Shown here piece after piece: positions 1 through 40,184 of a stretch of DNA of 40,184 nt. Made by a program: the position numbers and the translations under genes. The DNA comes from a virus. A model generated the notes under the pieces. The model was not told where the DNA came from. It saw only the letters and a program-made list of their open reading frames with translations, and did no database searches. Position 1 is the stretch's first letter. Every line of letters starts with the position of its first letter. The stretch covers positions 1 to 40,184 of IMG/VR virus record IMGVR_UViG_3300009695_000013, one strand, 5' to 3'.

Positions 1-123
1 GGCATAGCAAGAAGTTCTTTCTTGTATTTTTTGCCTGCATCAATAAGGGCTTGTGCAATATCAATCATGACTTATGATTTTTTTTGAGGTTTAAGAACGT
101 TCATACAAGCGCTGAATGCAGAC
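1..123. repeat. Left copy of 123-bp terminal direct repeat (assembly overlap)
   Basis: These bases are identical to 40062-40184, so the contig closes into a 40,061-bp circle. The copy holds, on minus, the first 22 codons plus start of the major capsid gene (ATG at 68-66) and the 3' end of the protease gene. A repeat that falls inside capsid genes, far from the terminase, fits an assembler overlap of a circular or circularly permuted genome better than a biological terminal repeat. Confidence 0.9.
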
Positions 124-1136
124 ATGAAATCCTTTGCAGGTTCTTCATCAACTACAGTGTCAAGTTTGTCAGTGTCGGTAATTACAGTTGCAGTTGTTGC
201 CCCTGGTTTTTTTCCTAGAGCCACTAATTCAGCATCTTTGGCCACAATGGTCTGGTTTGCTGTAGTCAGGTCGGTTTCAGCCTTTGTTTTGGCAGTTTCG
301 AGGTCTTTGATATCCTGTTCACGTTTTGCAACGTAAGCCAGAACAGAATCCTCGGTCGGATACTTGTCTTCTGTGAGACCGTACGCCGCGCGAATTTTTA
401 CAATGTCCATATCTAAAATAATTAAAGTGTCGTCAGTTTCGGGAATGATTTTTCTTTCAGGAGCAATGCGGCCAATCCAATTGGTGAAAATTGAATCTGA
501 TGGTTCGAATTGTTTCACCAGATCAGAAAATTTCAGGGTAGAAGCATTTTTTGGAACATTTTCAGCTTCGTAATCATCAACATTCAGATACAAGCCTTCA
601 GCCATCGCTTCGTCAGCTGTAAACCAATGATCGGTGTAATCGAAATATTTGGCATCGACATCTTCTTTATTGAGTCCTGTTTTTTCACATACTGAAGTTA
701 CAAGGGAAGCCTGAACTTTATCCATCACTCCAAGTACTTTCTCAATATCTTTTCGATTACCGTAAGCACCGGTAATGGGAGAATGAAGCATCAACAGGCT
801 GTTTTTTGCCGGATGTACATTTTCAGGTTTGGCAGCCAGCAGCAATACAGCTGCCATGGATGCACACAGACCATCGTTATAAGTATGGATTTCTTTGGTT
901 GAATTGGAAATGGCATTGAAAATGGCCTGACCATCCCAAACCGATCCTCCAGGAGAGTTGATACGGATATTAATGATATCGCAATCTTTTTCGAGATTAC
1001 GGAAATCGCTGATAAACTGACGGGCAGTTATGCTTTCTTCATACCAACTTTCACCAATGACACCATAGATGAGAATTTCAGCGGTTTTTGTCGCTTTGTT
1101 CTGTATGATGTCGTAATATTTAATCTTTGTGGCCAT
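72..1136 (-). CDS. ClpP-like (S14) prohead protease with C-terminal scaffold region
   Basis: This 354-aa protein probably cleaves and scaffolds the procapsid. Residues 15-210 look like a ClpP fold: NSPGGSV oxyanion-loop motif at 60-66, nucleophile Ser93 in CASMA, and His118 in LMLHSP; an acidic residue in the WFTADEA region may complete the triad. From about 265 to 310 comes a charged coiled coil (EQDIKDLETAKTKAETDL) and then a low-complexity tail, as in protease-scaffold fusions of HK97-like phages. The gene ends 3 bp before the capsid ATG (68, equal to 40129), the usual protease-scaffold-capsid order. The fold and motifs are seen; the scaffold role is inferred from the coiled coil and position. 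Confidence 0.9.
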   Translation of the reverse strand: MATKIKYYDIIQNKATKTAEILIYGVIGESWYEESITARQFISDFRNLEKDCDIINIRINSPGGSVWDGQAIFNAISNSTKEIHTYNDGLCASMAAVLLLAAKPENVHPAKNSLLMLHSPITGAYGNRKDIEKVLGVMDKVQASLVTSVCEKTGLNKEDVDAKYFDYTDHWFTADEAMAEGLYLNVDDYEAENVPKNASTLKFSDLVKQFEPSDSIFTNWIGRIAPERKIIPETDDTLIILDMDIVKIRAAYGLTEDKYPTEDSVLAYVAKREQDIKDLETAKTKAETDLTTANQTIVAKDAELVALGKKPGATTATVITDTDKLDTVVDEEPAKDFMSAFSACMNVLKPQKKS

Positions 1137-1138
1137 GT

Positions 1139-1171
1139 GTAACGTTCTTTTTAGGAGCGTTACAACGTTAC
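1139..1171. other. Inverted repeat upstream of protease gene
   Basis: GTAACGTT (1139-1146) is repeated in inverse as AACGTTAC (1164-1171), and an internal CGTTAC (1158-1163) can pair alternatively with 1139-1144. The repeat ends 3 bp before the protease ATG, so on the minus strand it would form a hairpin in the leader. It could influence translation of the protease or be a protein-binding site; there is no U-tract to suggest termination. Confidence 0.35.
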
Positions 1172-1215
1172 CACATCAGGGAGGCAAAATAAAGGACTTG
1201 CGTTTATATCTGGGT

Positions 1216-1593
1216 TTAGCTGACGGTGCAGCCGGTTGGTGATTTTTGAGTGATGGTGCAACGGTAGCCGCCAAATGATCCGGGAGCACCTTCGAGGGCT
1301 TTCTGATGCAGAAGCCTGGCAGGAAAGTTATCATTTCCGACCATGTAAATGGTTCCGTTTGCATCAGTAACCCTGAATTGAGCTTTGCGATTATTGAGTA
1401 ATTTAATCAATACATCATTTCCGGCTGTTATTTTTGAAATTGACAGCTCAATCACGGTGGTGAATAATATACCGGCTGCTGTCTTTTGGTTGTCTTCTTT
1501 CAGCTTTCCGGAGTAAAGAATCAGATCAAAAATGGTGAATTCAGGATTTTCGATTAACCTGTACTCACATTTGGTGATAACTGCGCTGTTCAT
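1216..1593 (-). CDS. Small phage protein of unknown function, head region
   Basis: A 125-aa protein I do not recognise. It is predicted mostly beta (TVIELSISKITAGNDVLIKLLNN, FRVTDANGTIYMVG) and ends in a Cys-containing tail, YRCTITQKSPTGCTVS. It lies between the 174-aa gene and the prohead protease in the same direction, so a head-associated or capsid-accessory role is plausible. The stretch encoding RCTIT shares 17 identical bases, in the same frame, with the end of the small gene before portal (31160-31176). Confidence 0.7.
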   Translation of the reverse strand: MNSAVITKCEYRLIENPEFTIFDLILYSGKLKEDNQKTAAGILFTTVIELSISKITAGNDVLIKLLNNRKAQFRVTDANGTIYMVGNDNFPARLLHQKALEGAPGSFGGYRCTITQKSPTGCTVS

Positions 1594-1670
1594 GTTTGTT
1601 TTTCCTCTCTCATTATCAGACTTTTATCCGTTAAAAACGTGTCAAAGTCTGAAATATAAATATTTATATT

Positions 1671-2195
1671 TTAAGCAATTGATAATCTTCGTTTTAGTAT
1701 CATCTTCGATCTTTCTCTTACATCAGACTTGGTTTTTCGATAGTCACGTTTCTTAATTTGATCGAAATTAACGACATTAATACGCAAATTCAGGATGTAT
1801 AAAACCGACTCGATGATATCCATCTGTGAGAAGTTCATCCGGTACCCATCCTGAAAAAATACATCGATCCACTGGTTAAACATCACCTCTATCCTATCCA
1901 CTATTTGTTCCTGGTCTTCTTTACAAATGTACAGATGTTTCGAAAATAGGGAGTACTGGTTGCATTCGGTCACTGGCAATAAGAATACAACCGGGTTATC
2001 GGCAGGCATCGTTACCGGCTTCAATGTAGTCTTAGTCAGAAATCCGTTGATCGCTTTCCCAATGTCGTTTCTCCGTGTGGCAACAAGTTCTTCCTGATCG
2101 AGTGGGGTTTCAAGTGCAAAACGGCACCAAGCTTCAAGGATTGGTGGAAGGTCAATAACTACAGAAGGTTTCATGGTTTGGTTTTTCTCGGACAT
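1671..2195 (-). CDS. Unknown protein at the early/late junction, basic C-terminus
   Basis: A 174-aa protein, not recognised. ATGs exist at 2195 and 2174 (MKPSVV); the second leaves more room after the hairpin at 2201-2238. The middle is helical and the last 30 residues are strongly basic (QIKKRDYRKTKSDVRERSK, KMILKRRL), which suggests nucleic-acid binding. It is the first gene after the iteron-rich region and the first of the rightward-lying head genes, the position where phages often put a late regulator. That role is inferred from position only. Confidence 0.65.
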   Translation of the reverse strand: MSEKNQTMKPSVVIDLPPILEAWCRFALETPLDQEELVATRRNDIGKAINGFLTKTTLKPVTMPADNPVVFLLPVTECNQYSLFSKHLYICKEDQEQIVDRIEVMFNQWIDVFFQDGYRMNFSQMDIIESVLYILNLRINVVNFDQIKKRDYRKTKSDVRERSKMILKRRLSIA

Positions 2196-2200
2196 AAAAA

Positions 2201-2238
2201 GTTCGGGTTAAATTGATATTTCTTCAATTTTCCCGAAC
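2201..2238 (-). terminator. Hairpin plus U-tract at the 174-aa start codon (terminator or attenuator)
   Basis: GTTCGGG (2201-2207) pairs with CCCGAAC (2232-2238), and an inner AAATTGA/TTCAATTT lengthens the stem. Read on minus, the stem is followed at once by TTTTT and then the ATG at 2195. This has the shape of an intrinsic terminator placed between the replication genes and the head genes, or of an attenuator in the leader of the 174-aa gene. Confidence 0.65.
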
Positions 2239-2640
2239 AGATGTTGCTAAGGTAACCGTTTTTCTAATTGTTAGCTAGTATTTTCTAATTATAAAGCGAA
2301 TAAAGACTTCAAAGTATGCTGTTTTGATTGAAAAGCGTGTTTTTATAAAATATTTTTCCAAACCGTCTACAACCTACAACCTTTTTATATTAGCTTGAAT
2401 TATAATACTTTATATCTATATAGCGGGTTGTATTGTGAATATTGGTGTATATGGGTGTAGGTAGGGTGTAACCCAGCTTAAAAAAGTCGGGTACAACCTT
2501 CAACCTATTGTATTTCATTTATTTAAATGTAAGGTTGTAAGGGTGTAATCCAAAAAGCTTTTTTTCTTCTCTTTTTAAGTTTTTAAATAGTAGAATATAA
2601 ATTCTACTTTAGTATTAATAAAAAGATATATAAATTAAAA
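2239..2640. repeat. Iteron-rich noncoding region, candidate replication origin or control region
   Basis: About 400 bp hold no convincing gene. Heptamers of the type TACAACC recur: forward at 2368-2374, 2375-2381, 2492-2498 and as TTCAACC at 2499-2505; reversed as GGTTGTA at 2426-2432 and 2533-2539; and as GGGTGTA at 2453-2459, 2464-2470 and 2541-2547. Most occur in closely spaced pairs. An AT-rich tract with a perfect 8-bp inverted repeat (2589-2608) borders the array. The region directly follows the helicase-type replication genes, so an origin is likely; an operator array for the late genes is the alternative. Confidence 0.5.
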
Positions 2641-3051
2641 TCAAAACAACGGAATTACATTGTAACCATACCGGGGAGTACCGTTAATACGCCTGCTAAA
2701 TCGGATATATCCCAGCTGATTTAATGCAATCCCGATATTGACGGCGGTAACGGTATATTTTTTAGGATTGGACTTGAATCCAGGCCGCAAATCACGCAGT
2801 ATATCCTTTGGTTGTTTGAACCTGATCAGTTCTTCTTCTCCTTCTTGAGGAACCCGGTAATATTGTTTCACTAACTTGAACGATGGAGTCTCTTCAAATT
2901 CATAATCGTCTATTGATTTTGGAGTGGACCTTTTAAAAGCCTGAGTAATGATGTTGCGAATTTCGGATATTGAAAACTGGTTGATGCCAGAAATAACAAG
3001 TTCTATTCTACCATCAGTAAATTCTACTATTTGATCAATTTTAATTTTCAT
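2641..3051 (-). CDS. Free-standing DUF3874-like C-terminal domain, paralogue of the helicase tail
   Basis: A 136-aa protein. Residues about 57-136 match the last 80 residues of the neighbouring VapE-like protein: both share YRVP-EGEE, F-KQP--ILRDLR, NIGIALNQLGY and a final RYGY--I-L. DNA similarity remains too (a shared run of ATATCCCAGCTGATTTA), so this is a tandem duplication. The first 56 residues are unrelated and no ATPase motifs are present. DUF3874-type domains cap VapE-like ATPases in Bacteroidota; a winged-helix DNA-binding role is my inference. It ends at the iteron region and could bind it or modulate the helicase. Confidence 0.75.
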   Translation of the reverse strand: MKIKIDQIVEFTDGRIELVISGINQFSISEIRNIITQAFKRSTPKSIDDYEFEETPSFKLVKQYYRVPQEGEEELIRFKQPKDILRDLRPGFKSNPKKYTVTAVNIGIALNQLGYIRFSRRINGTPRYGYNVIPLF

Positions 3052-3070
3052 TTTGTTTAAATTAAGGTTT

Positions 3071-4279
3071 TTAATAAAGTTGAATTATATAGTAACCATA
3101 TCTTGAATTACCGTTTGCTTTCTTTGCCCTGCGCGTATATCCCAGCTGATTTAAGGCGATGCCGATATTGATGTCTGATACAGTAAACATGCTGGAGTTG
3201 ATCTTCCTTGCAGCTCGCAAATCGCGCAAAATCTCTACCGGTTGCTTGAACTCGCCTTCCTCCCCTTCTTCTGGAACACGATAGTTTTCTTTCACGACCC
3301 TGAAAGATGAAGTCTGGATCAGGAAACGGCTGTTGTATTCTGAAAATTCGGCGAAGTCTGCCGGGTTCCAGGTGTATTCAAAGTTTTGCGACAGGAGCAT
3401 CACCGCTTCAGCCCAAACCTGGTCGATATCTACATGATCATTGTATTGCCAGTCGATCGCGTCGATGTGGTTGATTGCAAAACGGCGTGAACTCATTCCG
3501 GGAGTGAGGAAGCCTCCATGCTCTGCATCTTTGTTGGAGGTACCGCACGTTGAAGCATAGCGCTGCTTGGTAGTTGTGAAGCGTTTGGATACATTGATTT
3601 GTTTAGATGACAGTATGTTCTTAAACTCTTCTTCTGATGACCTGGTAATACCAACCATCTCGTCAAATTGAATTAAAAGGTTGGTTGTAAACATATCAGG
3701 GTAATTCATATCCTTTACCGACTTGGTGAAATAACCTTTTAACATGTCAGGAAGCAGGAATTCAAGTAGTGTTGATTTGCCGATACCTTCCTCATTGTTC
3801 ACAATTACAAACATGGCATCGTTTTCTTTGATCCCCTTCGCACAGGCCACCACTGCCACGATCCACTTGCGGAAAGTATATGCCAGGCGTTTCTGATAGT
3901 AGCCTTCCTCCTTATCACCGTAATCACGAGCCACAAGGAAGCTGCACAAACGGTCAATGTGCGATTCACCAACATAGGTTCCTTCCAGTGATTCATAGTA
4001 TTCTTTGATCGGATTATAAGGCTTGGTTTGGTTGGGGCTGGTAAGGATATCTTTCAGGATGGAGGCGCACCCGCATATTCCCTCTTCGAGCATGTGAAGT
4101 GCGATATCCTTGATGGAAATTTCTTGGTCATATTCCCGGGTCTTTGGTTCAATCATCACTTTCGTATGATCGAAAATATTAATTTTTATATCATAGTGTA
4201 CTGCAAGGAATTCTTTCACAAGAGTAACTCTATTAGATCCGCCTGCAGGTATTTTGGTTTCGTTAAATTTCTTGGCCAT
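3071..4279 (-). CDS. VapE/VirE-type P-loop ATPase, probable replicative helicase
   Basis: A 402-aa protein. Walker A is EEGIGKST (163-170), Walker B LIQFDE with D206/E207, and GMSSRRFAI near 262 supplies a probable arginine finger; this matches the virulence-associated E helicase family. The C-terminal 80 residues form a DUF3874-like domain. No primase domain precedes the ATPase, so the protein is helicase only. It probably unwinds phage DNA together with the loader and initiator encoded upstream at 6762-7911. The ATG lies 23 bp after a hairpin, and the 136-aa paralogue of its tail follows 19 bp downstream. Confidence 0.85.
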   Translation of the reverse strand: MAKKFNETKIPAGGSNRVTLVKEFLAVHYDIKINIFDHTKVMIEPKTREYDQEISIKDIALHMLEEGICGCASILKDILTSPNQTKPYNPIKEYYESLEGTYVGESHIDRLCSFLVARDYGDKEEGYYQKRLAYTFRKWIVAVVACAKGIKENDAMFVIVNNEEGIGKSTLLEFLLPDMLKGYFTKSVKDMNYPDMFTTNLLIQFDEMVGITRSSEEEFKNILSSKQINVSKRFTTTKQRYASTCGTSNKDAEHGGFLTPGMSSRRFAINHIDAIDWQYNDHVDIDQVWAEAVMLLSQNFEYTWNPADFAEFSEYNSRFLIQTSSFRVVKENYRVPEEGEEGEFKQPVEILRDLRAARKINSSMFTVSDINIGIALNQLGYTRRAKKANGNSRYGYYIIQLY

Positions 4280-4301
4280 GGTCAGTGATTATAAATAATT
4301 T

Positions 4302-4324
4302 AACCCTCGCGAATTGGGAGGGTT
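4302..4324. other. Hairpin in the leader of the helicase gene
   Basis: AACCCTC (4302-4308) pairs with GAGGGTT (4318-4324) across a 9-nt loop. It is 23 bp before the helicase ATG. On plus it is followed by TTTAAG, on minus by TAAATTATTT, so it is a weak terminator at best and may instead shape translation of the helicase. Confidence 0.35.
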
Positions 4325-4350
4325 TTTAAGAGGTTTTTTTTAAAGGCTTT

Positions 4351-4536
4351 TTAAAACATACCGAATGGACCATGGTCACGATCTTTAAATCTCATGGTTT
4401 CATCAATGAACTTTTCTTGCTCGATGCAATCGATACATCTATCATCAGCTATTAGAATTTCATTTGAACTTTCACCGCATGAGGTGCATTTACCTTTTTT
4501 TAAATCAGATGCTGAATAAGTAGTTTCGCTTTTCAT
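4351..4536 (-). CDS. Small zinc-ribbon protein
   Basis: A 61-aa protein with CTSC (about 17-20) and CIDC (about 34-37), a four-cysteine zinc-binding knuckle between acidic flanks. It sits in the early operon just before the helicase gene. Such small ribbons often mediate protein or nucleic-acid contacts; the partner cannot be told from sequence. Confidence 0.7.
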   Translation of the reverse strand: MKSETTYSASDLKKGKCTSCGESSNEILIADDRCIDCIEQEKFIDETMRFKDRDHGPFGMF

Positions 4537-4545
4537 TGGTTTTTA

Positions 4546-4752
4546 CTATTTAAAATGTTTAAAAAATATATCTTCGAATTCACAGATCAAATCAGCATTG
4601 ATGAATCGACTTACTATATTAGCGGCCGATTCCCTTGGAGTCCCTTCTATATTAATCATTGGCAACTCATCAGGGAAAGTAAGCTTCAGAAACATATATC
4701 GTTTATCGCGGGTATCTAATACCTTCTCGATATTGTGAACCATGTAATGCAT
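4546..4752 (-). CDS. Small unknown early protein
   Basis: A 68-aa protein from the ATG at 4752. The frame stays open to a TTG at 4797, but that would overlap the gene upstream, whereas the ATG lies just after its stop at 4754. The product is rich in aromatic and acidic residues and ends in FEDIFFKHFK. No family is recognised. Confidence 0.6.
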   Translation of the reverse strand: MHYMVHNIEKVLDTRDKRYMFLKLTFPDELPMINIEGTPRESAANIVSRFINADLICEFEDIFFKHFK

Positions 4753-4753
4753 G

Positions 4754-4963
4754 TCAGAGGGTCTTTTTATATGCTTGCATCCTTTTAAGTCGTGCAACTA
4801 TTGCGAGATGCTTCCTTGCAGCTTTACCCCAGCTCACTTCAATATCGAAAAATGGGAACCTTATAATAAAGCCGTTGGATCCACAACCAAAATAGAGTAA
4901 CGGGATGTGAAGATATCCAGCCTTAGATATCATGATGTTCCACCATTTAATTTTGATTCTCAT
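4754..4963 (-). CDS. Small basic early protein
   Basis: A 69-aa protein with a beta-rich, glycine-containing core (YLHIPLLYFGCGSNGFIIRF) and a basic helical end (KAARKHLAIVARLKRMQAYKK). It abuts the following gene by 1 bp between stop and ATG, which supports both. No family is recognised; the basic tail suggests nucleic-acid contact. Confidence 0.6.
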   Translation of the reverse strand: MRIKIKWWNIMISKAGYLHIPLLYFGCGSNGFIIRFPFFDIEVSWGKAARKHLAIVARLKRMQAYKKTL

Positions 4964-4987
4964 AATAAGTTAGTTTATTTTGATAAT

Positions 4988-5278
4988 TTAGAAAAGTGAT
5001 AATTGATAATCATTTAAACTTTTAACGATAATCTTATCGTCATTCCAAACATTTGAACCATCATCTCTATACCCATTTAAATATCCAGGTGCAGAACCCT
5101 GCTTTTCATCAAGATATTTAACGACAATGTGATTATGTGTTTCTGATGGCGTATCATCTCCATTTATTGTTCGATGATATTCAGGACATGTACAACCGGA
5201 TTTAATTTTCTTTATTTCATATGGACCAGTTCCATACGAGGTATTGATAATCATTCCTTTTTGTAATTTCATTTTCAT
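4988..5278 (-). CDS. Unknown early protein ending in a beta-clamp-binding motif
   Basis: A 96-aa protein whose last five residues are QLSLF, an exact match to the bacterial sliding-clamp-binding consensus QL(S/D)LF. The body is predicted beta, with CTCPEYH and THNH that could bind a metal. In an operon of replication genes this end suggests docking to the host DnaN clamp, either to recruit or to inhibit the host replisome. The motif is seen; the interaction is inferred. Confidence 0.7.
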   Translation of the reverse strand: MKMKLQKGMIINTSYGTGPYEIKKIKSGCTCPEYHRTINGDDTPSETHNHIVVKYLDEKQGSAPGYLNGYRDDGSNVWNDDKIIVKSLNDYQLSLF

Positions 5279-5314
5279 TATGTATAAATGTTCAGTTACG
5301 TCTGTCTAGTTGAA

Positions 5315-5521
5315 CTATTCGAGTCCTAACTTTTTATCGTTTTCAACTGCTTCTATCATCCTTTCTTTTATTGCTGTAACAAAACCAGCCCTACAACACC
5401 AAGGCTTATTTCTGTCATAGGTGCAAAGATCATCCTCACCAGTTATATTTTTACAGCCACCATATATACCAAGCCAATCAGCGATTTGATCGGCTAAATC
5501 TTCGGTAGTTTCTATAATCAT
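5315..5521 (-). CDS. Small cysteine-rich early protein
   Basis: A 68-aa acidic protein. Cysteines occur as C23, C33 and the pair in PWCCRAGF, with an aspartate-rich loop between them, so metal binding is possible. Helices flank the cysteine region. It stands between two hairpin-bounded small genes in the early operon. Function unknown. Confidence 0.6.
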   Translation of the reverse strand: MIIETTEDLADQIADWLGIYGGCKNITGEDDLCTYDRNKPWCCRAGFVTAIKERMIEAVENDKKLGLE

Positions 5522-5544
5522 TTGATTTGTTTTAATGGGTTAAT

Positions 5545-5576
5545 AGGCAGTCGCAGCAATAAAACTGCGACTGCCT
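5545..5576. other. Perfect 12-bp stem hairpin between early genes
   Basis: AGGCAGTCGCAG (5545-5556) pairs perfectly with CTGCGACTGCCT (5565-5576) around an 8-nt loop. It lies between the 96-aa gene (stop at 5586) and the 68-aa gene (start at 5521). On minus it is followed by ATTAACCC, not a U-tract, so it may act in RNA processing or stability, or as a weak terminator. Confidence 0.55.
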
Positions 5577-5585
5577 GAAATCTTA

Positions 5586-5876
5586 CTACTTTTTGGTTCT
5601 ATTAGCAACAGTTCCACCTGTGTCTGTCATTACATAGTAATTAGAACCTTCATACAATGGCATAAATGATTCTTCGAAAAATGTTATTACAGCATAACAA
5701 TCTTTCAAATCATCAGCATCCCATTCTTTTGTAGCTTCGTTAAACGCCTCTGAACTTTTCTCTTTATCTATAAAAGAGTAAAAACCACCAAGCATTGTGT
5801 CTGTTTCAACACCATTTTCAATTCTGCGCAAAATGAAATTTGCCCAATCGTCAGTTTTTTTAACTGCTGTTTTCAT
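5586..5876 (-). CDS. Small acidic early protein of unknown function
   Basis: A 96-aa protein with a strongly acidic middle (DKEKSSEAFNEATKEWDADD) and aromatic beta segments after it (YAVITFFEES, YYVMTDTGG). The size and charge would fit a DNA-mimic or host-takeover protein, but I see no signature that identifies one. It is followed by a perfect hairpin at 5545-5576. Confidence 0.6.
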   Translation of the reverse strand: MKTAVKKTDDWANFILRRIENGVETDTMLGGFYSFIDKEKSSEAFNEATKEWDADDLKDCYAVITFFEESFMPLYEGSNYYVMTDTGGTVANRTKK

Positions 5877-5974
5877 TTCTATATGTATTTATGTATTTGG
5901 CTACTCTTTTTAAGGTTTTCGCCATTCCCTTTTTATTTATGTTTTGGTTCAACTCGGTTTATAGATGAATTTTT

Positions 5975-6511
5975 TTACTTGTACCATCGGCCACCACAAT
6001 AGCGGCATTCAAAGTAATTTCCCATGCTCCTTACCTGATTTTCTTCTTTTACTGGCAATTGACAATGACAAAATAATTCACCGTCCTTTTCTTCGGGTTC
6101 GGCCAAAATATTGGGGTAATCCCAGAATGATTGCTTTCCTTTTGCTGGTATTGGTTCAGGAAAAAGTATTGGATTTGCCAACACCCAATTGAAAGGTTTG
6201 AAGGGCGGAGAATGCCTTTCAGCCCAAATAGAAAGATGATTAATCACACAATCAACCATTTCAACCGAACCTATAATTGCTCCAAATTCAAAATTTTTAT
6301 TGATTGCTTGGTCTGAAATAGTCCCAAATGCAGCTAACATCTGTTCATCAGTAAGGTTGATCTTGAATTTTTTACCTTGTGATCCGCAGGCGTGAATTAA
6401 TACTCTCTGACCTTTATATTTTTCAGGTAGTTTCCAAGTCCTGTTTTCGATTGGTTTAATTCCGGCAGCTACTAAATATGCCCACGGTTGTTTATAGGAT
6501 AGTGCTTTCAT
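5975..6511 (-). CDS. ASCH-domain protein with C-terminal zinc ribbon
   Basis: A 178-aa protein. The start, KALSYKQPWAYLVAAGIKPI then ENRTW and later RVLIHA, is the hallmark of ASCH domains (PUA-like fold, RNA- or nucleotide-binding). The end carries CHC (about 147-149) and CRYCGG (about 171-176), a zinc-ribbon-like addition. ASCH proteins are thought to bind RNA or modified nucleotides, and some act as amidohydrolases or RNases. In this operon it may act on host RNA or on modified bases, which is inference. Confidence 0.8.
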   Translation of the reverse strand: MKALSYKQPWAYLVAAGIKPIENRTWKLPEKYKGQRVLIHACGSQGKKFKINLTDEQMLAAFGTISDQAINKNFEFGAIIGSVEMVDCVINHLSIWAERHSPPFKPFNWVLANPILFPEPIPAKGKQSFWDYPNILAEPEEKDGELFCHCQLPVKEENQVRSMGNYFECRYCGGRWYK

Positions 6512-6528
6512 ATTTTTGTTTAAATGGT

Positions 6529-6750
6529 TTAAACAACATGTTTCTCAATATTCACCTCTTTGCTTTCGATATCCCTTGAAGTGATCCTCATAATCTTGCT
6601 ACCTGACCTGTGTGGAAGGAAATCTAACCGTAGCGGTTCTAACATGTAGGTCTTCGATCCGTCTTGGTGTATTCTGACATAGATGATCCGCGCATTGGTC
6701 CGTTCATTCATCCGGGTAATAATCAATTTGTCGAAAGGTTCAAGGTCCAT
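6529..6750 (-). CDS. Small unknown early protein
   Basis: A 73-aa basic, beta-rich protein (KLIITRMNERTNARIIYVRI). It lies tightly between the helicase loader gene (stop 6762) and the ASCH gene. No family is recognised; the regular spacing and ATG support it as a gene. Confidence 0.6.
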   Translation of the reverse strand: MDLEPFDKLIITRMNERTNARIIYVRIHQDGSKTYMLEPLRLDFLPHRSGSKIMRITSRDIESKEVNIEKHVV

Positions 6751-6761
6751 AGGAGTAAGTG

Positions 6762-7472
6762 TTATCGGGTTTTTACTTCATTTTTCAATCGTCTCGATTC
6801 GCCTGGCAATACTACGAGGGTCATCATTTCCTGAATCCGTGAAACAATGAAATCACCGTAATACTCTTTACTGCTAAGAGTTTCAAGTTTAAAATTAGTA
6901 GTAGCATAAGTTCTGGATCCGGATTCGTAGCGAAGTGCAAAAAGGTCAATAATTGGCTTCACTACATTGCCATAATCTTTCGTTTCGGTTTCTTCTCTGC
7001 CCAACTCGTCGATGAACATCGGACGTTTTTCGTAGTGTTCAATGGTATTCTTTTTGATCAATCCGGCCAGCAATTTGGAATGAACGGTTGTGGTCCGTCT
7101 TCTGGAGTATTCGTCAGCTATCTTTAAGTAAGCCATCATCAGGAGTGATTTTCCAGACCCTACTTTTCCACTCAACATGAAGCCGGCATTGAGGTTCCAT
7201 CTACATTCAGGGCTATTGGTGAAATATAAATACAATTGTTTGATAACATGACCGTTATTGGAATCAACAATGTAAGGTTGAGTTACAGATCGCATGATCA
7301 TCATTTCGGTAGCATGTGCAATCAGCAGTTCTTTAAACTCCTCATAACTCATGGGAGAACAGCACTTGAATTCCTTTAGCTTGAATTCCGTTGCACGGAT
7401 CAGCGCCTGCACCCGTTCAGTGTCGCCCATCACCAGTGGGTTATGGTGAATGATATTAGTAATCAGAGCCAT
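6762..7472 (-). CDS. DnaC-like AAA+ ATPase, probable helicase loader
   Basis: A 236-aa protein from the ATG at 7472; the frame extends to a TTG at 7511, which is less likely. Walker A is GKVGSGKS (102-109), Walker B MFIDEL (D155/E156), and TYATTN near 190 fits a sensor I strand. This matches DnaC/IstB-type ATPases, which load replicative helicase on single-stranded DNA. The gene overlaps the DnaD-like initiator by 17 bp, the usual initiator-loader pair. The target could be the phage VapE-like helicase or the host DnaB. Confidence 0.85.
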   Translation of the reverse strand: MALITNIIHHNPLVMGDTERVQALIRATEFKLKEFKCCSPMSYEEFKELLIAHATEMMIMRSVTQPYIVDSNNGHVIKQLYLYFTNSPECRWNLNAGFMLSGKVGSGKSLLMMAYLKIADEYSRRRTTTVHSKLLAGLIKKNTIEHYEKRPMFIDELGREETETKDYGNVVKPIIDLFALRYESGSRTYATTNFKLETLSSKEYYGDFIVSRIQEMMTLVVLPGESRRLKNEVKTR

Positions 7473-7911
7473 TTTTGTCAGATTTTGGTGTTGTTTTGTC
7501 TTTTTCTTCAACTTTGTAAATGCTCTTCCAGTTTGATTTCATAGCAAACCGGATAAAATTGATAGCCCGGTCGGGATTGTTCTCCGATATCTCTGTCAGA
7601 AAATCAAGGCTTGCCTGCTCCATCCGGGTGCGCATCAAGATCCCGTGTTGCTCCCTGAGGTACTCCTTCCACATTTTCCAGATATAGCGGAAATCTTCCT
7701 GGTCAAATGGGGATTCAACCTTGATCGGATCCAGTGGAGCCACAAACTGATCAAAAGCCTCCGCCAGCCTTTTCATTTTGTTCCATTCGCAGGTGAACTT
7801 TTGCAGCTTCTTTACCTGCAATGATGACAATCCGGCTGATTCAATGAATTCTGAAAGCTTCCCGTCTGATGCTTCAATCTGTGCGCAGAATTCGTTCCAG
7901 GTCTTAATCAT
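7456..7911 (-). CDS. DnaD-like replication initiation protein
   Basis: A 151-aa helical protein. Its C-terminal AINFIRFAMKSNWKSIYKVEE resembles the conserved end of DnaD and phage replication-initiator domains, where W and Y are typical, and a lysine- and serine-rich tail follows. It overlaps the DnaC-like gene by 17 bp and starts with ATGA overlap inside the end of the methyltransferase gene. The role as origin-binding or loader-recruiting partner rests on this pairing. Confidence 0.65.
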   Translation of the reverse strand: MIKTWNEFCAQIEASDGKLSEFIESAGLSSLQVKKLQKFTCEWNKMKRLAEAFDQFVAPLDPIKVESPFDQEDFRYIWKMWKEYLREQHGILMRTRMEQASLDFLTEISENNPDRAINFIRFAMKSNWKSIYKVEEKDKTTPKSDKNGSDY

Positions 7912-8453
7912 GATTGAGTTTCTAATTGTGGTAAATTCATTAATTCAAATGCCTTGAAAACAGTTTCTTCATTCCATCCTTTTACCAATTCAAAAACAGC
8001 TGTCTGGATCCGTACATACTTGAAAGTTTTGCGAGGCAACATAGTAATTGATTTTATTCCAAAAGTTTTCATGTATCTCAGGCGAACATCAGAATCTGAA
8101 ATTGTGAACAATGGCATCAAGGCAATCACCCGATCTGACATTTTCATACATTCAAGCAGAATGTGATATCCAAGTCTCATGCCGTTCGCTTCAAGGTCTT
8201 CAGGAACCCCGAATGCATACTTTAATGAAAATGGTGGGTTCATTACAATGCAATCAAACCGTGATGGATCCAGTGTGAAAAAATTAGCTGGAGCAGTTAC
8301 ATCATATTCACCCAACAGGTTTAAAATATTGCCTTCTCCTGGTGTTGGCTCCAGAACTGAAATTGTTCCTGCAGGAATTAAACTACGCATGTATTCTGCG
8401 ACTGCTGCAGGAGTTTGGAATTCGGCTCCTTTTTCAAATTTGGTCTTAATCAT
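7908..8453 (-). CDS. DNA N6-adenine methyltransferase
   Basis: A 181-aa protein. Motif I, VLEPTPGEGN (33-42), binds S-adenosylmethionine, and motif IV, NPPF (72-75), is the catalytic signature of N6-adenine (gamma-type) methyltransferases. There is no target-recognition domain of normal size and no partner nuclease, so it is an orphan enzyme. It may protect phage DNA against host restriction or mark origin or packaging sites. ATGA-type overlaps at both ends place it firmly in the replication operon. Confidence 0.85.
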   Translation of the reverse strand: MIKTKFEKGAEFQTPAAVAEYMRSLIPAGTISVLEPTPGEGNILNLLGEYDVTAPANFFTLDPSRFDCIVMNPPFSLKYAFGVPEDLEANGMRLGYHILLECMKMSDRVIALMPLFTISDSDVRLRYMKTFGIKSITMLPRKTFKYVRIQTAVFELVKGWNEETVFKAFELMNLPQLETQS

Positions 8454-8850
8454 TATCTGGAGCAGTTGTTTCTAAATTCATATGACCCATTACGTGACGG
8501 TAAATCTGGTATCCACCATGATCATGATATTTTTCAATTAACTGATCAATTTGCTTAAAGGGAATACTATTTCCAGCAAACACTTTGCTTTTAAGCCAGT
8601 CTTTCGAATATTTAAGCTTGTTTAAAAGTGTTTGCTGTGTTTTTATCCTGGTATCGTATGCTTCGCATTCTTTCACCATCATGCGTAAAAGGCAACGGGC
8701 ATCATCCAACCCTTTACCTTTTATTTTTTTTGATATATCCTGGATAGAATAGCTATCAATTGTCACGTAGGTTCTAAGATTGCTCAGGTATTGGTCCAAC
8801 CATAATTTTGCTACTCTGAATTGTTTTAATGATTTTTCTTCAGTATTCAT
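8446..8850 (-). CDS. Unknown helical early protein
   Basis: A 134-aa basic, mostly helical protein that overlaps the methyltransferase start by 8 bp. KKIKGKGLDDARCLLRMMV suggests a helical nucleic-acid-binding face. Not recognised; the overlap suggests function together with the methyltransferase, but this is weak evidence. Confidence 0.65.
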   Translation of the reverse strand: MNTEEKSLKQFRVAKLWLDQYLSNLRTYVTIDSYSIQDISKKIKGKGLDDARCLLRMMVKECEAYDTRIKTQQTLLNKLKYSKDWLKSKVFAGNSIPFKQIDQLIEKYHDHGGYQIYRHVMGHMNLETTAPDND

Positions 8851-8868
8851 TTGGATTGATTTTAATGG

Positions 8869-9285
8869 TTATTCAAACATTCTAAGTTGTTCCTCACTTG
8901 GAGGTGCAATTTGCCTGGAGAGAGAATTGGTGTAGTTTATTTTATGCTTCACTGGAGACAACCGGTAAAGGGATTCATCGCAACGAACTGAGATATTGTT
9001 GCTCATTTTTATGGCATAATAAGTTTGTCCGTCGCTGGTATTGGCTTTGATCGAAAGCATGGGATAGGCATCCTTGACATGTTCATGCACCAGGTTTTCG
9101 CTCTGCTCCAGTTTTTCAAGGAAGCTTTCACACTCCTGGCGAAACATCCGGTTGTCCAGAATATCACGTTCATCATCCGTTAACCTCATGTGTTCAAAAT
9201 CTTCAAGGTAATCGGTGATGTTCTCAATGCCCTGGTATTTGCGGGGAATCAGCTTTATTTCGCGGTTGTTGTAGATAAGTATCAT
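8869..9285 (-). CDS. Unknown early protein with clamp-binding-like C-terminus
   Basis: A 138-aa protein that ends in EEQLRMFE. QLRMF resembles the sliding-clamp-binding pentapeptide (QLxLF), here one residue from the end after a flexible proline-containing linker. The body has an acidic helical middle (about 28-75). A docking role at the host beta clamp is plausible but less secure than for the QLSLF protein at 4988-5278. Confidence 0.65.
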   Translation of the reverse strand: MILIYNNREIKLIPRKYQGIENITDYLEDFEHMRLTDDERDILDNRMFRQECESFLEKLEQSENLVHEHVKDAYPMLSIKANTSDGQTYYAIKMSNNISVRCDESLYRLSPVKHKINYTNSLSRQIAPPSEEQLRMFE

Positions 9286-9297
9286 GTCGAAAGTGGA

Positions 9298-9615
9298 TTA
9301 ATATTGTTCTTCGGCACACTTACCGCACAAACCAAATTCTCTAACCAAAGGATGGATCAATCCACAGCTGGGACATTTGTCCTGGCGTTGCACTTTCTCT
9401 TCCTTATTTACTTCTATTACTACTCTACGCACATCATTTCTGCCAATTACTTTACCCTGAAGTTCAATGAATGCTATTCCAATAAGAATAAATATAAATC
9501 CGATCGCAAAATAAATCTTACCAAAGTTGATATTGAAAGGGTTAAACTTAATGGTAGTGTCTGCAAGGAATAGCAAGGCAATTATTACACATATTACATA
9601 AAAGGTTGTTTTCAT
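9298..9615 (-). CDS. Membrane protein with cytoplasmic zinc ribbon
   Basis: A 105-aa protein with two transmembrane helices (about 4-19 and 35-51) and a C-terminal ribbon CPSC...CGKC (about 81-99). Its ATG overlaps the stop of the 48-aa zinc protein as ATGA, so the two are translationally coupled. It would sit in the inner membrane with the ribbon in the cytoplasm. The role is unknown; exclusion or host-membrane targeting are possibilities. Confidence 0.65.
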   Translation of the reverse strand: MKTTFYVICVIIALLFLADTTIKFNPFNINFGKIYFAIGFIFILIGIAFIELQGKVIGRNDVRRVVIEVNKEEKVQRQDKCPSCGLIHPLVREFGLCGKCAEEQY

Positions 9616-9758
9616 TTTTGGTATTTTAAAATTGTATTATTTTGAAAATTTGATATTGCATTTCCGCATTTAGGACAGTTATTTCCATGTTTCCTACGGT
9701 CGTATATTTCCCCGCATTTATCGCAGGTGTGCCAGACCTCGTGATTACAGAGTTTCAT
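9612..9758 (-). CDS. 48-aa zinc-ribbon microprotein
   Basis: A short ORF found by reading the gap. The product begins MKLCNHEVWHTCDKCGEIYD and has CDKC (12-15) and CPKC (28-31). Its ATG overlaps the stop of the HAD gene (ATGA, 9758-9755) and its stop overlaps the next ATG (9615-9612). Two coupled overlaps and a complete four-cysteine motif make this a convincing gene. Confidence 0.75.
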   Translation of the reverse strand: MKLCNHEVWHTCDKCGEIYDRRKHGNNCPKCGNAISNFQNNTILKYQK

Positions 9759-10123
9759 ATCAACGGCCCTCCTGTACGATATTCCCAACAGGGAACCATT
9801 GATTTATCATCAATGTAAATGTCAGCATATACTTTGCGCCCAGCACCCAGGTGTGCATAAGGCGAACCGTCAACATTTTTATTCACAGCATCGAACACAA
9901 GACCATGCTCTTTGCAGAATTCAACAGCTTCAGTAAGGTGTTTGCCTTCCTGGTTGTCTTCCCTGCAAGTCCACAATATCAGCTTGTGTCCAAAATCCTT
10001 CCACATTATCAGGGTTTCAAATGCCCAATCTTTCGGGATCCCGATTCCAGGGAAGCACTGCTCCACGATTGTTCCATCAAAATCTACAGCAATAATCAGT
10101 TGGTTGGGGTTGGTTGTGTTCAT
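9755..10123 (-). CDS. HAD-superfamily phosphatase-like hydrolase
   Basis: A 122-aa minimal HAD protein. Motif I is VDFDGTI (13-19, nucleophile D14 and acid D16), motif II the threonine in LILWTCRE, and motif IV the acidic pair in ADIYIDDKS, which binds magnesium. There is almost no cap domain, so the substrate may be large or be a nucleotide; phage HAD proteins often act on nucleotides or nucleic-acid 5'/3' phosphates. It is followed by two ATGA-coupled zinc-ribbon genes. Confidence 0.8.
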   Translation of the reverse strand: MNTTNPNQLIIAVDFDGTIVEQCFPGIGIPKDWAFETLIMWKDFGHKLILWTCREDNQEGKHLTEAVEFCKEHGLVFDAVNKNVDGSPYAHLGAGRKVYADIYIDDKSMVPCWEYRTGGPLI

Positions 10124-10126
10124 GGC

Positions 10127-10543
10127 TTATACTTCTGCTTGTTTTTCAAGTATTTTATACATGATATTTTGTCTCCCCATTTCAGTTGTGTTTACACCAT
10201 AGTCATGGGCAATGGCTGCAAGATCACAACCTTGCAATTTTTGTAGCTGAAGGAAATCGTAGCTTACTTTCTCAGGATCTACCTTATCAGTTTCATTTGC
10301 AAACTGCTCTTCTAACCAGGAGAGAATCTCTTCTTCGTTGTTTTCCACTTCTTCGGTAATATCATCGTGAGTTCTGGTATTAACTTCATCCCCACTTTCA
10401 AGCCATTGATTACCGGATGACTGTCTCAGGTACCAAGCCTTAGCCTCATATTCATCACAGTATTTAAACTTTACTGTTGCTCCCAGCCTGGCAATTGATA
10501 TGTCGATGCCGGTGATCATTAAATCTTCTGTAATTTTTTTCAT
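10127..10543 (-). CDS. Unknown acidic early protein
   Basis: A 138-aa acidic protein; residues about 60-95 are very rich in D and E (DDITEEVENNEEEILSWLEE). The last 40 residues (LAAIAHDYGVNTTEMGRQNI) could be a helical DNA-binding-like segment. It lies 3 bp before the HAD gene. Not recognised. Confidence 0.6.
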   Translation of the reverse strand: MKKITEDLMITGIDISIARLGATVKFKYCDEYEAKAWYLRQSSGNQWLESGDEVNTRTHDDITEEVENNEEEILSWLEEQFANETDKVDPEKVSYDFLQLQKLQGCDLAAIAHDYGVNTTEMGRQNIMYKILEKQAEV

Positions 10544-10545
10544 GG

Positions 10546-10965
10546 TTAATTGTTTTTTAAGTAATTACGGTATTTTTCTTCTGTTGTGAAATATCTCATT
10601 ATCCTAAATTGCTTGTCATATATCTTAAATTCTATCTTTGATAAATCAGGACTAACAATGTTCTTTTTCTGAATAACCTCCCTGTCATTCACTGGAGCAT
10701 TGCGGTTCAGCTCAATCATTGCAGCAATAGCCACTGATTCATTTTTTGGGTTACGCTGGTTAAGCACTGTCTTTTGTGGCTTCACTTGCTTGATTGGTTT
10801 TACTTTTTGAACCCTTACTTTCGGTGATCTTAGTTGGTTGGCACGCGCTCGTTTACATTTTAATGAACAAAAATCATTAAGAGCAGTCGTTTTTTTAAAT
10901 TCACTTCCACATTGCAGACAATGTGCTGTTGTAGCTCCTTTGAGTTTATTGTTGATTGATCCCAT
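10546..10965 (-). CDS. Basic zinc-finger protein, probable nucleic-acid binder
   Basis: A 139-aa protein. Residues 16-37 read CLQCGSEFKK then FCSLKCKRARA, a treble-clef-like four-cysteine finger, followed by a long basic linker (VRVQKVKPIKQVKPQK). The C-terminal 40 residues are predicted beta plus helix. The architecture suggests DNA or RNA binding. It is 3 bp from the following gene in the early operon. Confidence 0.65.
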   Translation of the reverse strand: MGSINNKLKGATTAHCLQCGSEFKKTTALNDFCSLKCKRARANQLRSPKVRVQKVKPIKQVKPQKTVLNQRNPKNESVAIAAMIELNRNAPVNDREVIQKKNIVSPDLSKIEFKIYDKQFRIMRYFTTEEKYRNYLKNN

Positions 10966-10968
10966 GAC

Positions 10969-11190
10969 CTAAACTTTTTTCGCTTCCTTACTTTCAACGA
11001 TCGCGCGGTCGATGGCATGGTACATCTCAACGCAGCTATGGCGTTCAGCCTTGAATTCTTCAGCATCCTTCATCCGGTTGTTTTTCAACTCAATCAATCC
11101 CTCCTGCAGCAATTCAAGTTCAAACTGTGTCAAATTCATAAGGGTAAAAAGTGGAGTGTTGCTTAGGTAATCATCAATTTGTACATTCAT
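10969..11190 (-). CDS. Small helical early protein
   Basis: A 73-aa helical protein from the ATG at 11190 (MNVQIDDYLSN). The frame is open further to a GTG at 11244, but that would fall inside the hairpin at 11232-11262. Its amphipathic acidic helix (FELELLQEGLIELKNNRMKD) suggests a protein-protein role. Not recognised. Confidence 0.6.
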   Translation of the reverse strand: MNVQIDDYLSNTPLFTLMNLTQFELELLQEGLIELKNNRMKDAEEFKAERHSCVEMYHAIDRAIVESKEAKKV

Positions 11191-11231
11191 AGCATTAAGT
11201 TTATTAAGGTGTGTTTGTTTTGTTTTATTAA

Positions 11232-11262
11232 CCTGGGGCACCACTTTAGGATCTACCCCAGG
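11232..11262 (-). other. Hairpin before the 73-aa early gene
   Basis: CCTGGGG (11232-11238) pairs with CCCCAGG (11256-11262) across 17 nt. On minus it is followed by TTAATAAAAC and not by a U-tract. It lies between the small ORF at 11271 and the gene starting at 11190 and may be a weak terminator or leader structure. Confidence 0.4.
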
Positions 11263-11270
11263 ATATCTGT

Positions 11271-11438
11271 TCAGGAAAATAAATTCAGTTGAAAAAAGTG
11301 GCTGTCTTTCCAGCCTGTCAGGAGATAAATATCTCCGGTCATTATCGCTTGTGCGGGAAACTTGCTACTAACTGAGTATATTTTGATCGATTCGACTGTC
11401 CCTCTTTTTAAAATGCCACAGCTCAAACAGCGTTCCAT
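11271..11438 (-). CDS. Possible small protein with CxxC and QLNLF end
   Basis: A 55-aa ORF starting MERCLSCGILKRG; another ATG exists at 11462. Before the chosen ATG (11438) is a purine run GAGGGAGGG at ribosome-binding distance. The penultimate residues QLNLF resemble a sliding-clamp-binding motif. Evidence is modest: no family, an unusual base composition and overlap with a GGAGATA palindrome (11321-11336), so it could be a chance ORF. Confidence 0.4.
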   Translation of the reverse strand: MERCLSCGILKRGTVESIKIYSVSSKFPAQAIMTGDIYLLTGWKDSHFFQLNLFS

Positions 11439-11462
11439 GGTGGTATGCCCTCCCTCGATCAT

Positions 11463-11596
11463 ATTATGTACTCAGTCAATTCCCCTTCGGTGGTTCAGTG
11501 TCCCGGTAGCTTGCAAGTACCGGGACTGACGTGGGTTTGCGAGAACGCAGGGCAATTTTGGTTAGCAGTGCCCAGACCTGCGGGTAATATCGTTTA
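11463..11596. ncRNA. Candidate structured RNA or regulatory element
   Basis: This gap is visibly more GC-rich than its surroundings. It has a perfect 9-bp stem (11500-11508 with 11518-11526, loop 9 nt) and a second compound stem: CGCAGGGCA (11546-11554) with TGCCC (11569-11573) and CTGCG (11578-11582). Two adjacent stable stems without a convincing ORF suggest an RNA or a leader structure in the early transcript. The strand cannot be decided by inspection. Confidence 0.4.
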
Positions 11597-11875
11597 TCAG
11601 GCTACTTCAGCCTCTGGTTCTAGCAAGGCGTAGCAACATCTTTTGAATGTTTCGAAACTTATCTTTCCCTTACCAAAGCAATAATTAGCAAAAGTTGAAT
11701 TCCATGGCATTATTTTCTGTTCTGGATTAAAGCGGATGCCAAGTATTTTGATTCTGTACTCAACTTCAACCTCTATTTGAAATACCTGATGACAGATATA
11801 TTCTTCTCTTTCAATGTCAATAGATTTTGCAACTAATGCACGAAGAGCCTGATTGATATAAACTTTTGCTTTCAT
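11597..11875 (-). CDS. Unknown early protein
   Basis: A 92-aa protein with a helical start and a beta middle (FQIEVEVEYRIKILGIRFNP). Not recognised. It lies between two structured intergenic regions, with the LuxR-type gene upstream. Confidence 0.6.
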   Translation of the reverse strand: MKAKVYINQALRALVAKSIDIEREEYICHQVFQIEVEVEYRIKILGIRFNPEQKIMPWNSTFANYCFGKGKISFETFKRCCYALLEPEAEVA

Positions 11876-11911
11876 AATGCTTTATTTTGGTGATTAAATT
11901 TTTAATTCGGC

Positions 11912-12009
11912 AGACCATTAGCAAAGCAGTGGTCTAAACTGCTATATTATTATTAACCGGAGCGTCCTTAATTTTGGTTGTAATTTGAAAGAACGTAGAC
12001 GCCCCGGTT
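11912..12009. other. Two hairpins after the LuxR-type gene
   Basis: AGACCA (11912-11917) pairs with TGGTCT (11930-11935). AACCGGAGCGTC (11955-11966) pairs with GACGCCCCGGTT (11998-12009) with one mismatch across 31 nt. The second starts 3 bp after the LuxR-type stop codon at 12012. No clean U-tract follows, so processing, partial termination or protein binding are all possible. Confidence 0.45.
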
Positions 12010-12011
12010 AG

Positions 12012-12557
12012 TTAAGTGAGTTTTGAAATATAGGTTGAAAGTGAAGCCCTGTTTGATAGGGTGAGTTTGCGAAGGCAGTTTTGAACATGTGATTTCACTG
12101 CGTCAATACCTATAAATAGCATTTTGGCAATCTCCACGTTCGACATTCCTTTTGCCACCAGCTGGGCAATTTCCTTTTCGCGAGCGGTTAATCCTGTTTT
12201 GCGTTCAGGCAAACAAATGATTCCTTCATCAAAGCATTCACCGCGCATCGGGCAGGTGACTAATTCAGGATGAATCAAACCTTCATTATCAATGTCAAGA
12301 ACATTGTCATATTCATTACCATTACATTTGATGAATCTTCTGGAAGCCAGGAAGCGGAAATCTTTGTTCTGTCCGTAAATATCTTTTAATCGTTTGTGGC
12401 ATTTTGGGAATTGCGCTTCTACTTGTGCCAATAGCGGGATAATAATATCTGTCGATTTTTGATCAAGTACAATACTTTGATTGTCACCAGCCGATCTGTA
12501 CATGGCGTCCTTACCATCTATTGATCTGTGAAACTCAAGATTTTTTAAATTCATCAT
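12012..12557 (-). CDS. LuxR-type helix-turn-helix regulator with cysteine cluster
   Basis: A 181-aa protein. The C-terminal 60 residues (GLTAREKEIAQLVAKGMSNV then EIAKML and VKSHVQNCLRKL) are a classic LuxR/GerE HTH. Before it is a cysteine cluster, TCPMRGECFDEGIICLP, that may bind metal or an iron-sulfur centre. There is no receiver domain. It is the second gene of the leftward early operon and probably activates or represses early phage transcription; the signal is unknown. Confidence 0.8.
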   Translation of the reverse strand: MMNLKNLEFHRSIDGKDAMYRSAGDNQSIVLDQKSTDIIIPLLAQVEAQFPKCHKRLKDIYGQNKDFRFLASRRFIKCNGNEYDNVLDIDNEGLIHPELVTCPMRGECFDEGIICLPERKTGLTAREKEIAQLVAKGMSNVEIAKMLFIGIDAVKSHVQNCLRKLTLSNRASLSTYISKLT

Positions 12558-12621
12558 AACAGGTAGTATTTAATATTTCTTTTTGACTCGATATTTGTAT
12601 TATAAAATATTACAAAATATT

Positions 12622-12918
12622 CTATTTAGATAATGAAAGATCATTCGCCGTCTTTTCTGTTTGTAAGACCCGAAGTTCATCGATAGTGATAGCCTCCGGA
12701 ACATTTTCAAGCAAATACTCCGTTGTACAATTTAGAAATAATGCAAGTTTAATAAGAGTTCCTGCTGCAGGTTCGTAAGCATCATCTAATTTGACATTCA
12801 GTATTTTACTGAAAGTCTGACGGCTTACATTCAGATATGCCGGTAGGTTACGCATGGCAATATCACGATCAATGGCCGGCAATTCATTAAGCAACTTTTT
12901 GATTCTGTACTTTGTCAT
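12622..12918 (-). CDS. Cro-like XRE regulator
   Basis: A 98-aa protein with an XRE-type HTH (about 20-75: LPAYLNVSRQTFSKILNVKL, then LIKLALFLNCTTEYLL). It is the first gene leftward from the switch region and diverges from the repressor at 13041, the position of Cro. It probably binds the TTACA...TGTAA operators between the two genes and controls entry into lytic growth. Confidence 0.75.
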   Translation of the reverse strand: MTKYRIKKLLNELPAIDRDIAMRNLPAYLNVSRQTFSKILNVKLDDAYEPAAGTLIKLALFLNCTTEYLLENVPEAITIDELRVLQTEKTANDLSLSK

Positions 12919-12946
12919 GGATTTTAATATATTTGTCTATTAATCG

Positions 12947-12979
12947 TTACATGCTGTATGTAATTCTTTACAAATGTAA
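12947..12979. promoter_or_regulatory. Lysis-lysogeny operators with leftward promoter -7 box
   Basis: Two palindromes with the same half-site TTACA/TGTAA lie between the divergent regulators: 12947-12963 (TTACATGCTGTATGTAA) and 12968-12979 (TTACAAATGTAA). On minus the second contains TACATTTG, a full match to the Bacteroidota -7 consensus TAnnTTTG (12971-12978). Binding there would block the leftward early promoter. No clear -33 box is visible. Confidence 0.6.
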
Positions 12980-13040
12980 TAGATTTTATTTCAATTAACC
13001 TAGTGTTTTGAAATATTATTTATTGCTTTAATATGTTTCT

Positions 13041-13442
13041 ATGTCCATCGGTCAGAATGTCAAAAGGTTAAGGAAAGAAAAAAAAATATCAGCTACCTTT
13101 ATTGGAAAGGCAGTTGGCAAAGGAGGTAGACAATGGGTCTATGATCTGGAGAAAGGAATAATAAAAAGGCTAACTGAGGATGACATTGAAAAGCTGGCTG
13201 AAATTCTTTCAGTTACAGTTAATGAACTACGCGAAAAAGATGAAACTAAGGAGGAGAAAGTTGAATTTTATTCATCATTAGAAAATGATGAATTTACGGC
13301 ACTGAAAGGCTTCAAGGAAAGATATTACTTTTTACTGGAAGAAAATAGGCGACTATGGAAGGAAAATTCTTATTTAAAATCACTATCATTAAAACACAAA
13401 ATAGACGTGTATAATACTGATAATCAAAATGACACACCTTGA
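13041..13442 (+). CDS. CI-like XRE repressor
   Basis: A 133-aa protein. The HTH occupies about 4-60 (GQNVKRLRKEKKISATFIGK, LEKGIIKRLTEDDIEKLAEI) and a coiled coil follows (about 85-115: FKERYYFLLEENRRLWKENS) that likely dimerises it. There is no S24 peptidase domain, so RecA-stimulated self-cleavage is unlikely and induction must differ from lambda. It is transcribed with the integrase away from the early operon. Confidence 0.8.
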   Translation: MSIGQNVKRLRKEKKISATFIGKAVGKGGRQWVYDLEKGIIKRLTEDDIEKLAEILSVTVNELREKDETKEEKVEFYSSLENDEFTALKGFKERYYFLLEENRRLWKENSYLKSLSLKHKIDVYNTDNQNDTP

Positions 13443-13516
13443 CACAGTTAAATACTTCAGATTTAAAAAACTTAGTATTGGGTATCAGTCTCTTATAAAC
13501 TACGCTTTTAAAAATA

Positions 13517-13536
13517 TTCAAATCCCATCATCCACC
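13517..13536 (+). other. attP core resembling the 3' end of tRNA-His
   Basis: TTCAAAT reads as a tRNA T-loop, followed by CCCAT as the 3' T-stem, CATCCAC as the 3' acceptor strand and C as discriminator. A 3' acceptor strand ending CCAC plus C73 is typical of tRNA-His, whose E. coli gene has the same CCCAT T-stem. The 5' part of the tRNA is absent, as expected for a phage att core that restores the gene upon integration. Confidence 0.5.
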
Positions 13537-13544
13537 CTTATACT

Positions 13545-13588
13545 AACCCAATTAATTGTTATTCAATTAGTTGGGTTTCTTGTTTTTT
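13545..13588 (+). terminator. Terminator-like hairpin between repressor and integrase
   Basis: AACCCAATTAATTG (13545-13558) pairs with CAATTAGTTGGGTT (13564-13577) with one mismatch and a 5-nt loop, followed by TCTTGTTTTTT. It may end repressor transcription before the integrase, keeping integrase low in the lysogen, or be part of the attP architecture. Confidence 0.5.
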
Positions 13589-13659
13589 ACCTTGACACAC
13601 CTTTGACACACTTAGTCATCTGTTCAGTGCCTCTAACAAGTATTTTAAAACTTGTAAAA

Positions 13660-14811
13660 ATGAAGACACAGACAGAAAAATTACCTTTTAAGGCAGCATC
13701 ATTAAACGATCGTGGCGGAAATCTAACCGGTAGCCGGTGGTACATTCAATTTTGGGTATGGAGTGACTTTGAGAAAAAAACCGTCCGGCGATTTGATTAT
13801 GGCATTGACAGGGAAAATGGAAAGGATGAAGCGGACACACTCCGGATTCGTCGGGCTTATGCCAAAGCCAGAATAAAATCCATCAACGATCTGTTGAAGG
13901 ATGGTTACCACCTCAATGACAAAATAGAAGAAAAATCAATTGATCTAACAGTTCGCCAGGGCATGGAATACGCGCTCAAGATTTCCGGATTAAAAGGTGG
14001 ATCCTACAATTCATATTCATCTTGTATGAATATATTTCTTGAATGGGCCCGGGTGAATGGTCTTGATTCAATTAAAGTAGATAAATTCAGGCGAAAGGAT
14101 GCCTATCAGTATACTGATTGGCGGCTGAGTAAAGGCATAAAAGGAACAACGATTAACAATGACATCAGCTATATTAAACGGCTTTGGAGCCTGCTTAAAA
14201 AGCGTGAAATCATTAAGGAAAATCCTTTTTCTGAACTTGAAAAGCAGAAGGAAGAGCGGAGCCTCAGAAATATGGCCTATACTGATTCTGAAATTGAGCT
14301 TTTAAAAGGTGAAATTTCAATCAAGGATCCCGAACTCTGGAGCTTCATCCAGATAATGTATAATACTTTTGCCCGACCAAATGAGATCAGGCAATTAAAA
14401 GTATCTGATATCAGGCTATCTGAACGCTTGATTTATATCGATGCATCCATTTCGAAAAACAATAAAAGTGAATTTGTTACCATTACAGATTCCCTCCTGG
14501 ACAGTATCATTGATCTTATCAAAATAAAATGCTCAGGTGACTGGCTCTTCCCTGGTAAAAAAACCTGCATTTCGAAAAACAGGATGAATGACCGGCACAG
14601 TAAATTCCTGACACTTCATAAATTTTCAGATGATCACACTCTTTACGCATGGAAACACACCGGAGTAGTGAGAGCCTATAAAGCCGGCGTTGATCTAAAA
14701 CGTATCCAGCTTCAGTGCCGGCATGGATCAATTCAGCAAACTGACACTTATTTAAAGTCGATGGGATTATATGAAAACCTTGAGATAAAGCTTAAAATGC
14801 CCGCTCTCTAA
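13660..14811 (+). CDS. int: Tyrosine recombinase, phage integrase
   Basis: A 383-aa protein from the ATG at 13660. An upstream ATG at 13429 would add 77 residues that are hydrophobic, unlike integrases, and encoded by the att region. SAM-like N-terminal domain about 90-190; catalytic domain from about 205: Arg239 in FARPNEIRQL, a lysine in the ISKNNK turn (264-267), His355 in CRHGS and nucleophile Tyr364 in TDTYLKS. The box that is usually HxxR reads Y329-A-W-K332. It integrates and excises the phage, probably at a host tRNA-His gene. Confidence 0.9.
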   Translation: MKTQTEKLPFKAASLNDRGGNLTGSRWYIQFWVWSDFEKKTVRRFDYGIDRENGKDEADTLRIRRAYAKARIKSINDLLKDGYHLNDKIEEKSIDLTVRQGMEYALKISGLKGGSYNSYSSCMNIFLEWARVNGLDSIKVDKFRRKDAYQYTDWRLSKGIKGTTINNDISYIKRLWSLLKKREIIKENPFSELEKQKEERSLRNMAYTDSEIELLKGEISIKDPELWSFIQIMYNTFARPNEIRQLKVSDIRLSERLIYIDASISKNNKSEFVTITDSLLDSIIDLIKIKCSGDWLFPGKKTCISKNRMNDRHSKFLTLHKFSDDHTLYAWKHTGVVRAYKAGVDLKRIQLQCRHGSIQQTDTYLKSMGLYENLEIKLKMPAL

Positions 14812-14817
14812 CTCGGT

Positions 14818-14832
14818 TACAACCTACAACCT
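14818..14832. repeat. Remote copy of the iteron pair
   Basis: TACAACCTACAACCT is identical to 2368-2382, the first iteron pair of the putative origin region. It lies 7 bp after the integrase stop and before the late terminator. The same protein may bind both places. Confidence 0.55.
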
Positions 14833-14847
14833 AATTTCAATAAAAAA

Positions 14848-14874
14848 CCCCCGGATCAACTCGTGAACCAGGGG
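14848..14874 (-). terminator. Terminator of the late operon
   Basis: CCCCCGGATC (14848-14857) pairs imperfectly with GAACCAGGGG (14865-14874). On minus the stem is followed by TTTTTTATT. It lies 33 bp after the last late gene and faces the integrase, so it separates convergent transcripts. Confidence 0.7.
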
Positions 14875-14906
14875 CAAAGTAATATAATGAAAATTGAAAA
14901 AAGGGA

Positions 14907-15332
14907 CTAAATCTGTGAATCCGCCCGTATAGTGGAACGGGATCTCGATTCAATATTTTGTGTGATTGTTTTTCTTGGCACCTTATCAGTTAAAGAGTAC
15001 GTTCGAATATCATCATTATCCAACATCGTATTTTCTGTAGTATTAAAAGTTGCATTCTTATCATTTTTGTAGGTAGCTTGCAATTCAAGATTACTATCCT
15101 GGACAACAACAAAACCTCCTTCCTTCGGCAATACTGCCATTTCAAAGGTTTGATTACTCACGAAAGCGGTGAACTCGTAATTTGCGACCTGGTTGATCAC
15201 CATCGCGGTAAAGTCAACGGGTTGGCCCTGGACAAAACTGACCTGACTGGGAGGTGATCCGCTGCCCGAGCTCGTCCCTGGCATGGAAAACAAACAGATC
15301 GCGAAAAGCATAATTGATAAAAATAGCTTCAT
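14907..15332 (-). CDS. Secreted protein of unknown function, end of the lysis cassette
   Basis: A 141-aa protein with a clear signal peptide (MKLFLSIMLFAICLFSMPG, cleavage near 20) and no lipobox cysteine at the right place. The mature part is polar and beta-rich, with a serine- and arginine-rich end. As the last gene of the late operon, after endolysin and i-spanin-like genes, it could be an outer-membrane-side lysis partner, but it lacks the lipoprotein signal of a normal o-spanin. Function open. Confidence 0.65.
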   Translation of the reverse strand: MKLFLSIMLFAICLFSMPGTSSGSGSPPSQVSFVQGQPVDFTAMVINQVANYEFTAFVSNQTFEMAVLPKEGGFVVVQDSNLELQATYKNDKNATFNTTENTMLDNDDIRTYSLTDKVPRKTITQNIESRSRSTIRADSQI

Positions 15333-15397
15333 CTTGATAAATTTAATGAATGAATAATTAAAATAAATGAATGTTTTGTTCTTGTAGGAACAATATC

Positions 15398-15661
15398 TTA
15401 CTCTGCCTTTTCAAATGTCAGGAAATACTCTTTGCCTGGCTTGAAGAAATCACTTGCAGGAAGTTCAGCATCAATGTTGATTTTCAACTCACCGTAAGGA
15501 GTTGCTTTTGCGAAATCTGCATTTTCACCAGTCTGGCTATATACTGCCGACATTACTGCTTGTTTTTGTCCTCCGAAGTCTGTTACAGAATTGCATCTGA
15601 ATTTTGCTTTTACTTTCTCTATGGTTGAAATTTTTAATTGATGAATAAATTGAATGATCAA
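15398..15661 (-). CDS. Small conserved phage protein (KAKFxCxSV...ATPYGEL type)
   Basis: The product contains KVKAKFRCNSV, QKQAVMSAVYS, ENADFAKATPYGELKINID and FFKPGKEYFLTFEKAE, the pattern of a small beta-rich protein widespread in tailed phages of many hosts; its function is unknown to me. There is no ATG before residue 37. The frame opens at a TTG at 15661, and the codon where homologues usually start (before EKVKAKF) reads ATA. The true start is therefore uncertain and initiation may be weak. Confidence 0.65.
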   Translation of the reverse strand: MIIQFIHQLKISTIEKVKAKFRCNSVTDFGGQKQAVMSAVYSQTGENADFAKATPYGELKINIDAELPASDFFKPGKEYFLTFEKAE

Positions 15662-15701
15662 ATTTCTTCTTTTTCACCTACAGGTGAAAGGACAGATTTT
15701 C

Positions 15702-16061
15702 TTACCAGAATTTTAACTTCCTCCAGAATCCCTTTTTTTCTTCTTCAGCTATGCCTGGTTCCGTAACTGGTTGTCGTATCGAGTCGAGCTTAAGTGTCGT
15801 CAATTTGTTGTCAAGCGACAATACGATCTGCCCTTCCTTCGCCTTCAGCTTGTCAAAGCGGTTCTCAATTTTGTATTTTTCGATCTTCGCGAGCTCGAAG
15901 ATCACTGCATTTTGTTTGTCGTTCCTGACTTCCTGCCTGGCAATTTCCTTTTTTAGCACTTTGATACTCGTCATTTCCATGATCCCAACCGTCAGCGCGA
16001 TTGAAATAGCAGCAACTATGACAGCGATAATAATGTTTTCAATTCTATTTGTAATGTTCAT
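15702..16061 (-). CDS. i-spanin (Rz)-like protein
   Basis: A 119-aa protein from the ATG at 16061; another ATG at 16097 would overlap the endolysin. It has one N-terminal transmembrane helix (about 8-30) followed by a long charged coiled coil (KKEIARQEVRNDKQNAVIFE and on) and a basic aromatic end (GFWRKLKFW). That layout matches inner-membrane spanins, which act after the endolysin to disrupt the outer membrane. It directly follows the endolysin gene. Confidence 0.65.
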   Translation of the reverse strand: MNITNRIENIIIAVIVAAISIALTVGIMEMTSIKVLKKEIARQEVRNDKQNAVIFELAKIEKYKIENRFDKLKAKEGQIVLSLDNKLTTLKLDSIRQPVTEPGIAEEEKKGFWRKLKFW

Positions 16062-16071
16062 CTGGATAGAT

Positions 16072-16911
16072 TTATTTAATGAAACGAGTGATTGCATAAA
16101 TTTTTTCAGGCGCTCTTTTCTTCACATATACCCCATCGCCTTCACGGGATCCCATTCCATTTGTGTTCCCTTCAATTGTGATGAAATACCCCGATTTGTC
16201 AGTTTTGATATAAAAACCACCGTGCCCAACCCTTTTCATCGATGAAAAGTAAAGCGTAAACACATCACCGGCCAGTGGTTTGATTGTAGGCTTTTTCGGA
16301 GTCCAAATAATATTTTTTACCCTGGCATAGTCGGGTGACCATGCCGTCGCTGGATTGGGAACATTGAATGAACTGAGGTTGTAGGAAACAAAAGCCACAC
16401 ACCATGGCGCCGGAACATATACACCAACTGCAGATAGGAAAGTATCAATTTCTGGACTGCTGTTAGGGGTAACTTCCCGGACATACAATTCAGAGTACAA
16501 CTTTTTTGTCAGCTCTTCCCTGGTTCCTGCTCTCCCTGATGATACTAAGGCAGCGCAAATCAACAACACCAGGAATATCCTGATGCCCCATTTCCTTTTA
16601 TCTTCCTCCTGCATGGTATCGAAGTTGTGATAAAACTCCTCATGTAAATACTTATATACTGAGGGGAACATGATCCGCAATCCCAGCCATGCCATGGTGA
16701 TCGTTACTACATAAGCCAATACCCGGAAGGCAATGGTTTCAACCTGACTGAAAAAATCAAAGAAAGCCGACGAAGGAAATAGTTTTCCAAGTCCCCAGTT
16801 TAACGCGAAGAATCCGAGAATCATTATCGGTATCGAAATGATCTCTTCCTTGAAATTGCCTGTAATAAAATAAGATCTTACTGCAACTAAAAATTTCTGA
16901 ACAATTTTCAT
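16072..16911 (-). CDS. Membrane-anchored CHAP-like endolysin
   Basis: A 279-aa protein. Three hydrophobic helices come first (about 26-45, 59-80, 110-125). The C-terminal domain (about 140-279) has the CHAP/NlpC-like signature: Cys171 in APWCVAFVSY, His230 in RVGHGGFY and polar EGNTN at 247-251. It would cut peptide or amide bonds in host peptidoglycan. Three membrane spans joined to an amidase-like domain suggest that export and timing are built into the enzyme. A holin-like gene lies upstream and an i-spanin-like gene downstream. Confidence 0.8.
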   Translation of the reverse strand: MKIVQKFLVAVRSYFITGNFKEEIISIPIMILGFFALNWGLGKLFPSSAFFDFFSQVETIAFRVLAYVVTITMAWLGLRIMFPSVYKYLHEEFYHNFDTMQEEDKRKWGIRIFLVLLICAALVSSGRAGTREELTKKLYSELYVREVTPNSSPEIDTFLSAVGVYVPAPWCVAFVSYNLSSFNVPNPATAWSPDYARVKNIIWTPKKPTIKPLAGDVFTLYFSSMKRVGHGGFYIKTDKSGYFITIEGNTNGMGSREGDGVYVKKRAPEKIYAITRFIK

Positions 16912-16934
16912 ATTTTTATTTTATTGATGATTAT

Positions 16935-17423
16935 TCACTTTTCATTCTTACCGTATTCATACGCATTTGTGACTCCCTGTTTATTCACAGCATCTTTAAT
17001 ATTCGATACATCTTCCTTTGTATCAATCACACCTTCTGTATTATCATCAACTCTTTTTTCTATTACAATGTCTTTCTGAAATAATTGATGGAAATTATCG
17101 ACCGTGACGTATGCTCCGACTACTGCCAGACATCCCATTACAGCGAGTCCGGCAACAATCGGTTTCCAGTATCTTCGAATGGCAACAAAATCGGCAACAG
17201 GCTTGTTATGCGGACAATTGATTACATGCATATCCTCAGCCTTTGATATCAGCTTAAACTCTTCATCATGTCGATTAACCCTGCCATTAGTCTTGGTAGT
17301 CTGCACCTTAATTGCTAATAACTCAACAGCTATTACATTAAATTTTCCTTCAATTTTTTCAGTATGGGTAGCCAGTAAGTCGGTTATCATCATTCTCATT
17401 GAGTTAATATCCTTTTCAGTCAT
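16935..17423 (-). CDS. Holin-like membrane protein (coiled coil plus one TM)
   Basis: A 162-aa protein. The first 75 residues are helical with TKTNGRVNRHDEEF, a motif like that before the membrane segment in XhlA-type and similar phage proteins. One transmembrane helix follows (about 89-107, WKPIVAGLAVMGCLAVVGAYV) and then a charged tail. Placed before the endolysin it is the best holin candidate, though single-span topology with a long tail leaves doubt. Confidence 0.55.
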   Translation of the reverse strand: MTEKDINSMRMMITDLLATHTEKIEGKFNVIAVELLAIKVQTTKTNGRVNRHDEEFKLISKAEDMHVINCPHNKPVADFVAIRRYWKPIVAGLAVMGCLAVVGAYVTVDNFHQLFQKDIVIEKRVDDNTEGVIDTKEDVSNIKDAVNKQGVTNAYEYGKNEK

Positions 17424-17564
17424 ACCTTTTTAGTTTAGGACCCTCGCGAGCCGGGAAGATTGCGTTTGTTTTTCTATGATTCAAAGTTGCCCCAAATTCC
17501 TGCCTCACGAAAGGACAAAAAATCAAACCACTAATCAAGTTTTACTGGCATTAAGACATAAAAA

Positions 17565-17588
17565 AAGCGCATCCAGTTGGACACGCTT
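17565..17588 (-). terminator. Terminator after the membrane SGNH gene
   Basis: AAGCG (17565-17569) pairs with CGCTT (17584-17588), with inner CCA/TGG pairing; on minus a run of T follows (complement of the A-run at 17560-17566). It isolates the SGNH gene from the lysis genes. Confidence 0.6.
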
Positions 17589-17613
17589 CGTATGAAGTGA
17601 GAAATGAATTCTA

Positions 17614-18465
17614 TTAATGTGAATTTACTGTTGCATTTATTGTAATAAATATTTGTTGTGCAATATTCCGCATTCCATAATCCCCAGGGTGTACACCTAT
17701 GCCACCATCTTTCCAATCATTTTTATTTCCTTTATAATCATTTTCATTTTTTGCATAATTTTCTTCATCCAATAATGGTAAATGAGATAGATCAACTAAA
17801 TAACTTCTAGTAGTTAATGTAACTTTTTCAATAATTTCATTTTTTTCCAAGGATGGGAAAAATGGTGTAGTGCAAATGATTATAGGAGTACTATCTTTTT
17901 TGAAACAATTTATTAAATCAACATATTTATTTTCAAATAATACAGGTGTATTTATTTCATCAAATAAAACATTTTCACCTAATTGAAAAATAATTAAATC
18001 AGGCTTATAACTAATTAGGCTATCAATAGTTATAAAATTAAAAGTTTTAAAATTTTTTTCAAATGCGAATAAATTAGAAATTCGAATAGAAATATTTTGG
18101 TTGGGTAATTTGCTCTCTACCTTTTTGAAAATTAAGTGTGCAAAATCATTCTCCTGTTTAGTTGCAGCCATACCACTTATATGATTCCAACCAATGTTTT
18201 CCAATAACGGATGATAAGATAAACTATTTCCAATTACTAGGATTTTATAAGATTTTCCTGATTTATTATTACTTGTATCAATAAATACTGGCATTAAAGT
18301 TTTATTCATTTTACTTAATTGGTCTTTTGTAACAATCGTCTCTTTTGAAAAGACCTTTTTAATCTTTAAACTAATTCCTGTTCTTTTACTATAAATTAAA
18401 TATCCTCCTAAAATAATATTTAAAATCAATTGAATAATAATAACAAATACAATTTTCCTTTTCAT
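17614..18465 (-). CDS. Membrane-anchored SGNH hydrolase, paralogue of the fibre tip
   Basis: A 283-aa protein from the ATG at 18465; the frame extends to a TTG at 18492. One N-terminal membrane helix (4-24) is followed by an SGNH fold: block I IGNSLS (Ser81), block III LGEN (163-165 GEN) and block V HPGD (His259). GMAAT-----DFAH matches GMAAT-----DWVH in the fibre tip, and both keep GEN and HPGD. It is more AT-rich than its neighbours and has its own promoter and terminator, so it is a moron-like gene. It probably deacylates host surface glycan in the periplasm, which could alter the receptor. Confidence 0.75.
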   Translation of the reverse strand: MKRKIVFVIIIQLILNIILGGYLIYSKRTGISLKIKKVFSKETIVTKDQLSKMNKTLMPVFIDTSNNKSGKSYKILVIGNSLSYHPLLENIGWNHISGMAATKQENDFAHLIFKKVESKLPNQNISIRISNLFAFEKNFKTFNFITIDSLISYKPDLIIFQLGENVLFDEINTPVLFENKYVDLINCFKKDSTPIIICTTPFFPSLEKNEIIEKVTLTTRSYLVDLSHLPLLDEENYAKNENDYKGNKNDWKDGGIGVHPGDYGMRNIAQQIFITINATVNSH

Positions 18466-18489
18466 AAAATTTGTGTTTTTATAACAGCT

Positions 18490-18497
18490 CAAATTTA
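18490..18497 (-). promoter_or_regulatory. -7 box of a promoter for the membrane SGNH gene
   Basis: On minus this reads TAAATTTG, a full match to TAnnTTTG, 24 bp before the ATG at 18465. No good -33 TTTG is seen at 19-21 bp, so the promoter may be weak. It suggests expression independent of the tail operon, perhaps in the lysogen. Confidence 0.5.
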
Positions 18498-18552
18498 ATT
18501 AAATATATTTCATCAGTATCCGATGAACCTGTTATTTTAGAACCCCTCAATA

Positions 18553-21405
18553 TTAGTAACCTAATGCCGCAGCAAATAATTCAGCAATTGTTTGATGTCC
18601 TAAATCGCCCGGATGTGCGGCAACCCCTGGCGCCGTTGAACCACCTTCTGAAATTGAATGCCAAATGAAATCATCACCATAAACCAATGTTTCCATTGAA
18701 CTGCTATATTGAGGTTTTCCCCACATGGAAGACATATCCACAAATATAATTCCCCTTGCAATAGACGCCGCCTTCATTATTGTATTTTTCGAAATACTTT
18801 CCCAAAATGTTCCACCAACTATGATTTGACAATTGGGAACCTTACTCCAGATATACTCAATCAATGATATAAAATTTGCGCTATAATTTGTTTCATCACC
18901 TACATTTTCGCCAATTCGCAGGAGAACCAAATCTAAATCAATAGTTAGTGATGAATCAAGAAATGATTTATCAAACGTTAATGGATTTCTTTCAAAATCT
19001 CCTATTTCCAGTGCATTAACAACGGCTGTTACATCTTTTATTTTTAGTATAGATTCAAGTACATGAACCCAATCCTTTGCGCGTATAGTTGCCGCCATAC
19101 CCCAAAGTCCCCACCAAAAAGAAGTTATTGGATGCTTTGTAATTGAATTACCCAAAGCCAAAGCCTTTTTTATTGCTGTTGATTTAATTGAAAGAATCCC
19201 ATTGTTGACTAATAGTTTGTATTTTAATCCTGTTGTGTCATCTGTAATATAGGTTACAGACTCCATAGCTGCAACTCTGTTGCTAATATTATCTACCACA
19301 AGCGATAGAGATGAAACGGTTTCAGAAACATATTCAGCTGTATATTTTAAATTTAAAGAACCGCCATTTGCCCCATTAAACGGCGTAACAACATCATATC
19401 TTCCTGTAATATTATAAATTAGCTTATTAAGGCTATACACGTCATAAGTGGTTTTTCCTATCACTTTTGTATTAAGCAATACAAATACTTGTTGACCTAA
19501 TTTAATTGGAATATTTACATAATGCGTTTGAACTCCCGTATATGTCACTAAGACACTAAACGGCGAATCAGTAATTGCCTTACCCCATTGATCAATTAAC
19601 CCCAGCACAAAATTAGCTGAACCTGTTTGGACTGCATTAAATGTTATACTTGTGATTTTACCATTTTGTTTTATCGCTGTTCCTAAATTCGTAGCTATCC
19701 CATCCGTTCCTAAAAATGCAGTTGGTATGCCTTTAACTTCGCCAAGTTCAACCGTTGGGCTTCCTTCATCGACTATTGATTTAAAATATATTTCAGTAGT
19801 TGTGGGAACAATTATTGAATCATATTTCATTACAAATAGAATAGCATCTTCAGCACCTAATATGGTGTAATTTCCTGAGAACTTAAATGTTCCATTCCCT
19901 AAATTAGTCCAAACAATCGGAAATAATTGAATATTATTTGAATGATCTAACTTTGATAAAAAGACAAATAAACCAGCTATATTTTTAGTCGAAATTATTG
20001 TAAATGATAATTTCCTGTAATTAAATGGAATCTGATACCCAATAACAGCCCCTAAATTTGCAAATCCTGATTGAAGTGTTAAATGATTGTCTGAAGAAGC
20101 TGAAGCACCATCAATTGTATTAATATAAGGTATCAGTGAATTTAATATTTCCCCAGTTCCTAAATTTTCAATTATAGCCATTCTGTCATTCAGATTGTCA
20201 ATTGATACTTTTTGATTTGCCAATGATACATTTAACCATTGCTTGTCATTGTCAGAAATTGATTTAAAATATATTTCTGCGTTTTCACTCAGAATATTGC
20301 TGCCCAATTTCATTATAAACAAAATGGTGTTATCAGCTTCAAAAGTCGTACAATCACCAGTAAAGCTAAATATTCCATTATCTAAAACAGTCCATGTAAT
20401 TTCAAATAATTCAATATTATTTGTATGATCCGATTTTGAAACGTATACAAATAATCCCGCTACATTTTTTGTTGAATAAATCGTGAATGATATATTTTTA
20501 AAAGGAAGTGGAATATTCCATCCTAATACTGCATATAGACAAGTCGTCCCAAGTGGTAAAATTAAATGATTGTCTACGGATATAATAGCCCCGTCAATTG
20601 CATTATTGTAAGGTATCAGTGAGGATAATAAAACATTAGTAACTACATCTTCAATTAAAACCAACCTGCTATTTATACTGTCAGATTGATTTTTTTGATT
20701 ATTTAACGATTCAGAAAACGACTTTCCACTGATAATTGATTTAAAATATATCTCAGTGGTCTCCGCAACAACTGATTGATCAAATTTCATTACAAATAAC
20801 CTTCTATCGTCGTTGTTTAATATTGTATAATTTTCTGAAAACTCAAATAACCCATTTCCCATATCCGTCCATGATATTGGAAATAACTCAATTGTTTCTC
20901 CACTATCTGTTCTTGATAAATAAACGAATAATCCCGTTATATTTTTTGTTGAAGTAATAGTAAAAGAAATACTCCTATAATTTATTGGTATATTCCAGCC
21001 AAATGCCGTACCGAAACAAATAGAACCAGCTTGCATCGTCAAGTGGTTATCTATTGACGCTGTAGCTGTATTTGTAAGCGCTTTAAAAGGGAATAGTATT
21101 GATAGTATATCAGCTTCAATTAGCAAATCTATTTTATTTGCTTTCTGACTCATTTCCCCATAACTACCATTAATATTTAGCATTCCCCATCCCGCTACAT
21201 CACCCTTCAAAAAATTACCATCTACGGCAGCCAATCCAAATACCGTACCAGTAGCAGTAACCATGTAAACCTGATTGAGGATAGCAGCCGGAGTCGCATC
21301 ACCAGGAGCGGCGAACCCCATAAAAATAAGGGCACTATCAATTGATTTTAACCACGATTTATGAGCTTTGAAAAGCCTTGCATCTACATCTTGAATTTTA
21401 CTCAT
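18553..21405 (-). CDS. Tail fibre with three tandem repeats and SGNH esterase tip
   Basis: A 950-aa protein. The N-terminal 100 residues probably attach it to the tail. Three repeats of about 120 residues follow at about 103-224, 262-383 and 423-544, each with DNHL, STKN-(A/T)GLFV and a closing EIYFKSI, joined by coiled-coil-like linkers. A beta domain (about 560-700) and a short helical neck lead to an SGNH hydrolase at 745-950: LGNSIT (Ser754), IGEN (832-834) and HPGD (His931). It likely binds and deacetylates surface polysaccharide. The residue three before the His, normally Asp, is Val. Confidence 0.8.
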   Translation of the reverse strand: MSKIQDVDARLFKAHKSWLKSIDSALIFMGFAAPGDATPAAILNQVYMVTATGTVFGLAAVDGNFLKGDVAGWGMLNINGSYGEMSQKANKIDLLIEADILSILFPFKALTNTATASIDNHLTMQAGSICFGTAFGWNIPINYRSISFTITSTKNITGLFVYLSRTDSGETIELFPISWTDMGNGLFEFSENYTILNNDDRRLFVMKFDQSVVAETTEIYFKSIISGKSFSESLNNQKNQSDSINSRLVLIEDVVTNVLLSSLIPYNNAIDGAIISVDNHLILPLGTTCLYAVLGWNIPLPFKNISFTIYSTKNVAGLFVYVSKSDHTNNIELFEITWTVLDNGIFSFTGDCTTFEADNTILFIMKLGSNILSENAEIYFKSISDNDKQWLNVSLANQKVSIDNLNDRMAIIENLGTGEILNSLIPYINTIDGASASSDNHLTLQSGFANLGAVIGYQIPFNYRKLSFTIISTKNIAGLFVFLSKLDHSNNIQLFPIVWTNLGNGTFKFSGNYTILGAEDAILFVMKYDSIIVPTTTEIYFKSIVDEGSPTVELGEVKGIPTAFLGTDGIATNLGTAIKQNGKITSITFNAVQTGSANFVLGLIDQWGKAITDSPFSVLVTYTGVQTHYVNIPIKLGQQVFVLLNTKVIGKTTYDVYSLNKLIYNITGRYDVVTPFNGANGGSLNLKYTAEYVSETVSSLSLVVDNISNRVAAMESVTYITDDTTGLKYKLLVNNGILSIKSTAIKKALALGNSITKHPITSFWWGLWGMAATIRAKDWVHVLESILKIKDVTAVVNALEIGDFERNPLTFDKSFLDSSLTIDLDLVLLRIGENVGDETNYSANFISLIEYIWSKVPNCQIIVGGTFWESISKNTIMKAASIARGIIFVDMSSMWGKPQYSSSMETLVYGDDFIWHSISEGGSTAPGVAAHPGDLGHQTIAELFAAALGY

Positions 21406-21410
21406 GATAT

Positions 21411-23066
21411 CTATTGTATTATTACGTTATTTCCTTCTTTTAAAATACTCGTTCCCTGCCAGATCGTAAAATACCACTCCAGCCATTTCACTACTGTAGC
21501 CTGTTCAACAGTAGTTAAGTCCTGACTATACACCAACAGAGGCATCATACTTCGCAAATTTGTTGTATAGTCCTTATGGAATAATCGTGCATGAGTGGCA
21601 TCAGTAGCAGCTTCGGCCCATGCCCAGCCCTGCATCCATGCAAGCGGGCAGGTTCGGGGAGTAGTGGCATTGTACCAACCGGCTGCTGCAATCAATGCCT
21701 GATCCCAGTAGGTTGCATCGCTAAAATCTAACACATCAGAAGTGGCAATATCAGGCCATGCTATGTTGATGCCTGTTTGCGGAGCGGTCAGTCCGCCAAT
21801 TACATCTATAAGAGATCCACGATCTGTACGATTGAAGAAAGCTGCTACTTTCGAATAGAAAGGAGGCAACACATATTTCATTGTCAGGTTTAATCCACCT
21901 CCTAACATTCCTTCACGCGAGTATTTCCACTCTATTTCCAAATTCCATGGGTCTTCCTGCATATCATCAATGTAGGTTGACTTTTCACCAACCATCACCA
22001 CTGGCGCCAAGTTGGTAGGAGTATAAATCCATGCATCTTCACCGGCTAGCAGAGCAAGAGCCCAGTTAAACCAGTTATCGGTGTCGAACCATCCGGTATT
22101 TGATTTGCGGTTTCGGGTAGTCATGGCACGGGTAGCGCCCAGCTTACGGTCGGTTTGCAGGTAACTTGATCCAAGTGAGCGCTCATATTGAGTGCGTGCA
22201 AATTCAAGTTCTCCCGAGCGGGCACCACGACACCATAAAGTTTCGTAGCAACCAAAGGCGTTCGCCAGGAGAAAGTATTCCTGATTCTCATAGTAAGATC
22301 TGTCGATGGTATAACCAACCGTTTCTGATTGACCAACGATCGACACCGTATAACTTGCCAGTGCTTTCCCCGCCAGTTGTTCAGCAATGGCTGGAGAAAC
22401 GCACAATTCGTACATTCCGTATATAGTCATATCAAAAGCTACGGTTGCAGTGCCGGTCGTCCCATCAGAGCCAACCCAGGCAATTGAAACCGTTTCGGCA
22501 GCCGTGCGCCTGGCAATCCAGTACAGTTTTTCAACAGCCGCGATGCTCGTCTTCTTCACGCCTGGCAACCAATGCTGAAATGATTGGCGGGTTACCCATT
22601 CATCCCACCAAGTTTGTGAAAGTGTATTAAGCATCCCCTGGTCATCTTCGGAGACAGCACCGGGAACAACATAAAAGTCCTGGTCAAAAGTCAAGCTTTC
22701 GGTTGCCTTTTTATCCACGATTGTACCGTTATTTTCAATGTAGGTTTCCCAAACTTTAACCCGGTATCGGGTAACCATTCCTGGCTGGGCTATGCATATA
22801 TTTGTGTAATGCTCCGGGAAGGTAAAGGCAGGTTTCAGCACTGAATCAAAATAAGCCTGAATAGGAAAAGAAGCTTCACCGCCCACCACCGATATAGCAT
22901 CCTCAAAACCAGTCTCCACCCATGCAGCGCCCTCATATTGAAGGATGGAAAGGTGGATGTACAGGTTTGTTTTTCCTGCTACCGATGACGATGCCACAAA
23001 ATTGACAGGGTTCGCGGCCAGTGATACGATTGAGGGTTGATCTATGATTGATACAGTAATTGCCAT
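21411..23066 (-). CDS. Tail tip or baseplate protein
   Basis: A 551-aa, beta-rich protein with many aromatic residues (WWDEWVTRQSFQHW, DNWFNWALALLAG). It follows the tape measure and the 560-aa protein and precedes the fibre, where siphoviruses place distal tail and tip components. I do not recognise a defined family beyond similarity in kind to Bacteroidota prophage tail proteins; the role is inferred from position. Confidence 0.6.
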   Translation of the reverse strand: MAITVSIIDQPSIVSLAANPVNFVASSSVAGKTNLYIHLSILQYEGAAWVETGFEDAISVVGGEASFPIQAYFDSVLKPAFTFPEHYTNICIAQPGMVTRYRVKVWETYIENNGTIVDKKATESLTFDQDFYVVPGAVSEDDQGMLNTLSQTWWDEWVTRQSFQHWLPGVKKTSIAAVEKLYWIARRTAAETVSIAWVGSDGTTGTATVAFDMTIYGMYELCVSPAIAEQLAGKALASYTVSIVGQSETVGYTIDRSYYENQEYFLLANAFGCYETLWCRGARSGELEFARTQYERSLGSSYLQTDRKLGATRAMTTRNRKSNTGWFDTDNWFNWALALLAGEDAWIYTPTNLAPVVMVGEKSTYIDDMQEDPWNLEIEWKYSREGMLGGGLNLTMKYVLPPFYSKVAAFFNRTDRGSLIDVIGGLTAPQTGINIAWPDIATSDVLDFSDATYWDQALIAAAGWYNATTPRTCPLAWMQGWAWAEAATDATHARLFHKDYTTNLRSMMPLLVYSQDLTTVEQATVVKWLEWYFTIWQGTSILKEGNNVIIQ

Positions 23067-23130
23067 AGCTGATTATTTCTGAGGGTGAAAATATGTAGTA
23101 GTATGCTTTCAGGAAAGGACAGGTTCCGGC

Positions 23131-24813
23131 CTAAGCCGTGAAACCATTCACCTTCACAATCCCGCTATAAGGAACTTCAAAACTTACTTGGTTCAACAAT
23201 ATCGGGATCCCGGATATCACATATCTTTTGCGCCATTGCAGTTGCACCACTTCAATAAGGGTAAGCTTCAGATACTTCGTGCATTCACGCGCCCTGTATG
23301 TTTTCCAGTTAATAAAATCTTTGTAGACTGATTCATAGAGATAGGCAGGCTTGAGTGACACCCCTGCATCAATCTCTCCGTCTATTGAAACCCTATCAAA
23401 TGAAGTATAAGGATAATTGCAGGCACCCCATCCTTTGCGCCCACGATAAATTGAAATTGCCAGATAAGGCACCGGAACCAAAGGCGAATCTATGCCATAA
23501 GTTACACCTGGGAGAGTTGGACATTCGAAAATTTGACCGGTCCAAGTATATTTCTGTTGATCAGGAATATTAACATCTATTTCAATTTCATTTTCACCAT
23601 AACCCTCCCTAGATGCCTTTAACCTGCCAATTTCGATCCATTCCAAAACATCAGCAGCGTTTTTCACTACAATATAATCGCGGTTATAATAAGGTTCTCC
23701 TGCTTCATACTCAGCCTGTGACACTCCATAAATGACGCGAACTGTAGCTCCTTCTACCCCAACTGCCGGGAGCATGGTGAATGCTGTCGTCATAATTTCA
23801 TAATCATATTTGGTATCATTCTCATTATCCTGGTCCGTATACTGAAGGGAATAGCCTTTTGTCTCACGTTTTTCGGTATGTTCCCATCCTGTAAGTTCTG
23901 TTATTTTTGTTGTATCAAGGCTTTCATTCAGGAAGATATCCTTTTTGAATGTAATATGAACCTCTTTCTTTTTCTCATCCAAATCAAATACCAGGCAAAA
24001 CATACTTTGCACTGTATTAATGAAGTCCAATACTTTTACATCAGGCATCAATGTTGAATACTCAAGAGAAGCAAGGGTAGGAATTATGAATGTACCGTGA
24101 TCGGCAACGTTTATAATTTTCCCAAATAAAATTGCACTATTAAACTGAGAAGGTTTGAAAGAATCTTCTTTGATCAGATAGCCGGCACTTTCGTAAATCT
24201 TGCGGATGATGAAAGAAATTCTAAACTGTAGACTGAAATTGCCAACCCTAAGCATAGCAAAAACAAACATTTTAAGTATCGTAGGCTGGAAATCTTCAGT
24301 TACTTTGTTTTGTCGGTTGATGACAATTGGAGTAGTGCCCGAAATAGGTTTGATCAGAAACGATGACATTACATATTTACCATTGTCAGTCGTGTTTGCA
24401 GTATCCCAGTAAGCCAGCTTTGAATCGAGAGCATCATCATTTGTCGGCCATGATTCTGCACCGTAGTTGATATCCTCCAACTTTTTATCTTTCATCCGCT
24501 TGGAAAACTCTGTATTTCCCGACTGCAATACTATTCCTGTATCGGCAGACGTCACGCTGTCAATCTCTATTTCTCCCGAAATAATATGCACCCCGTTGTC
24601 TTCCAGCCGAAACAATTTAATAGGAATATCCCCCGCACGTTCTAATCTCCCGGGATAACCCAACACTGCCCTATTTTTCTCAGTAGGTACCGGGAAAGGA
24701 TAACTGAACGAACCTACATTTTCGTTCAAAACCGGTGAGTTCTTTTCAATTGAAATCCTTGCATCAACAGGCATTACTATAGCCTGATTGTCAACCGTTA
24801 GTCTAATGCTCAT
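23131..24813 (-). CDS. Probable tail hub/distal tail protein
   Basis: A 560-aa, beta-rich protein directly after the tape measure, with which its ATG overlaps (ATGA at 24813-24810). Its start (SIRLTVDNQAIVMPVDARIS) and the stretch SFSYPFPVPTEKN look like a domain that binds the tail tube end. The central FINTVQSMFCLVFDLDEKKK resembles hub domains seen after tape measures. A hub that carries the fibre proteins is the likely role; no lysin motif is seen. Confidence 0.6.
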   Translation of the reverse strand: MSIRLTVDNQAIVMPVDARISIEKNSPVLNENVGSFSYPFPVPTEKNRAVLGYPGRLERAGDIPIKLFRLEDNGVHIISGEIEIDSVTSADTGIVLQSGNTEFSKRMKDKKLEDINYGAESWPTNDDALDSKLAYWDTANTTDNGKYVMSSFLIKPISGTTPIVINRQNKVTEDFQPTILKMFVFAMLRVGNFSLQFRISFIIRKIYESAGYLIKEDSFKPSQFNSAILFGKIINVADHGTFIIPTLASLEYSTLMPDVKVLDFINTVQSMFCLVFDLDEKKKEVHITFKKDIFLNESLDTTKITELTGWEHTEKRETKGYSLQYTDQDNENDTKYDYEIMTTAFTMLPAVGVEGATVRVIYGVSQAEYEAGEPYYNRDYIVVKNAADVLEWIEIGRLKASREGYGENEIEIDVNIPDQQKYTWTGQIFECPTLPGVTYGIDSPLVPVPYLAISIYRGRKGWGACNYPYTSFDRVSIDGEIDAGVSLKPAYLYESVYKDFINWKTYRARECTKYLKLTLIEVVQLQWRKRYVISGIPILLNQVSFEVPYSGIVKVNGFTA

Positions 24814-27359
24814 TTCTTGAATATTTTAGCGTTGAACTTTGCGATATCTTTAATGCCTTCATCCAGCCCATTGACACCGTATTTATTGATGCTTGCTTTG
24901 ATGCCATTTTTGTCTAGCCTGTTCATTATATCGTTAAACCTTTTAAGCTCTTCAAAAGTGATCCCAGATAATGAACTTTGATTATTAACCTGAACTCCTG
25001 ATCCGGAGGAAGATCCTTTCACTGCATGCCCCCCTGATGAGTATCCATTTCCCGAGGCCATTGCCTGCACTACCGGCCTCAGATCCAACCGTGCCAAGGA
25101 CCCGTTGCGCCGTGCAATTTCCATCAAATCAATAAATGGACGAATGCCGGCAGCCTGAGTTCCTTCCATGGGAATCACATATTCATTGGCATGAACAGGT
25201 CCTTTCTCATCGTATTTGCCACCTGGACCAGTGAAGCCTCCTACAACATGACCTGCTTCTTTTTTTGATTTCTTACTTCCAACAACCTGTGCAACTGCCT
25301 GAGCTGTGATAATTGCAGTATTGATACCCGCATTGATCAAGGCTTTAGGCTGCATAACTGCTTCCCATGCAATACCGGGTACACCCATCGTTGCAGCCAT
25401 AAAGTGAATAGCTGAAGACTCCCTAGCATAATTAACCCAGACCTGAGCAATGGCCATGGCTTTTTCAAGAGCAAAAAAAGCAATTTGAGCAGCTGAGCCT
25501 TCTTCAAACATTCCAGCCATAACGCCGGCAAGCTGACCAATACCACTCATCTGTGCATCGTTTATCTGTTCGCGAGCCTCTTGCATCGCTTTTTCGTCGT
25601 CGATGGCTTTTTTCTTGATATCTAACTGCTCATTTGTTTTCTGCGTCAGATATTCAACCCATTCATCAAGTGAGTGTTTCTTGGAAGCAAATTCGATATC
25701 TTCTGGAGTAACCATCGAAGCAGGATCAACACCTACTTCATCACCTGAAAGAGGATCATTCTTTGTCAGTGTTTCCTCCTCGGCCTTGGCCATCGCATCA
25801 TTAAACTCTTTCTGAGATTGAATGCGTTTATCGTTGATCTGTTTGTCAATGTCAACAGTACTTTGACCGTTTTTCTGTAAAATAATCTGCTTTGCAATCA
25901 GGTAATCCGTTTCTAATTTGAATTGAGCTGCCTTAAACGTTGCATCAGTCATATTTTCATTAAGATATTGATCAGCCAATTTTTTATTGCGTTCATTGTT
26001 GGCAGTGTCCAATATTTCGAGAGCCTTATCGGAAGCATCCTTTTTATTTTTTACCGATTTATTTTCAATTTTCTCCCCAGTTTCTTCCTGACCTGCCAGC
26101 AATGAATTGGTTTGCGTAACGACCCGCTTAGTATTTTCCTTCGCTGAGTTTTCGGCTTCCTTTAATTTTACATAGCTTCCAACCATCTTATCAAGTTGTT
26201 CATCCGTAGTATTTCCTGTTGCCCTTATCTGGTCAGCATATAATTTTGTAGCAGGAGCAGCTTCTTGAAACAGTTTTTTAAGCTCAATCATTTTGTCGGT
26301 TTCTCCGAGCGCGACAACAATACCTCCGCTCATACCATTATTACCAACGGTTGTCACATTCGCCTTTTTTAGCTTCTCATACTGATCAAGTTGATCGTTA
26401 TACGCCTTTGCCCTAATCTTTGTAACACTATCCATATCGCTCAATACAGTTTTCAGCTGTTCCTTACTTAGCCCCGTTTGCAAAGCTGTTAATTCGGCTT
26501 CATTATCGTATGTCTGCTGAGCAAGTCCTGTTCTCCGAACAGCTAGATCTTCTTCCATTTTAATTCGCTCCTGGCCAGCTGCAATTCGTTCTTCCTTACT
26601 CAGCGTTTTATTACGAAGTTTTTCTTCCAGATCCAATATCTTGCCCCGCGATTCAGCTTCAATAATATCAAGCGATCGGGTTTTATCTTCAATATCATCA
26701 AGGGTATAGATGTATTTTTCACCCATCGCAATAGCTTCCTGCATTCTCGTAGTAAAATTACTCCAGTCACCCGTTGCAATAGTCCTCCAGAATTCGTTCA
26801 ACCCTTCCTTCATGCCATTCACCGAAGCTTCCCACTGCGTGCCAAGTGTATCGGTTATATTTATGATTTTACCGAAGGCTGCAGCAGCTCCTGCAGCAAT
26901 GGCAGCAAAACCAAAGGCAGGAAGTAAGCCGCTTGCTGTATCTTTTAATTTGTCCCAAGTAGTTCCACTGTCTTTCATTGTACCATTGGCTTCACTAATG
27001 GCATTTTTCAATTTATCAACTTCCGCTTTTTTATCTTTATATCCGGCATCGGTCTGTTTCATCCGATTGTATTCTTTTTGAGTTTGGCCCAGCGCTTTTT
27101 TCAAATCGTTCATCGACGAACCATTCAAGTCTTTCAAAACCTTTTGCACATCGAACGATTCCTTGCGTATTCCGGATAAGGCAGAATCAACCTTGGTGAG
27201 TTCACCGGAGAGTTTATTCATCTTGATGTTGTCGCCTGCATCCTGAGCCTTCTTTAACTCCTTGCGTAAGTCTGCTGCCTTGGCTTTCAGTATGTCGATG
27301 GCGGATTCAGCCTGCTTGCCATCAAGGTAGATCGTTGCTTTCGCGGTATCGTTTGCCAT
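24810..27359 (-). CDS. Tail tape measure protein
   Basis: An 849-aa protein from the ATG at 27359 (MANDTAKATIYLDG); the frame extends to a TTG at 27398, which would overlap the upstream gene. Long charged coiled coils fill most of it. Hydrophobic segments lie at about 144-166 and about 610-700, the latter ALEKAMAIAQVWVNYARESS, typical of the part that enters the host membrane. It sets tail length and is the longest tail morphogenesis gene. No sheath gene was recognised, which favours a non-contractile tail. Confidence 0.9.
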   Translation of the reverse strand: MANDTAKATIYLDGKQAESAIDILKAKAADLRKELKKAQDAGDNIKMNKLSGELTKVDSALSGIRKESFDVQKVLKDLNGSSMNDLKKALGQTQKEYNRMKQTDAGYKDKKAEVDKLKNAISEANGTMKDSGTTWDKLKDTASGLLPAFGFAAIAAGAAAAFGKIINITDTLGTQWEASVNGMKEGLNEFWRTIATGDWSNFTTRMQEAIAMGEKYIYTLDDIEDKTRSLDIIEAESRGKILDLEEKLRNKTLSKEERIAAGQERIKMEEDLAVRRTGLAQQTYDNEAELTALQTGLSKEQLKTVLSDMDSVTKIRAKAYNDQLDQYEKLKKANVTTVGNNGMSGGIVVALGETDKMIELKKLFQEAAPATKLYADQIRATGNTTDEQLDKMVGSYVKLKEAENSAKENTKRVVTQTNSLLAGQEETGEKIENKSVKNKKDASDKALEILDTANNERNKKLADQYLNENMTDATFKAAQFKLETDYLIAKQIILQKNGQSTVDIDKQINDKRIQSQKEFNDAMAKAEEETLTKNDPLSGDEVGVDPASMVTPEDIEFASKKHSLDEWVEYLTQKTNEQLDIKKKAIDDEKAMQEAREQINDAQMSGIGQLAGVMAGMFEEGSAAQIAFFALEKAMAIAQVWVNYARESSAIHFMAATMGVPGIAWEAVMQPKALINAGINTAIITAQAVAQVVGSKKSKKEAGHVVGGFTGPGGKYDEKGPVHANEYVIPMEGTQAAGIRPFIDLMEIARRNGSLARLDLRPVVQAMASGNGYSSGGHAVKGSSSGSGVQVNNQSSLSGITFEELKRFNDIMNRLDKNGIKASINKYGVNGLDEGIKDIAKFNAKIFKK

Positions 27360-27369
27360 TGTATTATTT

Positions 27370-27759
27370 TTAAATCGTTGTATTTTGAATGGTATCAATG
27401 ATGGTCATCTGGGCTTTCAATCCATATTTTTCAGACCATATAATTTTAAACTGTTCAATCTGGCTGAAGAATGTTTTTGAATACCAGGCTTTGGCCTTGC
27501 GTCCAGGCTCACCATACTTCACCCCGTTGCCTACGCCCATATCCACAAACTTACCATAGTAGTTGAACGTGAATTCAATCTGTTCCGGATTGCCATCAGC
27601 GTTGGTGATCACGTGATGGGTGAAGCTCTTGGCCAGCTCATGCGTTGAATTGTTTCCATATTGGCCAATCTTCAGACGAAGGATCTTTCTCTCCCATCGT
27701 TCGATCACGATCTTTGCCCATGCTTCGGCAGTTAGCTTGAGATCAAGATTTTCAGCCAT
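27370..27759 (-). CDS. HK97-gp10-like tail completion protein
   Basis: A 129-aa basic protein. YYGKFVDMGVGNGVKYGEPG followed by a basic aromatic stretch resembles the conserved end of gp10-type head-tail/tail completion proteins. The order connector, terminator-like protein, gp10-like protein, tape measure supports it. It overlaps its neighbour by one base (TAATG at 27761-27757). Confidence 0.65.
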   Translation of the reverse strand: MAENLDLKLTAEAWAKIVIERWERKILRLKIGQYGNNSTHELAKSFTHHVITNADGNPEQIEFTFNYYGKFVDMGVGNGVKYGEPGRKAKAWYSKTFFSQIEQFKIIWSEKYGLKAQMTIIDTIQNTTI

Positions 27760-28205
27760 TATAGATTGAAGTTTTCATCCTTTATAATGTAGCTGAAGGA
27801 ATAACCGTGATAGTTATCGATCAGCGGACCAACGCGCTGGTAGTCGATCCGGGAAGTATCGAAGCCATAAGCCGCGTCGCCAAAGTTGACACCGTCGGCC
27901 AGCATTTGTTTGAATACCTTTTTACCAAGTGCCATACACAAGGCTTGCACTTCAACGCGGGATCCGGAGTTTTCCAATTTGACTTTCGATACTAGGTAAA
28001 AAGAATGGTAGCCATTGTCCAGGTTGCGACCTCCAAGGGATAAAAAACCGTCGCCTTTGTCTTCTGCAAGGATAAGGGGATACTGAAGACCGCGTAAATT
28101 CTCGAGTACTTCCTCCAGTTCGCGCAATCCGGAGATGCGTTTGACGGCTTTTATTTCAGTAATTACTGGCAGAATAGAATTCAGATAAGCATATTGATCG
28201 AACAT
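27759..28205 (-). CDS. Probable tail terminator-like protein
   Basis: A 148-aa alpha/beta protein that begins with a helix and has beta strands such as YPLILAEDKGDGFLSLGGRN and SFYLVSKVKLEN. Its size and place between the 254-aa protein and the gp10-like protein fit a tail terminator or head completion protein. The assignment is from size and order only. Confidence 0.5.
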   Translation of the reverse strand: MFDQYAYLNSILPVITEIKAVKRISGLRELEEVLENLRGLQYPLILAEDKGDGFLSLGGRNLDNGYHSFYLVSKVKLENSGSRVEVQALCMALGKKVFKQMLADGVNFGDAAYGFDTSRIDYQRVGPLIDNYHGYSFSYIIKDENFNL

Positions 28206-28211
28206 GGTTAT

Positions 28212-28976
28212 TTATTTTTGATGTTTAGCGGCCTGTTCTGATTTCAGGTTCAATTCATAGAAAGCTTCATGAACATGCGTTTTGAAAAGCTCTTTGTTCT
28301 TTGTGATATCACCATTATTGAGAGAGGAAAGCAGGTTAAGGATCACCTGAGATTGTGATATTTCACAGGTACCTGTTCCTTGCCACACGTAAGGATATTG
28401 TTCCTTCAGAAAGGATTTCAATCCCATATACCAAAGGAAAATCACATACTTTTTATAAAACGGGGTCAGCCAGAACCAACGTGCTTTTTTATCCAGGCAT
28501 TCACTATTCCATTTTTCATGCTTCTCACGATAGACAATCGCCAGCATACGGTTCAGATATTTAACATGGTTGGTTTGCACGTAGGCTGAGAAAGCAGAAT
28601 CAAGGTGTAAGTATTCATCGAGCGAAACTTCATAAAGTCGAACATCCACAGGATCAAGACTGCCCAGCTGGGGAAGAATATGAATGAGTTTGATTTCACC
28701 AATGATCCACTCCAGTGATTTAGCCAGGTCGGTATAAACTTCTGAATCGATCAGGTATTTGCCTTCACCAGGGATGCGAAACCAGAAACATGTTTTACCA
28801 TCTTCAGGAACTTCTTTTTTACGAAGCAACTTCCACCCGGTGAATGCCATAAAGCAGCGCACCGTAAAATCTATTGCACCGGCATTGCGGATGAATAGCT
28901 TTGATACGGCATAAATCTGTGTGATAGTCAACTCATGCCAGGATGCAGGTAATTTATTAATGTCAATTCGTTTCAT
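28212..28976 (-). CDS. Unknown structural or assembly protein in the connector region
   Basis: A 254-aa protein from the ATG at 28976, just after the preceding stop; the frame extends to a TTG at 29009. It is helical and rich in aromatic residues (KKARWFWLTPFYKKYVIFLW). Its position before the tail genes would suit an assembly chaperone or connector component. I see no slippery sequence or frameshifted extension. Confidence 0.55.
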   Translation of the reverse strand: MKRIDINKLPASWHELTITQIYAVSKLFIRNAGAIDFTVRCFMAFTGWKLLRKKEVPEDGKTCFWFRIPGEGKYLIDSEVYTDLAKSLEWIIGEIKLIHILPQLGSLDPVDVRLYEVSLDEYLHLDSAFSAYVQTNHVKYLNRMLAIVYREKHEKWNSECLDKKARWFWLTPFYKKYVIFLWYMGLKSFLKEQYPYVWQGTGTCEISQSQVILNLLSSLNNGDITKNKELFKTHVHEAFYELNLKSEQAAKHQK

Positions 28977-28977
28977 A

Positions 28978-29811
28978 TCAGAAGCCGGCTCTAAAAATTG
29001 GGTTTTCAACTTTGTTTTTGGTAATCACATTTGCCAGGATGGAAGCATATAAGTCGCTGTCCCGGAATGCGGGATAGTCAGCCAGTTTTTTGATGATCCC
29101 ATTGCGGACACGTACCAGGTAAGATTCAGCCAACTCGGAATTGCCGATCGTGAAGTTGGCGAAGGCAAAACGAAGGTTTTCAAGGATGGCCTTGTTTGCC
29201 GGGGTCAGATCACCATCACGCAATTGCTCAAGAACCTGATCAGAAAGTTCAGGACTGATTACAGGATCAATTTTCAACCGGATGGCATTCATCATCTCAG
29301 GGTGGAGCTTGATCCATTCCAACCGGCTTCCTTCATATTGTGCATACTTACGAAAGTCGCGAACTGTCAGGATATAAGTATCTGAGAGCAATGAATAAGC
29401 GGGTGATCCTTTCCACTCGTCGTGGTAGTCGGGATGCTCTTCAAGGAATTCCAAAAGGTTCTCAATTGATTCACTCAGCCATTTGAGTGTGGCCATGCGC
29501 AGCGCATCAACGCGCTCACGAGAGGCAGGCGCTTTGGTATCTGTCTTGGTCACTGCAAAACCAGCCGAAGTGCCAATGAGGTCAACAAACGGAATGGCTT
29601 CGAAATAGGCTTTGTACGCCACTATTGTTTCAGCAAAAGACAATAAATCGGCATCCAGCGATGATTCAAGAATATTAAACAATTGCTTACCGGTGATTTC
29701 ACGCTTAAGCCATTGACGGGCATCTGCCAAATAGGTTTCAAACTTGGTGAGATCGTCATCCACGATTGTGGGGATCACACGCGTCATTTTATCAATCGTA
29801 TCTACCAGCAT
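28978..29811 (-). CDS. Head-tail connector-region protein (DUF6712-like)
   Basis: A 277-aa, mainly helical protein directly after portal. It resembles the helical proteins found next to portal in Bacteroidota prophages (I recall the DUF6712 label, not verified). Features are FNILESSLDADLLSFAETIV and FRKYAQYEGSRLEWIKLHPE. An adaptor role between portal and tail is inferred from position. Confidence 0.55.
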   Translation of the reverse strand: MLVDTIDKMTRVIPTIVDDDLTKFETYLADARQWLKREITGKQLFNILESSLDADLLSFAETIVAYKAYFEAIPFVDLIGTSAGFAVTKTDTKAPASRERVDALRMATLKWLSESIENLLEFLEEHPDYHDEWKGSPAYSLLSDTYILTVRDFRKYAQYEGSRLEWIKLHPEMMNAIRLKIDPVISPELSDQVLEQLRDGDLTPANKAILENLRFAFANFTIGNSELAESYLVRVRNGIIKKLADYPAFRDSDLYASILANVITKNKVENPIFRAGF

Positions 29812-29814
29812 AGC

Positions 29815-31134
29815 TTATTCTTTAGTGGTTTCCTGTTTGCCTGATTTGTTTTTATCGAGGGTAGTAAATTCAAGATCCGGAACCATGAAAACAGTGTCTT
29901 CAGGCCATTTATTGAACCGCTTGATTAATGAGAGCGGACGCAACAGCCTATCACGAAAAGCTTTCATCAGTGATTGCTTGATCATGAACCGTTCCCGCTT
30001 GTCGGATCCCGACATGCTTCCACTTGTTTTGCCTGGCATATCAAGGTCAACGGCCATGGCATAACTGATAATTGAATTCACTTCGCCTGAATCTTCAATC
30101 AGTTCACCGCCCGATTTGGAGGTATTGACTTCCACTATCTCGAGATACTTTTCCTCAATAGCGCTGTTACCCGAAGCAATCATTTCCTTGATGGCTACAA
30201 TGCCCTTCCCTGCATTTTCGGCATTGGTCAAAAAGCTTTGAAAGTTCTGGTGTTCAGCGGCCACCCTTGCTTCAACTGCTTCCTTGTCGTTGATATCAAT
30301 ACCTTCATTCCTGAAAATAGAATTGAAGTATTTTGGAGAAAGGTAAATGATGAATTTCACTCCCAGTCCGTTTTTGAGCAGCGCCTTTTTGAACATCGGA
30401 ATCATCAGGGAATAATCGTACCAACCTGAAAAGAAGATGGTCCACCATGTAGCCCACTGATAGTAACTACGACCGGGAGTAGGAAAGTTAACGGGCATAA
30501 TAAAGCGTCGTTTTTTCTTGGCAATGTATTCATCTAAGGATTCGATGGCATTGAACCGATCAAGCACATCGGTTTCGCTCACGTCCTTTTCAGTGGGAGC
30601 ATCGCCCCATTTGGCAGAATAGTAATGTTTCAGAATACGACCTGCAGCAGGATCTATGGAGCCCCATCGCGAGAAGGTGGCTTCTTTACTTCGAAGGGTA
30701 GTTATTTTCAAACCGTCATTGGATGCAATGAGTTCAGGGAAAACATTGTAGAATGTTTTCAGGTCGGTCATCTGCTCAAGGAAGTAACCCGAAAGGTCGT
30801 TGTCTTCACAGAAGTCGTACACTTCACCTGAGAATATCTCTTCGTAAGCGTTTGGCTGACCGGGTACTATAATACGCTTCATGGGCTTGATGCCCTGACC
30901 ATAGCCACACAGCACATTGAATTCAATGTTCGCAGCAACAATATCGCTTTTCTGTGAATTGAGAATGACAGTTTGCGGCCATGCGTTGTCATTGCCCCAG
31001 GGAACGATCTTTTTGTATTTGCCAACATTAATGGTAGTGTCAGGCTCTTTGTATAATTCGTCACTGGGGCGCAGCGCAACAATGGCCTTTGCCTCGGGCA
31101 GGTAAGCCAACCCGCCCATGTTAATGATATTCAT
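29815..31134 (-). CDS. Portal protein
   Basis: A 439-aa protein. The early VPWGNDNAWPQTV stretch (IVPWGNDN), central beta regions and the long C-terminal helices fit phage portals, and GKTSGSMSGSDKRERFMIKQ resembles the segment before the portal clip/crown in Bacteroidota phages. The dodecameric ring would form the DNA entry vertex. It is separated from the terminase by 3.8 kb of cargo, which is unusual, but keeps its place before the connectors. Its ATG overlaps the preceding stop (ATGA). Confidence 0.8.
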   Translation of the reverse strand: MNIINMGGLAYLPEAKAIVALRPSDELYKEPDTTINVGKYKKIVPWGNDNAWPQTVILNSQKSDIVAANIEFNVLCGYGQGIKPMKRIIVPGQPNAYEEIFSGEVYDFCEDNDLSGYFLEQMTDLKTFYNVFPELIASNDGLKITTLRSKEATFSRWGSIDPAAGRILKHYYSAKWGDAPTEKDVSETDVLDRFNAIESLDEYIAKKKRRFIMPVNFPTPGRSYYQWATWWTIFFSGWYDYSLMIPMFKKALLKNGLGVKFIIYLSPKYFNSIFRNEGIDINDKEAVEARVAAEHQNFQSFLTNAENAGKGIVAIKEMIASGNSAIEEKYLEIVEVNTSKSGGELIEDSGEVNSIISYAMAVDLDMPGKTSGSMSGSDKRERFMIKQSLMKAFRDRLLRPLSLIKRFNKWPEDTVFMVPDLEFTTLDKNKSGKQETTKE

Positions 31135-31352
31135 AAGTAAACCTCCTGGTTATTAATGTGAGTGATGGTGCAACGGCGGACAGTGCGGATCTGAGTTGAA
31201 TCGCAGAATTTAAGGTTCATGGTCCGGCCTTTGGAATGGAAGGATGTACAGATTACACGGGGGGAACTGATTACTTCACCGGATTGGGCAACGAATTCAA
31301 TGGAGAACTCACCTTTCTGAACGATTTCATGAATTTTAGAGCTGTGTATCAT
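31131..31352 (-). CDS. Small protein coupled to portal
   Basis: A 73-aa protein, beta-rich, ending VRRCTITHINNQEVYL. It overlaps the portal start (ATGA), so it is likely co-translated. The RCTIT coding stretch shares 17 bases with the 125-aa gene before the protease. Function unknown. Confidence 0.6.
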   Translation of the reverse strand: MIHSSKIHEIVQKGEFSIEFVAQSGEVISSPRVICTSFHSKGRTMNLKFCDSTQIRTVRRCTITHINNQEVYL

Positions 31353-31431
31353 TGCTTAGTATATTAGGACAGCAAGATAGAGGCGGGAGAAGGGAGAGAA
31401 AAGGACAAAAGAAAAGCGAATAAATAAAAAA

Positions 31432-31453
31432 AGCCCCACATTTCTGCGGGGCT
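31432..31453 (-). terminator. Terminator after the four-gene cargo operon
   Basis: AGCCCC (31432-31437) pairs with GGGGCT (31448-31453); on minus a run of T follows (complement of the A-run before 31432). It separates the cargo operon from the portal operon. Confidence 0.75.
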
Positions 31454-31512
31454 CTCCATCCAAATTGGTGCGATTAGAATAGATAATATTGATAATCCAT
31501 ATTTCAATTCCA

Positions 31513-31716
31513 CTATGGTTCGATTATTTCAATCTCAACACCCAATGCTTTCGCTATTTCGCACAACGTTTTCAGATTCGGCTGATACTTCACTGAAAAT
31601 ACACGGGCAATGTTTGATTGCTTCATACCGGTGAGTTCTGCAAGCTTATAGGTAGTAATACCCTTTTCTTTTGCAATTAACTTCAGTTTCGCAATTATCT
31701 CTTCTGAATTAGTCAT
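31513..31716 (-). CDS. XRE-family regulator of the cargo operon
   Basis: A 67-aa protein that is just an HTH domain (KLIAKEKGITTYKLAELTGM, KQSNIARVFSVKYQPNLKTL). It is the last gene of a four-gene operon, 4 bp after the 171-aa gene. Stand-alone XRE domains of this size often autoregulate toxin-antitoxin or defence operons. The palindromes over the operon promoter (33458-33514) are its likely targets. Confidence 0.75.
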   Translation of the reverse strand: MTNSEEIIAKLKLIAKEKGITTYKLAELTGMKQSNIARVFSVKYQPNLKTLCEIAKALGVEIEIIEP

Positions 31717-31720
31717 ATTG

Positions 31721-32236
31721 CTACTTAAATATTTGTTTCATTTTTCTTTGCTTGATCATCTCTTTTGTTGATACAACCGATAAAATTCCATTTAGTTTTT
31801 GTTCAACTTCTTCCGCCCTCATTTCTGATTGAAGTTCGCAAATGTCACGGATCGAACCTTCCAGCGATGAAGAAACCCCTACCATTCTCATAGCTGCCAG
31901 GTTTCCGGTTGTAGCATCAATTAGAAACATGTTCAGTACATTGCCCTGTTCATTCAACCATTTGTCTGTCTGTTCATCTGTCAGTTTGTGAATGTCCAGA
32001 GACACATCAAAACTGAATCCTTCGCCAAAATCAAAAATTACAAACGGAATGTTGTGTTTCTCAAATAAGCTAATTTCAAAACTTCCTTTCCTAAATCCCT
32101 TCGCTTCTTTGCTTGTGATGCCTGATATGCACACAATAACATCAAAGAACTTTTCATTGATTAATGCTACCGTAATTTCCCCACGATCCAAGTATTTTTC
32201 GTTGGGAAACCTTTGACCAACTTCATATTTTATCAT
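31721..32236 (-). CDS. Unknown cargo protein paired with the XRE regulator
   Basis: A 171-aa alpha/beta protein: strands EITVALINEKFFDVIVCISG and IPFVIFDFGEGFSFDVSLDI, then a helical C-terminus with a basic end (KEMIKQRKMKQIFK). The first 14 bases overlap the end of the 50-aa gene. It is followed at once by a small XRE gene, the layout of a toxin or effector with its regulator. No catalytic motif is recognised. Confidence 0.65.
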   Translation of the reverse strand: MIKYEVGQRFPNEKYLDRGEITVALINEKFFDVIVCISGITSKEAKGFRKGSFEISLFEKHNIPFVIFDFGEGFSFDVSLDIHKLTDEQTDKWLNEQGNVLNMFLIDATTGNLAAMRMVGVSSSLEGSIRDICELQSEMRAEEVEQKLNGILSVVSTKEMIKQRKMKQIFK

Positions 32237-32375
32237 GCCTATCTTTAATTTGTTCTAGTTTTTCTAACAATGAAACTTTTGACGGAGAATCAGGTTGTTC
32301 TTTTGCTTTTTCAATAATTCTTTCGAGCTCTTCTTTCGAAAGCTCAAGCATTTCAGGTAGATACAATGTTTTCAT
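32223..32375 (-). CDS. 50-aa helical protein, middle of the cargo operon
   Basis: An ORF read from the gap: it begins MKTLYLPEMLELSKEELERI and ends in a charged helix. Its ATG overlaps the stop of the 341-aa gene (ATGA at 32375-32372), and its end overlaps the next start by 14 bp. The double coupling makes it a real gene. A short amphipathic protein here could be an antitoxin-like or adaptor subunit. Confidence 0.7.
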   Translation of the reverse strand: MKTLYLPEMLELSKEELERIIEKAKEQPDSPSKVSLLEKLEQIKDRHDKI

Positions 32376-33397
32376 AATCTTACTCCAGTTAGGTTTCTTG
32401 TTTCACGCATTGCAACATGTGCAGCTTCCAACTCCTCAAACGAAACAGGGATTGAAGGCTCATTATACCTATTCCATATCCATCCGCTTTGAGTAGGGTT
32501 CGCTGTTCTATACTGTTCTTTCTTGTCCTCAGTATCGAATGAGTAATTGTTATTTACAATGAAGGCTTCAACATCCATCAGCATTCCACCACCTTCAATG
32601 AAGGTAGGATTAAGAACATATCCAAAATCAAAAATATTACGGGCTTTAAATTTATATGATTTACCCGACTTCATAGTGATTGTTATATCCTGTTCGTAAT
32701 CATCCCCATCAGAGCCAGGCGAAGTTCTTACCTTTGATTTTTCAACATTAGCAACATTTTTATACAACTCAGCCTTCTTATCGTCCTCTACTTTTTTAGA
32801 GATCTCTATTCTGTGATTGATTCTGATTTGTTCCGCTTCCTTGATATCAAGATTCTTTCTGATATTTTCTACCACATCTGCATACGAAATTGTATAGAAG
32901 TCCCAGCTATTATAATCATCGTAATCTGATGACGTTGGGGTAAAATCACGATGATTCAATTCATTGAGATTTGAAAGAACCGAATGAAACTGAATAAGAT
33001 AATGAGGAATTTCAGAATTAAGTATTGACCATTTATCAAATGAATGATATTTTAATTCTAATGTTCCAGGCAATATAAGATTTTCAGCTTCTTCTTTCCA
33101 GATTTCTGCCTGTTTTAATTTGAGTTCTTCAATAACCGGTTTCCAATCCTGGTTTAATTTGACATGAATATCTTCTTTTCTTTGAACCAACTGGGGAAAA
33201 TTTTCTTTCAGGAACAAAGAATTTGAACTGAATAAGATCGTTGGGATATACACTCCTTTTTCTTTTGCTTTGCTCAACTCGCAAGGATATTCTTTTCCGT
33301 TGAAAGTTGCTTTTTCCTGAATACGATAATTTGGTTTAATTTCGATTGAAATTGGAATTTCAATACCCGACTGTGTAATTGCTATTAATGCTTTCAT
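32372..33397 (-). CDS. Unknown 341-aa cargo protein
   Basis: The first and largest gene of the operon. It has a beta-rich start (KALIAITQSGIEIPISIEIK), a charged coiled-coil middle (about 90-115 and 185-220), an acidic stretch SPGSDGDDYEQD, and a beta-rich end. There is no signal peptide or membrane segment, and no known motif is visible. A promoter and two palindromes lie just upstream. It does not look structural; a defence, exclusion or conversion function is possible. Confidence 0.65.
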   Translation of the reverse strand: MKALIAITQSGIEIPISIEIKPNYRIQEKATFNGKEYPCELSKAKEKGVYIPTILFSSNSLFLKENFPQLVQRKEDIHVKLNQDWKPVIEELKLKQAEIWKEEAENLILPGTLELKYHSFDKWSILNSEIPHYLIQFHSVLSNLNELNHRDFTPTSSDYDDYNSWDFYTISYADVVENIRKNLDIKEAEQIRINHRIEISKKVEDDKKAELYKNVANVEKSKVRTSPGSDGDDYEQDITITMKSGKSYKFKARNIFDFGYVLNPTFIEGGGMLMDVEAFIVNNNYSFDTEDKKEQYRTANPTQSGWIWNRYNEPSIPVSFEELEAAHVAMRETRNLTGVRL

Positions 33398-33450
33398 CTT
33401 GTTTTACCGCATTGTGACTGTTGCCGCCAGCTTTAATTGTTTTGTGTGCT

Positions 33451-33514
33451 CAAAGTTAATATCTTTATTGATATTAAATGCAGTTTTTACAATTTATTTT
33501 ATCTTTTTTGATAT
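33451..33514 (-). promoter_or_regulatory. Promoter and paired palindromic operators of the cargo operon
   Basis: On minus, 33451-33458 reads TAACTTTG, a match to TAnnTTTG, about 54 bp before the ATG of the 341-aa gene. Overlapping it is AATATC-N6-GATATT (33458-33475); a second TATC-N6-GATA palindrome is at 33500-33513, with centres exactly 40 bp apart (about four helical turns). This arrangement suggests cooperative autorepression, probably by the XRE protein of the operon. Confidence 0.5.
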
Positions 33515-33576
33515 TATTTTTAATTAAAGTACAAAATAGATATTTGCTACCAAATTGCTCAAAGGTCAGAAACAAA

Positions 33577-33606
33577 AAAACCCGCTGATTGAGCGGGTTT
33601 TTTTTG
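33577..33606. terminator. Bidirectional terminator
   Basis: CCCGCT (33581-33586) pairs with AGCGGG (33592-33597) in a 5-nt-loop hairpin, with an A-run before it and a T-run after it. It ends the 208-aa gene (stop at 33628) on minus and could also stop plus-strand transcripts. Confidence 0.8.
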
Positions 33607-33627
33607 TTTGGTAAAGTTGTGTTAATT

Positions 33628-34254
33628 CTAAAACTTATATTTTATCCCTACACCATCAGGACCAACGTACATTTTTTTCATCCATTTATAACTATCTATA
33701 ATTAAGAAAGAGCCAATCAAACCCAACCCGGCACCAACAACTACGGGTATCTTTGGCTTTTCAGTAAATGCACCTCCGGTAGTAACAATTGCGCCAATTA
33801 AAGAAAACACATAACTAGTCATTACTTGCTTATTATACCTCCCTGCACAATACCTGATGTGGTCAATCTCATACTTGTATTTGTCATCAATCATTTGCAA
33901 AGTGTTAATTTTTACCGTTTCAGTATTCAAAAGTGAATCATTGATCTGTTTTGAAATTGGCTTTATGGTTAGTGGGTTATTGAGTCTAAAAATTTTTAAT
34001 TCCTTCAATTGTTTATTTTCGCATTTTACATTGAACCGACCAACATAGCCATGACCATCCTCATATTGAATAATATAATACTTCTTTGTAGCATCTTCAA
34101 TGATCACCGATGTCCAAATAGGCAAATTGCCAATGTATTTTTCATTTTGATTTGAATAAACCGGTGTATCAAAGTAGGTTTTGCCCACAATGTGATCAAC
34201 TTGGGCAATAGTAAAGAGAGGTAATATTAAGAACATGATTAATAATTTTTTCAT
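33628..34254 (-). CDS. Exported SH3-like membrane protein, moron candidate
   Basis: A 208-aa protein with a signal peptide (MKKLLIMFLILPLFTIAQ), an SH3-like bacterial domain (about 22-78: KTYFDTPVYSNQNEKYIG, then YYIIQYEDGHGYVGRF), a helical linker and two hydrophobic segments near 148-188. The last residues, GIKYKF, are typical of Bacteroidota envelope proteins. It has its own promoter and is flanked by terminators. It may act in the lysogen envelope, for example in exclusion; this is inference. Confidence 0.7.
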   Translation of the reverse strand: MKKLLIMFLILPLFTIAQVDHIVGKTYFDTPVYSNQNEKYIGNLPIWTSVIIEDATKKYYIIQYEDGHGYVGRFNVKCENKQLKELKIFRLNNPLTIKPISKQINDSLLNTETVKINTLQMIDDKYKYEIDHIRYCAGRYNKQVMTSYVFSLIGAIVTTGGAFTEKPKIPVVVGAGLGLIGSFLIIDSYKWMKKMYVGPDGVGIKYKF

Positions 34255-34279
34255 TGTATTGATTTTTGGTTTATCCGGG

Positions 34280-34308
34280 CAAGATACATAATTTTAATTG
34301 AAAACAAA
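34280..34308 (-). promoter_or_regulatory. Promoter of the SH3-like moron
   Basis: On minus, TTTG (34308-34305) and TATCTTG (34286-34280) are 18 bp apart, close to the Bacteroidota pattern TTTG-N19-21-TAnnTTTG. The -7 box is 26 bp before the ATG at 34254. Confidence 0.5.
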
Positions 34309-34310
34309 AG

Positions 34311-34330
34311 AACCCGCTTATACAGTGGGT
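34311..34330 (-). terminator. Hairpin upstream of the SH3-like gene
   Basis: AACCCGCT (34311-34318) pairs with AGTGGGTT (34324-34331, one G-T pair). On minus it is followed by CTTTTGTTTT. It likely stops read-through into the SH3-like gene. Confidence 0.5.
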
Positions 34331-34331
34331 T

Positions 34332-34863
34332 TATTGATTTAGTACAGGCCTCCCACTGCCCTACTACCAGGCGCTCGATACAATAAGATCTGTATCTGTA
34401 CTGTAAAAGTATTAAAACCGTCATCTTAGTACTTATATAGTACTGTTTTTTATCTTATTATTAGGAGCGTTCAGTGGGCGTCCTATGGTCTGAACCCAAG
34501 AGTTCATGCAGTTTTGATTGATGATTTTGTTTAACAATGCACACCAAAGCAGGTTAAAAAACACGTAATCACCGATAAAAAACCATCTAATTATTATGGT
34601 CACCCCCTGCCATATTACGTGAAATCCCAACCCTGTGATCACCATTTTCGAGCAGGGCGGCGCGGGGTCATCCGTGTGATAAAAGGGAATGAATCCGCAA
34701 AATTATGTATTTTAGGGCTGAAAATCAGGGTTTTGATTATGGATAGATGCGAAAGCGCTGATAGTCGGAAAAGGTGCAGAATACGGAAAATGAAAAGGTT
34801 GATTTTTTACAATTCAATTTAGCCAAAACCCCTACCAGTATTGAACCTTATAAGAAAAAACAG
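34332..34863. other. Long intergenic region without a supported gene
   Basis: About 530 bp between the TerL terminator and the SH3-like gene. The only structures I see are AGTACT-TATAT-AGTACT (34428-34444) followed on plus by GTTTTTT, and GC-rich patches near 34650-34680. Short ORFs occur on both strands but none has a recognisable product. It may be remnant DNA from gene loss or carry a small RNA. Confidence 0.5.
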
Positions 34864-34907
34864 GTACATAAAAAAGGCGAGCAGATCTGCTCGCCTTTTT
34901 TATGTAC
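34864..34907. terminator. 44-bp perfect palindrome, terminator of terminase operon
   Basis: Bases 34864-34907 are a perfect palindrome centred on AGATCT, with GC-rich arms flanked by A6 and T6. It starts one base after the TerL stop codon (34908-34910). On either strand it forms a strong hairpin with a U-tract. Confidence 0.85.
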
Positions 34908-36527
34908 TTATTTCTTTCCCAACATTCCGGTTCCAATTCCAGCGGAGAAAATAACCTGAGGATAGAGAACGAGGCCGAGGAATAGCGTATCGAAGGCATC
35001 AGTGCCATCTGTGCGGAACTGGAGTAAATCTTCCTCAGTTTCGGCCAGCTTCTCTCCTGACTTATCTTTCTGCCATCCACGAGGGCCTATCTTGACGCCT
35101 GTTTGCTGAAGTGCCAAGATCAGGGCTTCATTGTTGGATGAGTTGATTTGCGGATAGAGGTACTTCTGACCTTTCAATGCCTGGTCAATGATCAGGTACT
35201 TTTCAGAATGGCGCAATGGGTTGCCAATGTGTACGCGGTGAACGGTCCAGCGGTTCTTGGTGAACTGGGAGCAGATGACAGAGGCAAAGTCTTCATCATT
35301 GACGGCATAGTTGGAACCCAGGGCTGTGTTGTCGAAGTAATAAACCACATCTTTTGTGCGGTGATGACGGTAATAGTTACAGAAATCATCGACTACCTCA
35401 CGCAATTTGCGCTCATACTTGACGTAAAATGATTTGAGCACCTTCGCCTTTAGTCCATCGGGTTGGCCAACTACCAGCCAGTTGATATCAGCATTGTAAT
35501 CGAAGGCCACATACAGCGGTTTATCCAGGTCAACATCACCATCCTGCTTGCAATCCTGCTGAGCTGCTTTCTCAAGGTCGTAATCAAGGTTGAGCAGGTA
35601 GGAATTGTTGAAGGCGGTGTAATAGTGCTCATCTTTAAGGCTGGGATAGAAGCCGTTTTTGAGTTTGCCGGGTCTGATGCATAGAATAGAAGTTTGAAAT
35701 ACCAGGGGTGGAAGATCCCGCTTCATCTGGGCAATGTATTTCTTTCCCAGAAGTTCAATATTTTCAATGGATGAACACTCGCGATAATAAACGGCAACGC
35801 TACGGAATTGGGCCAGACGTGTCTTGTATTCTACAATCAGCTTTTGAGTATAGGTATTTTGAGGTAATTGATTCAGTCTCCAAACTTCCTTCACCATAAA
35901 CTGAATCATGTTGATCAGTTCGGGATCCATCTTATCACGGTAAGAAAGGAACCAGGATCCTTTCTTGGTCGTTGGCATGTCGGACATCCAGAGCATGGAA
36001 TTCAACCAGGGGCAATTGGCCCACGGTCCTTTAAAACCACCATTGGCCGGAAGGCTTTCGTCTTTCAGTTTATCGAAGTTAAGAAACTTGGCTTCATCAC
36101 CAAACAGGTACTGAAGGGTAAGCGAGTTGGAAGATCCGGGAACGTCCTGAGAGATGAGATACTGAACAGAACCGTTGTACCAGGATATCACATGATCAAA
36201 CGATGCCGGTTCGTCGATAGGCGATTTAAAGCCCATCGACTTATCCGGGCGTTTATTGATGACGTAATGAACATCGCGCTTGAATCCCATATCCCTCCAG
36301 CTGGAAAGTACTCCCGGCAAAGTTCGGGTTAATGCCTGCTGAAAAGTTGATGCAATAATGCCACCGGCACTTCGGGGCATGTATTGCAAATTACGGAGCA
36401 ACCAAGGGCCGGCAATGCGTGATTTTCCAATACGACGACCTCCAACAAATGAACTGGTGTGAGCTGCTGTATATCGGAACTCAAGCTGGGGATCATTGAA
36501 ATATACTTTTTTGGTTTCAATCGTCAT
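34908..36527 (-). CDS. terL: Terminase large subunit
   Basis: A 539-aa protein. Walker A is GGRRIGKS (29-36), Walker B YLFGDE (near 140-146) and the C-terminal nuclease carries YVAFDYNADIN (near 338), YYFDNTALG (near 394) and DGTDAFDT (near 512) acidic clusters of the RNase-H-like fold. It drives DNA into the prohead and cuts it. It overlaps the TerS stop by 11 bp and is followed at once by a strong terminator. Full length for the family. Confidence 0.92.
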   Translation of the reverse strand: MTIETKKVYFNDPQLEFRYTAAHTSSFVGGRRIGKSRIAGPWLLRNLQYMPRSAGGIIASTFQQALTRTLPGVLSSWRDMGFKRDVHYVINKRPDKSMGFKSPIDEPASFDHVISWYNGSVQYLISQDVPGSSNSLTLQYLFGDEAKFLNFDKLKDESLPANGGFKGPWANCPWLNSMLWMSDMPTTKKGSWFLSYRDKMDPELINMIQFMVKEVWRLNQLPQNTYTQKLIVEYKTRLAQFRSVAVYYRECSSIENIELLGKKYIAQMKRDLPPLVFQTSILCIRPGKLKNGFYPSLKDEHYYTAFNNSYLLNLDYDLEKAAQQDCKQDGDVDLDKPLYVAFDYNADINWLVVGQPDGLKAKVLKSFYVKYERKLREVVDDFCNYYRHHRTKDVVYYFDNTALGSNYAVNDEDFASVICSQFTKNRWTVHRVHIGNPLRHSEKYLIIDQALKGQKYLYPQINSSNNEALILALQQTGVKIGPRGWQKDKSGEKLAETEEDLLQFRTDGTDAFDTLFLGLVLYPQVIFSAGIGTGMLGKK

Positions 36528-37095
36528 TTTTACTCAGGTCTTCATATTCAACATACTCCAATTCAATATCGTCCTTGTATTTTTCATACATCTTGCGGAT
36601 CTCTTCCTCTTTGTTGGCAAGCGGTTTTATTTTCAGAACCGTAGGATCTGATGTTGGCTCGATGGAAATAGGAATGATCTCATCCCAGGGGATTTCGAGG
36701 GCGTCTTCTTTGTCGAGCCGGTTGTATTTTCCGAGTAACCCGGCAGCTGCTATGCGTTCCTTGAGATATTTCTTTTTCTTGGCATCGGTGATGGCTCCCT
36801 TCAGGGTTTCATTGACCAGATAACGGATCCATTCCTTGCCGGCATTGCGGACATTTCCAAGTAAGATCCTGATGTTACCGATATCGCGGTAAGCCTGGCT
36901 TTCTGATATTTTAAATTCTTTTACCAAAAAATCACGCAGCTTGATATCAGCTATAAAAGGAGTTTCGAGGGAGAGATGAAAGGCTGCACGGTAGCGCTTG
37001 AGCTGATCAATCTCAACGGGCAACAGGTGATCTGACTCCTTGATATCGGAGAACAGTACATCGCGAAATTTATCAAGATTGCATTTACGGCTCAT
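36517..37095 (-). CDS. terS: Terminase small subunit
   Basis: A 192-aa protein from the ATG at 37095; the frame extends to a TTG at 37113. The middle, DFLVKEFKISESQAYRDIGN (beginning after KLR), is an HTH that would recognise the packaging site. The C-terminus is acidic (KYKDDIELEYVEYEDLSKND) and likely contacts TerL. It overlaps terL by 11 bp, and the inverted iteron array lies about 100 bp upstream. Confidence 0.8.
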   Translation of the reverse strand: MSRKCNLDKFRDVLFSDIKESDHLLPVEIDQLKRYRAAFHLSLETPFIADIKLRDFLVKEFKISESQAYRDIGNIRILLGNVRNAGKEWIRYLVNETLKGAITDAKKKKYLKERIAAAGLLGKYNRLDKEDALEIPWDEIIPISIEPTSDPTVLKIKPLANKEEEIRKMYEKYKDDIELEYVEYEDLSKNDD

Positions 37096-37197
37096 GATGC
37101 TAATTTGCAGCAATAAGATAGGTTAAGGAAGGACAGATACTAATTTTTAAAAGCAGTAATTTTGAGGCAATATCTGACAAACAGTTTCGATCGTTCC

Positions 37198-37335
37198 GTC
37201 AATTACGCCATTTACGCCATTTACGCCAATTACGCCATTGGTGTTTTTTACCAATAGAGTTCAATTTTTTACTATTGAAGGTTAAAAATACTAATTGGCG
37301 TAATTGGCGTAATTGGCGTAATTGGCGTAATTGAC
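37198..37335. repeat. Inverted array of 9-bp iterons, candidate packaging site
   Basis: Left arm: four units of (A/T)ATTACGCC type at 37201-37236 (AATTACGCC, two ATTTACGCC, AATTACGCC). Right arm: four exact GGCGTAATT units at 37297-37332. Flanking GTC (37198-37200) and GAC (37333-37335) are symmetrical. The arms are inverted about 37266, with a 55-bp AT-rich centre that has a smaller inverted repeat (CAATAG/CTATTG). A further exact unit, GGCGTAAAT, lies at 38338-38346. The site is the longest gap in the head operon and lies next to terS. Confidence 0.75.
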
Positions 37336-37403
37336 AGAACTATCCTCAAAACTCCAATACATTTCAAATTCAGTTATAGATAGAATCTTCGGTACATATT
37401 AAA

Positions 37404-37433
37404 AAAAGGCTGAACCTATTGGATCAGCCTTTT
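37404..37433 (-). terminator. Terminator after the 251-aa gene
   Basis: AAAAGGCTGA (37404-37413) pairs perfectly with TCAGCCTTTT (37424-37433); on minus a T-run continues (complement of 37401-37407). It ends the capsid transcript before the iteron array and terS. Confidence 0.8.
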
Positions 37434-37502
37434 CATAAAATTGGTGAGATTGCTTCGTGCCTACCAATGACATGCCGGTCGTGGGGCTGCGGATGCGAAT
37501 GG

Positions 37503-38258
37503 TTAAGCGATTCCAAGTTTTTGCAATGCCTCTAAAGTTGCAGGCTTCACATCCGCTTTGGCTTCGATCAGGAATGCATAGCGAAGTTTGAGTTCAGCGA
37601 TCATCTTTTCGTGTTTTTCGCCTGTTAATTTTTCGATGCCTTTGATTCCACGCGAAAGGTAAGAGCGTGCAGCATTGATTTCCTTGTAGGATTCGGGATC
37701 CTTATCGGGAGCAGATTCAGGGATCTTCCCAGTTTCTAAGAAAAAGTCGATGAGCTTCCAGTTGGCAGAAACTAAGTCATCAAGAGAAACGAGTTCTTTG
37801 CGGATTTCAGCCCTTTCACCATCTTTTTTGGCCAGCTTCATTCTCTCGTGAAGCGCACGCATGAGCTTGTGTTTTTCGCTGTTAAAATCGAACAACAGCT
37901 TCATGGGTTCCGGAAGTTCATCAGGATTGATTTTACCCGATATCAGGTCTGTCTTTTTTTCATGATGCAGAATCAATCCTTCGGAAGCAGCTAAATACTG
38001 AGCATGTTCCTGGGCAACGATCACTGTTTTGATTGGCATCACCGGTGCATCGATGATCACACCGCGATCGAGTATCTTTTGCAGTTCGTATTCCAGCTTG
38101 CTAGCCATGGCTGCACCTTTACGGGCAAATTGCAAAGCCATGGCCCTGTTGTGGGAGAAACGCACGAAAAGCAGATACCCAGCATTGAAATCCTTACCTG
38201 ATTCCAACCAGGCTTTAATTTCTTTCGCGTATTGTTCTGTATTATTTAAATCGTTCAT
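37503..38258 (-). CDS. Unknown helical protein between tail tube and terminase
   Basis: A 251-aa, almost entirely helical protein: AKEIKAWLESGKDFNAGYLL at the start, then charged helices (KLMRALHERMKLAKKDGERA, RKELVSLDDLVSANWKLIDF). I do not recognise it. It is flanked by terminators and precedes terS. It might be an assembly or packaging accessory factor; evidence is positional. Confidence 0.6.
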   Translation of the reverse strand: MNDLNNTEQYAKEIKAWLESGKDFNAGYLLFVRFSHNRAMALQFARKGAAMASKLEYELQKILDRGVIIDAPVMPIKTVIVAQEHAQYLAASEGLILHHEKKTDLISGKINPDELPEPMKLLFDFNSEKHKLMRALHERMKLAKKDGERAEIRKELVSLDDLVSANWKLIDFFLETGKIPESAPDKDPESYKEINAARSYLSRGIKGIEKLTGEKHEKMIAELKLRYAFLIEAKADVKPATLEALQKLGIA

Positions 38259-38274
38259 ATTTCTGATTATTTAA

Positions 38275-38307
38275 AAACCCCGATCCGGATGAACCGAACC
38301 GGGGTTT
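38275..38307 (-). terminator. Terminator after the 193-aa gene
   Basis: AAACCCCG (38275-38282) pairs with CGGGGTTT (38300-38307), 17-nt loop; on minus TTAAATAATC follows the paired U-run. It probably lowers expression of the 251-aa gene relative to capsid. Confidence 0.65.
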
Positions 38308-38327
38308 ATTGTAATTAAAATGAAATT

Positions 38328-38909
38328 TTACACAATTGGCGTAAATACACCGGTTGTACAGTCGAGAGAACCGTTAGAAAGAAGGATAACTCCATCGTAG
38401 TTTGGAAGCGGAGTAAAGCAAGGTACTTCAACTTCAATAGTCAAACCTTTCGCGCTCCCAGGTTCGCCACCAGATGTGCCCGAAATCTTCACTTCGCTGT
38501 CGTAATCAATGTCGCCCAATACTACGTAACGTTTTTCGCTGGAGTGTGGCAATTTAGCGATATAAATCATGCTCGAATTCAACGTAACCTTTGCGTGACT
38601 CCTAGCAGCATCGCTGATGTCAGGAAAACTGAATTTTCCTTTGTTCAGAAATACCTTGCATTCTTTTTCGCCGGTTGGTTCGAAGTTTACTTCACCTTTA
38701 CCTTGCGTAGAATGTAGCCTAAACCAGGTTTTTGTAGGAAATAGTCCAAAATCGCCTGCCAACAGCACGTTGGCCAATGGCGTAGCAGGACCAGCTACAA
38801 CCACCGGAAATGTTTTGATATCCGATTTAGGGATATAAAACAATTCGGTTGCTATACCCGACGGGTTTGCTTGCCCGTCGGCCCATGTCATGTCAGTAAA
38901 TAGTCCCAT
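38328..38909 (-). CDS. Probable major tail tube protein
   Basis: A 193-aa beta-rich protein just 2 bp after the capsid gene, so probably made in large amounts. It has beta strands typical of tube proteins, and GTSGGEPGSAKGLTIEVEVP near 150 resembles the conserved loop-strand in such proteins. A head decoration protein is the alternative. A single extra copy of the packaging-like 9-mer falls over its stop codon. Confidence 0.5.
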   Translation of the reverse strand: MGLFTDMTWADGQANPSGIATELFYIPKSDIKTFPVVVAGPATPLANVLLAGDFGLFPTKTWFRLHSTQGKGEVNFEPTGEKECKVFLNKGKFSFPDISDAARSHAKVTLNSSMIYIAKLPHSSEKRYVVLGDIDYDSEVKISGTSGGEPGSAKGLTIEVEVPCFTPLPNYDGVILLSNGSLDCTTGVFTPIV

Positions 38910-38911
38910 AA

Positions 38912-40129
38912 CTAAGCAGTGATTACAGTTACGATGTTCGAAGTTCCGTTGTTCAGGCCATCAGCGACAACCAAACGAAACTTATAAGTAGTGGCAGTTA
39001 CCAATGCTGTTACCTGTATGGTAGCTGCACCAACTGCAATAGCAGCATGAGTAGCATCAGTCCAGTTTACACCTGCATCAACACTTTTCTGAATTTTCAG
39101 GGAGGTTGCATTTTCGGCAGCAGTCCAGGTGAAGCTGGCAGTGGTAGCAGCAACAGCGCTGTTGGCGAAGTTGGCAACAGGATCGATACTGATCTTTATG
39201 GCACTGAAGAAAGTTTTGTCGAAAGTTTCGAAACCTACACCGAAGTAAGCTTTCATGAAGAACTGAACAACCTTAGGATTGTCAACCCGACGGATTTCAA
39301 CAGTTTCGGCATCACTCATCTGGTCAACGCCCATTTTCACATTGTCCTTGATAGATATGAACATGTAAGGTTGTCCTTCCATGTTGGGGAAAGGTACCAG
39401 GGTACACTTGCCACCGGTTCCCACCAGGGTTTTCTGCTCAATTCCGGAGTTCCATGGAGCATGTCCATATTCAACCTGGAACCAGTCTTCGTACATTTCC
39501 ATCACCGTGGTAGGAATGTAAAAATTTACAGCCAGTTTCTTCAGAAGTGGATTACGACCTCTCCAGAATGCTTTCAATACATCGCCTACATTGTCAGCAG
39601 TGATTTTAACGCCACTGTTGTCGATGAAGTTTTTGTTGGCAAGAGAAAGAATTCCAGCAACAACCTGAGAAGAAATCAAAGATGAATAACCATTGAACAA
39701 ATCTGCGGTATGGTCACCAGCTGCATTACGTTTGGCGATAAACAAGTTATCGTAAAGGGCTTCACCTACTTTTTTAGCCATTTCCAAAGCAACTAGCCTG
39801 GCAATTTGCGTGTCAGTTGGCTTGGTAGCCGTTGGTGAGGTGTACAAAGTACCTAACAGAACATTGGGATCAAATTCTTTGACTACATCGCCCAGGAAGG
39901 TTTCCCATTCAAAGGCAACAATTTTGGTACCATCACTTTCACCTTTCGCAGTGCGATAAGGTCGAAGTTGTGCATCGGTTGAAAGGATCCCTCCGATCAT
40001 TTTACCCTGTAAACCTGTTACAATGGTAATAAATGGGAATACTTCAGCCAGTGCAGCTACAGGCATAGCAAGAAGTTCTTTCTTGTATTTTTTGCCTGCA
40101 TCAATAAGGGCTTGTGCAATATCAATCAT
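38912..40129 (-). CDS. Major capsid protein with C-terminal FN3 domain
   Basis: A 405-aa protein. Residues about 1-315 are HK97-fold-like in position, length and pattern, following a ClpP-like protease. Residues about 317-405 (ASFTWTAAENATSLKIQKSV, then TYKFRLVVADG and a final TV) form a fibronectin type III domain, which would project from the capsid surface. FN3/Ig-like domains on capsids are known to help attach phages to glycans or mucus. The ATG is in the terminal repeat (40129, also 68). Confidence 0.85.
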   Translation of the reverse strand: MIDIAQALIDAGKKYKKELLAMPVAALAEVFPFITIVTGLQGKMIGGILSTDAQLRPYRTAKGESDGTKIVAFEWETFLGDVVKEFDPNVLLGTLYTSPTATKPTDTQIARLVALEMAKKVGEALYDNLFIAKRNAAGDHTADLFNGYSSLISSQVVAGILSLANKNFIDNSGVKITADNVGDVLKAFWRGRNPLLKKLAVNFYIPTTVMEMYEDWFQVEYGHAPWNSGIEQKTLVGTGGKCTLVPFPNMEGQPYMFISIKDNVKMGVDQMSDAETVEIRRVDNPKVVQFFMKAYFGVGFETFDKTFFSAIKISIDPVANFANSAVAATTASFTWTAAENATSLKIQKSVDAGVNWTDATHAAIAVGAATIQVTALVTATTYKFRLVVADGLNNGTSNIVTVITA

Positions 40130-40184
40130 GACTTATGATTTTTTTTGAGGTTTAAGAACGTTCATACAAGCGCTGAATGCAGAC
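40062..40184. repeat. Right copy of the 123-bp terminal direct repeat
   Basis: Identical to bases 1-123; see the left copy. It completes the capsid gene start and repeats the end of the protease gene, confirming circular closure. Confidence 0.9.

Follow-up and report, generated by a model that had tools for sequence, protein, structure and literature searches.

The stretch of DNA analysed here (the window) is an entire virus record of 40,184 nucleotides (IMG/VR IMGVR_UViG_3300009695_000013) that carries a 123-bp direct terminal repeat, and the molecule is therefore circular or circularly permuted, at ~40,061 bp. All genes lie on the minus strand with the exception of one HTH gene and the integrase, and GC skew tracks gene strand and is uninformative on origins. 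The phage is temperate and its relatives infect Bacteroidales, hosts that we judge from the relatives found in genomes, the closest of which is an 82% TerL match in a Prolixibacteraceae MAG. The head genes, read over the contig joint, follow the order ClpP-like protease, 405-aa major capsid candidate, 193-aa gene, 251-aa gene, terminator hairpin, the repeat array that is the subject of this analysis, 198-aa gene, and TerL (Table 1). Between TerL and a portal-like gene (31513-34254) lie genes for a small XRE protein and its 171-aa partner (phrog_12389), and for proteins of 341 and 208 aa; these were not found in the four relatives compared and are probably cargo genes. The HTH proteins of the window number three, encoded at 12622-12918, 13041-13442, and 31513-31716.

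Table 1. Features of the window discussed in the text
Feature	Position	Strand	Basis
Fast-evolving 174-aa protein, directly downstream of the second array	1671..2195	-	
Second array, nine NTACAMCM units in both orientations	2360..2550, in the 445-bp intergenic region 2196-2640	none	
VapE-like replication helicase	3071..4279	-	Pfam VapE-like_dom 1.1e-17; PHROG DNA helicase 4.3e-21
Large terminase (TerL)	34908..36527	-	homology (tblastn) to TerL as annotated in Microcystis phages and Bacteroides phage BT-TP2
Candidate small terminase (198-aa gene; 192 aa from conserved ATG), overlaps TerL start	36517..37095	-	
Left 62-bp inverted arm, including flank GATCGTTCCGTCA	37189..37250	+	
Left arm, four WTTACGCCA units, exact 9-bp spacing	37202..37237	+	repeat analysis
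AT-rich centre, 58 bp, 78% AT	37238..37295	none	
Right 62-bp inverted arm, including flank TGACAGAACTATC	37283..37344	-	
Right arm, four exact units, TGGCGTAAT on + = ATTACGCCA on -	37296..37331	-	
Terminator-like hairpin AAAAGGCTGATCC..GGTTCAGCCTTTTTTT, closes upstream head-gene operon	37396..37441	-	inverted repeat, folded
251-aa gene upstream of the array, conserved order MCP-193-251	37503..38258	-	

The TerL assignment is secure, resting on homology to annotated terminases, but calling the 198-aa gene terS is itself uncertain. The sequence-only reading placed the array beside terS, and the gene in question does adjoin TerL in 36 of the 36 relatives searched; on the other hand, it had no family match in any library searched, and in the Microcystis phage Mea-Yong924-1 the annotated terS is a different gene of ~93 aa, located directly upstream of the 198-aa equivalent, of which the window has no counterpart. 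Fold searches with AlphaFold models of the 198-aa protein (all-helical, pLDDT 74.5) and of the 174-aa protein encoded beside the second array (confident, pLDDT 91.9) returned no match in the PDB, so that neither protein can be named from its structure.

The array itself is much as it had been described from the letters alone: eight 9-bp iterons upstream of the candidate terS are borne out as four units on each of two mirrored arms, with the left-arm units in the order ATTACGCCA-TTTACGCCA-TTTACGCCA-ATTACGCCA. The centre is AT-rich as claimed, although 58 rather than 55 bp long, and holds two small dyads (ATTGGT..ACCAAT and TTCAAT..ATTGAA). The flanks had been given as a symmetrical GTC/GAC; the symmetry is real but reaches further, into inverted arms of 62 bp with 84% complementarity and, beyond these, an outer pair TTTTGAGG/CCTCAAAA (37160-37167 and 37344-37351). 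All eight units share an identical 8-bp core and have one variable position each. The largest number of copies of any 8-mer within 130 bp is eight here, compared to four, reached once, in 60 Markov-1 genomes matched in size to the window, and the eight-copy array is not a product of chance. A lone extra unit had also been noted; it is present inside the 193-aa gene, at the corrected position 38337-38345, but chance alone would yield 0.86 copies of the array 8-mer over the window, and the extra unit therefore carries no weight. No second copy of the array occurs elsewhere in the window. Two simple accounts of its nature were rejected: a coding repeat of three residues, as no frame is open through both arms, and an intrinsic terminator, as no U-run follows the stem and a single weak match was obtained, on the plus strand.

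Comparison of the two 62-bp arms with one another revealed ten differences, distributed as 0 of 32 core positions and 10 of 30 other positions. The contrast between core and other positions (p = 3e-4) is post hoc, since the cores were defined by their identity, while that between array and flanks gives p = 0.013. Invariant cores within a diverged remainder point to recognition of the words at the level of DNA rather than to pairing, with the caveat that invariance was what defined the cores and that repeats can be homogenised by slippage. This pattern bears on the possibility that the array acts as RNA: the transcribed arms would fold into a long hairpin in the terS leader, which would either be cleaved by RNase III or impede translation or transcription. 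The predicted fold is indeed very stable (-120.5 kcal/mol, z = -12.8 versus shuffles), but a low energy is expected of any inverted repeat this long, identity of tandem 9-bp units is unnecessary for a hairpin, no U-run follows the stem, and the ten arm differences are mostly pair-breaking transversions for which no compensation is visible. We consider an RNA element the least probable of the readings weighed here.

The position of the array directly upstream of the candidate terS had led to the proposal that it is a pac or cos site at which packaging is initiated, bound by the neighbouring small terminase. There is precedent for such a location, as the pac site of SPP1 contains direct repeats and spans the start of the small-terminase gene (PMC4737164). 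However, the DNA-binding domain of the SF6 small terminase has little sequence specificity for the pac repeats (PMC4737164), and repeats alone are therefore no mark of a pac site. The array resembles the SPP1/SF6 sites in that repeats lie directly before a small-terminase gene, here a candidate one, but in those sites the repeats are direct only, whereas the array is mirrored and is not conserved with the terminase. A search for TerL relatives yielded 76 viral loci and 25 genome loci. In 20 relatives tested over the 420 bp preceding the 198-aa gene, the check for a like array beside terS found none (0 of 20), and no word was present in more than three copies, except for a 7-bp tandem in L012. 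Among the 20 are L011 and L020; their 198-aa homologs share 75-76% identity with that of the window and retain an unchanged core HTH (SESQAYRDIGNIRILLGN), so the array is missing despite an identical core HTH in the candidate TerS. The paired tandem unit was likewise absent, at up to two mismatches, from the whole records of six relatives. Additionally, Leef_1, the one related phage with mapped termini, is of the Cos 3' type (PMC8776804), and its record begins 83 bp downstream of the terL stop codon, i.e., on the far side of terL; we infer that this start is the cos end, and the TerL of Leef_1 is only 27.5% identical to that of the window. Together with the annotation of another gene, missing in the window, as terS in a relative, these observations leave the packaging proposal unsupported. 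The array is probably not the packaging site, a role that we regard as improbable, if slightly less so than that of an RNA hairpin.

The comparison with relatives also indicates that the 251-aa gene and the candidate terS are separated by a variable insertion site. The terminator-like hairpin has counterparts at the same position in L014, L016, L018, and L019, and the variable site contains a PLD-like gene and a ~92-aa HTH-like gene in L015, L030, and L134, an unrelated 318-aa gene in L020, and nothing in L014 and L019. The module of a 165-aa PLD-like protein and a ~92-aa protein upstream of terS is found in many relatives (L011 as well as L015, L030, and L134), and is lacking in the window and in some other relatives; the counterpart of its ~92-aa protein is annotated as terS in the Microcystis phage MZ447863. 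It is conceivable, then, that the array is a functionless relic, either an inverted duplication or a MITE-like insertion, lodged in this variable spot. Consistent with this, the match to L011 picks up again at the outer CCTCAAAA/TTTTGAGG pair, and the 62-bp arms reach beyond the units. A MITE would be recognised by a target-site duplication and further copies; no such duplication was seen at the arm ends, and no further copy of the array was found in the window, in the six relatives, or in 393 Bacteroidales genomes. Moreover, the cores are unchanged while their flanks have diverged. A relic is accordingly unlikely in our estimation, yet more plausible than a packaging site.

A stronger alternative is that the array is an operator or enhancer, at which a repressor or activator controls a promoter inside or beside the array that drives terS-terL after the upstream terminator. 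The array is placed between the terminator-like hairpin and the terS start, the fast evolution of regulator sites would fit a gain in one lineage, and a weak match to a Bacteroidota-type promoter abuts the right arm (TTTGA ... TAGTTCTG, 37367-37335). However, matches of this type are at background level (0.38 expected per 400 bp), as are those of a sigma-70 scan, the genome contains no second copy of the array, and no regulator gene lies beside it. In relatives such as L014, the distance from terminator to start codon is short, from about a dozen up to a few dozen nucleotides, and a promoter is thus not needed there.

The unit as used in other genomes is relevant to this question. Searches for the exact array matched only coding repeats in viral contigs (L007-L010, L088, and L089) and nothing in the genome collection, and the array is, by these comparisons, lineage-specific and so far unique to this phage. 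A search of all IMG/VR for two tandem units returned 12 stretches, most of them coding. One, in the unrelated virus L170, lies directly 3' of a DUF3987 helicase gene (Pfam 4e-65) and contains 2 + 2 TTACGCC units at 9-bp spacing, with an AT-rich centre between the mirrored pairs, and in L161 an intergenic cluster of units is followed by an AT-rich run. In Heliusvirales phages, two units precede an XRE regulator gene next to a DNA polymerase gene; in one of these, NatCom_20922, they are spaced by 9 bp between TACGCA/TGCGTA half-sites immediately before the XRE-family regulator gene, and this use of the word in an operator-like position speaks for the operator reading. In the Heliusvirales locus L090 (PV036430, 5001-5027), TTGTACGCA-AATTACGCCAATTACGCCAATC-TGCGTACAA before an XRE regulator gene is likely an operator. 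The site shares with the array the tandem ATTACGCCA and its 9-bp spacing, but differs in that its two units have the same direction, lie inside the TTGTACGCA/TGCGTACAA dyad, and adjoin the regulator gene. Judging from these contexts, the TTACGCC word occurs in two kinds of setting, one helicase-linked and origin-like, the other operator-like. On balance, an operator of the terminase transcript is possible, more so than a relic, and is a close rival of the reading that we favour.

A second repeat array lies 5.2 kb away round the circle, downstream of the VapE-like helicase gene, with a gene for a 136-aa protein in between. In relatives, a scan for clustered words identified one cluster at a constant place, ~5-5.6 kb upstream of terS and before the ~174-aa gene (for example, 4292-4525 in L014, 3626-3848 in L021, 4066-4308 in L035, 3616-3841 in L026, and 3892-4106 in L049, among others), and in the window and L159 it is placed after the VapE-like replication helicase. 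Over the 650 bp before the 174-aa gene, word repeats exceed those in all 200 control stretches in 24 of 26 records. The two exceptions are L030 and the window. In the latter the cluster is weaker by this exact-word count, which 3% of controls reached, but its nine NTACAMCM units compare with 0.4 expected. The word of the cluster varies by clade (GTTACAA, GGTTGTA, TACTACA, GGTGTCA, and TGTCAAA, among others) and, in those genomes for which 8-mer counts were made, seldom occurs outside the cluster. A position 3' of the initiator helicase is that of SaPI and PICI origins (PMC6092414, PMC7581432), and the second array belongs to the conserved, origin-like cluster of the phage group, a putative origin. 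In the nearest relative, GTTACAAA-GTTACGCC-GTTACACA stand in register within the array that precedes the 174-aa gene, and this places TTACGCC within the unit family of the phage group. Homologs of the 174-aa protein occur in nearly 60 loci, always directly downstream of a word cluster, and are 10-38% identical between phages, compared to 60-80% for the neighbouring head genes of the nearest relative. Two units of the second-array type (GGTTACAACCTACAACC, 14815-14833) were also observed directly after the integrase stop codon.

Based on its layout, the terminase-side array is most likely an ectopic origin-type element, a tentative choice that we rank ahead of a terminase operator, a functionless inverted duplication, a pac or cos site, and an RNA hairpin, in that order. 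PICI origins consist of two iteron sets flanking an AT-rich region (PMC6092414), and SaPI Rep helicases bind such iterons through their C-terminal domain (PMC7581432). The 4 + 4 units around an AT-rich 58 bp correspond to this layout, and it is from this correspondence that the proposed role follows. The remark in the sequence-only reading that the symmetry would suit an origin has thus fared better than its main proposal, the unit being arranged in the same manner beside the helicase gene of L170. The absence of core differences between the arms is as expected if the words are kept, and the L170 and L161 clusters and the GTTACAAA-GTTACGCC-GTTACACA run in the helicase-linked array of the nearest relative are likewise in favour of an origin-type element. 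Nevertheless, several observations argue against it. The array is PICI-origin-like in layout, yet it is not immediately 3' of a rep or helicase gene: neither a helicase nor an initiator gene adjoins it, the helicase gene is >5 kb away, and the standard place is already occupied by the conserved origin-like array. The array is absent from all relatives examined, and is therefore dispensable in the group. Finally, the NTACAMCM units differ from TTACGCCA by one fixed base, but this resemblance is not significant, with a chance of roughly one case in ten by our estimate, and was on these grounds rejected as proof of a single binder shared by the two arrays.

The array is thus best described as lineage-specific and probably acting at the DNA level, through predicted protein binding. 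As an ectopic origin-type element, it might work as follows. Each TTACGCCA core would be one recognition site, and the four in-line sites of an arm would allow the protein to oligomerise along the DNA, such that two oligomers face each other over the AT-rich centre. The bound initiator, possibly the VapE-like helicase of the phage or a related one, would then melt this centre or, alternatively, pair the array with the conserved array 5.2 kb away. A PICI-type origin in a variable spot and without a rep gene could be a second origin with helicase specificity, or could serve as a decoy, diverting the Rep helicase of a competing satellite from that satellite's origin; we attach only a small probability to this more specific idea.

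Other known systems provide partial parallels. The ori and crr clusters of the satellite phage P4 share the same unit, recognised by the alpha protein. As in P4, two iteron clusters lie kilobases apart in one genome, but the two clusters of the window differ in unit, and the terminase-side cluster is lineage-specific. Plasmid partition centromeres such as R1 parC have a short centre with a run of short iterons on either side, as does the array, whereas the phage has an integrase and, among its annotated genes, no recognised partition gene pair. The Cox boxes of P2 are 9-bp repeats as well; a Cox-box model was rejected, as no excisionase-type gene is present among the genes scanned. From PICI and SaPI origins, the array is set apart not only by its location but also by its strict mirror symmetry, its exact 9-bp spacing, and the presence of the other, helicase-linked array.

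If the array is of origin type, this temperate phage would carry two iteron clusters that differ in specificity, the first conserved with the helicase and the second acquired next to the terminase, and would offer a natural test case for how phage origins move, specialise, or serve against satellites. Even if it is instead an operator, the conserved repeat cluster adjoins the replication helicase in a poorly known group of Bacteroidales phages, and given that its word varies by clade, the co-evolution of helicase and iterons is directly testable.
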